DNA from: Diphasiastrum complanatum
Taxonomy: Eukaryota; Streptophyta; Lycopodiopsida; Lycopodiales; Lycopodiaceae
Assembly: GCA_029204225.1 (NCBI GenBank)
Contig: MU831853.1
Span: 1-64,000 of the forward strand
Reading direction: 5' to 3'
Length of the DNA stretch: 64,000 bases
The notes under the pieces are model-generated. The model was not told where the DNA came from. It saw only the letters and a program-made list of their open reading frames with translations, and did not search any database. Below, one piece after another: positions 1 to 64,000 of this stretch. Positions within the stretch are counted from its first letter, which is position 1. Each line of letters opens with the position of its first letter. Made by a program: the position numbers and the translations under genes.

Positions 1-378
1 AAAAACACCAGAAGAATAATTTGTTGCCACCAGCTAGACAAATTATTAGTCGCAAATGATTTACGAAGAGCTAGACTGAGCTCGACTGGAAAATCAGACG
101 CGAATGATTCGCGAAAGACAAGACTGAATATTAGTCGTCAACAGCTAGACTAATAATAACTCGTTAAGAACAGATTACCAGATTGAGCAACAAGAAAGTC
201 AAACAGAATGAAAAATACCCATAGCAATATTGACACAAATTTGAATGCAGAACAAAAGAGCTGTTATCAAATTAAGTATGCAAATATTCATGTCAATAAT
301 GCGGTAGAGCACAAGACAATAGCGAAAGAAACCACGTGCTCTAACGAAGCTAATTCAATCTGTAAAAGAGATGTTCTG
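1..378 (-). repeat. Copia LTR fragment, reverse orientation
   Basis: This stretch matches, in the same plus-strand reading, the LTRs of copia C at about 18520-18870 and 24640-25010; shared landmarks include 'ctagactaataataa' and 'catagcaatattgacacaaat'. Because copia C is on the minus strand, this is a minus-oriented LTR piece. It stops near 378, where a plus-oriented LTR end of the same family begins. The left side runs off the window. Confidence 0.7.
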
Positions 379-585
379 TTCATTTTTTATAGACATAGTC
401 ATGCTTAGGGAAAGAGTGATATAACTCATTCCGCTGTGCACGAACACTTTCCATTTGAGTTCGTTTCTTGTTCGAGTTCCGAGTTCCTTTCTCGTTCAAG
501 TTTCGAGTTCTCTTCTTTTTTGTGTTTGTTTTCCTCTTCGAGCTATTTTCGTTTCTCACACACAACACACCCTCTTTCTCCAACA
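379..585 (+). repeat. 3' end of the copia A 5' LTR
   Basis: The sequence is the reverse complement of the inner end of the copia C LTRs (for example 24444-24590), with shared GAGTTCGTTTCTT and ACACACCCTCTTTC blocks. It ends in CCAACA directly before a primer binding site, so this is the 3' end of the 5' LTR of copia A. The rest of the LTR has been lost at the inverted junction near 378. Confidence 0.75.
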
Positions 586-598
586 TGGTATCAGAGCC
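586..598 (+). promoter_or_regulatory. Primer binding site of copia A
   Basis: TGGTATCAGAGCC follows the LTR end with no gap. It is complementary to the 3' end of plant initiator tRNA-Met, the usual primer of Ty1/copia elements. Confidence 0.85.
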
Positions 599-738
599 AT
601 TTTCGTAGCCTGATAAGCTTCTATAACACAGGACTCTTCTAACCGATAGAGTAATTGTCTTCTTGTTCTGTAATTTTGTACCAGATTTCATACTTAAGTC
701 ATTGATAGTTTTTCCTATCACTAGACTAATCTTCCACA

Positions 739-3462
739 TGGATTCCCAAGGGAAAGCCAAGTCCCATCAATGACAAGCTTGATGGAGCCAAATACCATCT
801 GTGAAAATTAAAGATGAAAACTATACTAATGGCTAAAGAATTGTATGACGTTGTTACAGGTGTAGAAGAGAAACCTGAAGTAGACGACGCAACAATCGGC
901 AAATGGAAGCTGAAGGATGAAAAGGCTTTCGTGCTGATCATCCTCAATATTACGGTTACCCAGATCGGCCATGTATCTGAGGCTCAGACATCAAAAGAAG
1001 TCATCTTGAGCACACTATATGAAGTGCGAGATATACCTTCCAAGCTACATCTCAGGAAGAAATTTTACTCCCTCAATATGGCGAATCCCTACAGAATCAC
1101 ATCAATCAATTTAAAAACCTGCTAAGACAAATGGCCATTGTCGGATCTGTCACAGACGATCAAGATGCAGTGATGCAACTGCTTACAAGCTTTCCAAGCT
1201 CATATGACAGCTGGGTGATGATCATCACGACACATCCATAACTGACTCTTTCAAGAGTCATTACTATGTTGTTGCAGGAAGACACGTGGAGGAACGACAC
1301 CTCAAGTTCCTCAGCTAATTCTCACGCTTTATACACAATAAGAGCACGACTAAGCAGAAGAAGAAGAAAGGCCTAAAGCAATCAAAGCTAGACCAAAAAC
1401 CAGCATACTATGGTGTACTTTATAAAGAAAAAATCAAAAGTCTTCAACTGCTTCAAAATCTTCAAGGAGCTTTTAAAAAAGGAGACTAGACAGATGATCA
1501 AGGCTCTAAGGTCAGACAATAGTGGAGAAGATATCTCTATCGAGTTTAAGGAGTACTGCCAAAGCCAAGGCATTGAGCAACAATTCATCACTCCTTATAG
1601 TCCTCGGTCTAATGGCTTAGTCGAGAGGAAGAATCGTACCCTGGTTAAATTAGCCAAATGTATGCTAGTGCATGCATCATTGCCCAAGAGATTTTGGGCC
1701 GAAGCTGTCTCCACTACAGCTTACATCCAGAACAGATGTTTGACCAAGGCCCTCTCAGGCAAGACACCCCACGAGGTGTGGACAGGCTCTAAGCCTTCTG
1801 TGAAGAATCTAAGAGTGTTTGGGTGCGTTGTCTACACGCAGATCCCAAATGACACGAGGAACAAATTGGACTTCTAAGTGTCTCAAGACCATCCTGATTG
1901 GATATACTTCATCTGATAATACATACAAGCTGTATGATCCTGATACCCAGCAAATCTTGTATAGCCGGGATACAGTCTTTATCGAGGATCAGTTCGTCGA
2001 CATCAAAGACAAGGATATTGCTCCAGGAGAACCTTCATCACCTGCCATTGACACGACTGTCCGAGCTTCTAGCTCAGACACGTCTATTGTCGACCCACTT
2101 CATGACAACAAATCAGATGAAGATGTTGCTGCTACCCAGCAACAAGTCCCAGGAGTGGTTCATTAGTCGAATCCTCCCAGAAGATCAAGCCGAGTGCGCA
2201 CACAGCCCACAAGATATACTCCTGAGTCTGCACGTCTCTTGATACAGGAACTGACGACAGTCGAAGAGGCACTCAGCCAACCAGACTCTGATCTCTAGAG
2301 AGAAGCTATGGACTGAGAGTATTCCTCTCTAATCAAGAACCAGACATGGTCACTAGTCGATGCTCCTATTGGCTGCAATATCATTGATTGCAAATGGATC
2401 TTCAAGATCAAATACAATGCCAATGGAACAATTGATCGAAGGAATGCAAGATTGGTAGCACGAGGATTCACTCAGATCCCCAACGTCAACTACAGCGAGA
2501 CTTTCAGTCCAGTGGTCAAACATTCATCGATCCAAACGCTCATGTCTTATGCTGCAGCTGCCGACCTCAAAGTACATCAACTTGATGTACAAACAGCCTA
2601 TCTGAATGGAGTTATACAAGAAGACATCTACATGATCCAGCCCGAAGGATACGTTTTGGAAGTTATAAAGAATTATGTTTGTAAAATCCACAAAGCACTT
2701 TACGGCTTGAAACAGTCTGCTAGAGCTTGGTTTCAGAGGATCAACACATTCCTCATCGAACAAGTATTCAAACCAAGCACTGCTGATTGCAACGTCTACC
2801 AAGTCAGTGCAGTAATCCTTCATTATCATCACCTTATATGTGGATGATACGTTGCTTTTCAGCAACAATACCAATTTGGTCAAGGATTCCAAGCAAATGT
2901 TGTTTTCAAAGTTCAACATGACTGATCTGGGTGAAGCTCACTTCTGTCTAGGCATTCAAATCCACAGAGACAGAGTAAAACGACTGATTTACATCACTCA
3001 ACAAAGGTATCTTCACAATGTTCTTAACAGATACAATCTAATGAATTGTAAATTAGCTCACTCATCGATGGATCCAGGCCTGCATTGTCAAAGGACTAAT
3101 GTCCCAAGACCGAGCAGAAAGAGGAGCAGATGAGAGAGTATCCTTATCGATCGATACTTGGATCTCTCATGTACGCAATGGTCTGTACAAGACCAGATAT
3201 CTCTTTTGCAGTAAGCTCACTCAACCAATATATGGCTAATCTTGGCATTACCCATTAGAAGGCTCTCATAAGAGTCATGAGGTATATTCGAACTACCATG
3301 GAACAGTGCATCTACTATGGAGATTTCAGCAACGACAATCTTCATTAGCTCAGTGGATATTCTGATACAAGCTGGGGAGGAGATGTACACAATCGTGAGT
3401 CCACATCTGGATTTACATTCTTCTTCAACGGCGGTCCTATCTCATGGAACAGTCACACTTTT
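739..3462 (+). pseudogene. Copia A gag-pol pseudogene
   Basis: This is a decayed Ty1/copia polyprotein. Gag begins at 739 (MDSQGKAK...) and runs, with stops and shifts, to about 1390; WKLKDEKAFVLIILNIT and HLRKKFYSLNMA are visible. At about 1409 it jumps straight into mid-integrase (KKKSKVFNCFKIF, then NGLVERKNRTL), so the Gag zinc knuckle, protease and integrase N-terminus are deleted. Reverse transcriptase follows from about 2330, with QLDVQTAYLNG, ALYGLKQSARAWF and, after a frameshift, an intact YVDD box near 2838-2850. Part of RNase H (SGYSDTSWGGD, ISWNSHTF) is cut at 3462 by another LTR. It is the same family as copia C and is not functional. Confidence 0.88.
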
Positions 3463-4191
3463 TGTGAAGTTTTTAGCACGTGTAAACTTCACCACACACC
3501 TTACAAGATCTTATTGAGGTGTTGTAATTGCACAAGATTGATCAAAGAACAAATTACTTGAAAAATCTAAGACAAGAGCAAAATGGCATACAACAGATTG
3601 AAAAAACTAACTTCTCACTATGAGGATTCAACGTCAGAAATAATTCTAAGTGTTCAATATGGGTAAGACAAGCTACTCTCGAGTAGAGAGAGAAAATATA
3701 CACTAGAAAACTCGGGTAGAGAGAGAATGAGTCCAAAATGCCAAAATCTCAATATTCACAATATGGCAAAAGATGCCAAAGCTTCCCTACATCAAAGTGG
3801 CTCGAGTTCCTATAGTGGAGTTGCATGGAGAGTCCATTTAGCTCGGTTAACTCAACTAACAGAGATCCGCATGTGTAACTGCATGCATGGATATTGCATG
3901 TACTACATGTCAGCTCTCAAAATTGCCTAGACATGTGTAGATCATGAAAACTAGTTTGCATATTGCATGCAATGATTGCATGTGGCTTGCATGCATTCTG
4001 AATGACATTGCATGCTATTTGAACTTTTGCATGACATCAAATTTGAATCAATCTAACTCAAACTCGACCTATTCAAGTAGGTTATGTGCTCAATTCACAT
4101 ACCTTTATGTACAAACATAGTTTACAATGGAAATATCATGGGTATGGCCCCAAAACTCGAGATAGGAAGATATTTTTTACTAATCTTCACA
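3463..4191 (-). repeat. LTR of copia D (3' LTR)
   Basis: The block is bounded by TGTGAAG on the left and CTTCACA on the right, a canonical TG...CA LTR. On the minus strand it is preceded by the polypurine tract CTTAAGGAGGAG (4192-4203) and by copia RNase H sequence, so it is the 3' LTR of a minus-strand element. It interrupts RNase H of copia A at 3462. No second copy was found in the window. Confidence 0.75.
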
Positions 4192-4640
4192 CTCCTCCTT
4201 AAGATATATGCTCCTATCCAACATAGACTTTGAAATTAGGCCAAGGTTAGACCTCATCTTGATAAAGACTTTCTTGAGTAATGGCTTGGTGAGAAGATCT
4301 GCAACACAATTTGAAGATTCAATATGCTCCAATAAGATCTCTTTCCCAATGACTTTTTCTCTTACAAAATGACGAGCTACCTCAATGTGTTTGCTCCCTG
4401 CATGGAATACAGGATTGTTTGCAAGAGCCTAAGCCGAGATGTTATCATTCTTGATAATTGGAAAATCTTCATCTCCATAACACTTTAGCTCCAAAAGTAG
4501 CCTTTTGATCCATAAAACCTCCTTTGTTGTGGTTGTAAGAGATTTGTACTCAAATTCACAAGATGATAAGGATATAGTTGCTTGCTTCTTTGATAGCCAA
4601 GAAACTAGATTTCCTCCTAGAAATCTAGATTCTATCCAAC
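4192..4640 (-). pseudogene. Copia D RNase H fragment
   Basis: Read on the minus strand, this encodes the C-terminal RNase H of a copia element: GGNLVSW, LSKKQATISLSS, then NNPVFHAGSKHIEVARHFVR and VADLLTKPLLKK. One in-frame stop falls in the ISA-ALANN segment. The polypurine tract and LTR follow immediately at 4191. Upstream pol is missing: the fragment breaks near 4640, where plus-strand copia B begins. It is a 5'-truncated remnant. Confidence 0.85.
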
Positions 4641-4649
4641 TTGTCTCCT

Positions 4650-7600
4650 ACAAAATCTAGGGAGAGATTTTGAAGACTTCCACGGAATCATGTTGCAGGA
4701 AGAGCAGCATCGCGAAGTGGTGAAGTCAAGGCAAACCCCACAGGAGGATTAAGACTTACTTGCTAAAGGCAAGTAGAAAGGATGGAAAAGGATTCCCAAG
4801 AAATCCAAAGATGATGATGACGAGAGAGAGTCGTCATCAAAGGCGAAAAAGAAGAAGAAAGACAAATGTTACTATTGCCACAAACCAGGTCATTGGGCAC
4901 GCGAGTGTTACAAGAAGAAAGCGGACATAAAGGCGGGAAAAGTGACTCAACAAGGCAACATTGCCGAAGGTGATGGAGAAGATGACGAAACAAGTGTCTT
5001 CTCATCGGCATTGGCATCCCAAGTTGATGATGGTGTCCGATGGTTTATAGATTCAGGCGCCACAAGGCATATGATCGAGAAACGTGATTGGTTTGAGAAA
5101 TTCTCACCAATCCATGATGCGGATAAGGTCACTCAAGCCAACGGGGAGGAATGCCATATACAGGGTGTGGGCAATGTACCTATGCAGTATCCTGATGGTA
5201 AAATCAAGAATATCCCTAATGTGCTTTATGTTCTTGGACTCAAAAAGAGTTTGCTTTCTGTTGGAGTAATGGCAAATCAACATCTTAAGGTTGAATTTGT
5301 GAAGGATGGATGCCTTATGAGAGATATGAACCACAACCATAAAGTGGTGGCGAAAGGTTATAGACATAGTAACTGTGGCCTTTATAAATTGGATGCTGCA
5401 AAGCCAAGAGAATATGGTTTGGCTATCTCAACAGCATCTCAATCTAAATCGTGGCACAGAAGACTTGGTCATTTGAACTATGGGAGCTTGAGATTGATGG
5501 CAAAGCTGAAGATGGTAATAGGGTTATCGGCATTGCAGGATGATCATCATGTAATATGTGAAGGATGTGTCATGGGAAAGCATCACAGGGAGACATTCAA
5601 GAAAGGTGGAACTGCAAGAGCTAAGAAACCGCTAGAACTCATTCACAGCGACCTATGCGGCCCAATGAAGACCATGTCGTTGGGAAAAGCATATTATTTT
5701 ATGACTTTCATAGATGATTACTCTAGGAGGACATGGATTTATTTCTTGAAGAAGAAATCTAACGCTTTTGCTCGTTTTAAGGAGTTCAAGACTTTAATAG
5801 AGAACCAACTGGATGCACGCATCAAAGTGCTAAGATCGGATAGAGGGGGCGAATACAAATCTGATGATTTTGAGGACTTTTGCAAGGAACATGGCATCAA
5901 AAGACAATTCACACAGTCACACACGCCGCACAGTAATGGTGTAGCTGAAAGGAAAAACAGGACTATTATGGAGAGTGCACGCTCCATGATGAAGCAAATG
6001 GGCTTGATCGATTCACTTTGGTCGGAAGCATGCAGTGCGGCAACGTCTTGCAAAACAAGAGCCCTACAGTTGCGGTTCCAAATGTGACTCCCGAAGAAGC
6101 ATTTATAGGAATAAAGCCAAAAATTGACAAGTTTCGTGTCATTGGATGTAAGACCTATGTACATGTGCCAAAGGAACTTGATGCCAAAGCAATCAAGTGT
6201 ATCTTCATCAGTTATGATGAGAGGACAAAGGCGTACAGGTGTTTTGATCTTGTAATGAACAAGGTTCACATAAGTAAAGATGTGATCTTTAATGAGACGC
6301 ATAAGTATGAAGATGAAGACCATGCAAGTGGTGAAAGCATCAAAAGACTTCCCACAATTTTGGAAGAAGATGAAGAAGATGCTCCACAAGATGATGCATG
6401 TGAAGATGAGAGTCAAGAGGGCGAGTATGAGAGGACACCACCTATTCAAGAGCCTAGGGGAAGGTACTTGCCAATAGGAGGAATAAAGGAAAAACCGGTT
6501 GGAAGTAAGAGACATTACTTGGACACTCCTTGGGATACATACTCTCCACGAAGTGTATCACCTAAATCTAAGGTACCAAAATGGTATGAAAAGATCATGA
6601 AGGATGCAAAGCTAAATCAACCAAGATCTAGCACACAAGGAGGAGTGAGAAGATCAACACGGGAAAGGAAGTCTCCCGATCGTTATCATGTGAACTATGC
6701 CCTAATGAGAGACATTTTGAAGTGTTGAGAGCCATCAACATTTGATAAGGCAGAAGATCACAAAGAGTGGCAAAGGGCAATGGAAGAGGAGATGGAATCC
6801 ATCCACAGGCATGATACATAGGAGTTGGTTGATCTACCACTTGGAAAGAAACCCTTTGACAACAAATGGGTGTTTAGAACAAAGTTTCATGCAGATGGCA
6901 TGATAGCAAAGCATAAGGCACGACTAGTAGTGAAGGGTTATGAGCAAATAAAGGAATTGACTATGAAGAGACATTTGCTCCAATGGCTAAGTGGACTACG
7001 CTACGCCTTATCATTACCCTAGCATCTCATTTTGGGTGGAAGATCCATCAAATGGATGTGAACTTTGCATTTTTGAATGGTGACTTAGAGGAAGAAGTTT
7101 ACATGGTCCAACCGTAGGGCTTTATGGCAAAAGGACAGGAACAGAAGGTATGTAGGCTATGCAAAGCACTTTATGGCCTTACGCAAGCACCACGGGCATG
7201 GTATGGACGCATTGACAATTACTTTATTTCTCATGGGTTTTTAAGAACAAATTCAAATCCAAATCTTTATGTTCTTATAAACAATGATAGCATTGCCTTG
7301 ATTGTACTTTATGTTGATAATATCATTATCATGGGCAATGATGAGAACCTCACTCGTTCTATCAAAGCCAACTTATGCAAGCAGTTTGAGATGATAGATT
7401 TAGATCTTATGCACTACTGCTTGGGTGTCGAAGTATGGCAAACTGAAAGTGATATCAGGTTATGTCAAAACAAGTATGTGGGCGAGATATTGGAGAGATT
7501 TCACATGACAGAGTACAAACCTTCCATCACCCCTTGCGAAGATGGTAAGAAATTATCTTGTATTGATAATAGTGCACATGTTGACGCTACTCTATTTCGT

Positions 7601-8244
7601 CAGCTAGTTGGGAGTTTGATATATCTTACGACTACAGGTCCTGATACTTGCTATGCTGTAAGTTTGATTAGCCAATTCATGTCATCACCACTATGGACCA
7701 TTGGAAAGCTGCGAAAAGAATTTTGAGGTATGTGAAGGGTACACCTAACCTTGGCCTAATTTACAAAAGACAAAGTGTTTTACCTAAGTTGCAAGGTTAT
7801 GTTGATGCTGATTGGGCAGGAAGTGTAGATGATAGAAAGTCAACAACAAGTTATGCCTTTAATTTTGGTAGCGGTTGTTTTTCATGGTCTAGCAAGAAGC
7901 AAGATACTATTTCTCTTTCTTCTACATAAGCCGAATATAAAGCATTAAGTTCTGTTTGGCTATGTAAGTTGTTATGTGAGATTGGCATGAAGCAGGTAAA
8001 TCCTACTGTTATTTTCTGTGACAGTCAAAGTGGAATACAATTGGCTAAGAATCCTATCTTTCACGCAAGGACAAAACATATTGAGATAGAATATCACTTT
8101 GTGCGTGAGAAGCTACAATCTGAAGATATAAGTATTGTACACTGTTCTACGTTGTTACAAGTTGCTGATATATTTACGAAAGTTTTAAGTAAAGAAAAGT
8201 TTGAGACTTTTCGAGCCAAACTTGGCTTAGATCTGGTTATGTAA
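4650..8244 (+). pseudogene. Copia B gag-pol pseudogene
   Basis: This is the most complete copia polyprotein in the window, but it is broken. In order: Gag zinc knuckle CYYCHKPGHWAREC (about 4869-4910); protease WFIDSGATRHM (about 5041); GAG-pre-integrase and the HHCC region (WHRRLGHL...CEGCVMGKHHRE, about 5452-5590); integrase core with DLCGP, IDDYSR and NGVAERKNRT; a short deletion and frameshift near 6050; integrase C-terminus to 6728; reverse transcriptase from about 6730, with stops and a shift near 6950; RNase H to 8244 (GYVDADWAGS, HIEIEYHFVREK). The RT catalytic box near 7310 reads YVDN, not YVDD, so polymerase activity would be lost even without the frameshifts. The Gag N-terminus and both LTRs were not found. 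Confidence 0.9.
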
Positions 8245-9919
8245 AAAGCCATTTCTTGTAATACTATCATGGAGGTATGTTCCATGAATAGAGTAAACTC
8301 TAAAATAAAGAGAGACATTGATCATTGAGGGAGAGAGTTAAAATAGCAATTCTGGACTTATACAGTGCTTTCTTATGTCGACCGCATCACGTGTGCTCAG
8401 TTCTAGAATTCTCGGACCATCTTTCTTTTCCGAGCCCTTTGACTGCTTTTAAGCAACTTTATCTTTGTACTTGCTTATCAGTTGAATATACAGGTTGTGG
8501 TGAGCTATTCTGTTATCTGGTCTTGTTGCACTTGACGTTGTGCTGTGGTGATTGATTCGATCGGGTGTTTGAACTGTTTTTTCTTAACTCATCTGCCCCT
8601 AGGGGGTCCAATCATCGAACATATCCATGAACTTCTACATGTCTGGTGAAGTTGCTCGAGTGTGTGGGGGTGAGGCGGCTTGGGCAGCTGTGATTGGAAT
8701 TGTATCTCCAATGGTCTCAAACTGACCTTGTGAGGAAGTAGAGGAAAAGAAAACATCGGTGGTTGAGGGAACAAGTAGTGCGATGCGAGTAGCAACAAGG
8801 GGTGGTAGTGCAGCTGAAGTTGGTTGCCGAGTCAGGAATAACGATCTCGCTATGTACTCGTCGGCGTCTCTGTAAACTTAATGCATGTCAGGAGGATTCG
8901 GCTGGTGCCACTTCTTCATAGATAGAGAGCACTGAGTTAGCATGAAATCCATGGATCTTATTATTTAAGTATGAATCGACAAAAGAGAACTAGCAACGAA
9001 CTGTTGTTTGGTATTACCCTTAATAGCTCTCTTAAGTTCCCCAAAGACCGTTTTAAACCAGTTATAAGGTTTCAATGGTGTCCTATCGAACTTGTAGTTG
9101 GATTCAACTATGCGGTGCAGGATTTGAGAAGAGATTCTTTCCTTCATGAGGTTGCCAACCATCAGGAAGTTATTCAGAAGTTGCACAGCCGCATGGATGG
9201 TAGGATCTCAGATGGCCTCTAGCAAATAACCATCATTAGTCCAGTATAGCTCTATAAACATTAAGTCAAGGCCAGTTGTCATATTGATCTATTTTTGTCA
9301 AAAATAACAGTATTACTCTTGAACCTTTGTCTAAACCTTCGCCTAATTTTCTGAGGATTTTAGATATAGTAAGTCCGGATTAACACTGGCGAAGGTTTAG
9401 GTGAAGGTTCTTCTTAGAGAACTGATATTTAGTGCAGAAAAGTGTAAATTTTTCACAAAAGGTTACCAGCAACTAGATGAACAATCCCCCCTAAGTAGTG
9501 TAAGGGGCTTAGCGCAAAGAAAGATTGGCCTTTAAGCCACAACAAAATGGGAGAGAGAGAGAGAATGTGGTCAATGATGGACAAAAAGGACTTTGTCTAT
9601 CCTCATTGGTCCACGTTTGTCCTAAAACTTATTTGAAGGGCATTTGAAGTGCATTTGAAATGCTTGAAAATGACATGTGCATTTGAAAATGACATGTGCA
9701 TTTAGAAATTTCTAGAGAGAGAACATGTGACTTTAGAAATTCATAGGAGAAGAAGTTTCTAAGAAAGAGAGAAAGGAATAAAAGGGCAAGAGAGAGAAGG
9801 AGAGGTGTGCATCAGGATAGAAAGAGAGAGAGGCGCTGTTTTTTAATCTTTTAGGGTCCTTTTAGAGTTTTTTTTAGGCATTTTTAGGTTTCACAAGAAA
9901 AATAGCAATCATGTGAGTT
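8245..9919. other. Spacer, no gene recognised
   Basis: The first 100 bases are probably the 3' untranslated tail of copia B. The rest holds only short ORFs in several frames (a 73-codon minus ORF at 8965-9186 and an overlapping 83-codon plus ORF) with no motif I recognise. About 9550-9830 is purine-rich (GAGAGA stretches). No LTR or splice pattern could be supported. Confidence 0.5.
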
Positions 9920-9941
9920 GAGAGAGAGAGAGAGAGAGAGA
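9920..9941. repeat. (AG)n microsatellite
   Basis: About eleven AG units in purine-rich spacer. Confidence 0.95.
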
Positions 9942-11043
9942 AAATGGAGTTTTGGTTGGTCCATGTGTAAATTAAGGGTTTTTAACTAGACCCTTCTTCA
10001 CTTTCTAAGATGGTTAGCCTCTCACGTGGCACATGATATAATCCCATAAACCAACATTTAAGTGATCTTAAGATTTTGATGTTATGATTTTTGCACATCA
10101 TGTTAAAGAAAACAAGTGGCCTAAGGTTGGCCAAGATCTAGGGTTTTATTGAAAATTTGTAAATGAGCATTACATTTATTGAAAATTTAATCCTAGAGTG
10201 GGAGAAAAAGAGAGAATTATGAGCTACTTTTTTCTTTGCATGTCACAAGGAAGATGTACGTGATGACTACTCATCAACATCGGCAACCGTCACTGCATTT
10301 ATATACAAACGCCAAAATGATACATCATTGCATACCAACCCAAATGAATCTTACACGATACCATAGAATAGCAATGGACTCATGGAGTCTGAACGCTATA
10401 TTATTCTTCAATTTTCGAAGTAATAAGTGTGTGCTTCTCTCAAATTGCAGCTGCATTGATTGATGGCTGGAAAACCCGCAGGTTTCAACTCTTATGCTTT
10501 TAGTTTTGACTTTTATATATAAACAATTCAAGCATAATCATTGATGAGCGTTGGAATTTGATGAGCAACATGACAATGAGTTATGGGCAGCCATGCCTTT
10601 GCACACCATCGCATGCTTTGCCCTACTACTCACTTGAATCTTGCATGCTGGATATGATTTTGAGTCTTGAGTCTTGAGTCTTGACCCAAAAGTGTACCAG
10701 ATTTTGATAGATTGAATTTTTTACATGGGTTTGTTATATGTTGTTGGTTGGAAATTTTGTGTCAGATTCAGTGCAGGTGCCCAATTTCTAATTATGTTGC
10801 TAAATTTTATGAATTGTAATTTGTAGGTCTTTGTTTGGATGGAAAGACATACAGCAGACTCCAGAGCAGCAGTGGGGAAAAGTGATGTGGTTGGGAGGGA
10901 AAGGTTTGACTAGAGAGTGTGCTGACTAGAGTTGATGGATCATGGTATGGTTGTTGGGGTGTGCTGCTTGCATGAGAATCTGAGTCGGTAGCTTTGGAGC
11001 GGAGGAGCATTTGGATAGAATAATTGCATCAAAGTCTGTAGGA

Positions 11044-11045
<2 letters not shown>
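9942..11045. other. Spacer upstream of the EXORDIUM-like gene
   Basis: AT-rich sequence with no supported ORF. GAGTCTTGAGTCTTGAGTCTTG (three short repeats) sits near 10660-10682. Part of it may be distal promoter of the downstream gene, but no element can be assigned. Confidence 0.5.

Positions 11046-11095
<50 letters not shown>
11046..11095. repeat. (AG)n microsatellite
   Basis: About 25 AG units, followed by a short unit (ATGCTTTAAAGATGGAAT) that recurs after each of the next repeats. Confidence 0.97.
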
Positions 11096-11098
<3 letters not shown>

Positions 11099-11187
11099 TT
11101 TAAAGATGGAATTTGGACAATCCTTGAGATTCAACTTCGAGAGAAGGAGAAAAAGAGAGATGCTTTGAAGATGGAATCTTGATAACG

Positions 11188-11191
<4 letters not shown>

Positions 11192-11256
<65 letters not shown>
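11192..11256. repeat. (GT)n(GA)n compound microsatellite
   Basis: About 14 GT units run directly into about 18 GA units. Compound tracts of this type recur at 11301-11385. Confidence 0.97.
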
Positions 11257-11259
<3 letters not shown>

Positions 11260-11296
11260 CGAGCAGTGCTAGATAAAACATCATTCCAACGTTTTC

Positions 11297-11300
<4 letters not shown>

Positions 11301-11385
<85 letters not shown>
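11301..11385. repeat. (GT)n(GA)n compound microsatellite at the gene 5' flank
   Basis: About 21 GT units followed by about 20 GA units, ending 55 bases before the ATG of the EXORDIUM-like gene. It probably lies in its promoter or 5' UTR. GA tracts in plant core promoters can bind GAGA-binding (BBR/BPC) factors; a regulatory role here is inference. Confidence 0.95.
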
Positions 11386-11390
<5 letters not shown>

Positions 11391-11440
11391 AGATAGAATC
11401 TTGATAATCTGAAGACTTGGTCTTCGGAGATCTAACAGAT

Positions 11441-12547
11441 ATGGGTAGTCTCAATTCTCAACCATTTTCAGTTCATGCTGCAATTATGCTTTGGCTGATC
11501 TTCAATCCGTTCTTTTACCAGTGGAAGCCAATTAATTATCTCACACAAGCACTCCTCATCTCGTCCGGCGCTGAATTCTCCACCTTGCTGCAAAATGCAG
11601 CTATTAAAAACTTGGACGATGCAGCAATCTCTACTGGTATCACATTGCAATTCCAGAAGAGGAAACCCATGTCACTGGTTCCGCCTTCACCTTTGATCCT
11701 GCCGTACCACAACGGACCAGTGCTTTCCGGTCCATCTCCCATCAACGTCTATCTGATCTTCTATGGCACATTCAGCCAGTCGCAAAAACAAATCATCCGA
11801 TCATTCATCCACTCTTTCAATGGTCCCAAGGACAACGCAATCCCGACAATCTCCAGCTGGTGGTCGCTCACAAACGCATACACTGATTTCAGCGGAGCTT
11901 CGGTGTCCCAGAATGTAACGATTGGAGGAGAAACAAGCCATAATGCTGAGTCATTTGGCAAAGAGCTGAGCAATAATGATATTCAAAAAATTGTTCTCAA
12001 TAGCATGAAACTATATCCACAAGTCAATCCGAATTCCATCTTTCTCGTGCTCACAGCTGCTGATGTATCAGTCCATGGTTTCTGCCAGGACCTTTGTGGG
12101 CAGCACCTCTATACATTTCCTTCGCAAACTAACGCGCATCAGCTGATTCCTTTCGCATGGGTCGGCAATTCAGCTTCTCAATGCCCAGGCTTCTGCGCCT
12201 GGCCTTTTGCTAAGCCGCAGTTCGGACCTAACACACCTCCATTGCTGCCTCCCAACGGAGATGTCGGCATAGATGGAATGATCATCAGCATAGCTAAGAT
12301 TTTAGTGGGCACTGCAACGGATCCTTACGGGACAGCTTACTACCAGGGAGATGCCTCGGCAGGCCTTGAGGCAGCGGGTGCCTGTACAGGAACCTTTGGC
12401 GATGGCGCATATCCAGGCGATCCCGGAATGCTTCTAAAGAACAACAAAACTGGAGCAAGCTTTAATGTCTATGGTTTTTTAAATAGACAGTTCTTGGTTC
12501 CATGGATCTGGAATCCAGTGGCTCTCGCCTGTGCTGGCCAAGCATGA
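11441..12547 (+). CDS. EXORDIUM/PHI-1-like secreted protein
   Basis: An intact, intronless 368-residue ORF of the phosphate-induced protein 1 (PHI-1/EXORDIUM) family, whose members are extracellular plant proteins linked to brassinosteroid- and carbon-dependent growth. The first ATG after an in-frame TAA (11405) is 11441. The N-terminus has a hydrophobic core (AAIMLWLIFNPFF, residues 13-25) that fits a secretion signal. Family hallmarks follow in order: LPYHNGPVLSG (about 88), NVYLIFYGTFSQSQ (about 102), ISSWWSLTNAY, VTIGGETSH, VLTAADVSVHGFC, FAWVGNSASQCPGFCAWPF, GTATDPYGTAYYQGD, GACTGTFGDGAYPGDPG, and the cysteine-containing C-terminus VALACAGQA. Length is slightly above the usual 310-330 residues, mostly from the N-terminal region. 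GA/GT repeats lie just upstream. Biochemical activity in the family is not established. Confidence 0.95.
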   Translation: MGSLNSQPFSVHAAIMLWLIFNPFFYQWKPINYLTQALLISSGAEFSTLLQNAAIKNLDDAAISTGITLQFQKRKPMSLVPPSPLILPYHNGPVLSGPSPINVYLIFYGTFSQSQKQIIRSFIHSFNGPKDNAIPTISSWWSLTNAYTDFSGASVSQNVTIGGETSHNAESFGKELSNNDIQKIVLNSMKLYPQVNPNSIFLVLTAADVSVHGFCQDLCGQHLYTFPSQTNAHQLIPFAWVGNSASQCPGFCAWPFAKPQFGPNTPPLLPPNGDVGIDGMIISIAKILVGTATDPYGTAYYQGDASAGLEAAGACTGTFGDGAYPGDPGMLLKNNKTGASFNVYGFLNRQFLVPWIWNPVALACAGQA

Positions 12548-13249
12548 TTTAAAGCTTAATCTAGATAATGTGTCTATGGACAGTGTTGATCATCGCTCTT
12601 GTGCATGAGGAGCTCAGAACTGCGCAGCTAGCCAAGGCTAGCCTCCATAAACTATCCTTGATTTCACTATTTCAAAACTTTAAATTTTCGGCAATACGTC
12701 TGACGTCTGATACAACAAGCTATAAAACTCTCCGAGCATGCTTCCAGTGCTGTAAAAGAAATTCTCAGCTGTAAATCGAATATTATAATATTATTGGTCT
12801 CGTGGGAGAGATTTTGCTCAAGTAAAATATTCTCAAAGTCTCTTGATTACAAACTTCAGTACTCACCGGTTTCTTCCCAACAAGCAAGTTTTCCCTTATA
12901 ATTGTTTATACAATTTTCTGTCAATCACATATAGCTACAGCTATAGATGCAGCAGCATCAATACAAATGACCTCAACCAGCGACACTCCTGATCAATACA
13001 CACAGTAGCTCCATCAGCAACGGCATCCCAAATTAGACTGAAGTATCAATTTAGATAAGATCAGTTTAATGATTAACATCAACCTGTCTATCCTTAAGAG
13101 TGATCCAAACATTTGCCCAATCAATTCTGTGGATTGTGCTAGGAGTAGAATATCTCACGTCACCCATGCAGTCACCCATGCAGCAATCTATGACGTGATA
13201 AACAGTCAACTATGGTGACCTCGGCTGCCCACAAAATTACAGAAACTGT
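12548..13249. other. 3' flank of the EXORDIUM-like gene
   Basis: Presumed 3' UTR and spacer. No supported ORF, repeat boundary or clear polyadenylation signal; TATTATAATATTATTGG near 12780 is merely AT-rich. Confidence 0.45.
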
Positions 13250-13735
13250 AGTAAATAACATATCCGGAAAATCTCTGAGACATATAACATTCGCTCCCAA
13301 CAGTTTTCCAATCCAATTTCCTCTAATAAGATAATTTCTTGCACTCAATCAACCCCTCACTGATCCTAGTACTCAAACTAAGATTAGGTTGATTTAATAC
13401 ATACATTCCAGACTCAAAAACTTTGATCAAACTTATTCCTATTCCAATTAGAACGAAATTAGTAAGCTTTAATCTTTCACTATATAATGATTCAAATTTC
13501 AAACCTGTTCTAGTTCCAAATTGTCCACACAATCCCTAGAGAATTTCTCTTATTCGTAAAGTTCCAATTAGGTATCAAACTTTGAATCTATCTGAAATTA
13601 CTTTCAGAAAAAATCTCATTTCTATACCACATCTGGTTCTTTTCCAAAAACTATGCAACCAACAGAACCTCAAACAAAATTTTATCCCATCACTTCACCC
13701 CTCCTTTCACAGAAATTATCAGTGTCTATAATGGT
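13250..13735. repeat. Dispersed repeat shared with 62489-62990
   Basis: The two copies align from TAAATAACATATCCGGAAAA through TTTTCCAATCC, CCACACAATCCCTAGAGAAT and TTCCAATTAGGTATC to TTAACTTGAAAGATGACAT (TTAGCTGGAAAGATGATAT in the other), in the same orientation with moderate divergence. The other copy abuts a minus-strand gypsy 5' end (LTR 63110-63587), so this is probably a gypsy internal or leader fragment. No coding motif is visible. Confidence 0.75.
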
Positions 13736-14640
13736 TAACTTGAAAGATGACATATGAAAATATCTAAATCCATGAAAAGTTAGTAATAAGTGTTTCCACA
13801 AAAAGATTCACTCAATTACAAACAAGACTTTTTCTTCAAATATTTTCAAATTGAGTGACAGTACTGTAATTCCTCTAAAATCCATTTATGCAAAAGAGAT
13901 AATCTATGTTTAAGAAATTGAAACACGTTAACCTTAGAATTTATCTGAATTCCAAGTCTATTCACACAAGTAGTAATTCTTATGATACAACAGTCTTTCA
14001 AAAAAATAACTTCATGCTGGAAAGAATCATATAAACTAGTCTAATGTCTTATATTCAAGAAATTACTAAAAAGTAATGGATTAATTAAGAAAGTGAGAAA
14101 TAGATTTGAGGCTCTCTGATTTTGTAAATAGTGAGATACCACATTGGGATCTAGATTAAACCTCAAAATTTTCCAAAATATCCACATTTTATCAATGGTT
14201 TTTCTTTTTCCCGTATCATGACTAGGTATAAAATACATTATTGATAATCAGATCTCTACAGTCTTAGAATTTCTTTCCAAAATTACTGATGTCCCATACC
14301 ACCAGATATACCTTCCAGAAAACCCTTAACTATCTTATCTCCGATTTGAACTTCTTGCTTGACAACCATAAGAGTCTAGAGTTGACATCACGCGCTAATC
14401 CGATACTAGGTTTGCAAATGGCCTCTGGTACTAAATGAAAACTTAATGAAATATTCTAATTTTCAAAGAGGATATTCTAGATTCTCCCTTAGAGGCAACA
14501 GCTTTTAATCTGCAAAGATTTCAAAGTGTGTGATCATCCAAAAAACAAAGATCAACAAGGGAAAAGAATGAAGACTCGGATTTGATCCAAAACTTTAACA
14601 CAACGAACAATGGCCTATACTCACTTGCGCATTGATCCAT
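13736..14640. other. AT-rich spacer, nothing recognised
   Basis: Stops in all frames. The motif GCTAATCCGATACTAGG near 14394 recurs at about 14727 and, with variation, around 30350-30770, so the right end may already belong to the H3-tail-like repeat family. Confidence 0.4.
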
Positions 14641-15218
14641 TATCGACTGTCGACTTTTATACTCAGGTTATCGATTCGCCGCGCGCCTCTTATACTGCCT
14701 CATTGTTGATTTGTACACATGCACGCTGATCCGATACTAGGACATCGCATGGCCCGCACCAAACAAACTGCTCTGGCCCGCATCAATGGTTCTTCTTCGT
14801 CTCCGATTGCGTGTCGCCATTAGTCCAAAATATCTCTATGGAAGTTGAGTATGAATGAGAACAAAGAGAATGAGAGGTATACCTAAGAATGACAAGAAGT
14901 TCCTAAACTACGAGAATTAGTTAACTATAGTTTATAACCATTTATGTCAAATCAACCTCAAGTGTACAAATACGAGCAGCAAAAGAGTATTCGGACAGTA
15001 TTTGTGGTCCAATCACAATCGTTTGTACTACCTGGCGGGATTTTTGAAAATCACCAAAATTTGGCCAGGAAAGGCAAAAGCAATTTCCGTCCGTCAACCA
15101 CTGTTACAGTTCGTCATAGATGGACACCATTGATTGGGCCACTTAAGCGTTGAAAGCGTGCGAAGTCAAAAAAAGCATCTTGACAAAGGGCCCATTTTGA
15201 GTTCTAATATCCCCTAAT
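14641..15218 (+). repeat. Arm of an unclassified repeat family (H3-tail family)
   Basis: Homologous to the minus-strand segment 29747-30790. Both share CTGATCCGATACTAGG-type motifs, an ATG opening an MAR(T/I)KQTA peptide, and an outer 33-bp end (15186-15218 here) that matches its counterpart at 29747-29779 at 28 of 33 positions in inverted orientation. The end CCCTAAT abuts copia gag exactly at 15219. It could be a DNA transposon arm with a terminal inverted repeat or the 3' end of another element; the class is unknown. Confidence 0.55.
14749..14823 (+). CDS. Short ORF with histone H3-tail-like N-terminus
   Basis: A 24-codon ORF beginning MARTKQTALARI, identical to histone H3 over its first eight residues (MARTKQTA), then unrelated and stopped by TAG. 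A divergent copy (30257-30340, minus) starts MARIKQTAQRC. It is probably the truncated 5' end of a repeat-encoded protein, not a histone gene; translation is unproven. Confidence 0.4.
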   Translation: MARTKQTALARINGSSSSPIACRH

Positions 15219-18200
15219 GAGAGATGGCCACTGACGATCAAGACATAATAATGACATTGCTTTCAAGCCTGCCCTCTACATATGAGAATTGGGTGATGAT
15301 CATCACAACACACTCATATTTAACTCTTGCCAGAGTTACTACTATGTTGCTGCAAGAAGATAATCGAAGAAGTCAAGACACTTCATCTACCTCTTTGTCT
15401 CATGCTCTGTATGTCAACAAGGGCTCGAAACGACAGAAGCAGAAAAGCTCCAAGCAGTCTGCATCGAATCAGAAATAGACTCAAGGTCAAGAACAATTAT
15501 CGAATTCACACTTCGTCGAAGAAGAAGATATTTTGCAGGTATTGCAAGCTCAATAACCATGAGATCCAGGATTGCCGAATTCTCAAAGCGAAGAATCAGC
15601 CAAGCAACCTCAAGCAAATACAATTACAACATATCCTAAAGTCGAAATGGGCGAAGGTGCTTTTAAGGTCAAAGACAAAAGCGCGAATTTAGATATTCGT
15701 GATTTTTGGATTCTGGAGCTACTCAACATATGACCAATCATGGTGAGATTTTTTCATTCCTATATGCCTTACAGCACAAAGAAGTATGTTCATCTTGGTG
15801 ATGATAGCACTCACACTATCGAAGGTGAAGGTACTGTAAGATTAAGATTCCAACATGATCAATTCAAACTTACGTAAAAAGTTCTGTATGTTATTAAACT
15901 CTCTACAAATCTGTTATTAGTAAGTAAAATTACATATTTATGTCATAAGGTGGAGTTTGAGTCTGCTGATCAATGCAGAATCATCGATAGGAGTAATACG
16001 ATCCTTGCACTCGACAAGAGGCATGGATACTTATATAGATTGGCATATTGTTATTCTGACACAAGTCAAGCCTTGAAAGCCTCTATTCTTTTCAATAAGT
16101 CATTACTTTGGCATTACAGATTATGACACTGGAATCATACATCTATGTCAAACATGTCCAGACAATCTCTTGCTCTTGATCTTGACTATCCTTCTAGCAA
16201 AGTCGATCTCCCTGTCTGCTATAGCTACATCCTTGGAAAGCAGACTAAGATGCCCTTTAGATCGAGTCATAGACATGTAGCAAAAGGTCTGTTAGATGTT
16301 GTTCATTCAGATATAATATGAGCTTCAGCTAGCAGCCAACGCAACTTTCTACAACCCCACCATCGCTGTGATACAAGCCATTGTGAGGTAGAATCATTCA
16401 AATGATTTATCACCCTAACAGCCACAGTGCCTCATCCTGATTCAAATAATCAAGGTTTGTAGCGAGGAAGATCTGAACAGATACTAGCTGCTATTTTCAC
16501 AACGAGTATTGAAATGAAACCTGCTGACTTTGTACTTCCAATCGACTATTCCATAGGTAATCAAACCCTTGTGATTCATTACAGGCCTTACAACTACAGG
16601 GCAACAATCAAACCCATGCAAACTCCTTCATTGCTAGATGCAAAGTGCTTTATTACTTTTATTGACGAATTCTCTTGAGGAACAGCTGCTTACTTCATTA
16701 AACAAAAATTAGAGGCTTTTTTCAGGTTCAGACAATTTAAAGAGCATGCAAAAAAATTAAAGCACTGAGGTCTGACAACGGGAGAGAATAAATCTCCACT
16801 GCATTCAAGGAGTATTGTCTTAACAACGACATTGAGCAACAATACATTATCTCCTATTCGCCTCAATCAAAGGGTCTTGCTGAGAGAAAGAACAGAACCT
16901 TAGTCGAATCGGCAAAGTGCATATTATCACATGTGTCACTTCCGAAGTCCTTCTGGGCTGAAACAATTTTAATCGCAATCTATATTTAGGATAGATGTCC
17001 TACTAAAGGTCTCTCAGACAAAACGCCATTCGAAGTTTGGACAGGTACCAAACCTTCTTTATCGAACTTACGAATTTTTGGATGTACTGCTTATGCGCAG
17101 ATTTCTCATTATCTTAGGAAGAAGATCGACTTCCAAAGTATTAAATGTATTTTCATCAGCTACACTACTTCATATCAAGCTTACAAGTTGTTCGATCTCA
17201 GAGATATTCACTAGCCGGGATGTCATCTTCATCGAAAATCAGTTTATCGACCTCAAGGGAAAAGACAAAGCCCATGTAGCCGACTTGTCTGACTCATCCA
17301 ACATATCGAACGTCGAGGTTCCTCAGTCGACTATTCTCATTGAAGGTCCAAGCTCATCTACTTTGGACGAACAACATATCAATGGCAAATCCGAAGATGA
17401 TGATGTTGTAGTTCAGCATTTAGAATATGATGAAAATGATCAACTTCCTCTATTTTCCAGAAGATCCATGAGAACTAGCAGACCACCTATAAGGTATATC
17501 GATGAGTCTGCAACTTACCTTGTTCATGAACCGACAACTATCAAAAAGGCACTTAGTCAACCCAATTTTGATCTCTGAAAAGAAGCTATGGATAAAGAGT
17601 ATTCATCTCTTATCAAAAACCAGACATGGACGATTGTCGAATTACCTGCTAGTAGAAACGTAGTTGATTGCAAATGGATTTTCAAAGTCAAGTACAAAGC
17701 AGACGAAAGCATCGATAGAAGGAAAGCCCGACTTGTTTCCAGAGTATTTTCTCAAGTATACGACGTCGATTACGCAGAGACCTTCAGTCAAATGGTCAAG
17801 CATTCTTCTATTCGACTTTTATTATTGTTTGTCGCTGCAGCAGATTTGGAAATACATCAAATGGATGTACATACAACATATCCCATGAAGACATTTACAT
17901 GGTGCAACCTGAAGGTTATATTATTGAAGGTAAACACAATCATGTGTGTAAACTCCATAAGGCACTTTATGGCTTGAAGCAATATGCTCGAGCATGGTTT
18001 CGGAGGATCAATACTTTTCTTATTGATCACGGCTACACACCAAGCTCTTTAGATTCGAATGTTTACTTCAAGACAATGCAACAATATTTTATCATTATCA
18101 TTTTATACGTGGATGACACATTGCTCTTCGACAACAGTATCGATCTAATAAAAGAAGACAAGACAATGCTATCTTCTGAATTTGACATGACCGATCTGGG

Positions 18201-18283
18201 CGAAGCTCAGTTCTGCCTAGGTATACAAATCCACAAAGACAGCAATCAGAAGTTGATCTACATTACTCAACAAAGGTACATCT
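15219..18283 (+). pseudogene. Copia E gag-pol pseudogene (3' two thirds)
   Basis: The element starts inside gag at 15219. Visible are TLLSSLPSTYENWVMIITTH, a zinc knuckle CRYCKLNNHEIQDC (about 15536-15577, in another frame), decayed protease (HLGDDSTHTIEGEGTVRL), pre-integrase (ALDKRHGYLYRLAY) and integrase (FITFIDEFS, SKGLAERKNRTLVE). The integrase is interrupted by about 290 bases of unrelated sequence at roughly 16320-16610. A proline/serine-rich linker ORF follows (17150-17578). RT from 17588 has DCKWIFKVKYKAD, ALYGLKQYARAWF and an intact YVDD (about 18110). It ends abruptly within TQQRYI at 18283, where the copia C LTR starts. Many stops; inactive. Confidence 0.88.
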
Positions 18284-19574
<1,291 letters not shown>

Positions 19575-19585
19575 TCCCCCCTTAA

Positions 19586-20326
19586 TCTAGATCCGTGAAT
19601 GCCTTGATCTTCAGACTGTGCAATGCACAAAATTTGTTGTGTGCATTAACACTTAATGTCTTCTTGAATATATCTGCAACCATGTCATGTGTTCTGCAAT
19701 ACGTTAAGCTCACCTCCTTGTTGAGAACCTTGCCCCTGATGTAGTGATATCATATTTCAATGTGCTTGCTCCTAGAGTGAAATCTAGGGCTGGCCGATAA
19801 GGCAATAGCACTCTGATTATCGCAGAATAAAATTGTGAGGTTGTACTAATACAAATTAATGTCTGACAGTAAATTTCTCAACCAAAACGCTTCCTTAATA
19901 GATTGAGAAGCAGCAATGTATTCTGCTTCTAAAGTGCGATAGACATTTGCTTACGACTGTTCCATGAGATAGGACTGCTGTTGAAGAATAATATAAATCC
20001 AGATGTGGACTTACGATTGTCTACATCTCCTCCTTAGCTTGCATCAAAATATCCACTAAGCTAATGAAGATTGTCGTTGCTGACATCTCCATAGCAGATG
20101 CACTAGTCCATGGTAGCTCGAATATACCTCATGACTCTTATGAGAGCCTTCCAACAGGTAATGCCAAGATTAGCCATATATTGGCTGAGTGAGCTTACTG
20201 CGAAAGAGATATCTGGTCTTGTACAGACCATTGCATACATGAGAGATCCAAGTATCGATCGATAAGGATACTCTCTCATCTGCTCTTCTTCCTGCTTAGT
20301 CTGACGACATTGGTCCTTTGACAAAT
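19586..20326 (-). pseudogene. Copia C RNase H and RT C-terminus
   Basis: Minus-strand remnants of RNase H and the RT C-terminus. Clear segments are YPYRSILGSLMYAMVCTRPD and ISFAVSSLSQYMANLGIT (about 20130-20270), nearly identical to copia A at 3130-3260. Several stops. The frame is cut at 20326 by the gypsy P LTR. Confidence 0.85.
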
Positions 20327-21145
20327 TGTTGGGGGTATTCCCAACAAAGTGTAAATAAATAAAATCCTCCAATAAAATGTGTTGCGAGGGCATGGCATCC
20401 TGCATGTATAAGCCCATGGCCCAATGAGCATGCAATTAAAGTTGTAAATAAAATAAACTTGACTTGGGCCTTGGAATTAAAATAAAACTAGAGGCCCAAT
20501 GTCATTTTTAAACTTAGAGATTACTTTTTAGAGTTGGGTCCAAATTGGGACTCACATGAATCTTGTGATTTCTAATGTACTTTTTGTGGACCCTTGGATC
20601 AAGTTGGGTCCAAGATGAATGGATAAGATCATTGTGAATATTAGCCAATAAGATTGAGGGGCAAGGGCCTTCCCCATTTTATAAAAAGGCACCATTTGTA
20701 CACTATTTTTATGCTTAATGAGAAGGAGGAAACTCTACCAATTTTGGAAGAGAAGCATCCTCATTTGCAATTCAATGCTTGCTATTGCTCTTGTTGTTTC
20801 CATTTGCTTTCAAGTTCATGCTTGTTGGTTTCAATAGTTAAAGTTTTTCCTTTCGCAAGTACAATGTGCATTTGAGCTAACCTCCACCCTCACTCTCTAT
20901 ATCTCTCTCTTTCTCTTCTCTTCTCAATCTCTTCTTCTCCATTCCTTCTCTTCAACCAGAACCATGATGAATGTTAGTGTAGAGGAGTAGAGTTAAAGAG
21001 AAGTAGTATAGTGGTGAGTAGAGCTAAGGGAGAAAGTAGGAAACTAACTAAAAGTAGCATCTATGCTTAGTTAGGTACCTATCCAGTGATCTAACCCTTG
21101 TCGACAGGCAAGAGGGCTATACTACAAGAGATCTTCGATCCCACA
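20327..21145 (+). repeat. 5' LTR of gypsy P
   Basis: It begins TGTTGGGGGTATTCCCAACA, ends ATCCCACA and is followed one base later by a gypsy-type primer binding site. A TATA-like box (TTTTATAAAAAGG) lies near 20679. Pyrimidine-rich CTCTCT tracts occur at about 20895-20950. No 3' LTR was found. Confidence 0.78.
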
Positions 21146-21146
21146 G

Positions 21147-21165
21147 TGGCGCCGTTGTCGGGGAT
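21147..21165 (+). promoter_or_regulatory. Primer binding site of gypsy P
   Basis: TGGCGCCGTTGTCGGGGAT is the PBS type typical of plant Tat/Athila-like Ty3/gypsy elements. It follows the LTR end after one base. Confidence 0.85.
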
Positions 21166-22477
21166 AGGTTTCCACTAACTAGTTTAGCTGTATTTTAGCT
21201 ATTTTCTTGTTTTTTAGAGTAGTTTAAGTAGATTTGTGGAAGTTAGAGTTAGTTTTCTATATTTTTTTTGTGTTTGGATTGTTCACAGCTAGCGGAGGAG
21301 GTGTGAGAGGGTAAAGGAGGCCTTGAACAACCTCTATGGGCTTGAAACCCAAACCAACCATCTAAAAAACTCAAAAAACACACCAATCTGCATTTTGGAG
21401 GGAAAAAGAGCCAAAAAACTCATCAGATTTTTATATCTCCAGAATCAGTGGGAATTAACCCTTGCATGATTGGAAACAACTCCAGGGTACTGTCCCAGAC
21501 CTGCATAGAAGCCTGCGAGAGTTAGTTCCAAGCAGATTGTAAAAATCAGAGAAAAATCATAAAAAAAATTCAAAAAACCCTTGGAAAAATCCAAAAAAAA
21601 TTCAAATCTTTATAAGAATTCTTGCAGAGCCCTCTAAAGTTCTATCTCAGTGAGACAAGGACACAGAGAAGCTTGCGAGAGTTAGTTTGATGTATAAGTG
21701 CCTGTGCGAGAGTTCCCAGTGAAAAAAAAATGGGAAAGTACCAGTGAACCCTCGCAGATAGTAAAAATTTCAGTTCCAATGGTCAAGAATTCTCGTAGAG
21801 GATTTTGAAGTTCTATCTCAGTGAGACAAGGACACAAAAGAGCTTGCGAGAGTCAGTTTGATTCCAATGAGCAGAAAATTGGATTTAAGTGCAAAAAAAT
21901 CACTAAAAAGTGAAGATCCAGCAAATCCTTCCAATAAGAACTCTCGCAGACCGTCTTAATCGATTCAGAATGTCAATTTACATCAGTGATGAAGCCTGTG
22001 AGAATTAGTGTGAAGATTTGGTAAAGATCAAGCCAAAAAAAGTGGTTTTGAACCCTTGCAGACAGTAAAATTTTCACTTCTTGCGAGAGTTAACTCTCGT
22101 AGAGAATTTTGTAGTGAAATTTGACCTAGATCTAGCTATTGTGAAGCTTGCGAGAGTTACTTCCTAGAGATCTGAAAGATATCAAATTTTTTACCTACAA
22201 AAATAGCTAAAGAACTCTTGCACAGCCAACTCTCGCACAAGATAAGCCTCGCAGACAAGATCAGTGGAAAGATCTGCATCAGATCCAAAAATTGAAGGCC
22301 TTACAAGGAACTGTAGCAGTAACTCCACATCAACTGGAACCAAACCAATTGCAGTATCCTCGATGAGAAAATGTATGGTATTCAGTATGTACGCAAAACC
22401 ATACAGCGAACGAGTGTCCAGTCTTAAAGCAAAATCTAAGACTGACACATAGATTCTACCATCTGTGTAATGGAACA
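21166..22477 (+). other. Gypsy P leader with repeated complementary motifs
   Basis: Non-coding leader between PBS and gag. The motif (C)TTGCGAGAGTTAG recurs at about 21508, 21672, 21843, 22079 and 22145, with weaker copies at 21706 and 21988. Its complement AACTCTCGCA or close variants occurs at about 21611, 21785, 21943, 22091, 22205 and 22222. The two kinds alternate, so the RNA could form several competing hairpins. Confidence 0.6.
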
Positions 22478-23278
22478 TTGCACGATACGACATTTTGCCC
22501 ATTTAACCCCAGGGTTGTTCAACAGAAGAGAAGTCCTTATCAGACTTCTTATCCTTATCATCAAGGGGCACCTAACGTGGCACCAAGGTACGACGCACCC
22601 AATCAACCACAATGCATGGCCTTACCTGCTCCACCAGGGCCAGCCAATCAACAAGTGGCCCACATAAACCTGACAACAGCGGAACAAGAGATGCAAATGC
22701 CACCTCAACCTGAGCAGCAGCAGTGGTATAGACCAGATGAACCATTTATGGATCCTGCCATAAATGAATATGTTTCAGCCTATGCAGCTCAAACTCAATG
22801 TCAAGGTGGAAGAAATTACGGCTGCTACGGATGCGGCGAAGGACACAGGATTGCAGAATGTCCCTACAAGAGACAATATACAACCTCATGTCAAGATTGC
22901 GGTTATGGACACTGTTTCAAGAATTGTCCATTTAAACCTGGAACCAGTGCACCTCTTAACCTCATTGTCATACAGCTACCAGCAGTTCCAGCAGGGATGC
23001 CATCGAAAGGTCGACAAGACCACGCTCCTGTGTTAGCTGTTACGCGAGCACAGAAGAGGCAGGAAGTGGCTCCCTCACCACCACCATCGGTCACTAACAA
23101 CCAACCCTCAACTTCAGCGCCATATCTGAATGTGAGGGAAGAGAGGACATTACCAGAAAATAAGACAATGGGTACAAAAAACACAATAGGAGGAAAAAGA
23201 GCAAGAATGAGACAATCCCACAGAACCTCCAGTTGGCATCGAACGAGAACCGCAAGCGGGCTCACCACTGCGCACTGA
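22478..23278 (+). pseudogene. Gypsy P gag fragment with two zinc knuckles
   Basis: An open frame of 267 codons with no usable ATG at its start. It is rich in P and Q (GAPNVAPRYDAPNQPQ) and contains two zinc knuckles, CYGCGEGHRIAEC and CQDCGYGHCFKNC. Both have CX2CX3HX4C spacing, one residue shorter than the usual CX2CX4HX4C. A related knuckle (CHDCGYGHC) occurs in gypsy Q near 62413. The C-terminal part is basic. No protease or pol follows; the element ends somewhere between 23279 and about 23470, where copia C resumes. Confidence 0.75.
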
Positions 23279-23465
23279 TCATAATGATCGGTTGCACCAA
23301 CATGAACCACCTTTTCACATGGTGGAGCCCGAGGAACCACGCACTGAAAGGCTCTCACTTTTGTTGTCAAGCCATGTTAGTATACCACTCAGAGAACTAC
23401 TGCGAATTGCACCACAAGCGAAAAGCCTTCTAGCTGAATGGGCCAAAGCAGATGCGCTCGTAGCT

Positions 23466-24288
23466 GCATTTGCCACTTGACTCTACTGCCCCTTGCTGTT
23501 GTTCTTTGCTTGCAGTATCCGGCAGTCTTGAATTTTGTGGTTGTTTCACTTGCAGTATCTACAGAATAGCTTCTTCTTCATCAACGGATTTGACTATTCT
23601 TTGTGCTGTGTTGGTTTCTAGTCTAGCTTGATTGCTTTGGGCCTTTCTTCTTCTTTCGCTTAGTCATGCTCTTGTTGGTGTATAAAACGTGAGAATCAGT
23701 TGAGGAACTTGAGGCTTTGTTCCTCCGTGTGTCTTGCTGCAACAACATAGTAATGACTCTCGAAAGATTCAATTCTGGATGTGTCGTAATGATCATCACC
23801 CATCTGTCGTATGAGCTTGGCAAGCTTGTAAACAGTTGCATCACTGCATCTTGATCGTCTATGACAGATCCGACAGCGGCCATTTGCCTTAGCAGGTTCT
23901 TGAATTGATTGATGTAATTCTATAGGGAATCACCATTCGCCATCTTGAGGGAGTAAAATCTCTTCCTAAGATGTAGCTTGGAAGCTATATCCCGCACTTC
24001 GTATAGTGTACTCAAGATGTTCCAGACTTCTTTCGATGTCTAGGCCTCGGATACATGGCCGATCTGGGTATCCGTAATGTTGAGGATAATCAGTGCAAAA
24101 ACTTTTTCATCCTTCAGCTTCCATCTGGCGATTGCTGCATCATCTGCTCTGGGTTTTCCTTTTGCACCTGTAACGACGTCATACAATTCTTTAGCCATTA
24201 GTATAGTTTTCATCTTAAATTTCCACAGATGGTAATTGGCTCCATCAAGCTTGTCCATGATAGGACTGGCTTTCCCTTGGGAATCCAT
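23466..24288 (-). pseudogene. Copia C gag pseudogene
   Basis: Minus-strand Gag of the same family as copia A. It starts at 24288 with MDSQGKASPIMDKLDG, followed by NYHLWKFKMKTILMAKELYD and ALIILNITDTQIGHVSEA, then a stop, then DQDAVMQLFTSLPSSYDRWV and the basic stretch MTKRKKKKGPKQSS. The knuckle region near 23500-23590 is degraded. Protease, integrase and most RT are missing between here and 20326, the gap now holding gypsy P. Confidence 0.87.
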
Positions 24289-24430
24289 GTGGAAGATTAG
24301 TCTAAGTGATAGGAAAAACTATCAGTGACTTAAGTATGAAAATTTGGTATTGAATTACAGACTCAAGAAGACAATTACTCTATTGGCTAGTAGAGTCTTG
24401 TATTGTGGAAGCTTATCAGGCTACGAAAAT

Positions 24431-24443
24431 GGCTCTGATACCA
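24431..24443 (-). promoter_or_regulatory. Primer binding site of copia C
   Basis: The minus strand reads TGGTATCAGAGCC immediately after the LTR end, complementary to initiator tRNA-Met. Confidence 0.88.
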
Positions 24444-25628
24444 TGTTGGGAAATGAAAGAGGGTGTGTTAGTATGAGAAATAAAAATAGCTCGAAAAGAA
24501 ACGAACTCGAACGAAAAGAGTTCGTGCGCAGCGGAATGAGCTATATTACTCTTTCCCTAACCATGACTGTGCCTATCAGAAATGAACAGCATGTTAGTGA
24601 TAGGAATCATAGTCGATCTGATTACGTAGCCAAACATTAAGCAACAAAACATCAAAAGAATAATTTGTTGCGAACAGCTAAACAAATTATTAGTCACAAA
24701 TGATTTGTGAAGAGCTAGACTAAGCTCGACTGATAATCAGTCGCAAATTAGTTGCGAAAGGCAAGACTAAATATTAGTTGTCAACAACTAGACTAATAAT
24801 AATTTGCTAAGAACAGATTACCAAATTGAGCAATAAGAGAGTCAGACAGAATGTAGAAAAACATAGCAATATTGACACAAATCTGAACGAAGAACAAAAC
24901 AGAGCTGTTATCAAATTAAGTATAGCAAAATATACATGTCAATAATGATGTGGAGCACAAGACAATAGCGGACAAAACCACGTGCTCTACAAAGCTTATT
25001 TAATCTGTAAAAGAAATGACCTTGTTATTGAAATACAAAAGAATCAATGCGCAAGGCATCTACTTTGTCTATCTCTAATAAGTTTTTGATGCTTTTATTT
25101 TTCACACACTCTTGAATACGCAAGTGGTATTCAATATATATATATATATATACAATTTTACAGGTGTACAGATGAAGAAAGTACAAAGTGGATGTGCTGT
25201 CTGTAGGAGATCGTGGGTGCTGTCGTTGTCAAATCTGTTAGCACAGTTGCATGGGGTGAGCGTAAAAAGGTCACGACGTCAACCTTTGCTGAAATGAACG
25301 ATGGTGAAGATGCAAAAAATGCAACACTCTGATGAAATGCTGTAGGATTTGATTTACAAAGTGCCATCGCTTTTCCTAGGGCACCTTCAGCATTTTGTAA
25401 GGCTATGTCATCTTTTTCGCTTGTCACAAATCACATGTAAAAATACAGGGTCACGTTTTTCGCCTTTTTCGTCTGTGGAAATTTACTTGTATTTATGCAG
25501 ACAATCAAGTTTTTTGCCTGTCTTATTTTACATGTAAATATGCAGATTGTGGGACAACATGAGTATATGCAGCATGAATGGAGGCAGATTAAAATAGGAT
25601 ATAGGAGAGTAGAGGAGATAAATCCAAA
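24444..25628 (-). repeat. Copia C 5' LTR
   Basis: Sister of 18284-19574 with the same ends (TGTTGGGAAATGAAAG at the PBS side, GGAGATAAATCCAA at the outer side). The last two or three bases are lost at the junction with the next copia fragment. The pair defines copia C as a minus-strand element about 7.3 kb long. Confidence 0.88.
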
Positions 25629-26020
25629 AAGTTTGATAATTCAGGAGAGTTTGATAGTTCGGCTGTATGAGCTTTGCCCTTACCTTTGAGGTCGATAAAC
25701 TGATTTTCTATGAAGACGACACCCTGGTTAGTGAATATCTTCACCTTGACAGAATCATACAACTTATAAGTTTTATCTGAAGTAGTGTAGCTGATGAAAA
25801 TAGATTTGATACTCTGGAAGTCGAGCTTCTTCCTAGAGTAGATGCTTCCGGCTGTTCCTCTTCTTGAGCACTAACATTTGGCTCGATTATCATCTACAAT
25901 AGCCTCAGCTCCTTCTCCAATGGTGGCAAAATTGTCATGTCATGTCGTTGAATTTGTGATTACGTAATATCAAAGAGCAGATAACCTAACGTGGTGAAGG
26001 TCTGCTTCTTGTTGATTCCT
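25629..26020 (-). pseudogene. Copia F integrase-RT linker fragment
   Basis: The minus strand encodes the copia linker VVFIENQFIDLKGKGKAH (about 25670-25725) and TYKLYDSVKV before it, matching copia E at 17180-17280. It directly abuts the outer end of the copia C LTR. The remainder is too decayed to place. Confidence 0.7.
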
Positions 26021-27419
26021 TCATGCAGACTATCGTGCTAGCCCAGTTGCAAAGTGCGACTCTTTGCACAAGTGATTCTATTAGTAGCGAAAAAACTAAC
26101 ATGGGAATGCACTTCACCTTCGACCTCTGCCTATGTGTATACTTGGTCAGGTATGCGCATGCTGCAGCCAGATCCTTGCTCTTGATGGCTTCTAACAATA
26201 GCCATCCTTGTTCTTGTACTTGTCCACCGAGGTATCTAGGAATTGGAGATGTTGAGTGCTCTTTAGCTCCTTCAGCTTTTTCGTGATTCTGATTGGTCCT
26301 TCTAGAAATCTGAACTCCATTAGGTCTTTGGTGGCCAGAGGAACAACAGATGTGTGGGTACTGTTCCTCGAAAGGTTGAATGAGAACTTCTTCAAGGTAG
26401 GGTTGTATCGGTTATTGGGTGTTGTGTCAGAGTGAGATCATTCTCATATGTGCACGATTAGTCTTGTATGGATCTACTATGTATTCTTGGTTGCTAGGGT
26501 TATTTGGTGCACTTAACCTAGTCGGTAAACAGAGACATATCATCAAGTATTGTTGAAATAGATACTTGCATAGTTAACGGATCTTTCTGTGAAAGACTTA
26601 TTGGTTAACTTAAAGTGATTTGGATATGGATCTAAATGGGGTGTTGTACGGTACAATTAAGATCTACACCTAGACATTTGAGATTTCTGAATCATTAGCA
26701 ATTCATGTGAGTAATTGGTTTACTCCTGAAGAAGTATACTGGCAAAATGGACAATATGAAGGGAATTCACCTGGAACTATTTGTTTATGTGTATTGCTTC
26801 TAAGACACATATTTTGTGAGTCATTTGGATTCATCAAAAAAATTGTGTGCATAGGATATATGGAATTCTTGGGTGAGTATTTCTCAGATGAGAAATAGAC
26901 TCAATTTACTAGTGATTGTATCCCAGAGCGCTCAATAGGATAACAAATCATAATGGTTCAAAAAATGCAGCATGATTTTGGATATCTAGATTTAGTTCTA
27001 GACCATAATCTGAAGTTTTTGGTGGATGAAGATGGTTTTTGATATCATTTTGGTATGCTTTCTGTCTTTGACTACCTGATGGTTTGAAATTTGATAGCAA
27101 ATGAATTTTCTTTAGCTTTTGGACTTGATCACAGAAATAAAGAGTAAACTCACCCAGTGGTTCATGTAATTGGGATTACATGAAGGTGATGAGCTTTTAT
27201 TTAGAGAAGATCAAACCATTTGGAATATTTATAGCTTAGTGTATCTTTGAATTTTGAGTTAGTACTCTTGTGTAGAGACAATCAACTGAAGAATTGTTGC
27301 ATCTCTGAGTACTTATTCAGATGAAAAGATCGGGCTAAGAATAATGATTCCTCGGTAAGACTTGAAAGCATAAAGAATTATTTTATGTTTTCTTTTTCTC
27401 ATTACGAGGACAAAACTTG
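26021..27419 (+). other. Probable gypsy G1 3' internal region
   Basis: No recognisable protein domain. The polypurine tract and LTR at its right end show that at least the last part is the 3' internal region of a plus-strand LTR element. The sequence near 27410 (GAGGACAAAACTTG before the polypurine tract) is typical of gypsy 3' ends. Confidence 0.45.
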
Positions 27420-27435
27420 TTTAAGGGAGGAAGAA
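27420..27435 (+). other. Polypurine tract of gypsy G1
   Basis: TTTAAGGGAGGAAGAA sits directly before an LTR starting TGTTACGGCC. Confidence 0.75.
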
Positions 27436-27905
27436 TGTTACGGCCATATTTAGCCAAGGACATGGAATAGTCCTATTATGGTAGACCGGCCCTCCGATGT
27501 TTGAGATTATTGGTCATGTCGAGATTTAACTCCACGTCGAGGCCTGTTTGTGACTAATTAGTTTGAGAGGACCCAAATACTCTAATTGAGACATATGGAG
27601 TAGTGCATGTACATGTGACAGATATAGACAAGAGGACTGCATGAAGAGATGAGATCTATTTATAGTTGACTTGCATGGGGATTGCATGGGTTCATGCAGA
27701 TGAATCTACTCTCTATATATTGAGGTAGGGATTCTCTCGTCGACAACTTGGTTCATGTTACCAATTGCTCTCTTCTCCTCTTTCTTTCACATGGCATGGC
27801 TTGGGAGCTAGATCCAAGTTTTTGATCTAGGTTTGGTTGGGTGGTTTGGCTCCATAGTCTCTCTTATTGTGTCTTCTTATCCTCATCTGAATGCTTCATA
27901 ATCCA
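27436..27905 (+). repeat. Gypsy G1 3' LTR (end truncated)
   Basis: Homologous to the reverse complement of 63110-63587: TGTTACGGCCATATT, TAGTCCTATTATGGTAGACC, CTCTAATTGAGACATATGGA, a TATA box (CTATATATTGAGG near 27713) and TTTGATCTAGG are shared. Similarity stops after TATCCTCATCT, so the final few tens of bases are missing. Confidence 0.85.
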
Positions 27906-27944
27906 CTTATTGGTTGTGATGTGGTGCTTCTGAAGCTGTATTTG

Positions 27945-28306
27945 CCATCTAATTGAATTGCCCTTTGTTGTTGTTCTTGGCTTGAGGTATGCGACAATCT
28001 TGAATCTCATGGTTGGTTCATTTGCAGTATCTACAGAACAACTTCTTCCTTCTTGACAACTACTCTTGACAATGTGTCGGCTTCTGGCTTGGCTTTGATT
28101 GTTTTGGGCCTTTTATCTTCTACCTAGTCGAGCCTTTGTTGGTGTATAAGGCATGTGAGCCAACAGTTGAGAAACTGGAGGGTTCGCTTCTTCTCCTGTC
28201 TTCCTACAACAACATTGTAATGACCCTTGAAAGAGTCAGTTCTAGGTGTGTCGTGATGATCATCACCTAGCTGTCGTATGAGCTTGACAAGCTCAAAAGC
28301 AGTGTG
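27945..28306 (-). pseudogene. Copia H gag fragment
   Basis: Minus-strand gag of the copia A/C type. Segments corresponding to the SSYDRWVMIITTH region and the basic KKKGPKQS region can be matched to 23466-23850, with shifts. It is cut at 28306 by the LTR of copia I. Confidence 0.75.
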
Positions 28307-29172
28307 TGTTGGATTATTCTCCTACTGATCGACTAATTGACATTTTAATCTTCATCCAACTTTTATCCAGACCTGCAGAAATGGCTCACAGGTGGCTCCG
28401 ACATATCGGACCGACAATCATGGTCCGATGAATCTTGTCAAGTGAAAGAGAGTTTATTGTTTGTCTTAAAAGCTATAGATTTGCCCTAAGCGTTTAACAA
28501 GTAAATTTCCGAAAAGATTCAACTAGATGGATGTCAGCTCAATTTGCATGGATGCAAGCTCACTATCCATTATGATTGCGACCTAATTAGCTATCCTACT
28601 ACTGGATGTTGTCGCATTTGCTTAAGTATAAATAGCTCTCATATTTCTACACAAACAGAATGATCTTAGATCAAAAACATTGAATAGTTAATGTTCTCTC
28701 TCAAGCCTACAAGCTTGGACACTCTTGAACATTCTAGCTCAGTTTTTTAGAGCTGATTAGAGATTGATATTGCGCTTATTGCTTATTAGTAGTTGCACTT
28801 AATTTAGACTTTATTTAGTCATTTAGATATAGCTTAGAGTATGCGGCTTTGATCCACAACTTGTACTCATTTACATCTGTTTTTGTTTTCATACTGAATC
28901 AATACTATCTTCTTATTGCATTCAGGTTCGTCTTAGAATGTATGCATTTCTGTAGTTCTTCATGATAAATTATTTGTCTGATAATTCAATGCTTAAATGT
29001 TTGGCTACGTACTCACTGTAGTACTAATGATTTCAAAGTTAGTTACTATAAGATCAAATGTGATTTCTATCACTATTGATTTGTTCAAAATTGATAGGCG
29101 TAGTCATGCATTGCGCATGATAAGTTTTAATTCTTGTCGTTTGACCTATCTTTTTCACACCTCTTTCCAACA
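28307..29172 (+). repeat. Copia I 5' LTR
   Basis: Runs from TGTTGGATTATTCTCC to TCTTTCCAACA and is followed without gap by a PBS. Its ends resemble those of the copia C LTR (TGTTGGAT...CCAACA), consistent with a related family. Confidence 0.8.
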
Positions 29173-29185
29173 TGGTATCAAAGCA
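29173..29185 (+). promoter_or_regulatory. Primer binding site of copia I
   Basis: TGGTATCAAAGCA, one mismatch from the initiator tRNA-Met PBS (G to A at position 9). Confidence 0.75.
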
Positions 29186-29348
29186 TTGATTCTTCAAGGC
29201 CTAATACTATATCAGAGCGCAAGCTCTAATATTTGATATCTTTCACGATATCTAATTATTCTTCAGTTCGAATTAATTTGTTTTGGTATCAGAGAATTGA
29301 TTTCCACAGCACGGTATCTCTCTTAACGTCGACAAACTAAAGTTCCAG

Positions 29349-29746
29349 ATGGATTCTCAAAGTAAAGTCGATCTTATTGCAGACAAGCTTAATGGATTCA
29401 ACTATCATTCATGGAAATTTAAGATGAAGACCTTGCTAATCGCCAACAAGTTGTGGGATGTTGTTATAGGTATTGAAGTGAAGCCTGAAGATGACACAAA
29501 CGACTCGAAATGGAAGTCAATGATGGTAAAGCTTTCGCGCTTATTATCCTCAATATATCAGATAGTCAGATTGGCCACGTAGTTGAAGCCAAAACTTTGA
29601 AAGAAGTTTGGGACATCCTGAGCTCACTATATGATGTGAGAGACGTAACTACCAAGTTGCATCTTCGAAGGAAATTCTTCAAACTCAAGATGTCGAATAA
29701 TGATTATCTTCATAATCATATTAACCAGTTTAAAAATCTCTTGCAC
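29349..29746 (+). pseudogene. Copia I gag N-terminal half
   Basis: Gag starts MDSQSKVDLIADKLNG, continues NYHSWKFKMKTLLIANKLWD, has one frameshift near 29515, and resumes ALIILNISDSQIGHVVEAK and KLHLRRKFFKLKMSN. It stops at 29746 in the conserved INQFKNLL segment, at the boundary with the H3-tail-like repeat. This is nearly the exact point at which copia E begins (15219). Confidence 0.85.
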
Positions 29747-30790
29747 ATTAGGGAAAATTTGGGCTCAAAATGGGCCCTTAAGAAATTTGACTTTAGAGAG
29801 AGGTTAGGTAGAGAGAGAATGGAAATCGATACTATTTGGTTGCCGTTTTTTGAGTTTATGGTACTACCCGCATTATAACTACTGTGGTTAAAACTAGCTC
29901 TAACTTCAGGCATTAATTAGTTAAGCATGCTTGTAATAATAGCCATACATTTGTCATTTAATCCGGGGCTATAAACGTCCACCAATAATAATATTATAGC
30001 ATGGTATCTACGCCTAGAGGTAATGAATGGTCTATCAGTAAAAAATAATGGCCACCAAATTCCGTACCTAGAGATATGATACGTTCACAGAAACTTATGA
30101 GGACAATCATTTCTGAAGCTCCGCTCTACATAAGCACTAAAATAACAATAAAGAATACTTTACGTTTGAATTTCACGCCCGAACATCGATTCAGCACGCG
30201 CATAGATCATTCGAATACCCTTCAGTCATGGCGGGTCACGTGGCGTGCCCCTTGGCCTAGGAGGCAGTGGTGGTGGTGGATTTCCGTGGTGACCTCCTTG
30301 CATTGGGACACCTCTGTGCTGTTTGCTTGATGCGAGCCATTCGCGGACGCAATATTGGATTAGCGCGCGCGTAGCAAATCAACAGTTGTAGAATGTAGGT
30401 CGGGCGCGCCGAACCGATATTAGACAGAAAAGTCGGAAAGTAGGCTATATCGGATGGGCGCGTGGGAGTCCGGAACAGGAATATCACGACTGGGTCGGAC
30501 ACACTGAACTAATATTGAGAAATGATAACTTTTGAAAGACAGCTCAGATTTAGACGATTACAATGCCATTAGAAAGCCCTCAACGAGAGCTTTTCAAAGG
30601 CACCAAACATGACCTAGTTCTGAGCTACCGTTATAGAGATATTATTAGTCAAAGTTTTGGGCAGTAAAATAGTCAACGATCAACCTAATATCGGATCGGC
30701 ACGCGGTTGACCAGTTTGACCTAGTCAGACACTAAGGGCACATGCCAATCCGATATTAGGGTTTTTTTTTTTTTTTTGCAACGGCACCAT
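29747..30790 (-). repeat. Second arm of the H3-tail repeat family
   Basis: Its outer end ATTAGGGAAAATTTGGG...GGGCCCTT (29747-29779) matches the inverted end at 15186-15218 at 28 of 33 positions. Farther in, motifs of the form AATCCGATATTAG next to GCGCGC-rich runs recur at about 30355, 30410, 30450, 30690 and 30750. A T tract of about 15 lies near 30763-30777. No transposase or RT domain was seen. Confidence 0.55.
30257..30340 (-). CDS. Short ORF with histone H3-tail-like N-terminus (copy 2)
   Basis: A 27-codon stretch from an ATG at 30340: MARIKQTAQRC, then a basic stretch with SPRKSTTTT, ending at TAG. The frame is open upstream without another ATG. It resembles the H3 tail in its opening and has a PRK(S/T)-like motif later. 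Same family as 14749-14823; translation is unproven. Confidence 0.4.
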   Translation of the reverse strand: MARIKQTAQRCPNARRSPRKSTTTTAS

Positions 30791-30819
30791 AATGACCTAA
30801 TTCTGAGTTACAGTTCAAA

Positions 30820-31925
30820 AGTTATAGGAAGGCTGATCATACTTCAAACCAAAATTCAATGTCCCTCGAATGTATCTGAGAATACGTTTAGCAGACTTCT
30901 AGTGTGGTTGACTAGGATCTTGCATAAATTGACTAACAACACCAACAACATAAGAAATATCAGATCGTGTGTGTGTCAAATAAATCAAACTACCCACCAG
31001 CTGTCTATACAAATAAGCATCCACTTTCTCAGATTCATCATATGTAGTAAGCTTCGTGTTGACATTCATAGGTGTACTCAAAGGCTTACAATCCTACATA
31101 TTGAGCTTATAAAGCAAATATCGTGCATATTTGCTTTGTGTAAGAAAGACCACGTCTTCCTTTTGCCATACTTCAATGTCAAGACAATAGTGCATCAATC
31201 CTAGATCGCTCATGTCAAAAGCATTGGAAAGATCTGATTTGATTTCATCAATTAAGCTCTCATTACTTCTTGTGATAATCAAATCATCCACGTACAACAC
31301 AATGAACACTATATCAGAATCTTGTCTTAGAATGTAGAGATTAGGATCAACATCACTCTTGTGATTACTTCAGATTGTTCACCTTGGCCCATCTCGTCAC
31401 ATGTAACATCCCTAGAAATCACAAGTTTCTATGCATGCCTTGGCCTTCTCATCATATCCAAGGAAAATACACTTGATAGCTTTTGCATCCAATTTCTTTC
31501 GTTTCTCATCAGGAATATGAGCATAAGCATCACAACCAAATACTCTCAAATGAGAAATATTAGGTTTCTTTCCAGTAACAGCTTGATGAGGTGTCTTACC
31601 TTCCACGGATTTTGTAGGACATCGATTCATGATGTGCATAGCTGTGCTACAAGCTTCTATCCAAAAGGTGTTTTGCAGACTCTTGCTTTTGAGCATCGCC
31701 CTGGCCATCTCAACAATAGATCTGTTCTTATGTTCTGCAACTCCATTTTGTTGTGGTGAATAAGGTGTTGTAGTCTATCTCTTGATCCTTGATCTTTGCA
31801 GAAATCAGTAAATTCTATTGAAAAATACTCACCACCTCCATTAAATCTCAAAGTCGTGATGCAACATCCTGTTTGCTTTTCAACTAATGCCTTGAATTTC
31901 TTGCTTAGCAAAAACATCTGATTTC
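30820..31925 (-). pseudogene. Copia J pol pseudogene
   Basis: Minus-strand fragments, from upstream to downstream: integrase core (GCCITTLRFNGGGEYFS about 31840, then SKSLQNTFWIEACSTAMHI and HLRVFGCDAYAHIPDEKRKK); an internal deletion near 31400 that removes the linker and most of RT; then RT with LYVDDLIIT (about 31285), MHYCLDIEVWQKEDVVFLTQ and VGSLIYLTHTRSDISYV. RNase H is absent beyond about 30820. It is a different copia lineage from A/C/E, closer in motifs to copia M. Confidence 0.87.
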
Positions 31926-32005
31926 TTACTTATGAGAGAAATCCAAATGCATATGCTATAATCATCAATGAAGGTAATAAAGTAATGGTAGCCGTAGAAA
32001 TTTAG

Positions 32006-32238
32006 AAAAACTCTTAAGGAAGTATCATGATGTCTTTGCATGGAACTATAAAGAGGTGAAGGGTATACCGCCTAATATAGCAGTGCACTCCATCTCATTA
32101 GAAAATGATGCAAAGCCAATACAAGCAAAACCGTACCACTGTAATCCGCTCTACAGAGAGAAAATTAAAGAAGATATACAAAGATTACTAGCTGCGGGTT
32201 TCATTAAAGAAATTGAACATACAACATTTTGGATCGAA
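32006..32238 (+). pseudogene. Ty3/gypsy reverse transcriptase fragment
   Basis: A short open segment typical of the N-terminal approach to gypsy RT: KYHDVFAWNYKEVKGI, ISLENDAKPIQAKPYHCNP and REKIKEDIQRLLAAGFIKEI. Nothing of the catalytic domain follows; copia J adjoins on the left and the LTR of element K on the right. Confidence 0.8.
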
Positions 32239-32276
32239 CCATTTTTGTAATAGCTTTGGATCTAACCTTTCACATG

Positions 32277-32845
32277 TGTGAAAGAGGCCTAGATACTTTT
32301 ATTTTAGTATATATTTCATATTGAAGAAGTCTTAAACTTCAGGACCTTCGAACTGACACCAAAATCATGTTATTTGGACATATAGGCCAAAATTGGCTAT
32401 TTTAGGCTACTGTTGCTCTAAGATTGGGTCCTAAGTTCTAGAGAGAGGAGAAAGAGTCATCTCTCTCACCTATATTAGGCTGAATTCATGGAGAACAGGT
32501 TGGAGAAACTTATTGTATTGTTGAGAGAGATCAATAGATCATTGTCGCAGTTTCTTCCTCCATTGAGAGCATTGCTTTGTGTATTACCTTCAAGCTTTTG
32601 TGTATGATCCTAAGAGGTTTTCAAAAGTGGTAGGCTGTTGTTGGGAGCCCTGTTTGCTGCTATTTTTGGCTGCCATCAGTACCTTTTATTAGTTTCTTTT
32701 GTCTCTTGAATGCTTTGTCAAGCTCATGTGTATCAAAGGTAGCATTAGGATGCTTTGCCGTTTCTAGATTTTGTAGCTTGTTGTGCAAAGATCTTAGCCA
32801 AGCATTTTGGGAGTTTGGATCCATTCAACATACACTTTTTTCACA
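32277..32845 (+). repeat. 5' LTR of element K
   Basis: TGTGAAAGAGGCC... to ...CTTTTTTCACA, inverted ends TGTGAAA/TTTCACA. A PBS follows without gap. No second copy was found in the window. Confidence 0.75.
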
Positions 32846-32858
32846 TGGTATCAGAGCT
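32846..32858 (+). promoter_or_regulatory. Primer binding site of element K
   Basis: TGGTATCAGAGCT, complementary to initiator tRNA-Met. Confidence 0.85.
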
Positions 32859-33522
32859 AGTTGGCTATTATTTTTAGTAAGGTTTTCATTTATGGTGATA
32901 TTTGGAAGTTTGATCAAGTTCTAGCATAATTATGCATTGCATTGTTGATCAAATCTTACTAACCTTTGTTTGTTGAGTTGAACTTGTGGATCAAAAGCAT
33001 ATTTCAGGTCTATTGAAGATCAGAGGCTGAGAAGAAACCATTTTGGATCAGATCATAACACCTAATCATTTGTTGATTGTGAGGCTTGTGCATATTCAAT
33101 ATTAACAATGTTCTGTTCAATGTATTGTTGAAAATCTCCACTTCTGTGGATGAACACTATTGATCATATGTTGATCAAGTTTGTTCAAATCTAGGTATTC
33201 TTGGAAGCCTAGTCTTTTGTATTTTCTAAGAATGCCAGTAACTCTTCATACCATAACTTGATTTGGTCACTTGCTAGAAAGTTTTAGAGCTTAAACAAGA
33301 GTGTGTTTATGTTGGTTTGAGTTTGTAATCCATTCTTAGTGTGTGCAAAGTGTTGCATGTGTTTCAATCTTCCTTTCTATGCTTGGAAACCAGCCAGGTT
33401 CAAGATAGAAGTGTTTTAGAGTCCTAGATCTTCTGAGGTCTCCCTATCCATCATTTGTTGAGAGGAAAGTGAGTGCTAGGTGCATTAGGAAAGAGCCTAA
33501 AAGTTGAAGAATCATTATATTC

Positions 33523-34566
33523 ATGGCTTCCAATGGTGGGATCATGTTAGAAACTAATGATAGGTTGAGTTCATCAAACTACTCTACCTGGAAAGTAGGG
33601 ATGTAATCCTTACTTGAGTTGAATGAATTCATGGACATAGTTACAGGAACTGAAGAGAGACCACCCACAGTTCAAGAGCAACAAAAGTTTGATAAGAGGG
33701 CTAAAAGGGCTCTTCATATCATTAAAATGAATGTTACCAATAAACTTCTCAAGGAGGCTGGTAAGTGTCAAAGTACAAGTGAGGCATGGAATTCCTTGAA
33801 GAAACTCTTTGAATCAAAGTCCACATCTAGGGTATTGAACCTAAGGAGGCAAATATTTTCTAGTAGACAAAGAGAGGGAGAAAGTGCTCATGCATTTGTC
33901 TTGAGGGTTAAGTCCTTAAGTGATGATCTAGCATGCATTGATGAAAGCATAAAAGATGGTGAAATAGTCCAGGTTATGTTGAATGGTTTGCTAGATGAAC
34001 ATGCTAACCTTGTGCAAAGTTTTCCCATTCAAAGAGTCTTGCCAAGTGTGGTTGACTTGCAAGAAATCTTATTGGCTGAAGAACATAGGTTGCAATCAAA
34101 TCTTGATGGTGCATCCTTGCAAGGTGGATGTGAAGAGGCTTTCTTCACAAAAGACAAAGTCAAAGGCAAAGGTAAAGGCAAAGGGAAATGGTCCAAAGGT
34201 AGCAACCTGGATCATGATGATCACTCTTCCTCCTCCTCTACTTCTTTTAGAAAGAAAGATAAGTCAAAGTTCAAGTGCTTTTGTTGTGGGATAAAAGGTC
34301 ATTTTGCAAATGAATGTCATAAGAAGCAAAGTAATGAAGGTAGCAAGCAAAACAACTTTTGTACTTCTAATGAGGATCTAGATTCTTGTGATTCTCTCAC
34401 GATGTGTTCTTCAAGTCTAATGTCAAGTGGAAATGACAAGGATTCATGGCGGATAGATAGTGGATCTAGTTCACACATGACTAGTCACAAGGAGTTCTTT
34501 ACTTCTTTGATCTCTTATGTTGGAACCAAAAAAGTGGTTCACAGCCAAATGGTGGTGAGTGTATGA
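33523..34566 (+). pseudogene. Element K Gag and protease start
   Basis: Copia-type Gag beginning at ATG 33523 (MASNGGIMLETN, then SSNYSTWKVGM). One in-frame TAA near 33604 is the only stop before 34566. Features: UBN2/DUF4219-like Gag core (AKRALHIIKMNVTNKLLKEA; LNLRRQIFSSRQREGESAHA), a long lysine/glycine-rich stretch (KDKVKGKGKGKGKWSKG), a zinc knuckle CFCCGIKGHFANEC (about 34278-34320), and the start of protease with SWRIDSGSSSHMTSH (about 34444). A one-base shift near 34545 moves the frame to the next ORF. It is much less decayed than its copia neighbours. Confidence 0.88.
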
Positions 34567-35567
34567 TCAAAGGTATTGGCTCAATTCCTATTTGTCTTTC
34601 TACTAATAGGAATTCAAGGCTTGATGGTGTTCTTTCAAGGAATTTGCTAAGTGTTGGTCAAATGTTAAAGAAAGGGTACAAGACAAAGTTTGTTGGAGAT
34701 GTTTGCTTCATTACTAAGGGAGATGTCTTGATTTCTAGGGGCAATAAGCAAGGTAAACTTTACAAGCTTGATGCATTTGTTATTTCTAACAAGAGGAATG
34801 AAATGGATGTTGGTGTTTCTCTCAACTTTCAAAAGTCAATTGGTAGATCTTATGCAAAGTCTAAAGAGCTTCCTTATGCTAGATCTAGGTTGAGATCTAA
34901 TGAGCTTCTTGGAGATAGTTATTGTTGTGCTAACTTGGCAACTTTTGGTGAATCTATGATCAATGTTTTGGATCCATTGGATTTTGAAGATGGACTAGTG
35001 CTACCTACTAGTCAATTGGAGTCATGTGGTGCTAAATTAGTATCATGTTTGAACTCTTCTACCCATAGATTTTCAAGTCTTGGTGGCTCTTCAATGGAAC
35101 TACATGGCAAGTGCAAAAATGGAAAAGGTAAGAAGAGATCTAACTTCATTAATGGAGGTGATAAAAACTCTTCTTTGGAAATGGTTGTTGCTAATGACTC
35201 ATTTACTCATTTGGAAAAAGATGGTGCTTTGAACATGTTTGAAGAAAAAGTTTCTTTTGCATCTTTATGTGATGAGTCCAAGAAAGTCATTTGTGAAACA
35301 AGTGGTGTCACATGTATTCATAAAGAAAATAGATCAAAAGGTTCTATCATGAGACTTGGTGAGGAAGATCTCAAGTCAAAAGGGAGAGATGAATGTGAAG
35401 TGTTCAAAGTAGGATGTACTTTGAATGATGCTTTTGTGAATGATAGTGAGGATTCATTATCATTACCTATATCATTGATTAGAAGTCCAGGTTTGACAAG
35501 AAAAAGTACTTCAATCATTCTTATGTTGAAGGTATTATGTATACTTTTCATGGCTTCTAATGTTTGA
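34563..35567 (+). CDS. Element K: protease end fused to unknown domain
   Basis: An uninterrupted 334-residue ORF. The first about 75 residues continue copia protease/pre-integrase (SRNLLSVGQMLKKGYKTKFV, GKLYKLDAF). Where an HHCC integrase domain should follow there is instead about 250 residues of Ser/Lys/Glu-rich sequence (SSLGGSSMELHGKCKNGKGK, EEKVSFASLCDESKKVICET) with no domain I recognise. No integrase DDE, RT YVDD or RNase H motif is present. Either a captured sequence or a spacer that has by chance stayed open. Confidence 0.55.
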   Translation: MIKGIGSIPICLSTNRNSRLDGVLSRNLLSVGQMLKKGYKTKFVGDVCFITKGDVLISRGNKQGKLYKLDAFVISNKRNEMDVGVSLNFQKSIGRSYAKSKELPYARSRLRSNELLGDSYCCANLATFGESMINVLDPLDFEDGLVLPTSQLESCGAKLVSCLNSSTHRFSSLGGSSMELHGKCKNGKGKKRSNFINGGDKNSSLEMVVANDSFTHLEKDGALNMFEEKVSFASLCDESKKVICETSGVTCIHKENRSKGSIMRLGEEDLKSKGRDECEVFKVGCTLNDAFVNDSEDSLSLPISLIRSPGLTRKSTSIILMLKVLCILFMASNV

Positions 35568-35668
35568 GATTCTTCCATTTCTTATTATGCAACTATCAAG
35601 AGGGAGATTACTAACTTTTGTGGTGTGATCATTAAGAGGGAGTCTTGTGAAGAAAGGGTAAAGGAAGA

Positions 35669-36163
35669 GTGACTCTTGGGAAGATCCAAGGCATGGATCT
35701 TACATCTATTCATCAACTCAAAGGATGCTATGATTGTGGTGGAGTGTTCATGCATGATCAAGATGGCAAAAGGTTGGATGAAGAAGATTGCATGGAGCAA
35801 CTCAAGTGGCAATTTCTTCAAGGCAAGGAAGATCTCATTGGTGAGCTCATTGAGGTTTGGTTTGAACTCAAATGGGCTAGGTTTGATACTCAACTTCATC
35901 TACTCTACTTCATGTTGGATAGAATTGTAGAAATCTATCTTTTGGTTTATGATGGTGACATTGTTTTCACTAACTATAGTGAAAGGTTGAAATCAAGCAA
36001 TGATGAGATCTTGTGGGATGTTAATCATGTGTTTGAGAGGGAGTATCTTCAGAGGTTCAGTTCTGAAGATGTTTATAAATGCAAAGTCCTTGATGTTTTA
36101 TTGGAAGATCAAGATGTTGATCTTGAATTGCTTCATCAACACCAAGAGGCAAGTAGATTATAA
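35669..36163 (+). CDS. Element K: second unknown ORF
   Basis: A 164-codon ORF (alternative-codon start; the first ATG is at 35693, MDLTSIHQLKGCYDCGG). It is acidic, with a helical-looking middle (EDLIGELIEVWFELKWARFD) and a C-terminus of EDQDVDLELLHQHQEASRL. A shorter ORF overlaps in another frame. No family recognised. Its position where copia RT/RNase H would normally lie suggests it belongs to element K. Confidence 0.4.
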   Translation: MTLGKIQGMDLTSIHQLKGCYDCGGVFMHDQDGKRLDEEDCMEQLKWQFLQGKEDLIGELIEVWFELKWARFDTQLHLLYFMLDRIVEIYLLVYDGDIVFTNYSERLKSSNDEILWDVNHVFEREYLQRFSSEDVYKCKVLDVLLEDQDVDLELLHQHQEASRL

Positions 36164-38036
36164 GGATAGTAATCCACCAAATAGATGTAGAGCTCATGGG
36201 TTGGGGGCCATGTTATGAGTTCTATCTAGAAGATAAGCCTTATCTCTGCTTTCCTTGCCCCTTCTTATGTGTATTAAGTTCTGTTGTTGAACTTGTTGAG
36301 AGGTTGAGGATCATGTTCCGATGGGGCCTTTCCCTTTGGCCATGTTGGTAGCTTTCAGGCCATCTTGCTTAAGGTAAATCTCAATGAGGTCATTTGCATG
36401 AACAACTATGAGTGGTTATCATGGTTGAAACCTATCCATCATTTTTCAACAATTATAATTGTGTGCTCTAAAATAGCTTGGACACCCCCTCTTTATGTGG
36501 GGTGGGAAAAGGTTTTAGACAAGATACATAAAGTCATTTTCAAACAAAAAACATAATCTTGCACTTGCTATCTTAAACCTAAACACCTCCCAGTCCATTG
36601 AACATAGAAAAGGAGAAGGGGAGAGGGGTGAGGGTGGATTCAGGTGGCCTTTTCCAACAAACAACATGTGGGCCCACCTTCTCATGAAAGGAAGGTTAAA
36701 CTAATGTTCATGGCCAAATAGATTGTTAGGTGACACATGCTTACGTGGAACTTCTAAAGTTACTTTTGTTCCCATAGTTTACACATAAAAGATTTTTACA
36801 TCAAGTCAATAGGCTGTAAGTGCTAAGAGAGATGTAGAAGAATGACTAAGAAGGGATAGGGCATCACATGTACTAAGTACAATAACAATGAACACTTGTT
36901 CTAACTACAAGAGTAACCGACACATTGTCCATCCTTTTGCTATGTTCAGAAGGCTTTTCTACACGGGGACATGCCCAAGAGAGAGAACATTGGTGGTCAA
37001 TTGTTCTACTAAATATATGCCTTGGGTAATATATCATAATCCAACTTTTGTTTTTGCCAACCAACCAAATAATATTTCTTTATATAGAAATATGGACAAG
37101 CACATGGGCTACCTCACTACTTTGAACTCCATATGCAACTCTTTGTTGGGATTCTTAATTGGGTCTTTGAGGACAACAACAAATGTTCCAACCAAGTGAA
37201 CAAATTTTTGTGGACATCCTTTGATGATGTGATTATATAAGTCCTATTGTGCTCAGAATCGTATGCATGTATATTTGTGATTATGAGCAATGTTATTGTT
37301 GGACATTATTGAAACGCTCTAATCTAGTAGAAACTAAATGGATAGACATTATAAAATTGATGCTAGAGCATCAGCACAAATGTACATCCATTAACAAGGT
37401 GTATACATACATCTACCTTGCCAACCACCTTGGCATATTGGCTCAGAAGGGCAAATGCAAAATTGGCTTCAAAGAGCACATAAACTTTGCCTTGGAGTCA
37501 AACCTTGCATCATGATGAGTAGATGAAGCTTTTCTACCATGTAACCCAATTGGAGTTCAATAACATGTGCAAAACTTACGTATTTAAATATTCACATATA
37601 TAATAGGAGTTTGGTTTTCCTACCAACACCCTATTAATCAAACAACAACATAAGCACTTTGTGGTTGTACTAAAATGCTGTCAAATGATTGACTCTGGCT
37701 CTTAGTCCCAATTTAGATTTAGATGGGTGACAACTCCTTGGGTTGGCTTCCATTTGGATCATATTTAAAATTGCGTCTTTTTCCTTCCTAGATTATAATT
37801 GAGTTGCCAGCACGAGGTGACAATGCATCTTTATCATCATGTAGGAGCAACTCAAGTCGATTCTTTGGACATAGTCGCATTGCCCACCATGTTTAATCAT
37901 CATTGACAAAGCCTATCTTTTTGGCCCTAGCCCCATTGCCCAACATTTTGAGTTGGTAGTGGAAACTTCATTCGAATGTAAATTCCATTAGAACTTACTA
38001 ATAGCAAATCTCAAATGATGGCGATGATCTTGCACA
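36164..38036. other. Spacer, no gene recognised
   Basis: Short ORFs only (a 103-codon one at 36888-37199 and an 88-codon one at 37249-37515) without recognisable motifs. No 3' LTR matching 32277-32845 is present. Confidence 0.5.
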
Positions 38037-38160
38037 TATATGGAAAGAAACAAAGAGAGCTCAGACGAATGAAAAAAAACAAAGACTGATGATCCTAAAC
38101 ATAGATGGAAAGAAACAAAGAGAGCTCACATGAATGGAAAAAAACAAAGAGCGCCCCCTT
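38037..38160. repeat. Two-copy tandem repeat, about 62 bp
   Basis: Both halves contain ATGGAAAGAAACAAAGAGAG, then CTCA, ATGAATG-like sequence and AAAAAACAAAGA; they differ by a few substitutions. Confidence 0.8.
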
Positions 38161-38896
38161 GAATGGGCACGATAGACAAAAGGCCTCAACAAACACACTT
38201 ACTTGTGGCACCATCTTTTTTTTTTGCAAACAAAATAAAGAAATGGAATATGGCTCCTAGCATTGCAAGAGGAGGTTATTCCTAATAATAATGTGGCGCC
38301 AAGTAGGTGACGATTTAACGTACCTAGTGCCATTTAAATAACTCATATGCAATTATGGAATGCGTGAAACCCATTGGGAACCCAGCTCACTCTACTGAGC
38401 TCTCTGGCTTGCCAAGGGTGGGAGCTCTAGAGCAACCACTTTATCCCTTTATTTTGTAGGCCAAGGCCCAAAACCATCATTTTTGGGCGGGGGAGGTGGG
38501 CAAGAAGGGCCTTTCGCCTTGGAAGGGTGGGAGCTCTAGGGCCCTGCTGTAGTAGGGCCGTCTCATGCACAATGCAGAATTGGAGTGATTTATAGACAGT
38601 TACCATTTTGCGAAATTGAATAACTCCAATAAACGAGTGCTGCAGAATATGCTTTGCTTGGCATCGAGTCATTGGCATCGTTCATAAAGACTGGTGGAGA
38701 ATGTGCTTGTGCTGGCATCGTTCATAATATGAACACTATATTATGAACATTGGGGAAGAATGTGCATGTGTTATGTAGTGTACTGCATTGAGAGTGAGAA
38801 TTTGGGTGACATCGCATTTTTCAAAAATGCGATTTAGAAGAAGTGAGTCCAAAAAGAAAAAACAAAAGACAAGTCCCTTTGGCATTTCGCTACAAG

Positions 38897-38939
<43 letters not shown>

Positions 38940-41900
38940 GAGAGAGAGGGATGGCGGGCGGGTAGAATCGATTTCAGTGGAGGACGAGACGATCCAACAT
39001 CGGATGAGGCATTTTCGCTGTTGAAGTGGGAGAAACGGAAGATTGCAGTCTATACGAAGTTGCAACCAATTGTTGTGAGTTGAATATTTACAATCCTAGG
39101 GTAGTGTGCTAGTAAGGTTTACCTAGGAGGAAGTTGAATGCAGTCAATGAAGCTGAAGAAGGCGTAGGTGATGTGGATTTGGGAAAGATTGGAGAGCTGT
39201 GCCATTCGTGTAAATAATAGGTTATATCACGGACTGAACAATTTGAAGTTTGATCGTGAAGAAACTGGCTTAGGGTTTGGTTTTACTGAGATGTGTGAAG
39301 TTTGATTGGAAAGAAACTTGCTTAGGTACTGGTTTTCGGGGGCTTCAAATATTCATTTCAGGAAACTTGCTGGCTAGAGGTTGCAGAAGAGCTAAATTAT
39401 TTCATTTGGTTGATTTTTAACATCTGAGGTGTCATCGGGGGAACAAGAGGAATACTTTTTCCTGGCACGAAACGTTAAACAAATCTCTGCATTTTGAGTG
39501 CCCCTTGGAAATTTAATGCATGGAATGTATAACTCTCTCTGGGGAAAAAAAGAAGGTTTGACTGTTATATTCGCTTTCATCGTTTATCTCTTCAAATTTC
39601 TCACATGATGCTGGACTTCAAGCTTTATACTTTGCGAGATTTACTGGTCTTCAAATTTGAGCAGAGTTTGTTGGTGGCTGTAGCTTTGACCAGATGATGA
39701 AAAGTTTATTTGACCAGTCTGTCCCCTGCATCTCGTTTTTTGTTCTTGAAGTCTTTAGATCCATCAGGTCATCCTTGGTTATCCTGCAAGTTGATTATCT
39801 TAGAACAAAATGGACTCATGAGTTCCAAAATCTGCTGGAACGATTGGTGGAAGGCATGGACAAACTGAACTGTAATACAGACAGTAGAGAATCCTTAGCT
39901 AAGAGTTGTATTTGCTTTAGTGACATGGAGACAAGAAGAGTTCTGAATTACTTGGTGATTCACTCCTTAACAATCATGCCAGCAATCCTCAGATTTTTCT
40001 GAAGGATGAATTTTGGGGTTGCTGTTGATATGCCCTTTACCATGTTGATGTCAATAAGATGGGCAAGCAAGGGTAAAACCAAAAGTGGAGGAAGTGCAAT
40101 GAATGCAAGGCTAGAATTGTAGATGATAGAGAATCAGAGAAGCAGCTGGAGAGCTTGTGAACTTCAGTTTGTTGTCCTTAGAGGGTTCATTACCTCTATG
40201 GTTGACCTCATCATGTACATTGTCAATGTTACAAATTGCAGAATACAGATGAGTTTGGCATTTGAATTTATGACAGTTTTGTTTTTGCTAATGTTTTGTT
40301 GTTTTTCACTGGCAGCAATGTGCTTCAAATGATATGTTAACATAGGTATAAAAATATAGCTCTGAACATGGATTGATTGAAGCTAGAGCTTTGTGAAGTT
40401 TCACCTTGCATTGTAAGCTCTTATAGCTTCAATTGTTCAAAGTTTCAAGAGTTCTTAGCTATGCAAGCTAAATAAAGTATGGATAAATAGATATCTTTAC
40501 ACATGTATTTCCTCTTGGATACCATTGACGTCAGCAGTGGTGTCATAGCCTCAGGCACTTTGAGCTATATATGTTACGTCCCCAGACCGAATTGAAACAC
40601 CATACTCTATTGCAAAGGGCGGTGCAATGGTTGTAAGGGGTGAAGCTCTATGACGAGGGCATTTTGCCCTGATGCCCTTGGGCAAAGGCCCGAAGAGGCA
40701 AGTTGCACAATATTGTCGGCCTAGTGTACAAAATAATTAGGAATTGACTTTTTTGTTAGGCATGAAAAAATTGTGGGCACTTTTCCATGAAGGGCATTAA
40801 TCATGCCCTAATGCCCTACCCGTGCTGGTAAAAATATCGGTAGGCCTTTGCTTGGGCGTTAGTGGAGCCAAAAACCCTATGCCCTTAGAATTTAATAACA
40901 CCATATATTGAATATGAAATTTCAATGTCTGTAGGGGGAGGTCTAACGGGGCTGAAAACACATAATAAGCATGTTTGGCCCTAACAAGGGCTGATGAAGC
41001 TGATGGTTTGAGACTTTGAGGGAGGACTCCATAAGGTTGATGATTGCATGTCTATTTTGTTGTGTTAGGTATTTCTATTGTATTATTGAACATGCATTTC
41101 TCATTATAGATGTTTGTTTGAGGTGCGGTCGATTGGTCATTGCTAATTCTTTCTATCTTTAGTGGTGCTTGGTTCCCTCCAACTATGCTTTGAGTTATGT
41201 TTTGAGCAAGTTTGAATCAATGAAATTCTAATTTTCCTTCTTCCTCTATGACAAAGTAGGGACTTTATTTGATTGGCCTTGCTCTTTAGTGCTAGCCTTC
41301 ATTGTGATTGAGTTTGCCCTTCACGTAGGGAGAACCGATAGAAACTTAGTACGTTGCTCTTTGTACAATTGTATGAAAGTTAATGTGGACATATATTTGT
41401 GCATATGACGTACCTACACTTACTCTTGAGCAATGATGAAGTGAGTATGGATTCCATGGCATTTGGTCCACGCGATGCATTACGAAGTTGATGGCATGGA
41501 CTTTGTGGGTGGACTCCTTGAGGATAATGATTGCATGTCTCCTTTGTTATGTCGTGTATTATTTTAGAGATAACGTTCTATATTGCTTGTTGTATAGAGT
41601 AATGTAGAAGAGAGTGAAAACAGAGGCTCCATTGTATTGGACTCAGGACCGACATCTTGAAGATGGAAGATTAAAGCTATGTATGTTTTGTATCGGTTCA
41701 AGGAGTTCGAGTTGATACAAAACATGAGTATGTAGTAAGCACTTAGGTGATTTTTAAGGAGCCATAGGACATAATAGCATGCAACAAGTTTGGCAGTATG
41801 GGTAGGACGCTTGGTAAGGACCAAATTGGACATGTACAAAGATGTAATTATGCTCAACACAAGACCTCTGTACTAATTGCACACACAGTGGTTAGGTTGG

Positions 41901-42237
41901 TTGGGAGTCCCAAGAATGCTCCTAAAAGACTCTTTTGGGTGGCACTCACAAAGTTTTTGAGCAAGTCAAGTTGTACATGGCTAAGATTCCAATTGTTGAT
42001 GAGCCAACATGTTAGATTTGTTTAGATTGAGCTTTTGAGTTGTAGGAGTTGAGTTAGCTCTTGGAGCTCATTGCCCAAGAGCCAGATATGACTTTCTTTA
42101 CAAAAGAAGGCATTACAAAAACAACACTATATTGTTGTAGTGATGGGACACATATAGAACTATGATGGGAGATGGTTGAAGCAAAAACTATAATGGAGGC
42201 ATGTACCAGGTCTGGCCCCAAGTCTTCGATTCCCATA
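38161..42237. other. Spacer, no gene recognised
   Basis: Contains an (AG)n tract at 38901-38936, a 102-codon ORF at 39694-40002 with no known motif, a segment at about 40640-40890 with repeated GCCC-ATGCCC words, and a duplicated phrase (GGACTCC...TGATTGCATGTCT at about 41025 and 41510). SDGTHIEL near 42140 recalls Harbinger-type transposase wording but has no supporting context. Confidence 0.45.
38901..38936. repeat. (AG)n microsatellite
   Basis: About 18 AG units followed by GGGGGAGAGAGAGG. Confidence 0.97.
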
Positions 42238-42412
42238 CAATGTTACATGGATCGGCGGTTCGAATTGGCCGATTCGACAGATTTGAATCGGTTGGGTCAA
42301 GCTCAAATTGGCCGATTTGAACATCTGAACGTTTTTCGGGCCGATTTGGGCCTTTATTTACAAGTCGGCCATTCGAGCAGGTTGTTGATTCAAATCGGCC
42401 GATTCGAATTGC
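42238..42412. repeat. Cluster of CGGCCGATTCGAA-like palindromic motifs
   Basis: Variants of AATCGGCCGATTYGAA occur in both orientations about seven times in 175 bases, among them GGCGGTTCGAATTGGCCGAT, AATTGGCCGATTTGAAC and AAATCGGCCGATTCGAATT. GC content is well above the flanks. It ends where copia M coding sequence starts. Confidence 0.6.
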
Positions 42413-42751
42413 CACACAGTTTGATGACAGTGGTGTAAATGGACATGTCAAGCTTGGAGACAATTCTTCTTATGACATCAAAGGTCGAGGTACAGTGAGA
42501 GTACATTTACCTTTAGGGAATATAGGAGAAATTAAGAATGTTCTCTATGTTCCAGGTTTAAAGAAGAATTTACTTTCAGTTTTTGCTATCGCTAAACAAA
42601 ACATGAAAGTTGAGTTTGATGATCAGAGACAAAAACATAGGTTACAAAGTTGTGGTCAAAGGATCTTTGGAAGGTCGACTTTACAAACTTGATGCGTCTA
42701 CATCGGATCATCAGGTTTGTGCAGCTTCTGATAGCATGGAGAGCAGGATGT
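42413..42751 (+). pseudogene. Copia M protease/pre-integrase fragment
   Basis: Plus-strand copia sequence: GHVKLGDNSSYDIKGRGTVR, GEIKNVLYVPGLKKNLLSV, VEFDDQRQ and, in another frame, GRLYKLDAS. It resumes at 46233 after the gypsy L insertion, but the HHCC segment is missing, so some target DNA was lost at the left junction. Confidence 0.85.
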
Positions 42752-43092
42752 GAAACATCTCATAAGCAAGACTTAACCCTAGAAAACAGAAAAGAGAGCT
42801 GAAAGAGACTAAAGAGGAGAGAGATCAATATTATAGCTCAGATTCCCTACTTATAGCCTACAGGAAGCCCTAAAAGGAAGCTTCCAGTGGCAAGGGCCCA
42901 ACTGGGAGGGATAATAGTGTGCCCTCCAAGGAGGCCCCCACTCTCCATTAATATGTCCAAATATAAGGCCCAAAGCCAACCATATAGCCTAAGTGTCAAT
43001 AATGATTTAAAAAAGGGCCCAAGGCTTGCTTATGCATAAAGTAAAATAAATGTAAATGGATGTGGCGAATGTAATGAGCCGAGTCCTTAACT
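42752..43092 (-). repeat. Gypsy L 3' LTR (truncated)
   Basis: Matches 45870-46232 closely (CATAAGCAAGACTTAACCCT, GGAAGCTTCCAGTGGCAAGG, GGATGTGGCGAATGTAATGA). About 40 bases present at the start of the sister LTR are missing here, replaced at the junction with copia M. Confidence 0.85.
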
Positions 43093-43279
43093 CTCCCCGA
43101 CACAAAGATAAGACCCAACTACCGAAAAAAAAGTGGATCAAATAGCGGCAAGCCCTGCTGGATCAACATCTAGAACAACATCTGATGTAGAGGAATCAAC
43201 AAGTGCAGCAAGAGCACGAGCCTGATCTGCAAGTGATGGTGTATGATGAAAGACATCAGTAGGCTCCCATGTGAGCAGT

Positions 43280-45281
43280 CTTATGTTCGTCAGAAGGGTG
43301 CATCCTAATTTGGTAATATCCGAAACGAAGATCTATCTTAGAAAAGATCTTAGAGGTACCGAGCTGGTCAAAGAGGTCATCCATGTGCGGAATAGGGTAC
43401 AAATTACGGATAGTCAATTTATTTAAAGCACAGTAATCAATACAAAGATGTTTGGTACCATCTTTCTTACTAACAAGGAGGCACCAAAAGAGCTATGACT
43501 AGGGACAATGAGACCCTGATCTAACAAGGTAGTAATGTGGAGCTCAAGCTCATCACGCTCAGATCGAGACATACGATAAGGGGGATGGGAAGGAGGAGCA
43601 GAACCAAGATGCAAGTCAATATGGTGGTTCACGTCATGTAATGGTGGTAGCGTCGTAGGTTCTGATAAGACAAAAGCATACTAATGTAATAAGTCAGAGA
43701 TCACCTGAGGAACACCTGCCGGAATAGAAACTGGAGGAACTGGTACTGCCCGCTGAACACATGAGCCTTCGACAGGCTGCAAATAAACTGTTTCCCAGTG
43801 ATCAACTGGAAGTCTCCCTGAGAATCAATGCCAATAAGTGAGTGTGTAACTGCACCATGTATAAATGTTAGTGTCTGCTGAGTCAAGTCCAGTGTAACGG
43901 CCCCAAGAGATGCAAACCAATCAGCACCAAGGATAAGATCAATAATATAAAGATCTGTCTGTCCAGAGAAATCTCCAATGCGGTATGGTAAACGCTGAAA
44001 CATTTGAGAACTAGGAAAGAGTGTGAACTGGCAACCTCAATTGTGAGAGGTTGTGGAGCAGGAACAGGTGAAGCACAGATCTGACTGGTGATATAACTGC
44101 TGATAAAAGAATGAGTGTTGCCGGTATCAACTGAAGCAATATACTCACGACCAGTAATGCGTACACGTAACTGAATGGAGCGAGGACCAGGACGCCCTGT
44201 CCAAGTAGCATAGGCAAGCTGAGCATGGCAAGTAGTAGGAAGTAAATCAGTGGAAGGCTCAGGAGATAGGTCAGGCTCATCAGAAATACGAATGTAGATA
44301 TCGGAATCATCTGGATTAGTGCCCTCATGGTTAAAAACAACAGTAGTAGTGGGGAGTGGCTGACGACAATCACGGGCAAAATGGTCAGGACTCCTACAAC
44401 GAAAGCAAAGACGCTTCTGCTGAAGGTCAACGAACTCTGCAGACGTGTAACGTGGGATAAAAGCAGGACAAGGAGACGAAGGGACAATGGAAGGAGCCGG
44501 AACAGAAAGGGAACGTGTAGAGGTGGACGTAGCAGGAAAAGATGAAGCAGAAGGACGGGGTTGGGAGAAGTGGGAAGGAAGGATGTTAGAGTACTTGTGC
44601 TGTAAAGTACTGGCAAGAGACATCACCTCAACAAGTGTGGGGGGACGGAAGGAAGAAACATCATAACGTAAGGCACCACGAAGCCCAGCAATGTAACGAG
44701 AAATAAGCTCAGTGGGCTGTAGATCTGTGAAAAGATAAGAAAACTCCATAAACTGATTTGTATAGGAAGCAAGATCACTGGTCTGAGTGAGACTACGACT
44801 TGAATCATGTTGGCGGTTGAGCCACTGAGGATCAATCATAGCAGGACGGAGAGCAGCCAACTGGATCTTCTGAGGATCAGTCTTAGGGTAAATCTGAAAA
44901 TAAGTGTCAAGCTTAGCAAACCAATTCTCTAATAAGTTCTTGTCAGAGGAACCGGAATAGGTAGCAAGTACCCTATCACGAAAATCCTGAGCAAAGTGTG
45001 GTTCAGGAACTGGGGGACGTGGAAAGAAACCAGGAGGTGGGGTAGGAGAAATGAACTGTCCACCACCAGGCTGACTAGCAGAAGAAGGTGGAAATCCAAA
45101 TGGAGGGGGAGTCCCAAATGAAGGATAAACAGGAGCTTTACCAGGACCATGAGGCTGTAAAGAATCAATCTGTGATTGCATAGTGGCTGGAAATTTTGCC
45201 AAGTATTGGGGCCAAATGGGGTGCTGGACAGCCACCAAGTAGTGCTGCAAGAGATGCTGGAAAAAAATGCTTCAAGTAGGC
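43280..45281 (-). pseudogene. Gypsy L gag-protease with RT start
   Basis: A minus-strand Ty3/gypsy reading frame. The frame opens after a TGA near 45281 and runs about 450 codons to 43883 without an evident ATG at its head. It has a proline-rich N-terminus (GFPPSSASQPGGGQF), a Gag core (DRVLATYSGSSDKNLLENWF; LISRYIAGLRGALRYDV), a zinc knuckle CFRCRSPDHFARDC (about 44375-44416) and aspartic protease IASVDTGNTHSFISS (about 44110). After shifts, RT begins with HPPYRMSRSERDELELHITT and [17 protein letters not shown] (about 43480-43590), and only the first RT block ([16 protein letters not shown]) survives to about 43400. Integrase and RNase H are absent, although both LTRs remain. Confidence 0.87.
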
Positions 45282-45818
45282 TGAAAAAACTGCGAATGAG
45301 GGTGGAGATGGGCGTTGAACAACCAATTTTTTTTTTTTGGGTAGCAAACAGAGGCGAAACGAAGTAAAAATTGGAGGGGGATGGGCGCTGGACAGCCCGC
45401 AAACAAGGTGTGAAAAATGGCTGCAAACGGAGACAAAAACGGACGAAAGTGACAAGTATGAAGGGGCTGGACAGCCTGCAAACAAAAGTGAAGAGAGAGC
45501 TGAAAATGGAAGGAGAAACGGACGAAAGAGATGAGGGAATTGGGCACTGGACAAGCTAGATTTGGGTGTCGGAAATAATCTGCCAGAATTTTTATTTATT
45601 TATTTATTTTTGGCCGCCAAATTTAGTGAAAGTACTTCCACTAACTGTCCGCTAAAGCTTCGCCAAGGAAAATGCTTTGATGGGTGCTGGTCCTTGTCCA
45701 AACTGTGATGAGTGTTGCTGAAGCAAAGAGATGAAAGCCCTCAACAAAGAGAGAAAAAAAAAATCAGCAAGGAAAATGGGCGCCCAATCAGAAAATCAGA
45801 TTCAACAATCAGGAAAGT

Positions 45819-45830
45819 GCTCTGATACCA
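45819..45830 (-). promoter_or_regulatory. Primer binding site of gypsy L
   Basis: The minus strand reads TGGTATCAGAGC directly after the LTR end, an initiator tRNA-Met PBS. Confidence 0.85.
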
Positions 45831-46232
45831 AGTTAAGAATGCAACCACAACTGATCTAGAGCTAACCTATGAAAGCATTTCGTAAGCAAGACTTAACCCT
45901 AGAAAGCAGGAAAGAGAACTTAAAGAGACTAAAGAGGAGAGAGATCAATATCATAGCTGAATAACAAATGACACAGATTCCCTACTTATAGCCTAAGGAA
46001 GCCCTAAAAGGAAGCTTCCAGTGGCAAGGGCCCAACTGGGAGGGATAATAGTGCGCCCTCCAAGAAGGCCTCCACTCTCCTGTAATATGTCCAAATGTCC
46101 AAATAAGGCCCAAGGCCAACCATATAGCCTAAGTGTCAATAATGAATAAAAAAAGGGCCCAAGGCCTGCTCATGCATAAAGTGAAGTAAATGTAAATGGA
46201 TGTGGCGAATGTAATGAGCCGAGTCCATAACT
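45831..46232 (-). repeat. Gypsy L 5' LTR
   Basis: 402 bp, bounded by AGTTA on the left and TAACT on the right. These are perfect inverted ends but not the canonical TG...CA. The PBS lies directly inside, and copia M integrase resumes directly outside at 46233. Confidence 0.82.
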
Positions 46233-47945
46233 GGAGCATACAGAGCAAAGGAGATCTTGGAGCTTGTTCATACAAACTTATGTGGTCCCATGCAAACTGA
46301 GTCTATAGGGGCCGCATCCTACTTCATGGTATTTGTAGATGAATTTTCCAGGAAAGTATGGATATACTTGCTTAAGTATAAGAGTCAAGCTTTTAAGTTC
46401 TTTACTCAGTTCAAATCACCTGTTGAGAAGCAAACAAGAAAGCAAATAAAGATTCTACGTTTAGATAAAGGAGGTGAGTTCATATCTACAGAGTTCCAAG
46501 AATTCTGCAAAGAACATGGAATCAAGAGACAATTTGCTTCGACTGATACACCACATCATAATGGAGTAGCCGAGAGAAAGAACAGGCCTATTGTGCAGAG
46601 TGCTCGAAGCATGCTGTGAGGTAAGAACCTCAAGAATCATTTGTGGGGCAAAGCAGTTTGTACAACAGTTTACTTACTTAACAGAAGTCCTACAAAAGCA
46701 GTTCTCAATCGAACTCCAGAAGAAGCGTTCACAAGTATAAAACCTAAAGTGGATCATCTACGAGTTTTTGGTTATATTGCATATGCTCATGTTCCTAAAG
46801 ATCATAGTCAAAAACTTGATTCAAAGGCAATCAAGTGTTTATTCCTTGGTTATGATGAGGAAGAGAAGGCATATCGCCTTCATAATCTTACCAGTAAGAA
46901 GGTGATTATGAGCTGGGATGCTGTGTTCGAAGAAAGTGAGTCTTCTAACCTAGAAGATCATGAGGAGGATGTATTTTCTTCTACATCAAAAACTCCTGTT
47001 ATAGATGATGTTAAGGAAAATACAGGTCCAAGTGATACAGCTTCTAAACAAATTATACCAAGGGTGAGTACACAAGTGGATCTTGGTAAACGAAAGGAAA
47101 GGTCAAGAGTATTTGATACTTATTCTCCTTCTACGTCAACTACAAAGAAGTTACCAAAATGGTATTGTGAGACTATATAAGATAGTCAAATGTTGGATGA
47201 GGGAGAATCGAGTCAACAAGGAGCTAAGAGATTGACACGTTCAGGTGGATACTATTGTGAAGCTGGTGAAGAAACGCATTATGCGTTTATGGCTTCAGTA
47301 TTGGATTCAGAGGATCCTTTATTTTATGAAGATGCTGCAAAGGAACAAGTTTGGAAGACTGCCATGGATGAGGAGTATAGTTCTATTATGAAAAACGAGA
47401 CATGGGATCTTGTTGAACTTCCAGCAGGTAAGAAACCAATTGGTTGCAAGTGGATCTATGAAATCTTTCACAAGAGTTTGATATGAAAGATTTGGAGAGA
47501 CTTCAGTATTGTTTGGGTATTGAAGTTTGGAGGTCAAAGGAAAATCTTTTCATATCACAAGCAAAGTATGCAAGAGAGTTACTCAAGAAGTTTAACATGC
47601 TTGATTGTAAGTCCATTTCTACACCTTATGATCCAGGTGTAAAGCTTACAAAAGAGGAAAATTCTGAAAGTGTGAATGAAACACTTTATAGGCGGCTTGT
47701 AGGTAGTCTTATCTATCTAACGACTACTCGACTAGACATTTCATATGCAGTGGGTATGGTGAATCAATTCATGTCTTTACCAAAAGTTTGTCATTGGAAA
47801 GCGGAAAGAGGATTTTGCGTTATGTCAAAGGGACACTCAGGTTTGGCATTTATTATGATAAAGGAACCAACATAGAACTTGAGGGTTTTGTTGATGCTGA
47901 CTGGGCAAGAAATGCAGAAGATAGAAGATCACTTCAACAATACTA
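46233..47945 (+). pseudogene. Copia M integrase to RNase H pseudogene
   Basis: Continues copia M. Integrase: LELVHTNLCGPMQTESIGA, FMVFVDEFSRKVWIYLLKY, NGVAERKNRPIVQSARSML, a stop near 46618, then LNRSPTKAVLNRTPEEAF and an acidic linker to 47180. RT starts with MKNETWDLVELPAGKKPIGC near 47390, but about 600 bases including the YVDD box are deleted at about 47463, and RT resumes at LQYCLGIEVWRSKENLF. It ends with EGFVDADWARNAEDRRS at about 47930. Cleaner than copia A/E but inactive. Confidence 0.9.
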
Positions 47946-48662
47946 GCGCGAGTCTAGAATGAAACAGAGGCAGTTTGGTCGCTTGGAGGAAACAGGTTAG
48001 GCAACCTCAAAAAAAGCATGAGTTGTAATGAAAGGAAGGAGCATGAAGCCAAATTGGCCCCCTCACAACCTCGTGCGTGCTTCTAAGGAAAAGTGCATTT
48101 AGCTCTTGCATATTTTTAGGAGCACTCAACAAATTGGTACAACGTTGTCACTATAGAATATTGGAATTGGAAAAATTGCAAACATGTGCTTCAAGAAGAG
48201 TTTACTCCACCTGATTTTGAAATGAGAGTAAGAGCTTGAAGACAAACAAAGGGTTCACTACAGGCTTACTTGGACAAGTTTATGCGAAATGCATTACCTA
48301 TTGTAGAGCATGTTGCCATGGACTAGACGGTCTATAGATAGTGAATACACAAGCTATGACTTTGAAAGTAATTGCCCAATACCTTTGCTTGAAATGGGCT
48401 TAAGGGATTGAATGAATTACGAGGACACTCTGGATCCATCGACATAGAGGAACTTAACTCGGTTAAAATAGAACAATAAGTAATATGGGTTGTTTTCCTC
48501 AAATAATGAACTTTGGTGCTCAAAGTTCGGGTGGGACAACTATGGCACAAAAAAGGAACATGCAAACTAGAGTAGCAATAAGTCATAGCAACAACCCACA
48601 CATGGCAAGCAACTTTCTTTGTGTTGCTTCAGTTGCCATTAGCCAAGTCATTCCTGGCAGAC
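47946..48662 (+). pseudogene. Gypsy gag scrap
   Basis: Decayed Ty3/gypsy Gag: LQEEFTPPDFEMRVRA and QTKGSLQAYLDKFMRNALPI (about 48190-48310), with stops. The rest carries no motif. The TRIM element is inserted at its right end. Confidence 0.65.
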
Positions 48663-48667
48663 ATGCA
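48663..48667. other. Left target-site duplication of the TRIM
   Basis: ATGCA, repeated at 49052-49056 immediately outside the opposite LTR end. Confidence 0.85.
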
Positions 48668-48811
48668 TGTTAGAAATCCATAAATCATAATATGAATGGA
48701 CAGACTAGGATTCGAACCCAGGACCTCCCTCATACCGGATGGGATGCTCTACCACTAAGCTATCCGCCCTGTTCGATAGTTCTCTCTAGAGTGTGGATTG
48801 ATATTCCAACA
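48668..48811 (-). repeat. TRIM 3' LTR
   Basis: Minus strand TGTTGGAATATCAATCC... to ...GGATTTCTAACA; canonical TG...CA. Pairs with 48908-49051. Confidence 0.93.
48698..48769 (-). ncRNA. tRNA-like sequence in TRIM 3' LTR
   Basis: On the minus strand 72 bases fold as a tRNA: acceptor GGGCGGA/TCTGTCC (seven pairs, two of them G-U), D arm GCTT-AGTGGTA-GAGC, T arm CTGGG-TTCGAAT-CCTAG. A box TAGCTTAGTGG and B box GTTCGAATC both fit consensus. The anticodon arm is degenerate (TCCC/GGGA closing an enlarged loop), so a decodable tRNA is unlikely. Confidence 0.8.
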
Positions 48812-48820
48812 CCCCCCCTC
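48812..48820 (-). other. TRIM polypurine tract
   Basis: Minus strand GAGGGGGGG directly before the 3' LTR. Confidence 0.85.
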
Positions 48821-48894
48821 AAGCCACACTTGGTTGGGGTCCTAGTTGTCACCTGCCCCACAACTTGGGCCACCTAACCATGGCTTTGACACTT

Positions 48895-48907
48895 GGCTCT
48901 GATACCA
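48895..48907 (-). promoter_or_regulatory. TRIM primer binding site
   Basis: Minus strand TGGTATCAGAGCC with no gap after the 5' LTR end; complementary to initiator tRNA-Met. Confidence 0.92.
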
Positions 48908-49051
48908 TGTTAGAAATCCATAAATCATAATATGGATGGACAGACTAGGATTCGAACCCAGGACCTCCCTCATACCGGATGGGATGCTCTACCACTGAGC
49001 TATTCATCCTGTTTGATGGTTCTCTCTAGAGTGTGGATTGATATTCCAACA
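48908..49051 (-). repeat. TRIM 5' LTR
   Basis: 144 bp, same ends as 48668-48811, seven transitions apart. Followed on the plus-strand right by ATGCA. Confidence 0.93.
48938..49009 (-). ncRNA. tRNA-like sequence in TRIM 5' LTR
   Basis: Counterpart of 48698-48769. A box TAGCTCAGTGG and B box GTTCGAATC are intact. The acceptor 5' strand (GGATGAA) has one mismatch against TCTGTCC. As the promoter copy of the element, it could start Pol III transcription. No TTTT run lies downstream on this strand inside the element; the first is outside, at about 48546-48551. Confidence 0.8.
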
Positions 49052-49056
49052 ATGCA
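49052..49056. other. Right target-site duplication of the TRIM
   Basis: ATGCA, matching 48663-48667. Confidence 0.85.
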
Positions 49057-49440
49057 AACACCCTCTGAGCTAGCAAGGCCCTTGATGATGCAAAAAAGAA
49101 GAGTTGAGATTGGACAATAGAAGATTATGAGGATGATCAAGATTGAAGCCTTACCCCTCTTCTCATGTTTCGAGCAATCCTTTGCCCGTTGACCCTTTTC
49201 CATGCATAAGAAGCAAAGTCCTTTTGAATCAGCTTTTGTTAACACCCTGTGACCCAACTTCCTCTTTTTTTTTTGGAAAGATGAAGTGTAAGATTTGACT
49301 TGTTTCTTACCACCTTTCTTGGGCAAAGTTGTTGGTATCTTGATTTTCCCTTTATTAATATGCGTTGGTGCTATTGTGTCATCATAAGTCTCAGCAAACA
49401 TAATATCATCATCTAGGGTTTTTAAATTATTACATCTAAC
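49057..49440 (-). pseudogene. Gypsy gag zinc-knuckle fragment
   Basis: Minus-strand ORF (49000-49401 at its longest) with KGKIKIPTTLPKKGGKKQVK and a knuckle-like CFLCMEKGQRAKDC in which the histidine is replaced by glutamine. It is a Gag remnant of unknown gypsy lineage, open for about 110 codons. Confidence 0.6.
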
Positions 49441-49492
49441 TTTGTTTTGGTAGTCTCACGAGAGACCACTAACAAAGAAGGAATGTGAAATC

Positions 49493-50093
49493 TGTTAGAT
49501 TTCATTCTTGAAATCATTTGTAATGTGGAACCAATTTTATGTATAGTCCTGCCACATGGATAATAACGCATTCTATTAGGGCTGTGCCATCAAAAACTAC
49601 AAAGAGATTATTTGATCAGGTTAGTTTTTAAGTGGAATCAAGTTGTTAAGAAGTTCATCATTCTTCTTCTCCTCTTTGTTCCGCCATAGGCGTAAATTGA
49701 TTGTTAATAAGTTATCGCGATAACAGTATCTGTAAGAGTGGAATTTATAGCAGAGTAAGATGCGCTATTATCGTAGTGCAATCAGAGTAGTCAACGGAAG
49801 CATTTAGCTACCGTAATTCAGTATTCATCAATACAAGTTATTTTCGACACATTTTTGTCTTGTTCTACTGTTTCTGTTATTCACGCTTATTATGATCCGA
49901 GTTTTGATTCTTTTAATACTGGCAAACGATCTGTTCTTCATTCATTTTCCGCACTTGTGAATGATAATATAGTCGTACTTGTGATAGTAGCGAATCACTT
50001 TTGTTATTACATTAACTATCGCTGCTACTATCAACTATCTAGCTGACAATCACTGTCGAATAGTTACTAATGTACAACTTATTTTTTCCAAGT
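49493..50093 (+). repeat. Probable copia N 5' LTR
   Basis: The right end is set by the PBS at 50094. The left end is a guess at TGTTAGATTTC; no sister LTR is present. The terminal bases CCAAGT are not the expected CA. Confidence 0.4.
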
Positions 50094-50107
50094 TGGTATC
50101 AGAGCTT
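50094..50107 (+). promoter_or_regulatory. Primer binding site of copia N
   Basis: TGGTATCAGAGCTT, complementary to initiator tRNA-Met in its first twelve bases. Confidence 0.8.
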
Positions 50108-50194
50108 TGTTGCTAGTTCAAGAGCTAGATATTTAGTCTAAATATAAATGCGTATTTGCTAGTTTTAATATCTAAATCAGATTTTGTCTACGAA

Positions 50195-52520
50195 GGATGT
50201 GTCATCTTCAAATTCTATTGAGAAGTTGGATGGCAACAAGTATCACTAGTGGAAATTCAAAATGAGGGTGATCCTACAAGCGAAAGAGCTTTGGGAAGTT
50301 GTCGAAGGTACCAAATGGAAGCAGAAGGATGGGAAGGCTTTCACCCTTAATCACTCTCAACATCAGAGATAATCACATCACAGTCATATTTGAAGTGCTC
50401 GAACTTTGTTGGAGCTTGGAATATTCTCAACATTGTCTATGACATTAGAGATGTGACTACCAAACTTTACCTGAGGAAAAAGTTTTTCTCATTTAAAATG
50501 GCTAATTCATATTCGATTCGATTATGAATCATTTGAACAACTTAAAAAATCTTCTTGAGCAAATGTCTGCAAGTGTGTTGTGTAGAAATCAACGATGTAG
50601 ATGTTGTCATGACTCTTCTATCGAGCCTTTCTGACACGTACGAAAATTGGGTAATCATTATGTCCGTCCACTCAACAAGGTCTTACATTAGCAAGAGTTT
50701 CGTCTATGCTATTGCAAGAAGAGATACGAAGAAATGGATCTTCATTCTCCCATTCGGCACCAGAATCAAAAGTTCTTTATTCAAAGAAATTCGATAAGAA
50801 AAAGACGTCGAAGATTGTATGTAAAGTATGAAAGTCGAATGATAATTCAAATTCAGAACAAGGTAAAAGCTTGAGAACTCAGCTTCATCAAAATCAAAGC
50901 TGTTTTGTAGATATTGCAAATGGACCGAACATTTACTGGAGGCGAATCCTCAAATCAAAAAAGCAACAACAGCAGTAAAAATATGCTAATGCAGCAGAAG
51001 GTTTGAAAGACTTCAAAAAAGAAGCCGATGAAGCAGCATTTATGGCAAATGGAAACAGACAGGATTCAGGTGCTACTCATCACACGACAAGCCAACAAAA
51101 TTGGTTTTATGAGTACAGTCAAGCTACGACTCAAAGGTATATCTCATTGGACGATTGTAGTACTCACAGTATTGACGGTGTAGGCACTGTCAAATTGCAA
51201 TTTTGAGATGGTACTATTCTTATTCCAAATGCTCTTCATGATCCAAATCTTACCAAAAATCTACTTTCTATAAGTAGAATAGCTGATTTGGGCCACAAAG
51301 TCGAATTTGATACTAATACTTGTTAGATATTAGACAAAAGCAAAAGGGTACTTGCACTCAGAAAGAGGCAAGGCAATCTTTACAAGCTTAGTTATTGCAA
51401 TGCTTTGACTGTTCAGGCTCTATCTACTTCTACTTTAGGAGATAGAGATTTACTATGCCGCATAACAGATTGGGTCATTTTACTTGTCTTAGAAGTATGT
51501 AGACTAAAAGGATTGTTCGAGATCTCGACTACGACAATAAATCAGATCGTACAATCTGTTGAAGCTGTATTTTAGCCAAGCATGCTAGAAATCTATTGTG
51601 AGGCAATTTCTAGTCTAGATGCAGATCAGTGGACATCAGCGCTGCACAAAGAGTATCAATCTCTTATTAAGAACCAGAAATGGACTGTTACAGACCTGCT
51701 AGTTGGTATAAATATTTGGGTTTATCGAATCAAGTACAAAGTTGATGGATCAGTTGATCGATAGAAGGCAAGGCTTGTTGTTAGAGGATTTTCTCAAAAA
51801 CAACATTTTTACATGGTGTGATCGAAAAGACATTTATGTCTCAACCTGAAGGCTACGAGTTGGAGGGTAACACCCATCAAGTATGCAAGGTTCAAAAAGC
51901 TCTTTATGGGCTTAAACAGTTGTCTCATGTTTGGTTTCATCCAAATTCTTTATTCAGCAAGATACCAAGTTCAAGAACAGTTGAATCCTGAAGGATGTCA
52001 AAACATGTTATTGAAGGAATTTGACATGATAGATTTAGGGGAGGCCCATTTTTGCCTTGCCATACAGATTTTCAGAGATCGTGCTCATAGATTGATCTAT
52101 ATCAGTCAATGTAGATACATTCATGATTTGTTGTTCAAACATCAAATGGCCAATTGCAAACCAGCCAAAACTCCAATGGATCCAGGATTGAAATATTTGA
52201 AAGACCAATGTCCCTAGTCTTTTGAAGAAGTCGAGTAGATGAAACAGTATCCTTATCATTCTATTATTGGCTCTCTCATGTATGCTATGATTTGTACTAG
52301 ACCTGACATTGCTTATTCAATCAGTACACTTGGCTAATATATGTCGAATCCAGGTTTCATTCATTGGAAAGCTCTAGAGTTCTTCGATATTTACAGTCAA
52401 CATAGAATTATTGCATTTGTTATGGTGGAAATTTGAATGATGATTCGAATACCCGGGTTAATCTTCTTCAAGGTTTTATAGATGCAAATTGGGCTGGAGA
52501 TGTTGCCATCGTGCAAAGGG
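50195..52520 (+). pseudogene. Copia N gag-pol pseudogene
   Basis: Decayed copia polyprotein. Gag: WKFKMRVILQAKELWEVVEG and VMTLLSSLSDTYENWVIIM (about 50610). Protease: DSGATHHTTSQQNWFYEYSQ (about 51064). Pre-integrase: GRQGNLYKLSYC-like. Integrase is missing: at about 51575 the sequence jumps to the RT start (SLIKNQKWTVTDLLVGINIW). Further RT pieces are ALYGLKQLSHVWF, FDMIDLGEAHFCLAIQIFRD and YHSIIGSLMYAMICTRPDI, with the YVDD region deleted. It ends in RNase H (GFIDANWAGD) near 52500. Related to copia A/C/E. Confidence 0.86.
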
Positions 52521-54110
52521 CTTTACTCATGAGAAATTCATGTAAGGCCATGAAACTTATGCCACCATTGGGAGAGGGGGAAGGAAAGAACTAGTTCAAG
52601 CCATCATAAAGGTGAAGCTATAGAGAAATATCAGTCGAGAATCAAAGAATAGATGAGAAACCCGTGTGGGAAAGAGATGACCATTCTTCTTGTAGTTTTT
52701 CTTGCTGGCAACAACCATGCTGAAAAAAATTCAGCCATTTGAGGAATTTTCAACCATTTTGAAGAGAGTCAACAAGAAAAAAAGCCTCAGTGGGAGGAGA
52801 TTCAGCTAGCGTGAATGTGTAAATCTGAACAAAGCTAACCAACCATTGTGGGAATTTGAAGCTACTATTTAGTGGTGAATAGCCAGCTCTTTTTGAAATA
52901 ACCAAGTAAATTCCTTATTAGTTAACTATATCTATAGGATGCACTCAATGATATTCTAACATTTGCTAGTTTATGACTAGTTAAGTATATCAGCAGTGAG
53001 TTCTTGTCTCTTGGAGCGATCAACAGTCTGTAGCTGCAACCAATGACCCACTATGATCTTCCAGAAAGCTACTGGTGCCATGATCTACCTTCAACAGCAG
53101 CGATGAAATACCTAGAACTTTGATTGGTGAAGCTTACTTCTCTAGTCAAGTTCACACTTTCCGGTCTTAGTACATTGAGAAAAGCCTCTTTGCTAAATTA
53201 TTGTCTGATCCTAGAACACAACCACAATTCATTGTAGAAGTCTCAGAAGTCTAAAAGTCATCACTCCCTTGTTGAATAGAATCTCATCACGCCCTTGTGG
53301 AATAGAATTTGTTTATCTGGGATTGGGTCTCCATCTTGACGCCTCTATTTTTGTCAATGGCGTGTGGTGATTTAGCCGTTTGAGCTATTTAAGATGTTCA
53401 TCTTGTTCATCTGAGTAGTACCTGTGCTTGAGAATGTTGTTTAATGTTCTGTTGCTCGAGCTGTTGTTATGAACAATATGTCTTATATTGTAGTTTAACT
53501 ATGGGAATTTGGTTGAGTGTTGCCATAACTTAGCTGTTTTTTAGTATTTTCACATCATCTCTCTTGTTATAAGACTCAGGAATCTTGGCCCACAAAATCC
53601 TCTTAAATGTACATTGTTTAGTTGCAGTCATCCTATTTTTTTGGGGTGGTTTTGGCAACCTGGGACGTCTGCATGTACTTATCAGGCACTTAAACTTAAC
53701 TATAAGAGTTTGACTCTATGCGAGATGTGTTAATTTCCTTCTTGCTGACTCATTTGCATATGAAATTTCAGATTTTATCCAAAAATAGACAGTTTTGCTT
53801 TGCAGCCTTTTCAACTGATAAATTTTGAGACACAGTTTTGTTCTGTTTGTTCCGTCTGTTTTGCAGGGTGAAAAAATTTCAAATCATGTTCGAATGTGTA
53901 TAATCGATTCTTCAAGCATCAGTACTGGTGGTGTTTGGCCATCTTTTTCTAGAGCTTCATGTGTTCGGTCAGATGAGCATTAGAACATGCTGTCCATGAC
54001 ACATGCACTACTTGACGCCACATGATTTCCAGTACTGCTAGAGAAGGCTATTGGACTGTTTTGGTGCAGGACTGGATACAGTTGTAAAGCGAGACTAAGT
54101 GTTTATATTT
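52521..54110 (+). other. 5' flank and probable 5' UTR intron of the SINA gene
   Basis: No coding motif. Pyrimidine-tract-plus-AG sites at about 53875 (CTGTTTTGCAG) and 54069 (TTTTGGTGCAG) could be acceptors of a 5' UTR intron; the second leaves a 41-base leader before the ATG. The promoter cannot be placed. Confidence 0.45.
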
Positions 54111-57100
54111 ATGGCGCCTGGAACATTTTATTTGGATGTCCCTGAATCTCCTTCAGAAAATGAAGTTGACTCAACCATTCTAGATGCTGAAACAATTGTT
54201 TCATCTAAAGCTCCTTTGCCACTGTCAGGAGGAAAGTCTGGGACGTCCCCGACTAGCAGTGTCCATGAGCTTCTGGAATGTCCTGTATGCACAAATTCAA
54301 TGTACCCTCCTATTCATCAGGTTTTTTCTGCTCTTTTTTGCATGTCTTTTTTTGGGTGTTATGGTAGTTACAGCTTGCAATGGAGGACACGTGAAGAATA
54401 TTGTTCATCCTGCTTCTTGTGAATTTTCTTCCTACCAGGTACAGAGCTTGCTGACTATTTTCCTTTACCATACTAGGTCTAGCTTGTATGTAATGTCAGA
54501 TTTACATATGTTGTCAGTAACCTTTGAAACACTTTATTTAAGCACAGGTCCTAGAAAATTTTCTGTGCTTGTGTATTCCGTTGCTTCAACAATTTACAAA
54601 GAAGGATCGTCAGAAATAAGCTTCAGTATGCATAAGTAAGATAAAAGGTATGAACATGAATAAGTGGAGCATGTGTAGTGCAGTAAATTGCAGACCCTCC
54701 TAAAATAAGGACTACATATGAGTCTTCTAGAAACAATTCAATTACCAGAGTGAACTGTCTAATGAGTCAAATGACTTCTAGGAGCTTTGTGGAGCTCCTT
54801 TATACTGTCCAGGGACCTCTAAGAGATTCGCCTAGGACAGGAATAATCAGGGACCCAAGGACCTGCCAAAACTCTAACCCAAGTCGGTTAATGATCATGA
54901 CTTAGAATTCCAAGTAAGAACTCAAAGTTATGCCCCTAATGACAGAAACATTGTTCTCAATATTGGGCCAAATATAGAGAGTAATGTCAAAGAGCAATGC
55001 TGAACAATCCACCAAAATGTAAACCTTTCTCAGCCTTTTGGCTAAGATCAAGAGTAGTTTCTGGATTCTGTTGTTCTTATCAGTTTAATAGCTGATACGA
55101 GACCCAATGGGTCTCACACTATTGATCTAACTTGTTTTCAGGTTTGCAGGCTCGTTAGGTAGTTTGATACCCGAGCTCGCCTGTGTGGTTTTGTATTGCA
55201 CTACCTCAAAGCCCGACACAGCCAATCCCTCCTTGAGGCAACCCCTTCAAATCAAACTATGTACATTGGCATTTATGTGCTCACTAAGTTTGAAAGATCA
55301 TAGGACTGAATGGTCGCAGCAAGAGTTTGAGCCTCTCGTCCTGTAACAACCAAGTATGAGCAAATGCATTACTACACTCCTATGTGCCGTCATCAATAGG
55401 CCAACCAAATATCTTATCTAGCACCATTGCTGATTATTTTGAACCTGGAGTAGCTGGCATGAGAGGAAACTACTCTGGATGATCTGGGCATCTTAGGAGC
55501 ATAAGCCTCATTAGACCCAATAGCAACACAAAGCAAACACGCATGGAAAGGATCACATTCTCCAGTAGTAGCAAGTAGCATGGGATAATGAGCAACATGA
55601 CACATATGTCGTAGAATACAATAAAAAGACCATAGTAGCGTGGAATATGTTTGTCTGAGACTAGATTTGGACAAACTTTTTTCATGCAAGATGAACCATA
55701 GAAAAATTTCATGTCTCTAAATTCTACATAGCTAGTGTCTTCTTTATCAGTCTTATATTGCTACTAGATTCTTTGTAAGCGATTGTGCATGAATATTGAG
55801 ATTTCGCGCGTCAGAAAGGAGGCCATGCAAATTGGTAGGTGTATCATTAAGTTACATTTGGAATGCATGGTATGACAAGACAATATTGTATATGGAGGAC
55901 AAAAGATCCTCATCAACTCTTCTTAACCTTGCTTGCAATTATGGATTTAGGCGAACTATGTGACTTGAAGATATCGGAAATGAATATGCATGCAAATTGC
56001 TATTTTGGCATAACAGTTCATATAGTCTATTAACTATAACTATTCTACATTTTAAACATTATAACTAAAAGTAACTGGCCAAGGCATGACAACTAATTTT
56101 TTGCCAAAAATGAGAGGTGACTCGTATTTGTGTCCTAATAGTCGATCTTGCTTGAATTGACCTCTCATGGTTGATTATTCCTAGATACACAAGCTTTGTC
56201 CTCATAATCATTGGAAGACGAAAATGAAGAAATCAATAATGTGCAATATTGTATGGTTGAAGTATCCAAGTCTGCAAGGGTTTACAAAATGTAGCTCGAC
56301 AGGATCTCGGTTGTCTACTTCGATATTTACAATGCCTCTAGCATCTTGTTTCTTCATAAAATTTGTTGCTTTTGCATTATTCTATTACTCCAAATTGTTG
56401 AATAACCAATCCTCTTATAGGCACCAATGCATTGATAAGAATGGTGAATTCTGCATTCATTTTTAAAAATACCAAAAAGGTCATCTTTGTTATAGACAAA
56501 CATAGACCTAACAGATCCAAAATTATCATCAAACATAATCTGCCTCTAGACAATGTTCGTTCTCAATAATCATCAAGAGATTGTGATTTTTCTTCAAAGT
56601 TTTTGAAGATAGCCTTCCTTGCAAAACAATACATTTATTTTTGCTTTTCAGTAGCAACGAAGTTGCAAACATCGAGATGCATGAAACTTTGTAATTCCAG
56701 GATCTCAAGAATTACATCAGAAATAAAATCTCCAAAAGGGATCCGCACTGTCAACTGTATTATCTGAACCCACCTGATTGATTAGCAGCCAAGCATGATC
56801 GTCTATCAATTGCATGAGGTGATGAAGGAAATTTTCCATTGTACTTTGAGCTATCAAGGATTAGGAAAGGTTAACGTACTTATGAAAGGATGATATGTCG
56901 ATCATCCAAATATCTTGAACACAAACTTTTCCTGAATGATTGTCTATCAATTGCATTCTATGATCTAGATGTTGGCTATTTGAAAGTCTAAGGGACTTTT
57001 GACTTCCAAAATCACTGTGAAACTTCATTGTCATTGCATGAAGTGATGAAGGAAATTCTCCATTGTACTTTGAGCTCTCAAGGATTAGGAGAGGTTAGCG

Positions 57101-58539
57101 TATTTATGAAAGCATGATATGTCGATCATCTATATATCTTCAACACAAACTTTTCCTGAATGATGGAATTAACTTCGATTCTAGAGGCATAATCAAGAAT
57201 CTCCATGTTGAAATGGAAATAATAGTTTTACTGAAATCATTTTCTAGTTCATAGTAAATAGTATCATCCAGTAGGCTTGATTCAACATCATAATGAGAAA
57301 TCTCAGAGTAGGCTTTTTGTTCCTCTAAAAGGTTTCTGTTTCTCACCAATATAATAATCACCTTCATCAACTTGGCTGATTATGCACTGTTGATCAGATC
57401 AAAGGATTAGCCTCTATTGTACCTAATATAATCCATGATCCATGTGCTGATGAAGATTTTCACCAAAAATTTGGAATGTAAGATAGATAAATTAATCTGC
57501 CCAAAGATCTTCGTTATCCTTTTGATGGCAATGTGCTTTGGATTTCTCTGGAGAAATTGATCGATTTTTTTCCTCTTTGATATAATCATATGCAACTTGT
57601 CAAAAAAATTTCATGTCGTTGTTGGTTGGTAGCATTGACCTTCTTTCTATTCCTTTGCAGTGTCCCAATGGTCATACTTTATGTTCAACTTGCAAGGTGA
57701 GGGTACACAATCGATGTCCCACTTGCAGATATGAACTTGGAAACATCAGATGCTTGGCTTTAGAGAAAGTTGCTGAGTCTTTGGAACTTCCTTGCCGATA
57801 CCATAGTCTTGGTTGTCCTGATATATTTCCTTACTACAGTAAACTGGAGCATGAAGCTCAATGCAGTTTTAGGCCTTATAACTGTCCTTATGCTGGTTCA
57901 GAATGTTCGGTAACAGGTGATATTGTGACTTTGGTGGCACATCTAAGAGATGACCACAAAGTTGACATGCACAATGGCTGCACTTTCAACCATCGCTATG
58001 TTAAATCAAATCCGCAAGAGGTTGAAAATGCAACATGGATGTTAACAGTAAGTGTTTCTAATTCATAGCATGGAGCCAGCTGTTACTCAATTTCCCCTTT
58101 GCATTGTTGAACCTTTACCTTGCAATGAACCTCAGGTTGAAAATAGTCATTTAAAGTCACTATTAGGCTTAAAATTGTGTGATTTTTCTGCTGATTGTTG
58201 AGTGTTTCTTGATTACAGGTCTTTAACTGTTTTGGACAACATTTCTGCCTTCATTTTGAAGCATTTCAACTTGGCATGGCACCAGTATACATGGCATTTC
58301 TAAGGTTCATGGGTGACGACAATGAAGCAAAGAACTTTAGCTATAGTCTGGAAGTTGGTGCAAATGGTCGTAAATTGGTTTGGCAAGGTGTTCCAAGAAG
58401 TATCCGTGACAGTCATAAGAAGGTGAGGGACAGCCATGATGGGCTCATTATCCAAAGAAACATGGCTCTTTTTTTCTCAGGTGGTGATCGAAAGGAACTG
58501 AAGCTGAGAGTTACCGGACGTATATGGAAAGAGCAATAA
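54111..58539 (+). CDS. SINA-type RING E3 ubiquitin ligase (three exons)
   Basis: Seven-in-absentia (SINA/SIAH) E3 ligase, which ubiquitinates target proteins and in plants acts in development, hormone and stress signalling. Exon 1 is 54111-54320 (70 codons), exon 2 is 57661-58047 (129) and exon 3 is 58219-58539 (106 plus TAA), giving 305 residues, the normal family length. All introns are phase 0 with GT...AG borders (CAG/GTTTTT and TTTGCAG; ACA/GTAAGT and TTACAG). Domains: variable N-terminus; C3HC4 RING from LLECPVCTN (about 55) across the exon 1/2 joint through CPNGHTLCSTC and CPTCR; SINA zinc-finger region (LPCRYHSLGC, CPYAGSECSVTGD, LVAHLRDDHKVDMH); then the TRAF-like C-terminal domain (FCLHFEAFQLGMAPVYMAF, SYSLEVGANGRKL, ELKLRVTGRIWKEQ). 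No disabling changes. Intron 1 is 3.3 kb and holds a U2-like sequence. Confidence 0.95.
55021..55220 (+). ncRNA. U2 snRNA-like sequence, probably a pseudogene
   Basis: The 5' part matches U2 snRNA: ACCTTTCTCAGCCTTTTGGC, TAAGATCAAG, then GTTCTTATCAGTTTAATA and GCTGATA. The branch-point recognition word GTAGTA reads GTAGTT, and about ten extra bases (including a TTCTG duplication) follow it. Downstream, U2-type structure is still visible: a GAGACCC/GGGTCTC hairpin, a CAGGC...GCCTG stem, and a GTGTGG...CCGACAC stem around ATTGCACTACCTC. No plant snRNA upstream element (RTCCCACATCG) was seen within 70 bases upstream. It is in sense orientation in SINA intron 1. Confidence 0.75.
56798..57164. repeat. 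Two-copy repeat in SINA intron 1
   Basis: About 130 bases at 56810-56942 (TGAGGTGATGAAGGAAATT... to ...CTTTTCCTGAATGATTG) recur at 57038-57164 with about 10% difference, in direct orientation, separated by about 95 bases. Confidence 0.85.
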
Positions 58540-60086
58540 ACTTTCAAGACTAAATTCACTTATCACATCTAAGCGGGTTTTTTTTTGTTCTAGTTCGATT
58601 GCATTGTAGTTATGGTTGGCTCTTGATCAATGGTCCTGACTCTTGTTTAGCCCAAGATTCATGGATTAACAAGGATTAGTGGATAACTCGTCATTCTTTA
58701 TGAAAACTCAGACTTAGAAGAACAGTTGAGATATGTATGATATTATTCTACCAGTACGATGATATTTTATGCTCCAAGGGTTTCGTGGATCAACAGGAAT
58801 GTAACTGTTTTAAAAGTATTTCAGACCTGGAGAATTTTTTCTTTGTCTTAAAGTAATCCAGTCTTGCAAGTTTATTTGTAGTATCTGTTTTCTTCGTTTT
58901 TGTTTGATCTGTTCTTAATGCATGGGATGAATTTTAAGGTGGCCTTTATGGCCTTAAATTATGGCGAGGCCATTGGGCTGAGCCATGATATTATGGTCCA
59001 GATGGTCTCACCATACTTCTACAGTTTGGTGAGCCAATGGAAAGTGATCTGTTTGTATGGGGAAACGAATTCTCTATTGGCCTTATCCACTAGGGAAGCC
59101 GGCTTTAAAAATATGGCAAGGCCGTTACACTGAGCCATGATAATATGATCTAGATGGCCTCACCATAGTTTTCTGATCTGGCTGACCCAGTGGAAAGGTC
59201 ACTGGATATCCATTCCCTCACGTAAAGGATGAGCGATGCTGGTCCCTGTTTCAAAGGCTGGTGCAATTGATGGCTTAATAAAATTTTATTTTTGCCAAGT
59301 TTCCATGCCTTTTACTGGCACAAGCGTCTTATGAGGCTGGGCATGGGAGTACTATGAGGTGTTTTGCATTTATTGCAGGTGTTAATTTTGGTAAGTAAGA
59401 GAGTTCCATATTCAGGATAGTTTTATGGCCTACAGTCCATCAAAGTAGGTTTCTTCATCACAAGTTTTGAATTCACAACCTGGGTAACATTTGCAGCTTA
59501 TTGTGAGCAATCCCACTTCATGAACAGCATAGCCTTCTCGTAATGAACAGGGCCCAGCCAAGAAGCAAAATCTTGTGAAGGAATGGGCAGGCCCTTGCAA
59601 CCTGGAATTTAGGAGGCTTACGGCTGTGCTTTACATTTAATACACTGCCATGCACCAGCCACATCATGCTAAATTGAGTACTTGCCTTATTGCATTTGTC
59701 TGGTTAATCATAGTAAGGACACACTTAAATCTGTAGAATCAAATGAGGGATCGACTCATTTGATGATCTGGTAAGCTAACAAGTCAGGATCTCAAGTAAT
59801 TGCAAGTATCGAAATCTTGCTGCCAAGTTCCATATAGCCAACACGTCACTGGAATAGTTTCAAATCACTGAATTTTCTTTTGTGTTTAGTATCTAGTACA
59901 AGTTCTTTCATTGCGAACTATGGGACTTTGGAGTTGTCATTCTTTGCATTCATGCATGACCTATTTGCAAGGGTTACAACTCCCCCCACTTGCAGTTACA
60001 CAGTTGCATCCTTGATATTGAGGCAAACCAAGGGAAAACATGATTCTACCTGCAGTTTACACTATTGGGTTTCATTTACGGTTAAA
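58540..60086. other. SINA 3' UTR and spacer
   Basis: Includes a degenerate direct duplication (GAGCCATGATATTATGGTCC at about 58980 and GAGCCATGATAATATGATCT at about 59133, each followed by AGATGG and TCACCATA). No further gene recognised. Confidence 0.5.
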
Positions 60087-60644
60087 TGTTTAGTTAGTGA
60101 ATAAAATTGGGTTTTCCCTCAAATTTAGATGGTTCCCACTCTTTTTTAAATTTGAATAATTAGGAAGGCAAAAATGGACCAATAGGATTCAGAGGCCAGG
60201 ATCCTCCTCTCTACTATAAAAAGAGACCAACTCGAGTTCCTGCACATGTTTTCATTTCTTCATTTCAATAAAGCAGATTGGTTCTCTTGTGAAATGGATT
60301 TATGAATGTCCTTGATCTCTTTCACTTTTCCTCCATCTCTCATGCTTTATTTGTGTTTTGTTAATTGTTGGATTTGATTGTTATTGGGATTGCATGTTAT
60401 TATACTTTCTATGAGGGAGAAAGGGAGAGAGAGAAAGAGTAAGCTATCTTGTTGTGGATCTAGTGTTAATGCTTAGGGTTAGTGGATGTTAGATTTAGAT
60501 GTGAATCTTCCATTCATGCTGAAATCTGAACTATACTATCGCTCTCATGAGAACGAATCTATGTGTGACAACTAACTTCATATCTTTGATGCTAGATTGA
60601 TTAGATCTTGGGTTGAGGTTAGACAAGGAAAGAAATCCACTACA
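60087..60644 (+). repeat. Gypsy Q LTR, first copy
   Basis: Starts TGTTTAGTTAGTG, ends CCACTACA. A TATA box CTACTATAAAAAGAG lies near 60212 and an AATAAA near 60267. Followed by a gypsy PBS. Confidence 0.82.
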
Positions 60645-60647
60645 ATT

Positions 60648-60667
60648 TTGGCGTTGTTGTCGGGGAG
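60648..60667 (+). promoter_or_regulatory. Gypsy Q primer binding site, first copy
   Basis: TTGGCGTTGTTGTCGGGGAG-type sequence, the Tat/Athila-like PBS with one change from TGGCGTCGTTGTCGGGGA. Confidence 0.75.
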
Positions 60668-61077
60668 TTACACCGATTTTTCAGTTTGCAGCATGTTTGT
60701 TGAATGGTTAGCTTGCATTAGACATCTTGCCGTTGCATGAAGAGTGTTAGATCTGCATTTAGGGTTAGTTTGGGAGTGATTTTTGCTTGATTTGAGTGGA
60801 TTTGCTTGTCTGAAATCTAATCTGATTGTGGAACAGGAAAAGCTATTCAGATCACCAATCTTAAGATCCATTTGGATTTGAGATATCAGAAAAAACAACA
60901 AAAATCAGAGGGTTTGCAGATCGCAAGCCAACCTTGACCCTTGTTAATAAGTGAGAGGGATTTGGCACCCTGCGTGTGTAAGTCCAATTCGATGATCACA
61001 TAGAGATTTGATTAATTAGAAAGTCAATAAAAGGACTTTAGGCCTTTTGCAGGACTTTTAATGTCGTAGGGCCTGAA
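60668..61077 (+). other. Deleted internal region of gypsy Q
   Basis: The first 180 bases match the leader after the second LTR up to AAAAGCTAT (60846). The next 230 bases do not, and presumably come from the 3' internal region before the second LTR. No ORF of note. Confidence 0.55.
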
Positions 61078-61410
61078 TGTCAAGTTAGTGAATTAAATTG
61101 GGTTTTCCCTCCAATTTAGATGGTTCCTACTCTTTTTTAAATTTGAATAATTAGGAAGGCAAAAATGGACCAATAGGATTCAGAGGCCAGGGTCCTCCTC
61201 TCTACTATAAAAAGAGACCAACTCGAGTTCATGCACATGTTTTCATTTCTTCATTTCAATAAAGCAGATTGGTTCTCTTGTGAAATGGATTGATGAATGT
61301 CTTTGATCTCTATCACCTTTCCTCCATCTCTCATGCTTTATTTGTGTTTCGCTAATTGTTGGATTTGATTGTTATTGGGATTGCATGTTATTATACTTTC
61401 TATGAGGGAG

Positions 61411-61492
<82 letters not shown>

Positions 61493-61712
61493 TAAGCTAT
61501 CTTGTTGTGGATCTAGTGTTAGTGGATGTAGTGTTAATGCTTGGGGTTAATGGATGTTAGAATTAGATGTGAATCTTCCATTCATGGTGAAATCTGAACT
61601 ATACTATCGCTCTCATGGGAATGAATCTATGCGTGACAACTAACTTCATCTCTTTGATGCTAGATTGATTAGATCTTGGGTTGAGGTTAGGCAAGGAAAG
61701 AAATTCACTACA
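61078..61712 (+). repeat. Gypsy Q LTR, second copy
   Basis: TGTCAAGTTAGTG... to ...TTCACTACA. Same TATA and AATAAA positions as the first copy. Longer because of an expanded GA tract and a short GTGTTAGTGGATGTA duplication. A PBS-like TTGGCGTCGTTGTCAGGGAG follows. Confidence 0.82.
61415..61487. repeat. (GA)n microsatellite within an LTR
   Basis: About 36 GA units; the sister LTR has only a short imperfect run at about 60417-60440. Confidence 0.97.
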
Positions 61713-61904
61713 ATTTTGGCGTCGTTGTCAGGGAGTTACGCCAATTTTTCAGTTTGCAGCATGTTTGTTGGATGGTTAGCTTGCATTAGACATCTTGTCG
61801 TTCCATGAAGAGTGTTAGATCTGCATTTAGGGTTAATTTGGGAGTGATTTTTGCTTGATTTGAGTAGATTTGCTTGTCTGAAATCTAATCTGATTGTGGA
61901 ACAA

Positions 61905-62488
61905 GAAAAGCTATGCTCCTGGACCTGCTTCTTAGGAAGTCAATCCAATCATTGTTAGAAGAGCATCCCGTTTCGATCTACCCAAATACAATGGATTAAC
62001 AGATCCAGTTATATTTCTTCATAATTATACTGAATCTTGTGAAGTCTATGGCGAAATTTTTTCCCAAGATAAACTTCAGCTTTTTCCTATGGCCTTAACA
62101 GGCGCAGCACAAGATTGATACTATAATCAAGATGAAACTGAGCGTACGGATTGAGAGATTGTTAAACGAGCCCTTATCACACGGTCCAAAACTCAAAAGT
62201 TTATGGAAGACCCTTTTCTACTTTTAAGTAAAATTAAAATGGGAAATTGAAAAATGGTTCGAGATTACATTGAACGGGTAAAACGTCTCAGATTTGAGTG
62301 CGAACCTGAGCTGATTAACTAAAATGCCATGATTATGTGGTTTTTGTCAAGTTTACCTTAAAGGATCACAGAGTTGAAGAATGTCCAAATAAAAAAAAAT
62401 TTGTACCATTTTGTCATGACTGTGGTTATGGGCATTGCTACATTGAGAATCTTGTAACTCAGCTACAGAAGTTTCAATTTCTCTTGAG
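61905..62488 (+). pseudogene. Gypsy Q gag fragment
   Basis: Ty3/gypsy Gag with several stops: VRRASRFDLPKYNGLTDP, LQLFPMALTGAAQD, RDYIERVKRLRFECEP and a knuckle-like CHDCGYGHCYIE in a shifted frame near 62415. The last resembles the CX2CX3HX4C knuckle of gypsy P. It is cut at about 62488 by the G-family insertion. Confidence 0.8.
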
Positions 62489-63096
62489 TAAATAACATAT
62501 CCGGAAAATCTCTGAGACAAATAACATTCACTCTCAACAGTTTTCCAATCCCACTTACCTCTAATTACATAATTTCTCTCACTAATCAACCTCTCTCGGA
62601 TCCTAGTACTAAAACTAGCATTAGGTTGATATAATACAAAATTCTCAGACTTAATTCTAATCAAACTTACTTCTATTCCAATCAAAATGGAATTAGTAAC
62701 CTTAGATTTTTCACTGTACTACTTATAGATAATGATTCAAATATCAAACCTGTTCTAGTTCCAGATTGTCCACACAATCCCTAGAGAATTTCTCTTATTC
62801 GAAAAGTTCCAATTAGGTATCTTACTCTGAATCTATTCGAAATTACTTTCAGACCAAATCACATTTCTATACCACATCTAGTTCTCTTCTGAAAGCTATG
62901 CAACCAACAGATTTCCAAATAGAACTTTATTCCACCACTTCACCCCTCCTTTTAAAGCAATTATAAATTTTAATAAAAGTTAGCTGGAAAGATGATATTC
63001 GGCACTCCAAACCGGGATGTTACTCCAAGTGCTTCGATCTTCCAATTCCATGTAGAGCTTGCCTCCAACTCCCATCCAAGACCGCATCCTAGCCGT
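62489..63096 (-). repeat. Internal remnant of gypsy G2
   Basis: Lies inside (3' of) the PBS of the G2 LTR on the minus strand. The part up to about 62990 is the second copy of the repeat at 13250-13735. No protein motif. Confidence 0.6.
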
Positions 63097-63108
63097 GCTC
63101 TGATACCA
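63097..63108 (-). promoter_or_regulatory. Primer binding site of gypsy G2
   Basis: Minus strand TGGTATCAGAGC, one base after the LTR end. Confidence 0.82.
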
Positions 63109-63109
63109 A

Positions 63110-63587
63110 TGTAAGAACCCAAAAGGATTGTCTCTAAGATGAGGATAGGAGAACACAATAGAAGAGACTATGGAGCCAAATCACCCAACCAATCCTAGAT
63201 CAAAACTGGATCTAGCCCCCAAGCCATGCTATGTGAAGCTAGAGAAGAAGAGAGAAACTGGTGACCTAAACCCAATATGTCGACGGGAAAATCCCCACCT
63301 CATTATATAAAGAGTAGAGTCCTGTGCATGAAACCATACAACCCCCATGCAGGTCAACCATAAATAGATCACATCTCTTCATCCAGTCCTCCTGCCTATA
63401 TCCATCACACAGGCATGCAATACTCCATATGTCTCAATTAGAGTGTCTGGGTCCTCTCAAGGTAATTATTCACAAACAGGCCTTGACATGGAATCAAATT
63501 ATGGCGTGACCAATAATCTCGAGAACTGGAGGGTCGGTCTACCATATTAGGACTATTTCAGGTCCTTAACTGAATATGGCCATAACA
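63110..63587 (-). repeat. Gypsy G2 5' LTR
   Basis: Minus strand TGTTATGGCCATATTC... to ...GGGTTCTTACA, 478 bp, TG...CA ends, a TATA box TTTATATAATGAGG, and homology to 27436-27905. The outer end abuts the gypsy Q frame that reopens at 63590. Confidence 0.85.
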
Positions 63588-63589
63588 GT

Positions 63590-64000
63590 CAACAAGATAA
63601 TCAATCAGATTTGAGCGAAATTTCATTATTGGATCGAACCTTGGATACATCGATCACTTTTCCATTGAATGTGCTGAATGTAGCTTGGATATCAATGGAA
63701 CCTATAGCAGATCCGATTGAAGATGATCTCATTCCTGTGAGTCATGCCTTGACTTATGATGACAATGCAGAACTTACTGATGAGCAGATTCTAAATCATA
63801 TGGATCCGACCAGATTTGGAGTGCGTAATGTTCTTGATGAACCAACAATAAAACCATCCAAAGTAGTTATATTGAAAGAATACAGGATCACAAGGTCAAT
63901 GACGAAGAAACAAGCCAAACAACATTATGAAACGGTCCTAAAATGGGAAAATAATCCTCAAAAGATTGATTCAAAGAATGTGCCACCCTTACTGGATAAA
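63590..64000 (+). CDS. Gypsy Q polyprotein segment, partial, open to window end
   Basis: A 137-codon frame without a stop that runs off the window, beginning right after the G2 LTR (QQDNQSDLSEISLLD). It is acidic (EDDLIPVSHALTYDDNAELT) with a basic TRSMTKKQAKQHYE near the end. By position it lies between Gag and protease/RT of gypsy Q, but no catalytic motif is in view. In contrast to the gag part, no stop interrupts it. Confidence 0.5.

Follow-up and report, generated by a model that had tools for sequence, protein, structure and literature searches.

The locus at 48663-49056 of the window (the whole 64-kb stretch of DNA that was analysed) raises the question of whether a short LTR element without genes might have acquired its promoter from a tRNA, and whether a family of this kind has been described before. 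A complete LTR element of 384 bp is present at 48668-49051, with its sense strand on the minus strand and with LTR, internal region and LTR of 144, 96 and 144 bp (Table 1). The earlier note had claimed a complete TRIM with two 144-bp TG...CA LTRs and a 5-bp target site duplication (TSD), ATGCA, and both are borne out by the coordinates; the claimed primer-binding site (PBS) and G-rich polypurine tract (PPT) are likewise found where expected, TGGTATCAGAGCCA adjoining the 5' LTR and GAGGGGGGG adjoining the 3' LTR. The PBS fits the initiator tRNA-Met. Between the two LTRs there are 7 differences in 144 positions, and each of these is a transition (K2P 0.051). In the six frames of the element, the longest stop-free run is 67 codons (antisense, with a maximum of 48 in the sense frames), and the element therefore has no coding capacity to speak of.

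Table 1. Parts of the element and its surroundings, in window positions.
Feature	Positions	Strand	Remarks
5' LTR	48908-49051	-	144 bp, TG...CA ends
3' LTR	48668-48811	-	144 bp, TG...CA ends, 95% identical to 5' LTR
Internal region	48812-48907	-	96 bp; begins TGGTATCAGAGCCA, ends GAGGGGGGG
Target site duplication ATGCA, left on + strand	48663-48667	.	
Target site duplication ATGCA, right on + strand	49052-49056	.	
Primer-binding site (PBS) TGGTATCAGAGCCA	48894-48907	-	adjoins 5' LTR
Polypurine tract (PPT) GAGGGGGGG, G-rich	48812-48820	-	adjoins 3' LTR
A box TAGCTCAGTGG, 5' LTR	48992-49002	-	LTR position 50
B box GTTCGAATCC, 5' LTR	48948-48957	-	LTR position 95
tRNA-like sequence, 5' LTR	48937-49009	-	ARAGORN Thr-GGT, Rfam 44.0 bits
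tRNA-like sequence, 3' LTR	48697-48769	-	ARAGORN Thr-GGT, Rfam 48.6 bits
T6 run, first downstream, outside element	48549-48554	-	possible Pol III terminator in flank

A 73-base tRNA-Thr(GGT) was called by ARAGORN in each LTR, the two calls being 240 bp apart, and both exceed the gathering cutoff of 29 bits of the Rfam tRNA model RF00005, while no other tRNA match was listed elsewhere in the 64-kb window by the Rfam scan at E up to 1. Among dinucleotide shuffles, ARAGORN called a tRNA in 0 of 5000 for each LTR, and the same mode called both real LTRs (2/2) as a control; when only the shuffles of the 3' LTR were counted again, all 5000 of 5000 records had zero genes. The tRNA-like part starts at LTR position 43, and in both LTRs it contains an A box, TAGCT(C/T)AGTGG, at position 50 and the B box GTTCGAATCC at position 95, so that ARAGORN, Rfam and the shuffles agree with the tRNA-like sequence with A and B boxes that had been claimed for both LTRs. 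The claimed pairing of the arms stands in part: the acceptor stem has 7/7 pairs in the 3' LTR and 6/7 in the 5' LTR (one non-pair), but the anticodon arm, which had been described as unpaired, is degenerate rather than wholly unpaired, with four outer pairs followed by an A.A mismatch and a T.G pair in the ARAGORN fold. Good A and B boxes together with a degenerate anticodon arm in both LTRs form the pattern expected if the promoter alone matters, and, judging from the two LTRs of this one element, the tRNA-like part gives the impression of a decayed tRNA that has been retained because of its promoter boxes and not for decoding. Such LTRs can be mistaken for tRNA genes (here tRNA-Thr) by tRNA gene finders, as has been noted in other genomes by Kojima 2024 (PMC10886601).

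Two tRNA-model matches 240 bp apart are also what two tandem tRNA genes or nearby SINE copies would give in place of an LTR element. This explanation is very improbable, in that the repeated unit is the whole 144-bp TG...CA LTR and not the tRNA, the PBS and PPT adjoin the repeats, and the 5-bp TSD encloses all of these parts. LTRs, PBS and PPT are lacking in SINEs. Although tRNA-derived SINEs (SINE2) have a tRNA-like Pol III promoter in common with the element, and are further characterized by non-LTR retrotransposition, the element, unlike SINE2, possesses two LTRs, a PBS and a PPT within its 5-bp TSD.

The sense strand of the 384 bp contains no TTTT, as the earlier note had claimed, and the T run that it had pointed to downstream is the T6 first met at 48554. 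This absence is no more than composition would give, since 1739 of 2000 LTR-respecting shuffles of the element also lack TTTT; as a sign of selection it was therefore ruled out, but only 92/663 and 66/663 overlapping 384-base stretches of the window (two strands) are without TTTT. The same shuffles are in line with a TRIM of the usual type, driven by Pol II, whose tRNA-like stretch is carried along as a passenger without acting as a promoter; it might, for example, be an old SINE or tRNA gene that was inserted in one LTR and then copied to both. The degenerate anticodon arm and the mismatch in the acceptor of the 5' LTR would also suit a passenger. However, both LTRs have good A and B boxes despite the degenerate anticodon arm, a TATA[AT]A motif is absent from the element, and the start of the tRNA-like part at LTR position 43 leaves little space upstream for a Pol II promoter, which makes a passenger unlikely. 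The best reading is still the one originally proposed, a complete TRIM whose LTRs contain a tRNA-like promoter, presumably for Pol III, with promoter activity deduced from the boxes.

To trace the origin of the tRNA-like part, plasmids were searched by blastn (E up to 10); this yielded 61 records, of which 20 were listed, and in none did the match reach 80% of the query. The five top-ranked places, among the 20 listed of 61, cover 36-37% of the query at 74-75% identity, and four plasmid records outside these 20 belong to identity bands of at least 90%. A place in Curtobacterium (83.8% identity) has no annotated feature under the match, in an annotation table that contains no RNA genes. Moreover, a T-arm pattern matches two bacterial contigs, where ARAGORN calls a tRNA-Lys. 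Descent from one particular tRNA was considered on the basis of these plasmid and bacterial contig matches and set aside, and the matches were read as general tRNA conservation. Self-priming by the tRNA-like part is likewise unsupported, the complement of the PBS finding a best ungapped match of 10/18 in the 5' LTR copy. For the insert in the LTRs of Helenus elements, a tRNA-derived SINE (SINE2) has been proposed as the source (PMC10886601).

Helenus is the name given by Kojima 2024 (PMC10886601) to TRIMs with tRNA-derived sequence in their LTRs, which are placed together with Ajax and Cassandra in TRIMp3. The statement in the earlier note that no TRIM family with a tRNA-like LTR had been described thus does not hold, and the described families include one from a lycophyte. 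Helenus elements occur in fungi, animals and one plant, the lycophyte Selaginella moellendorffii, which is the sole plant in Table 1 of that study; they are 311-1263 bp long, TRIMs being under 1 kb, and are characterized by a box A TRGCY...YGG and a box B GGTTC in the LTRs and, in plants and fungi, by a 5-bp TSD (PMC10886601). Their Pol III transcription was inferred and stated to be unvalidated (PMC10886601). Helenus is also mentioned in a 2026 meeting report (PMC12859917). The element studied here has the same structural features, being short (384 bp) and non-coding (no stop-free run beyond 67 codons), with tRNA-derived sequence containing TRGCY...YGG and GGTTC in both LTRs, a PBS and a PPT between them, and ATGCA on both sides. 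It is therefore very likely a Helenus-type TRIM, that is, a small non-coding LTR retrotransposon whose LTRs have acquired a tRNA-derived Pol III promoter.

Helenus-1_SMo of Selaginella moellendorffii, with an LTR of 120 bp, an internal region of 85 bp and a 5-bp TSD (PMC10886601), resembles the present element in its tRNA-derived LTR with A and B boxes, its PBS and PPT, its 5-bp TSD and its lycophyte host, and is of similar size (LTR and internal region of 120 and 85 bp versus 144 and 96 bp). The host differs (Selaginella versus what is probably a clubmoss), and the likeness is one of description. No further plant case of the Helenus type appeared among the matches listed from the open-licence literature, and the element probably represents a second lycophyte Helenus-type family, which extends such elements beyond Selaginella, the sole plant in Kojima's table (PMC10886601), and provides an intact-looking copy as a possible test object for Pol III transcription of a TRIM. 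That both elements stem from one tRNA-carrying TRIM in the common ancestor of living lycophytes is doubtful. If this were true, a Pol III-driven LTR retrotransposon lineage would be hundreds of millions of years old and would form a counterpart to the Cassandra of ferns and seed plants, with which it would have its PBS in common.

Cassandra itself is a plant TRIM with the PBS TGGTATCAGAGC, whose LTRs are reported to contain 5S rRNA sequence as well as promoters and terminators (PMC7215508). The first 12 bases of the element's PBS TGGTATCAGAGCCA are identical to this PBS, and a Pol III promoter lies in the LTRs of Cassandra as it presumably does here. By the same source, the Cassandra LTR combines 5S rRNA with terminators, whereas the present LTR is tRNA-like, without a 5S match and without TTTT. 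The shared plan and PBS 12-mer might suggest that the element is a Cassandra with a 5S rRNA-derived LTR, but this is extremely improbable: no 5S family appears in the Rfam matches of the element, including a scan at E up to 0.1 of the 501 bases in which it lies, the element lacks the box A motif of Cassandra in its exact form (the one match in the window is at 29919), and 384 bp falls below the total length of 565-860 bp quoted for Cassandra (PMC10886601). In addition, Gao et al. 2016 (PMC4717578) reported short non-coding plant LTR elements, with TRIM families including ones of S. moellendorffii; these are also short and non-coding, and the main text contains no word beginning with tRNA.

Taking the element as a Helenus-type TRIM, a life cycle can be outlined from its sequence features. 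The element is presumably transcribed by Pol III, for which TFIIIC would bind both boxes in the 5' LTR, and transcription would start at a point, here taken as LTR position 35, that lies a few bases before the tRNA-like part. The transcript would extend across the internal region and 3' LTR as far as the T6 in the flank and would be ~464 nt long if started at position 35. The initiator tRNA-Met would prime minus-strand DNA at the PBS, and the strong-stop DNA would pair with the same R stretch within the 3' LTR; since this R stretch would be present twice in the transcript, first-strand transfer could proceed without a terminator inside the LTR. The plus strand would then be primed by the PPT. 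Because the element lacks coding capacity, it must rely on an autonomous element, possibly Copia, for its reverse transcriptase and integrase.

Retrotransposon domains, namely integrase, RVT_2, and copia-type gag and associated domains, were found by Pfam in 6 of 10 scanned ORFs of the window. The 12-base PBS TGGTATCAGAGC occurs at seven sites in the window including the element's own, two of the others (586 + and 24443 -) having all 14 bases in common with it. Since 5-bp TSDs, and the ability to use the same PBS, are also known from plant Gypsy elements, the choice of Copia rather than Gypsy is weakly founded. With the domains in 6/10 ORFs, the two 14-base PBS sites and the link of 5-bp TSDs to Copia in fungi (Kojima 2024, PMC10886601), Copia is a possible source of the enzymes. 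Scans of the 64-kb window did not reveal an autonomous partner whose LTR ends and PPT match those of the element. Helenus elements form multi-copy families with a consensus, whereas one copy was seen here, with neither a second copy of the element nor a solo LTR in the window; four exact-pattern scans of viral contigs, a collection ill suited to plant DNA, gave 0 matches. For one Copia ORF of the window, the named matches in a protein search, among 120 listed of 2978, came from the fern Adiantum and from seed plants, with identities of 36-52%, and no lycophyte was named among these 120.

When the element and one TSD copy are removed, one minus-strand frame of the empty site is open across the junction and meets a stop ~11 residues on. 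An ORF of the upstream flank, 49057-49401 (-), includes the stretch CFLCMEKGQRAKDC, which resembles a zinc knuckle; this ORF has no Pfam match, and its frame might perhaps be a degraded terminal part of a gag-like frame. Elsewhere in the window, an EXORDIUM-like ORF at 11417-12547 has as the best of its 120 listed matches (of 166), apart from the window's own record, a protein of Diphasiastrum complanatum, which belongs to the Lycopodiaceae, with 74% identity over 85% of the query; leaving out that record and further Diphasiastrum proteins, the remaining listed matches are at 55% identity or less. Judging from this one gene, the host would be a lycophyte of or near the Lycopodiaceae, probably a clubmoss, an assignment that the listed matches of the Copia ORF do not back. 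A U2 spliceosomal RNA match lies at 55022-55226 (+), with 103.7 bits in Rfam over the full model length. The ORF at 57613-58068 (+) has RING and Sina zinc-finger matches and probably belongs, by these domains, to a gene for a SINA-type E3 ubiquitin ligase. Long, partly nested repeats and Copia-type fragments lie within 1-30000 and 42750-46230, and a unit of ~1 kb is found in two copies at 60085-61914, which are 94-96% identical in the aligned pieces.
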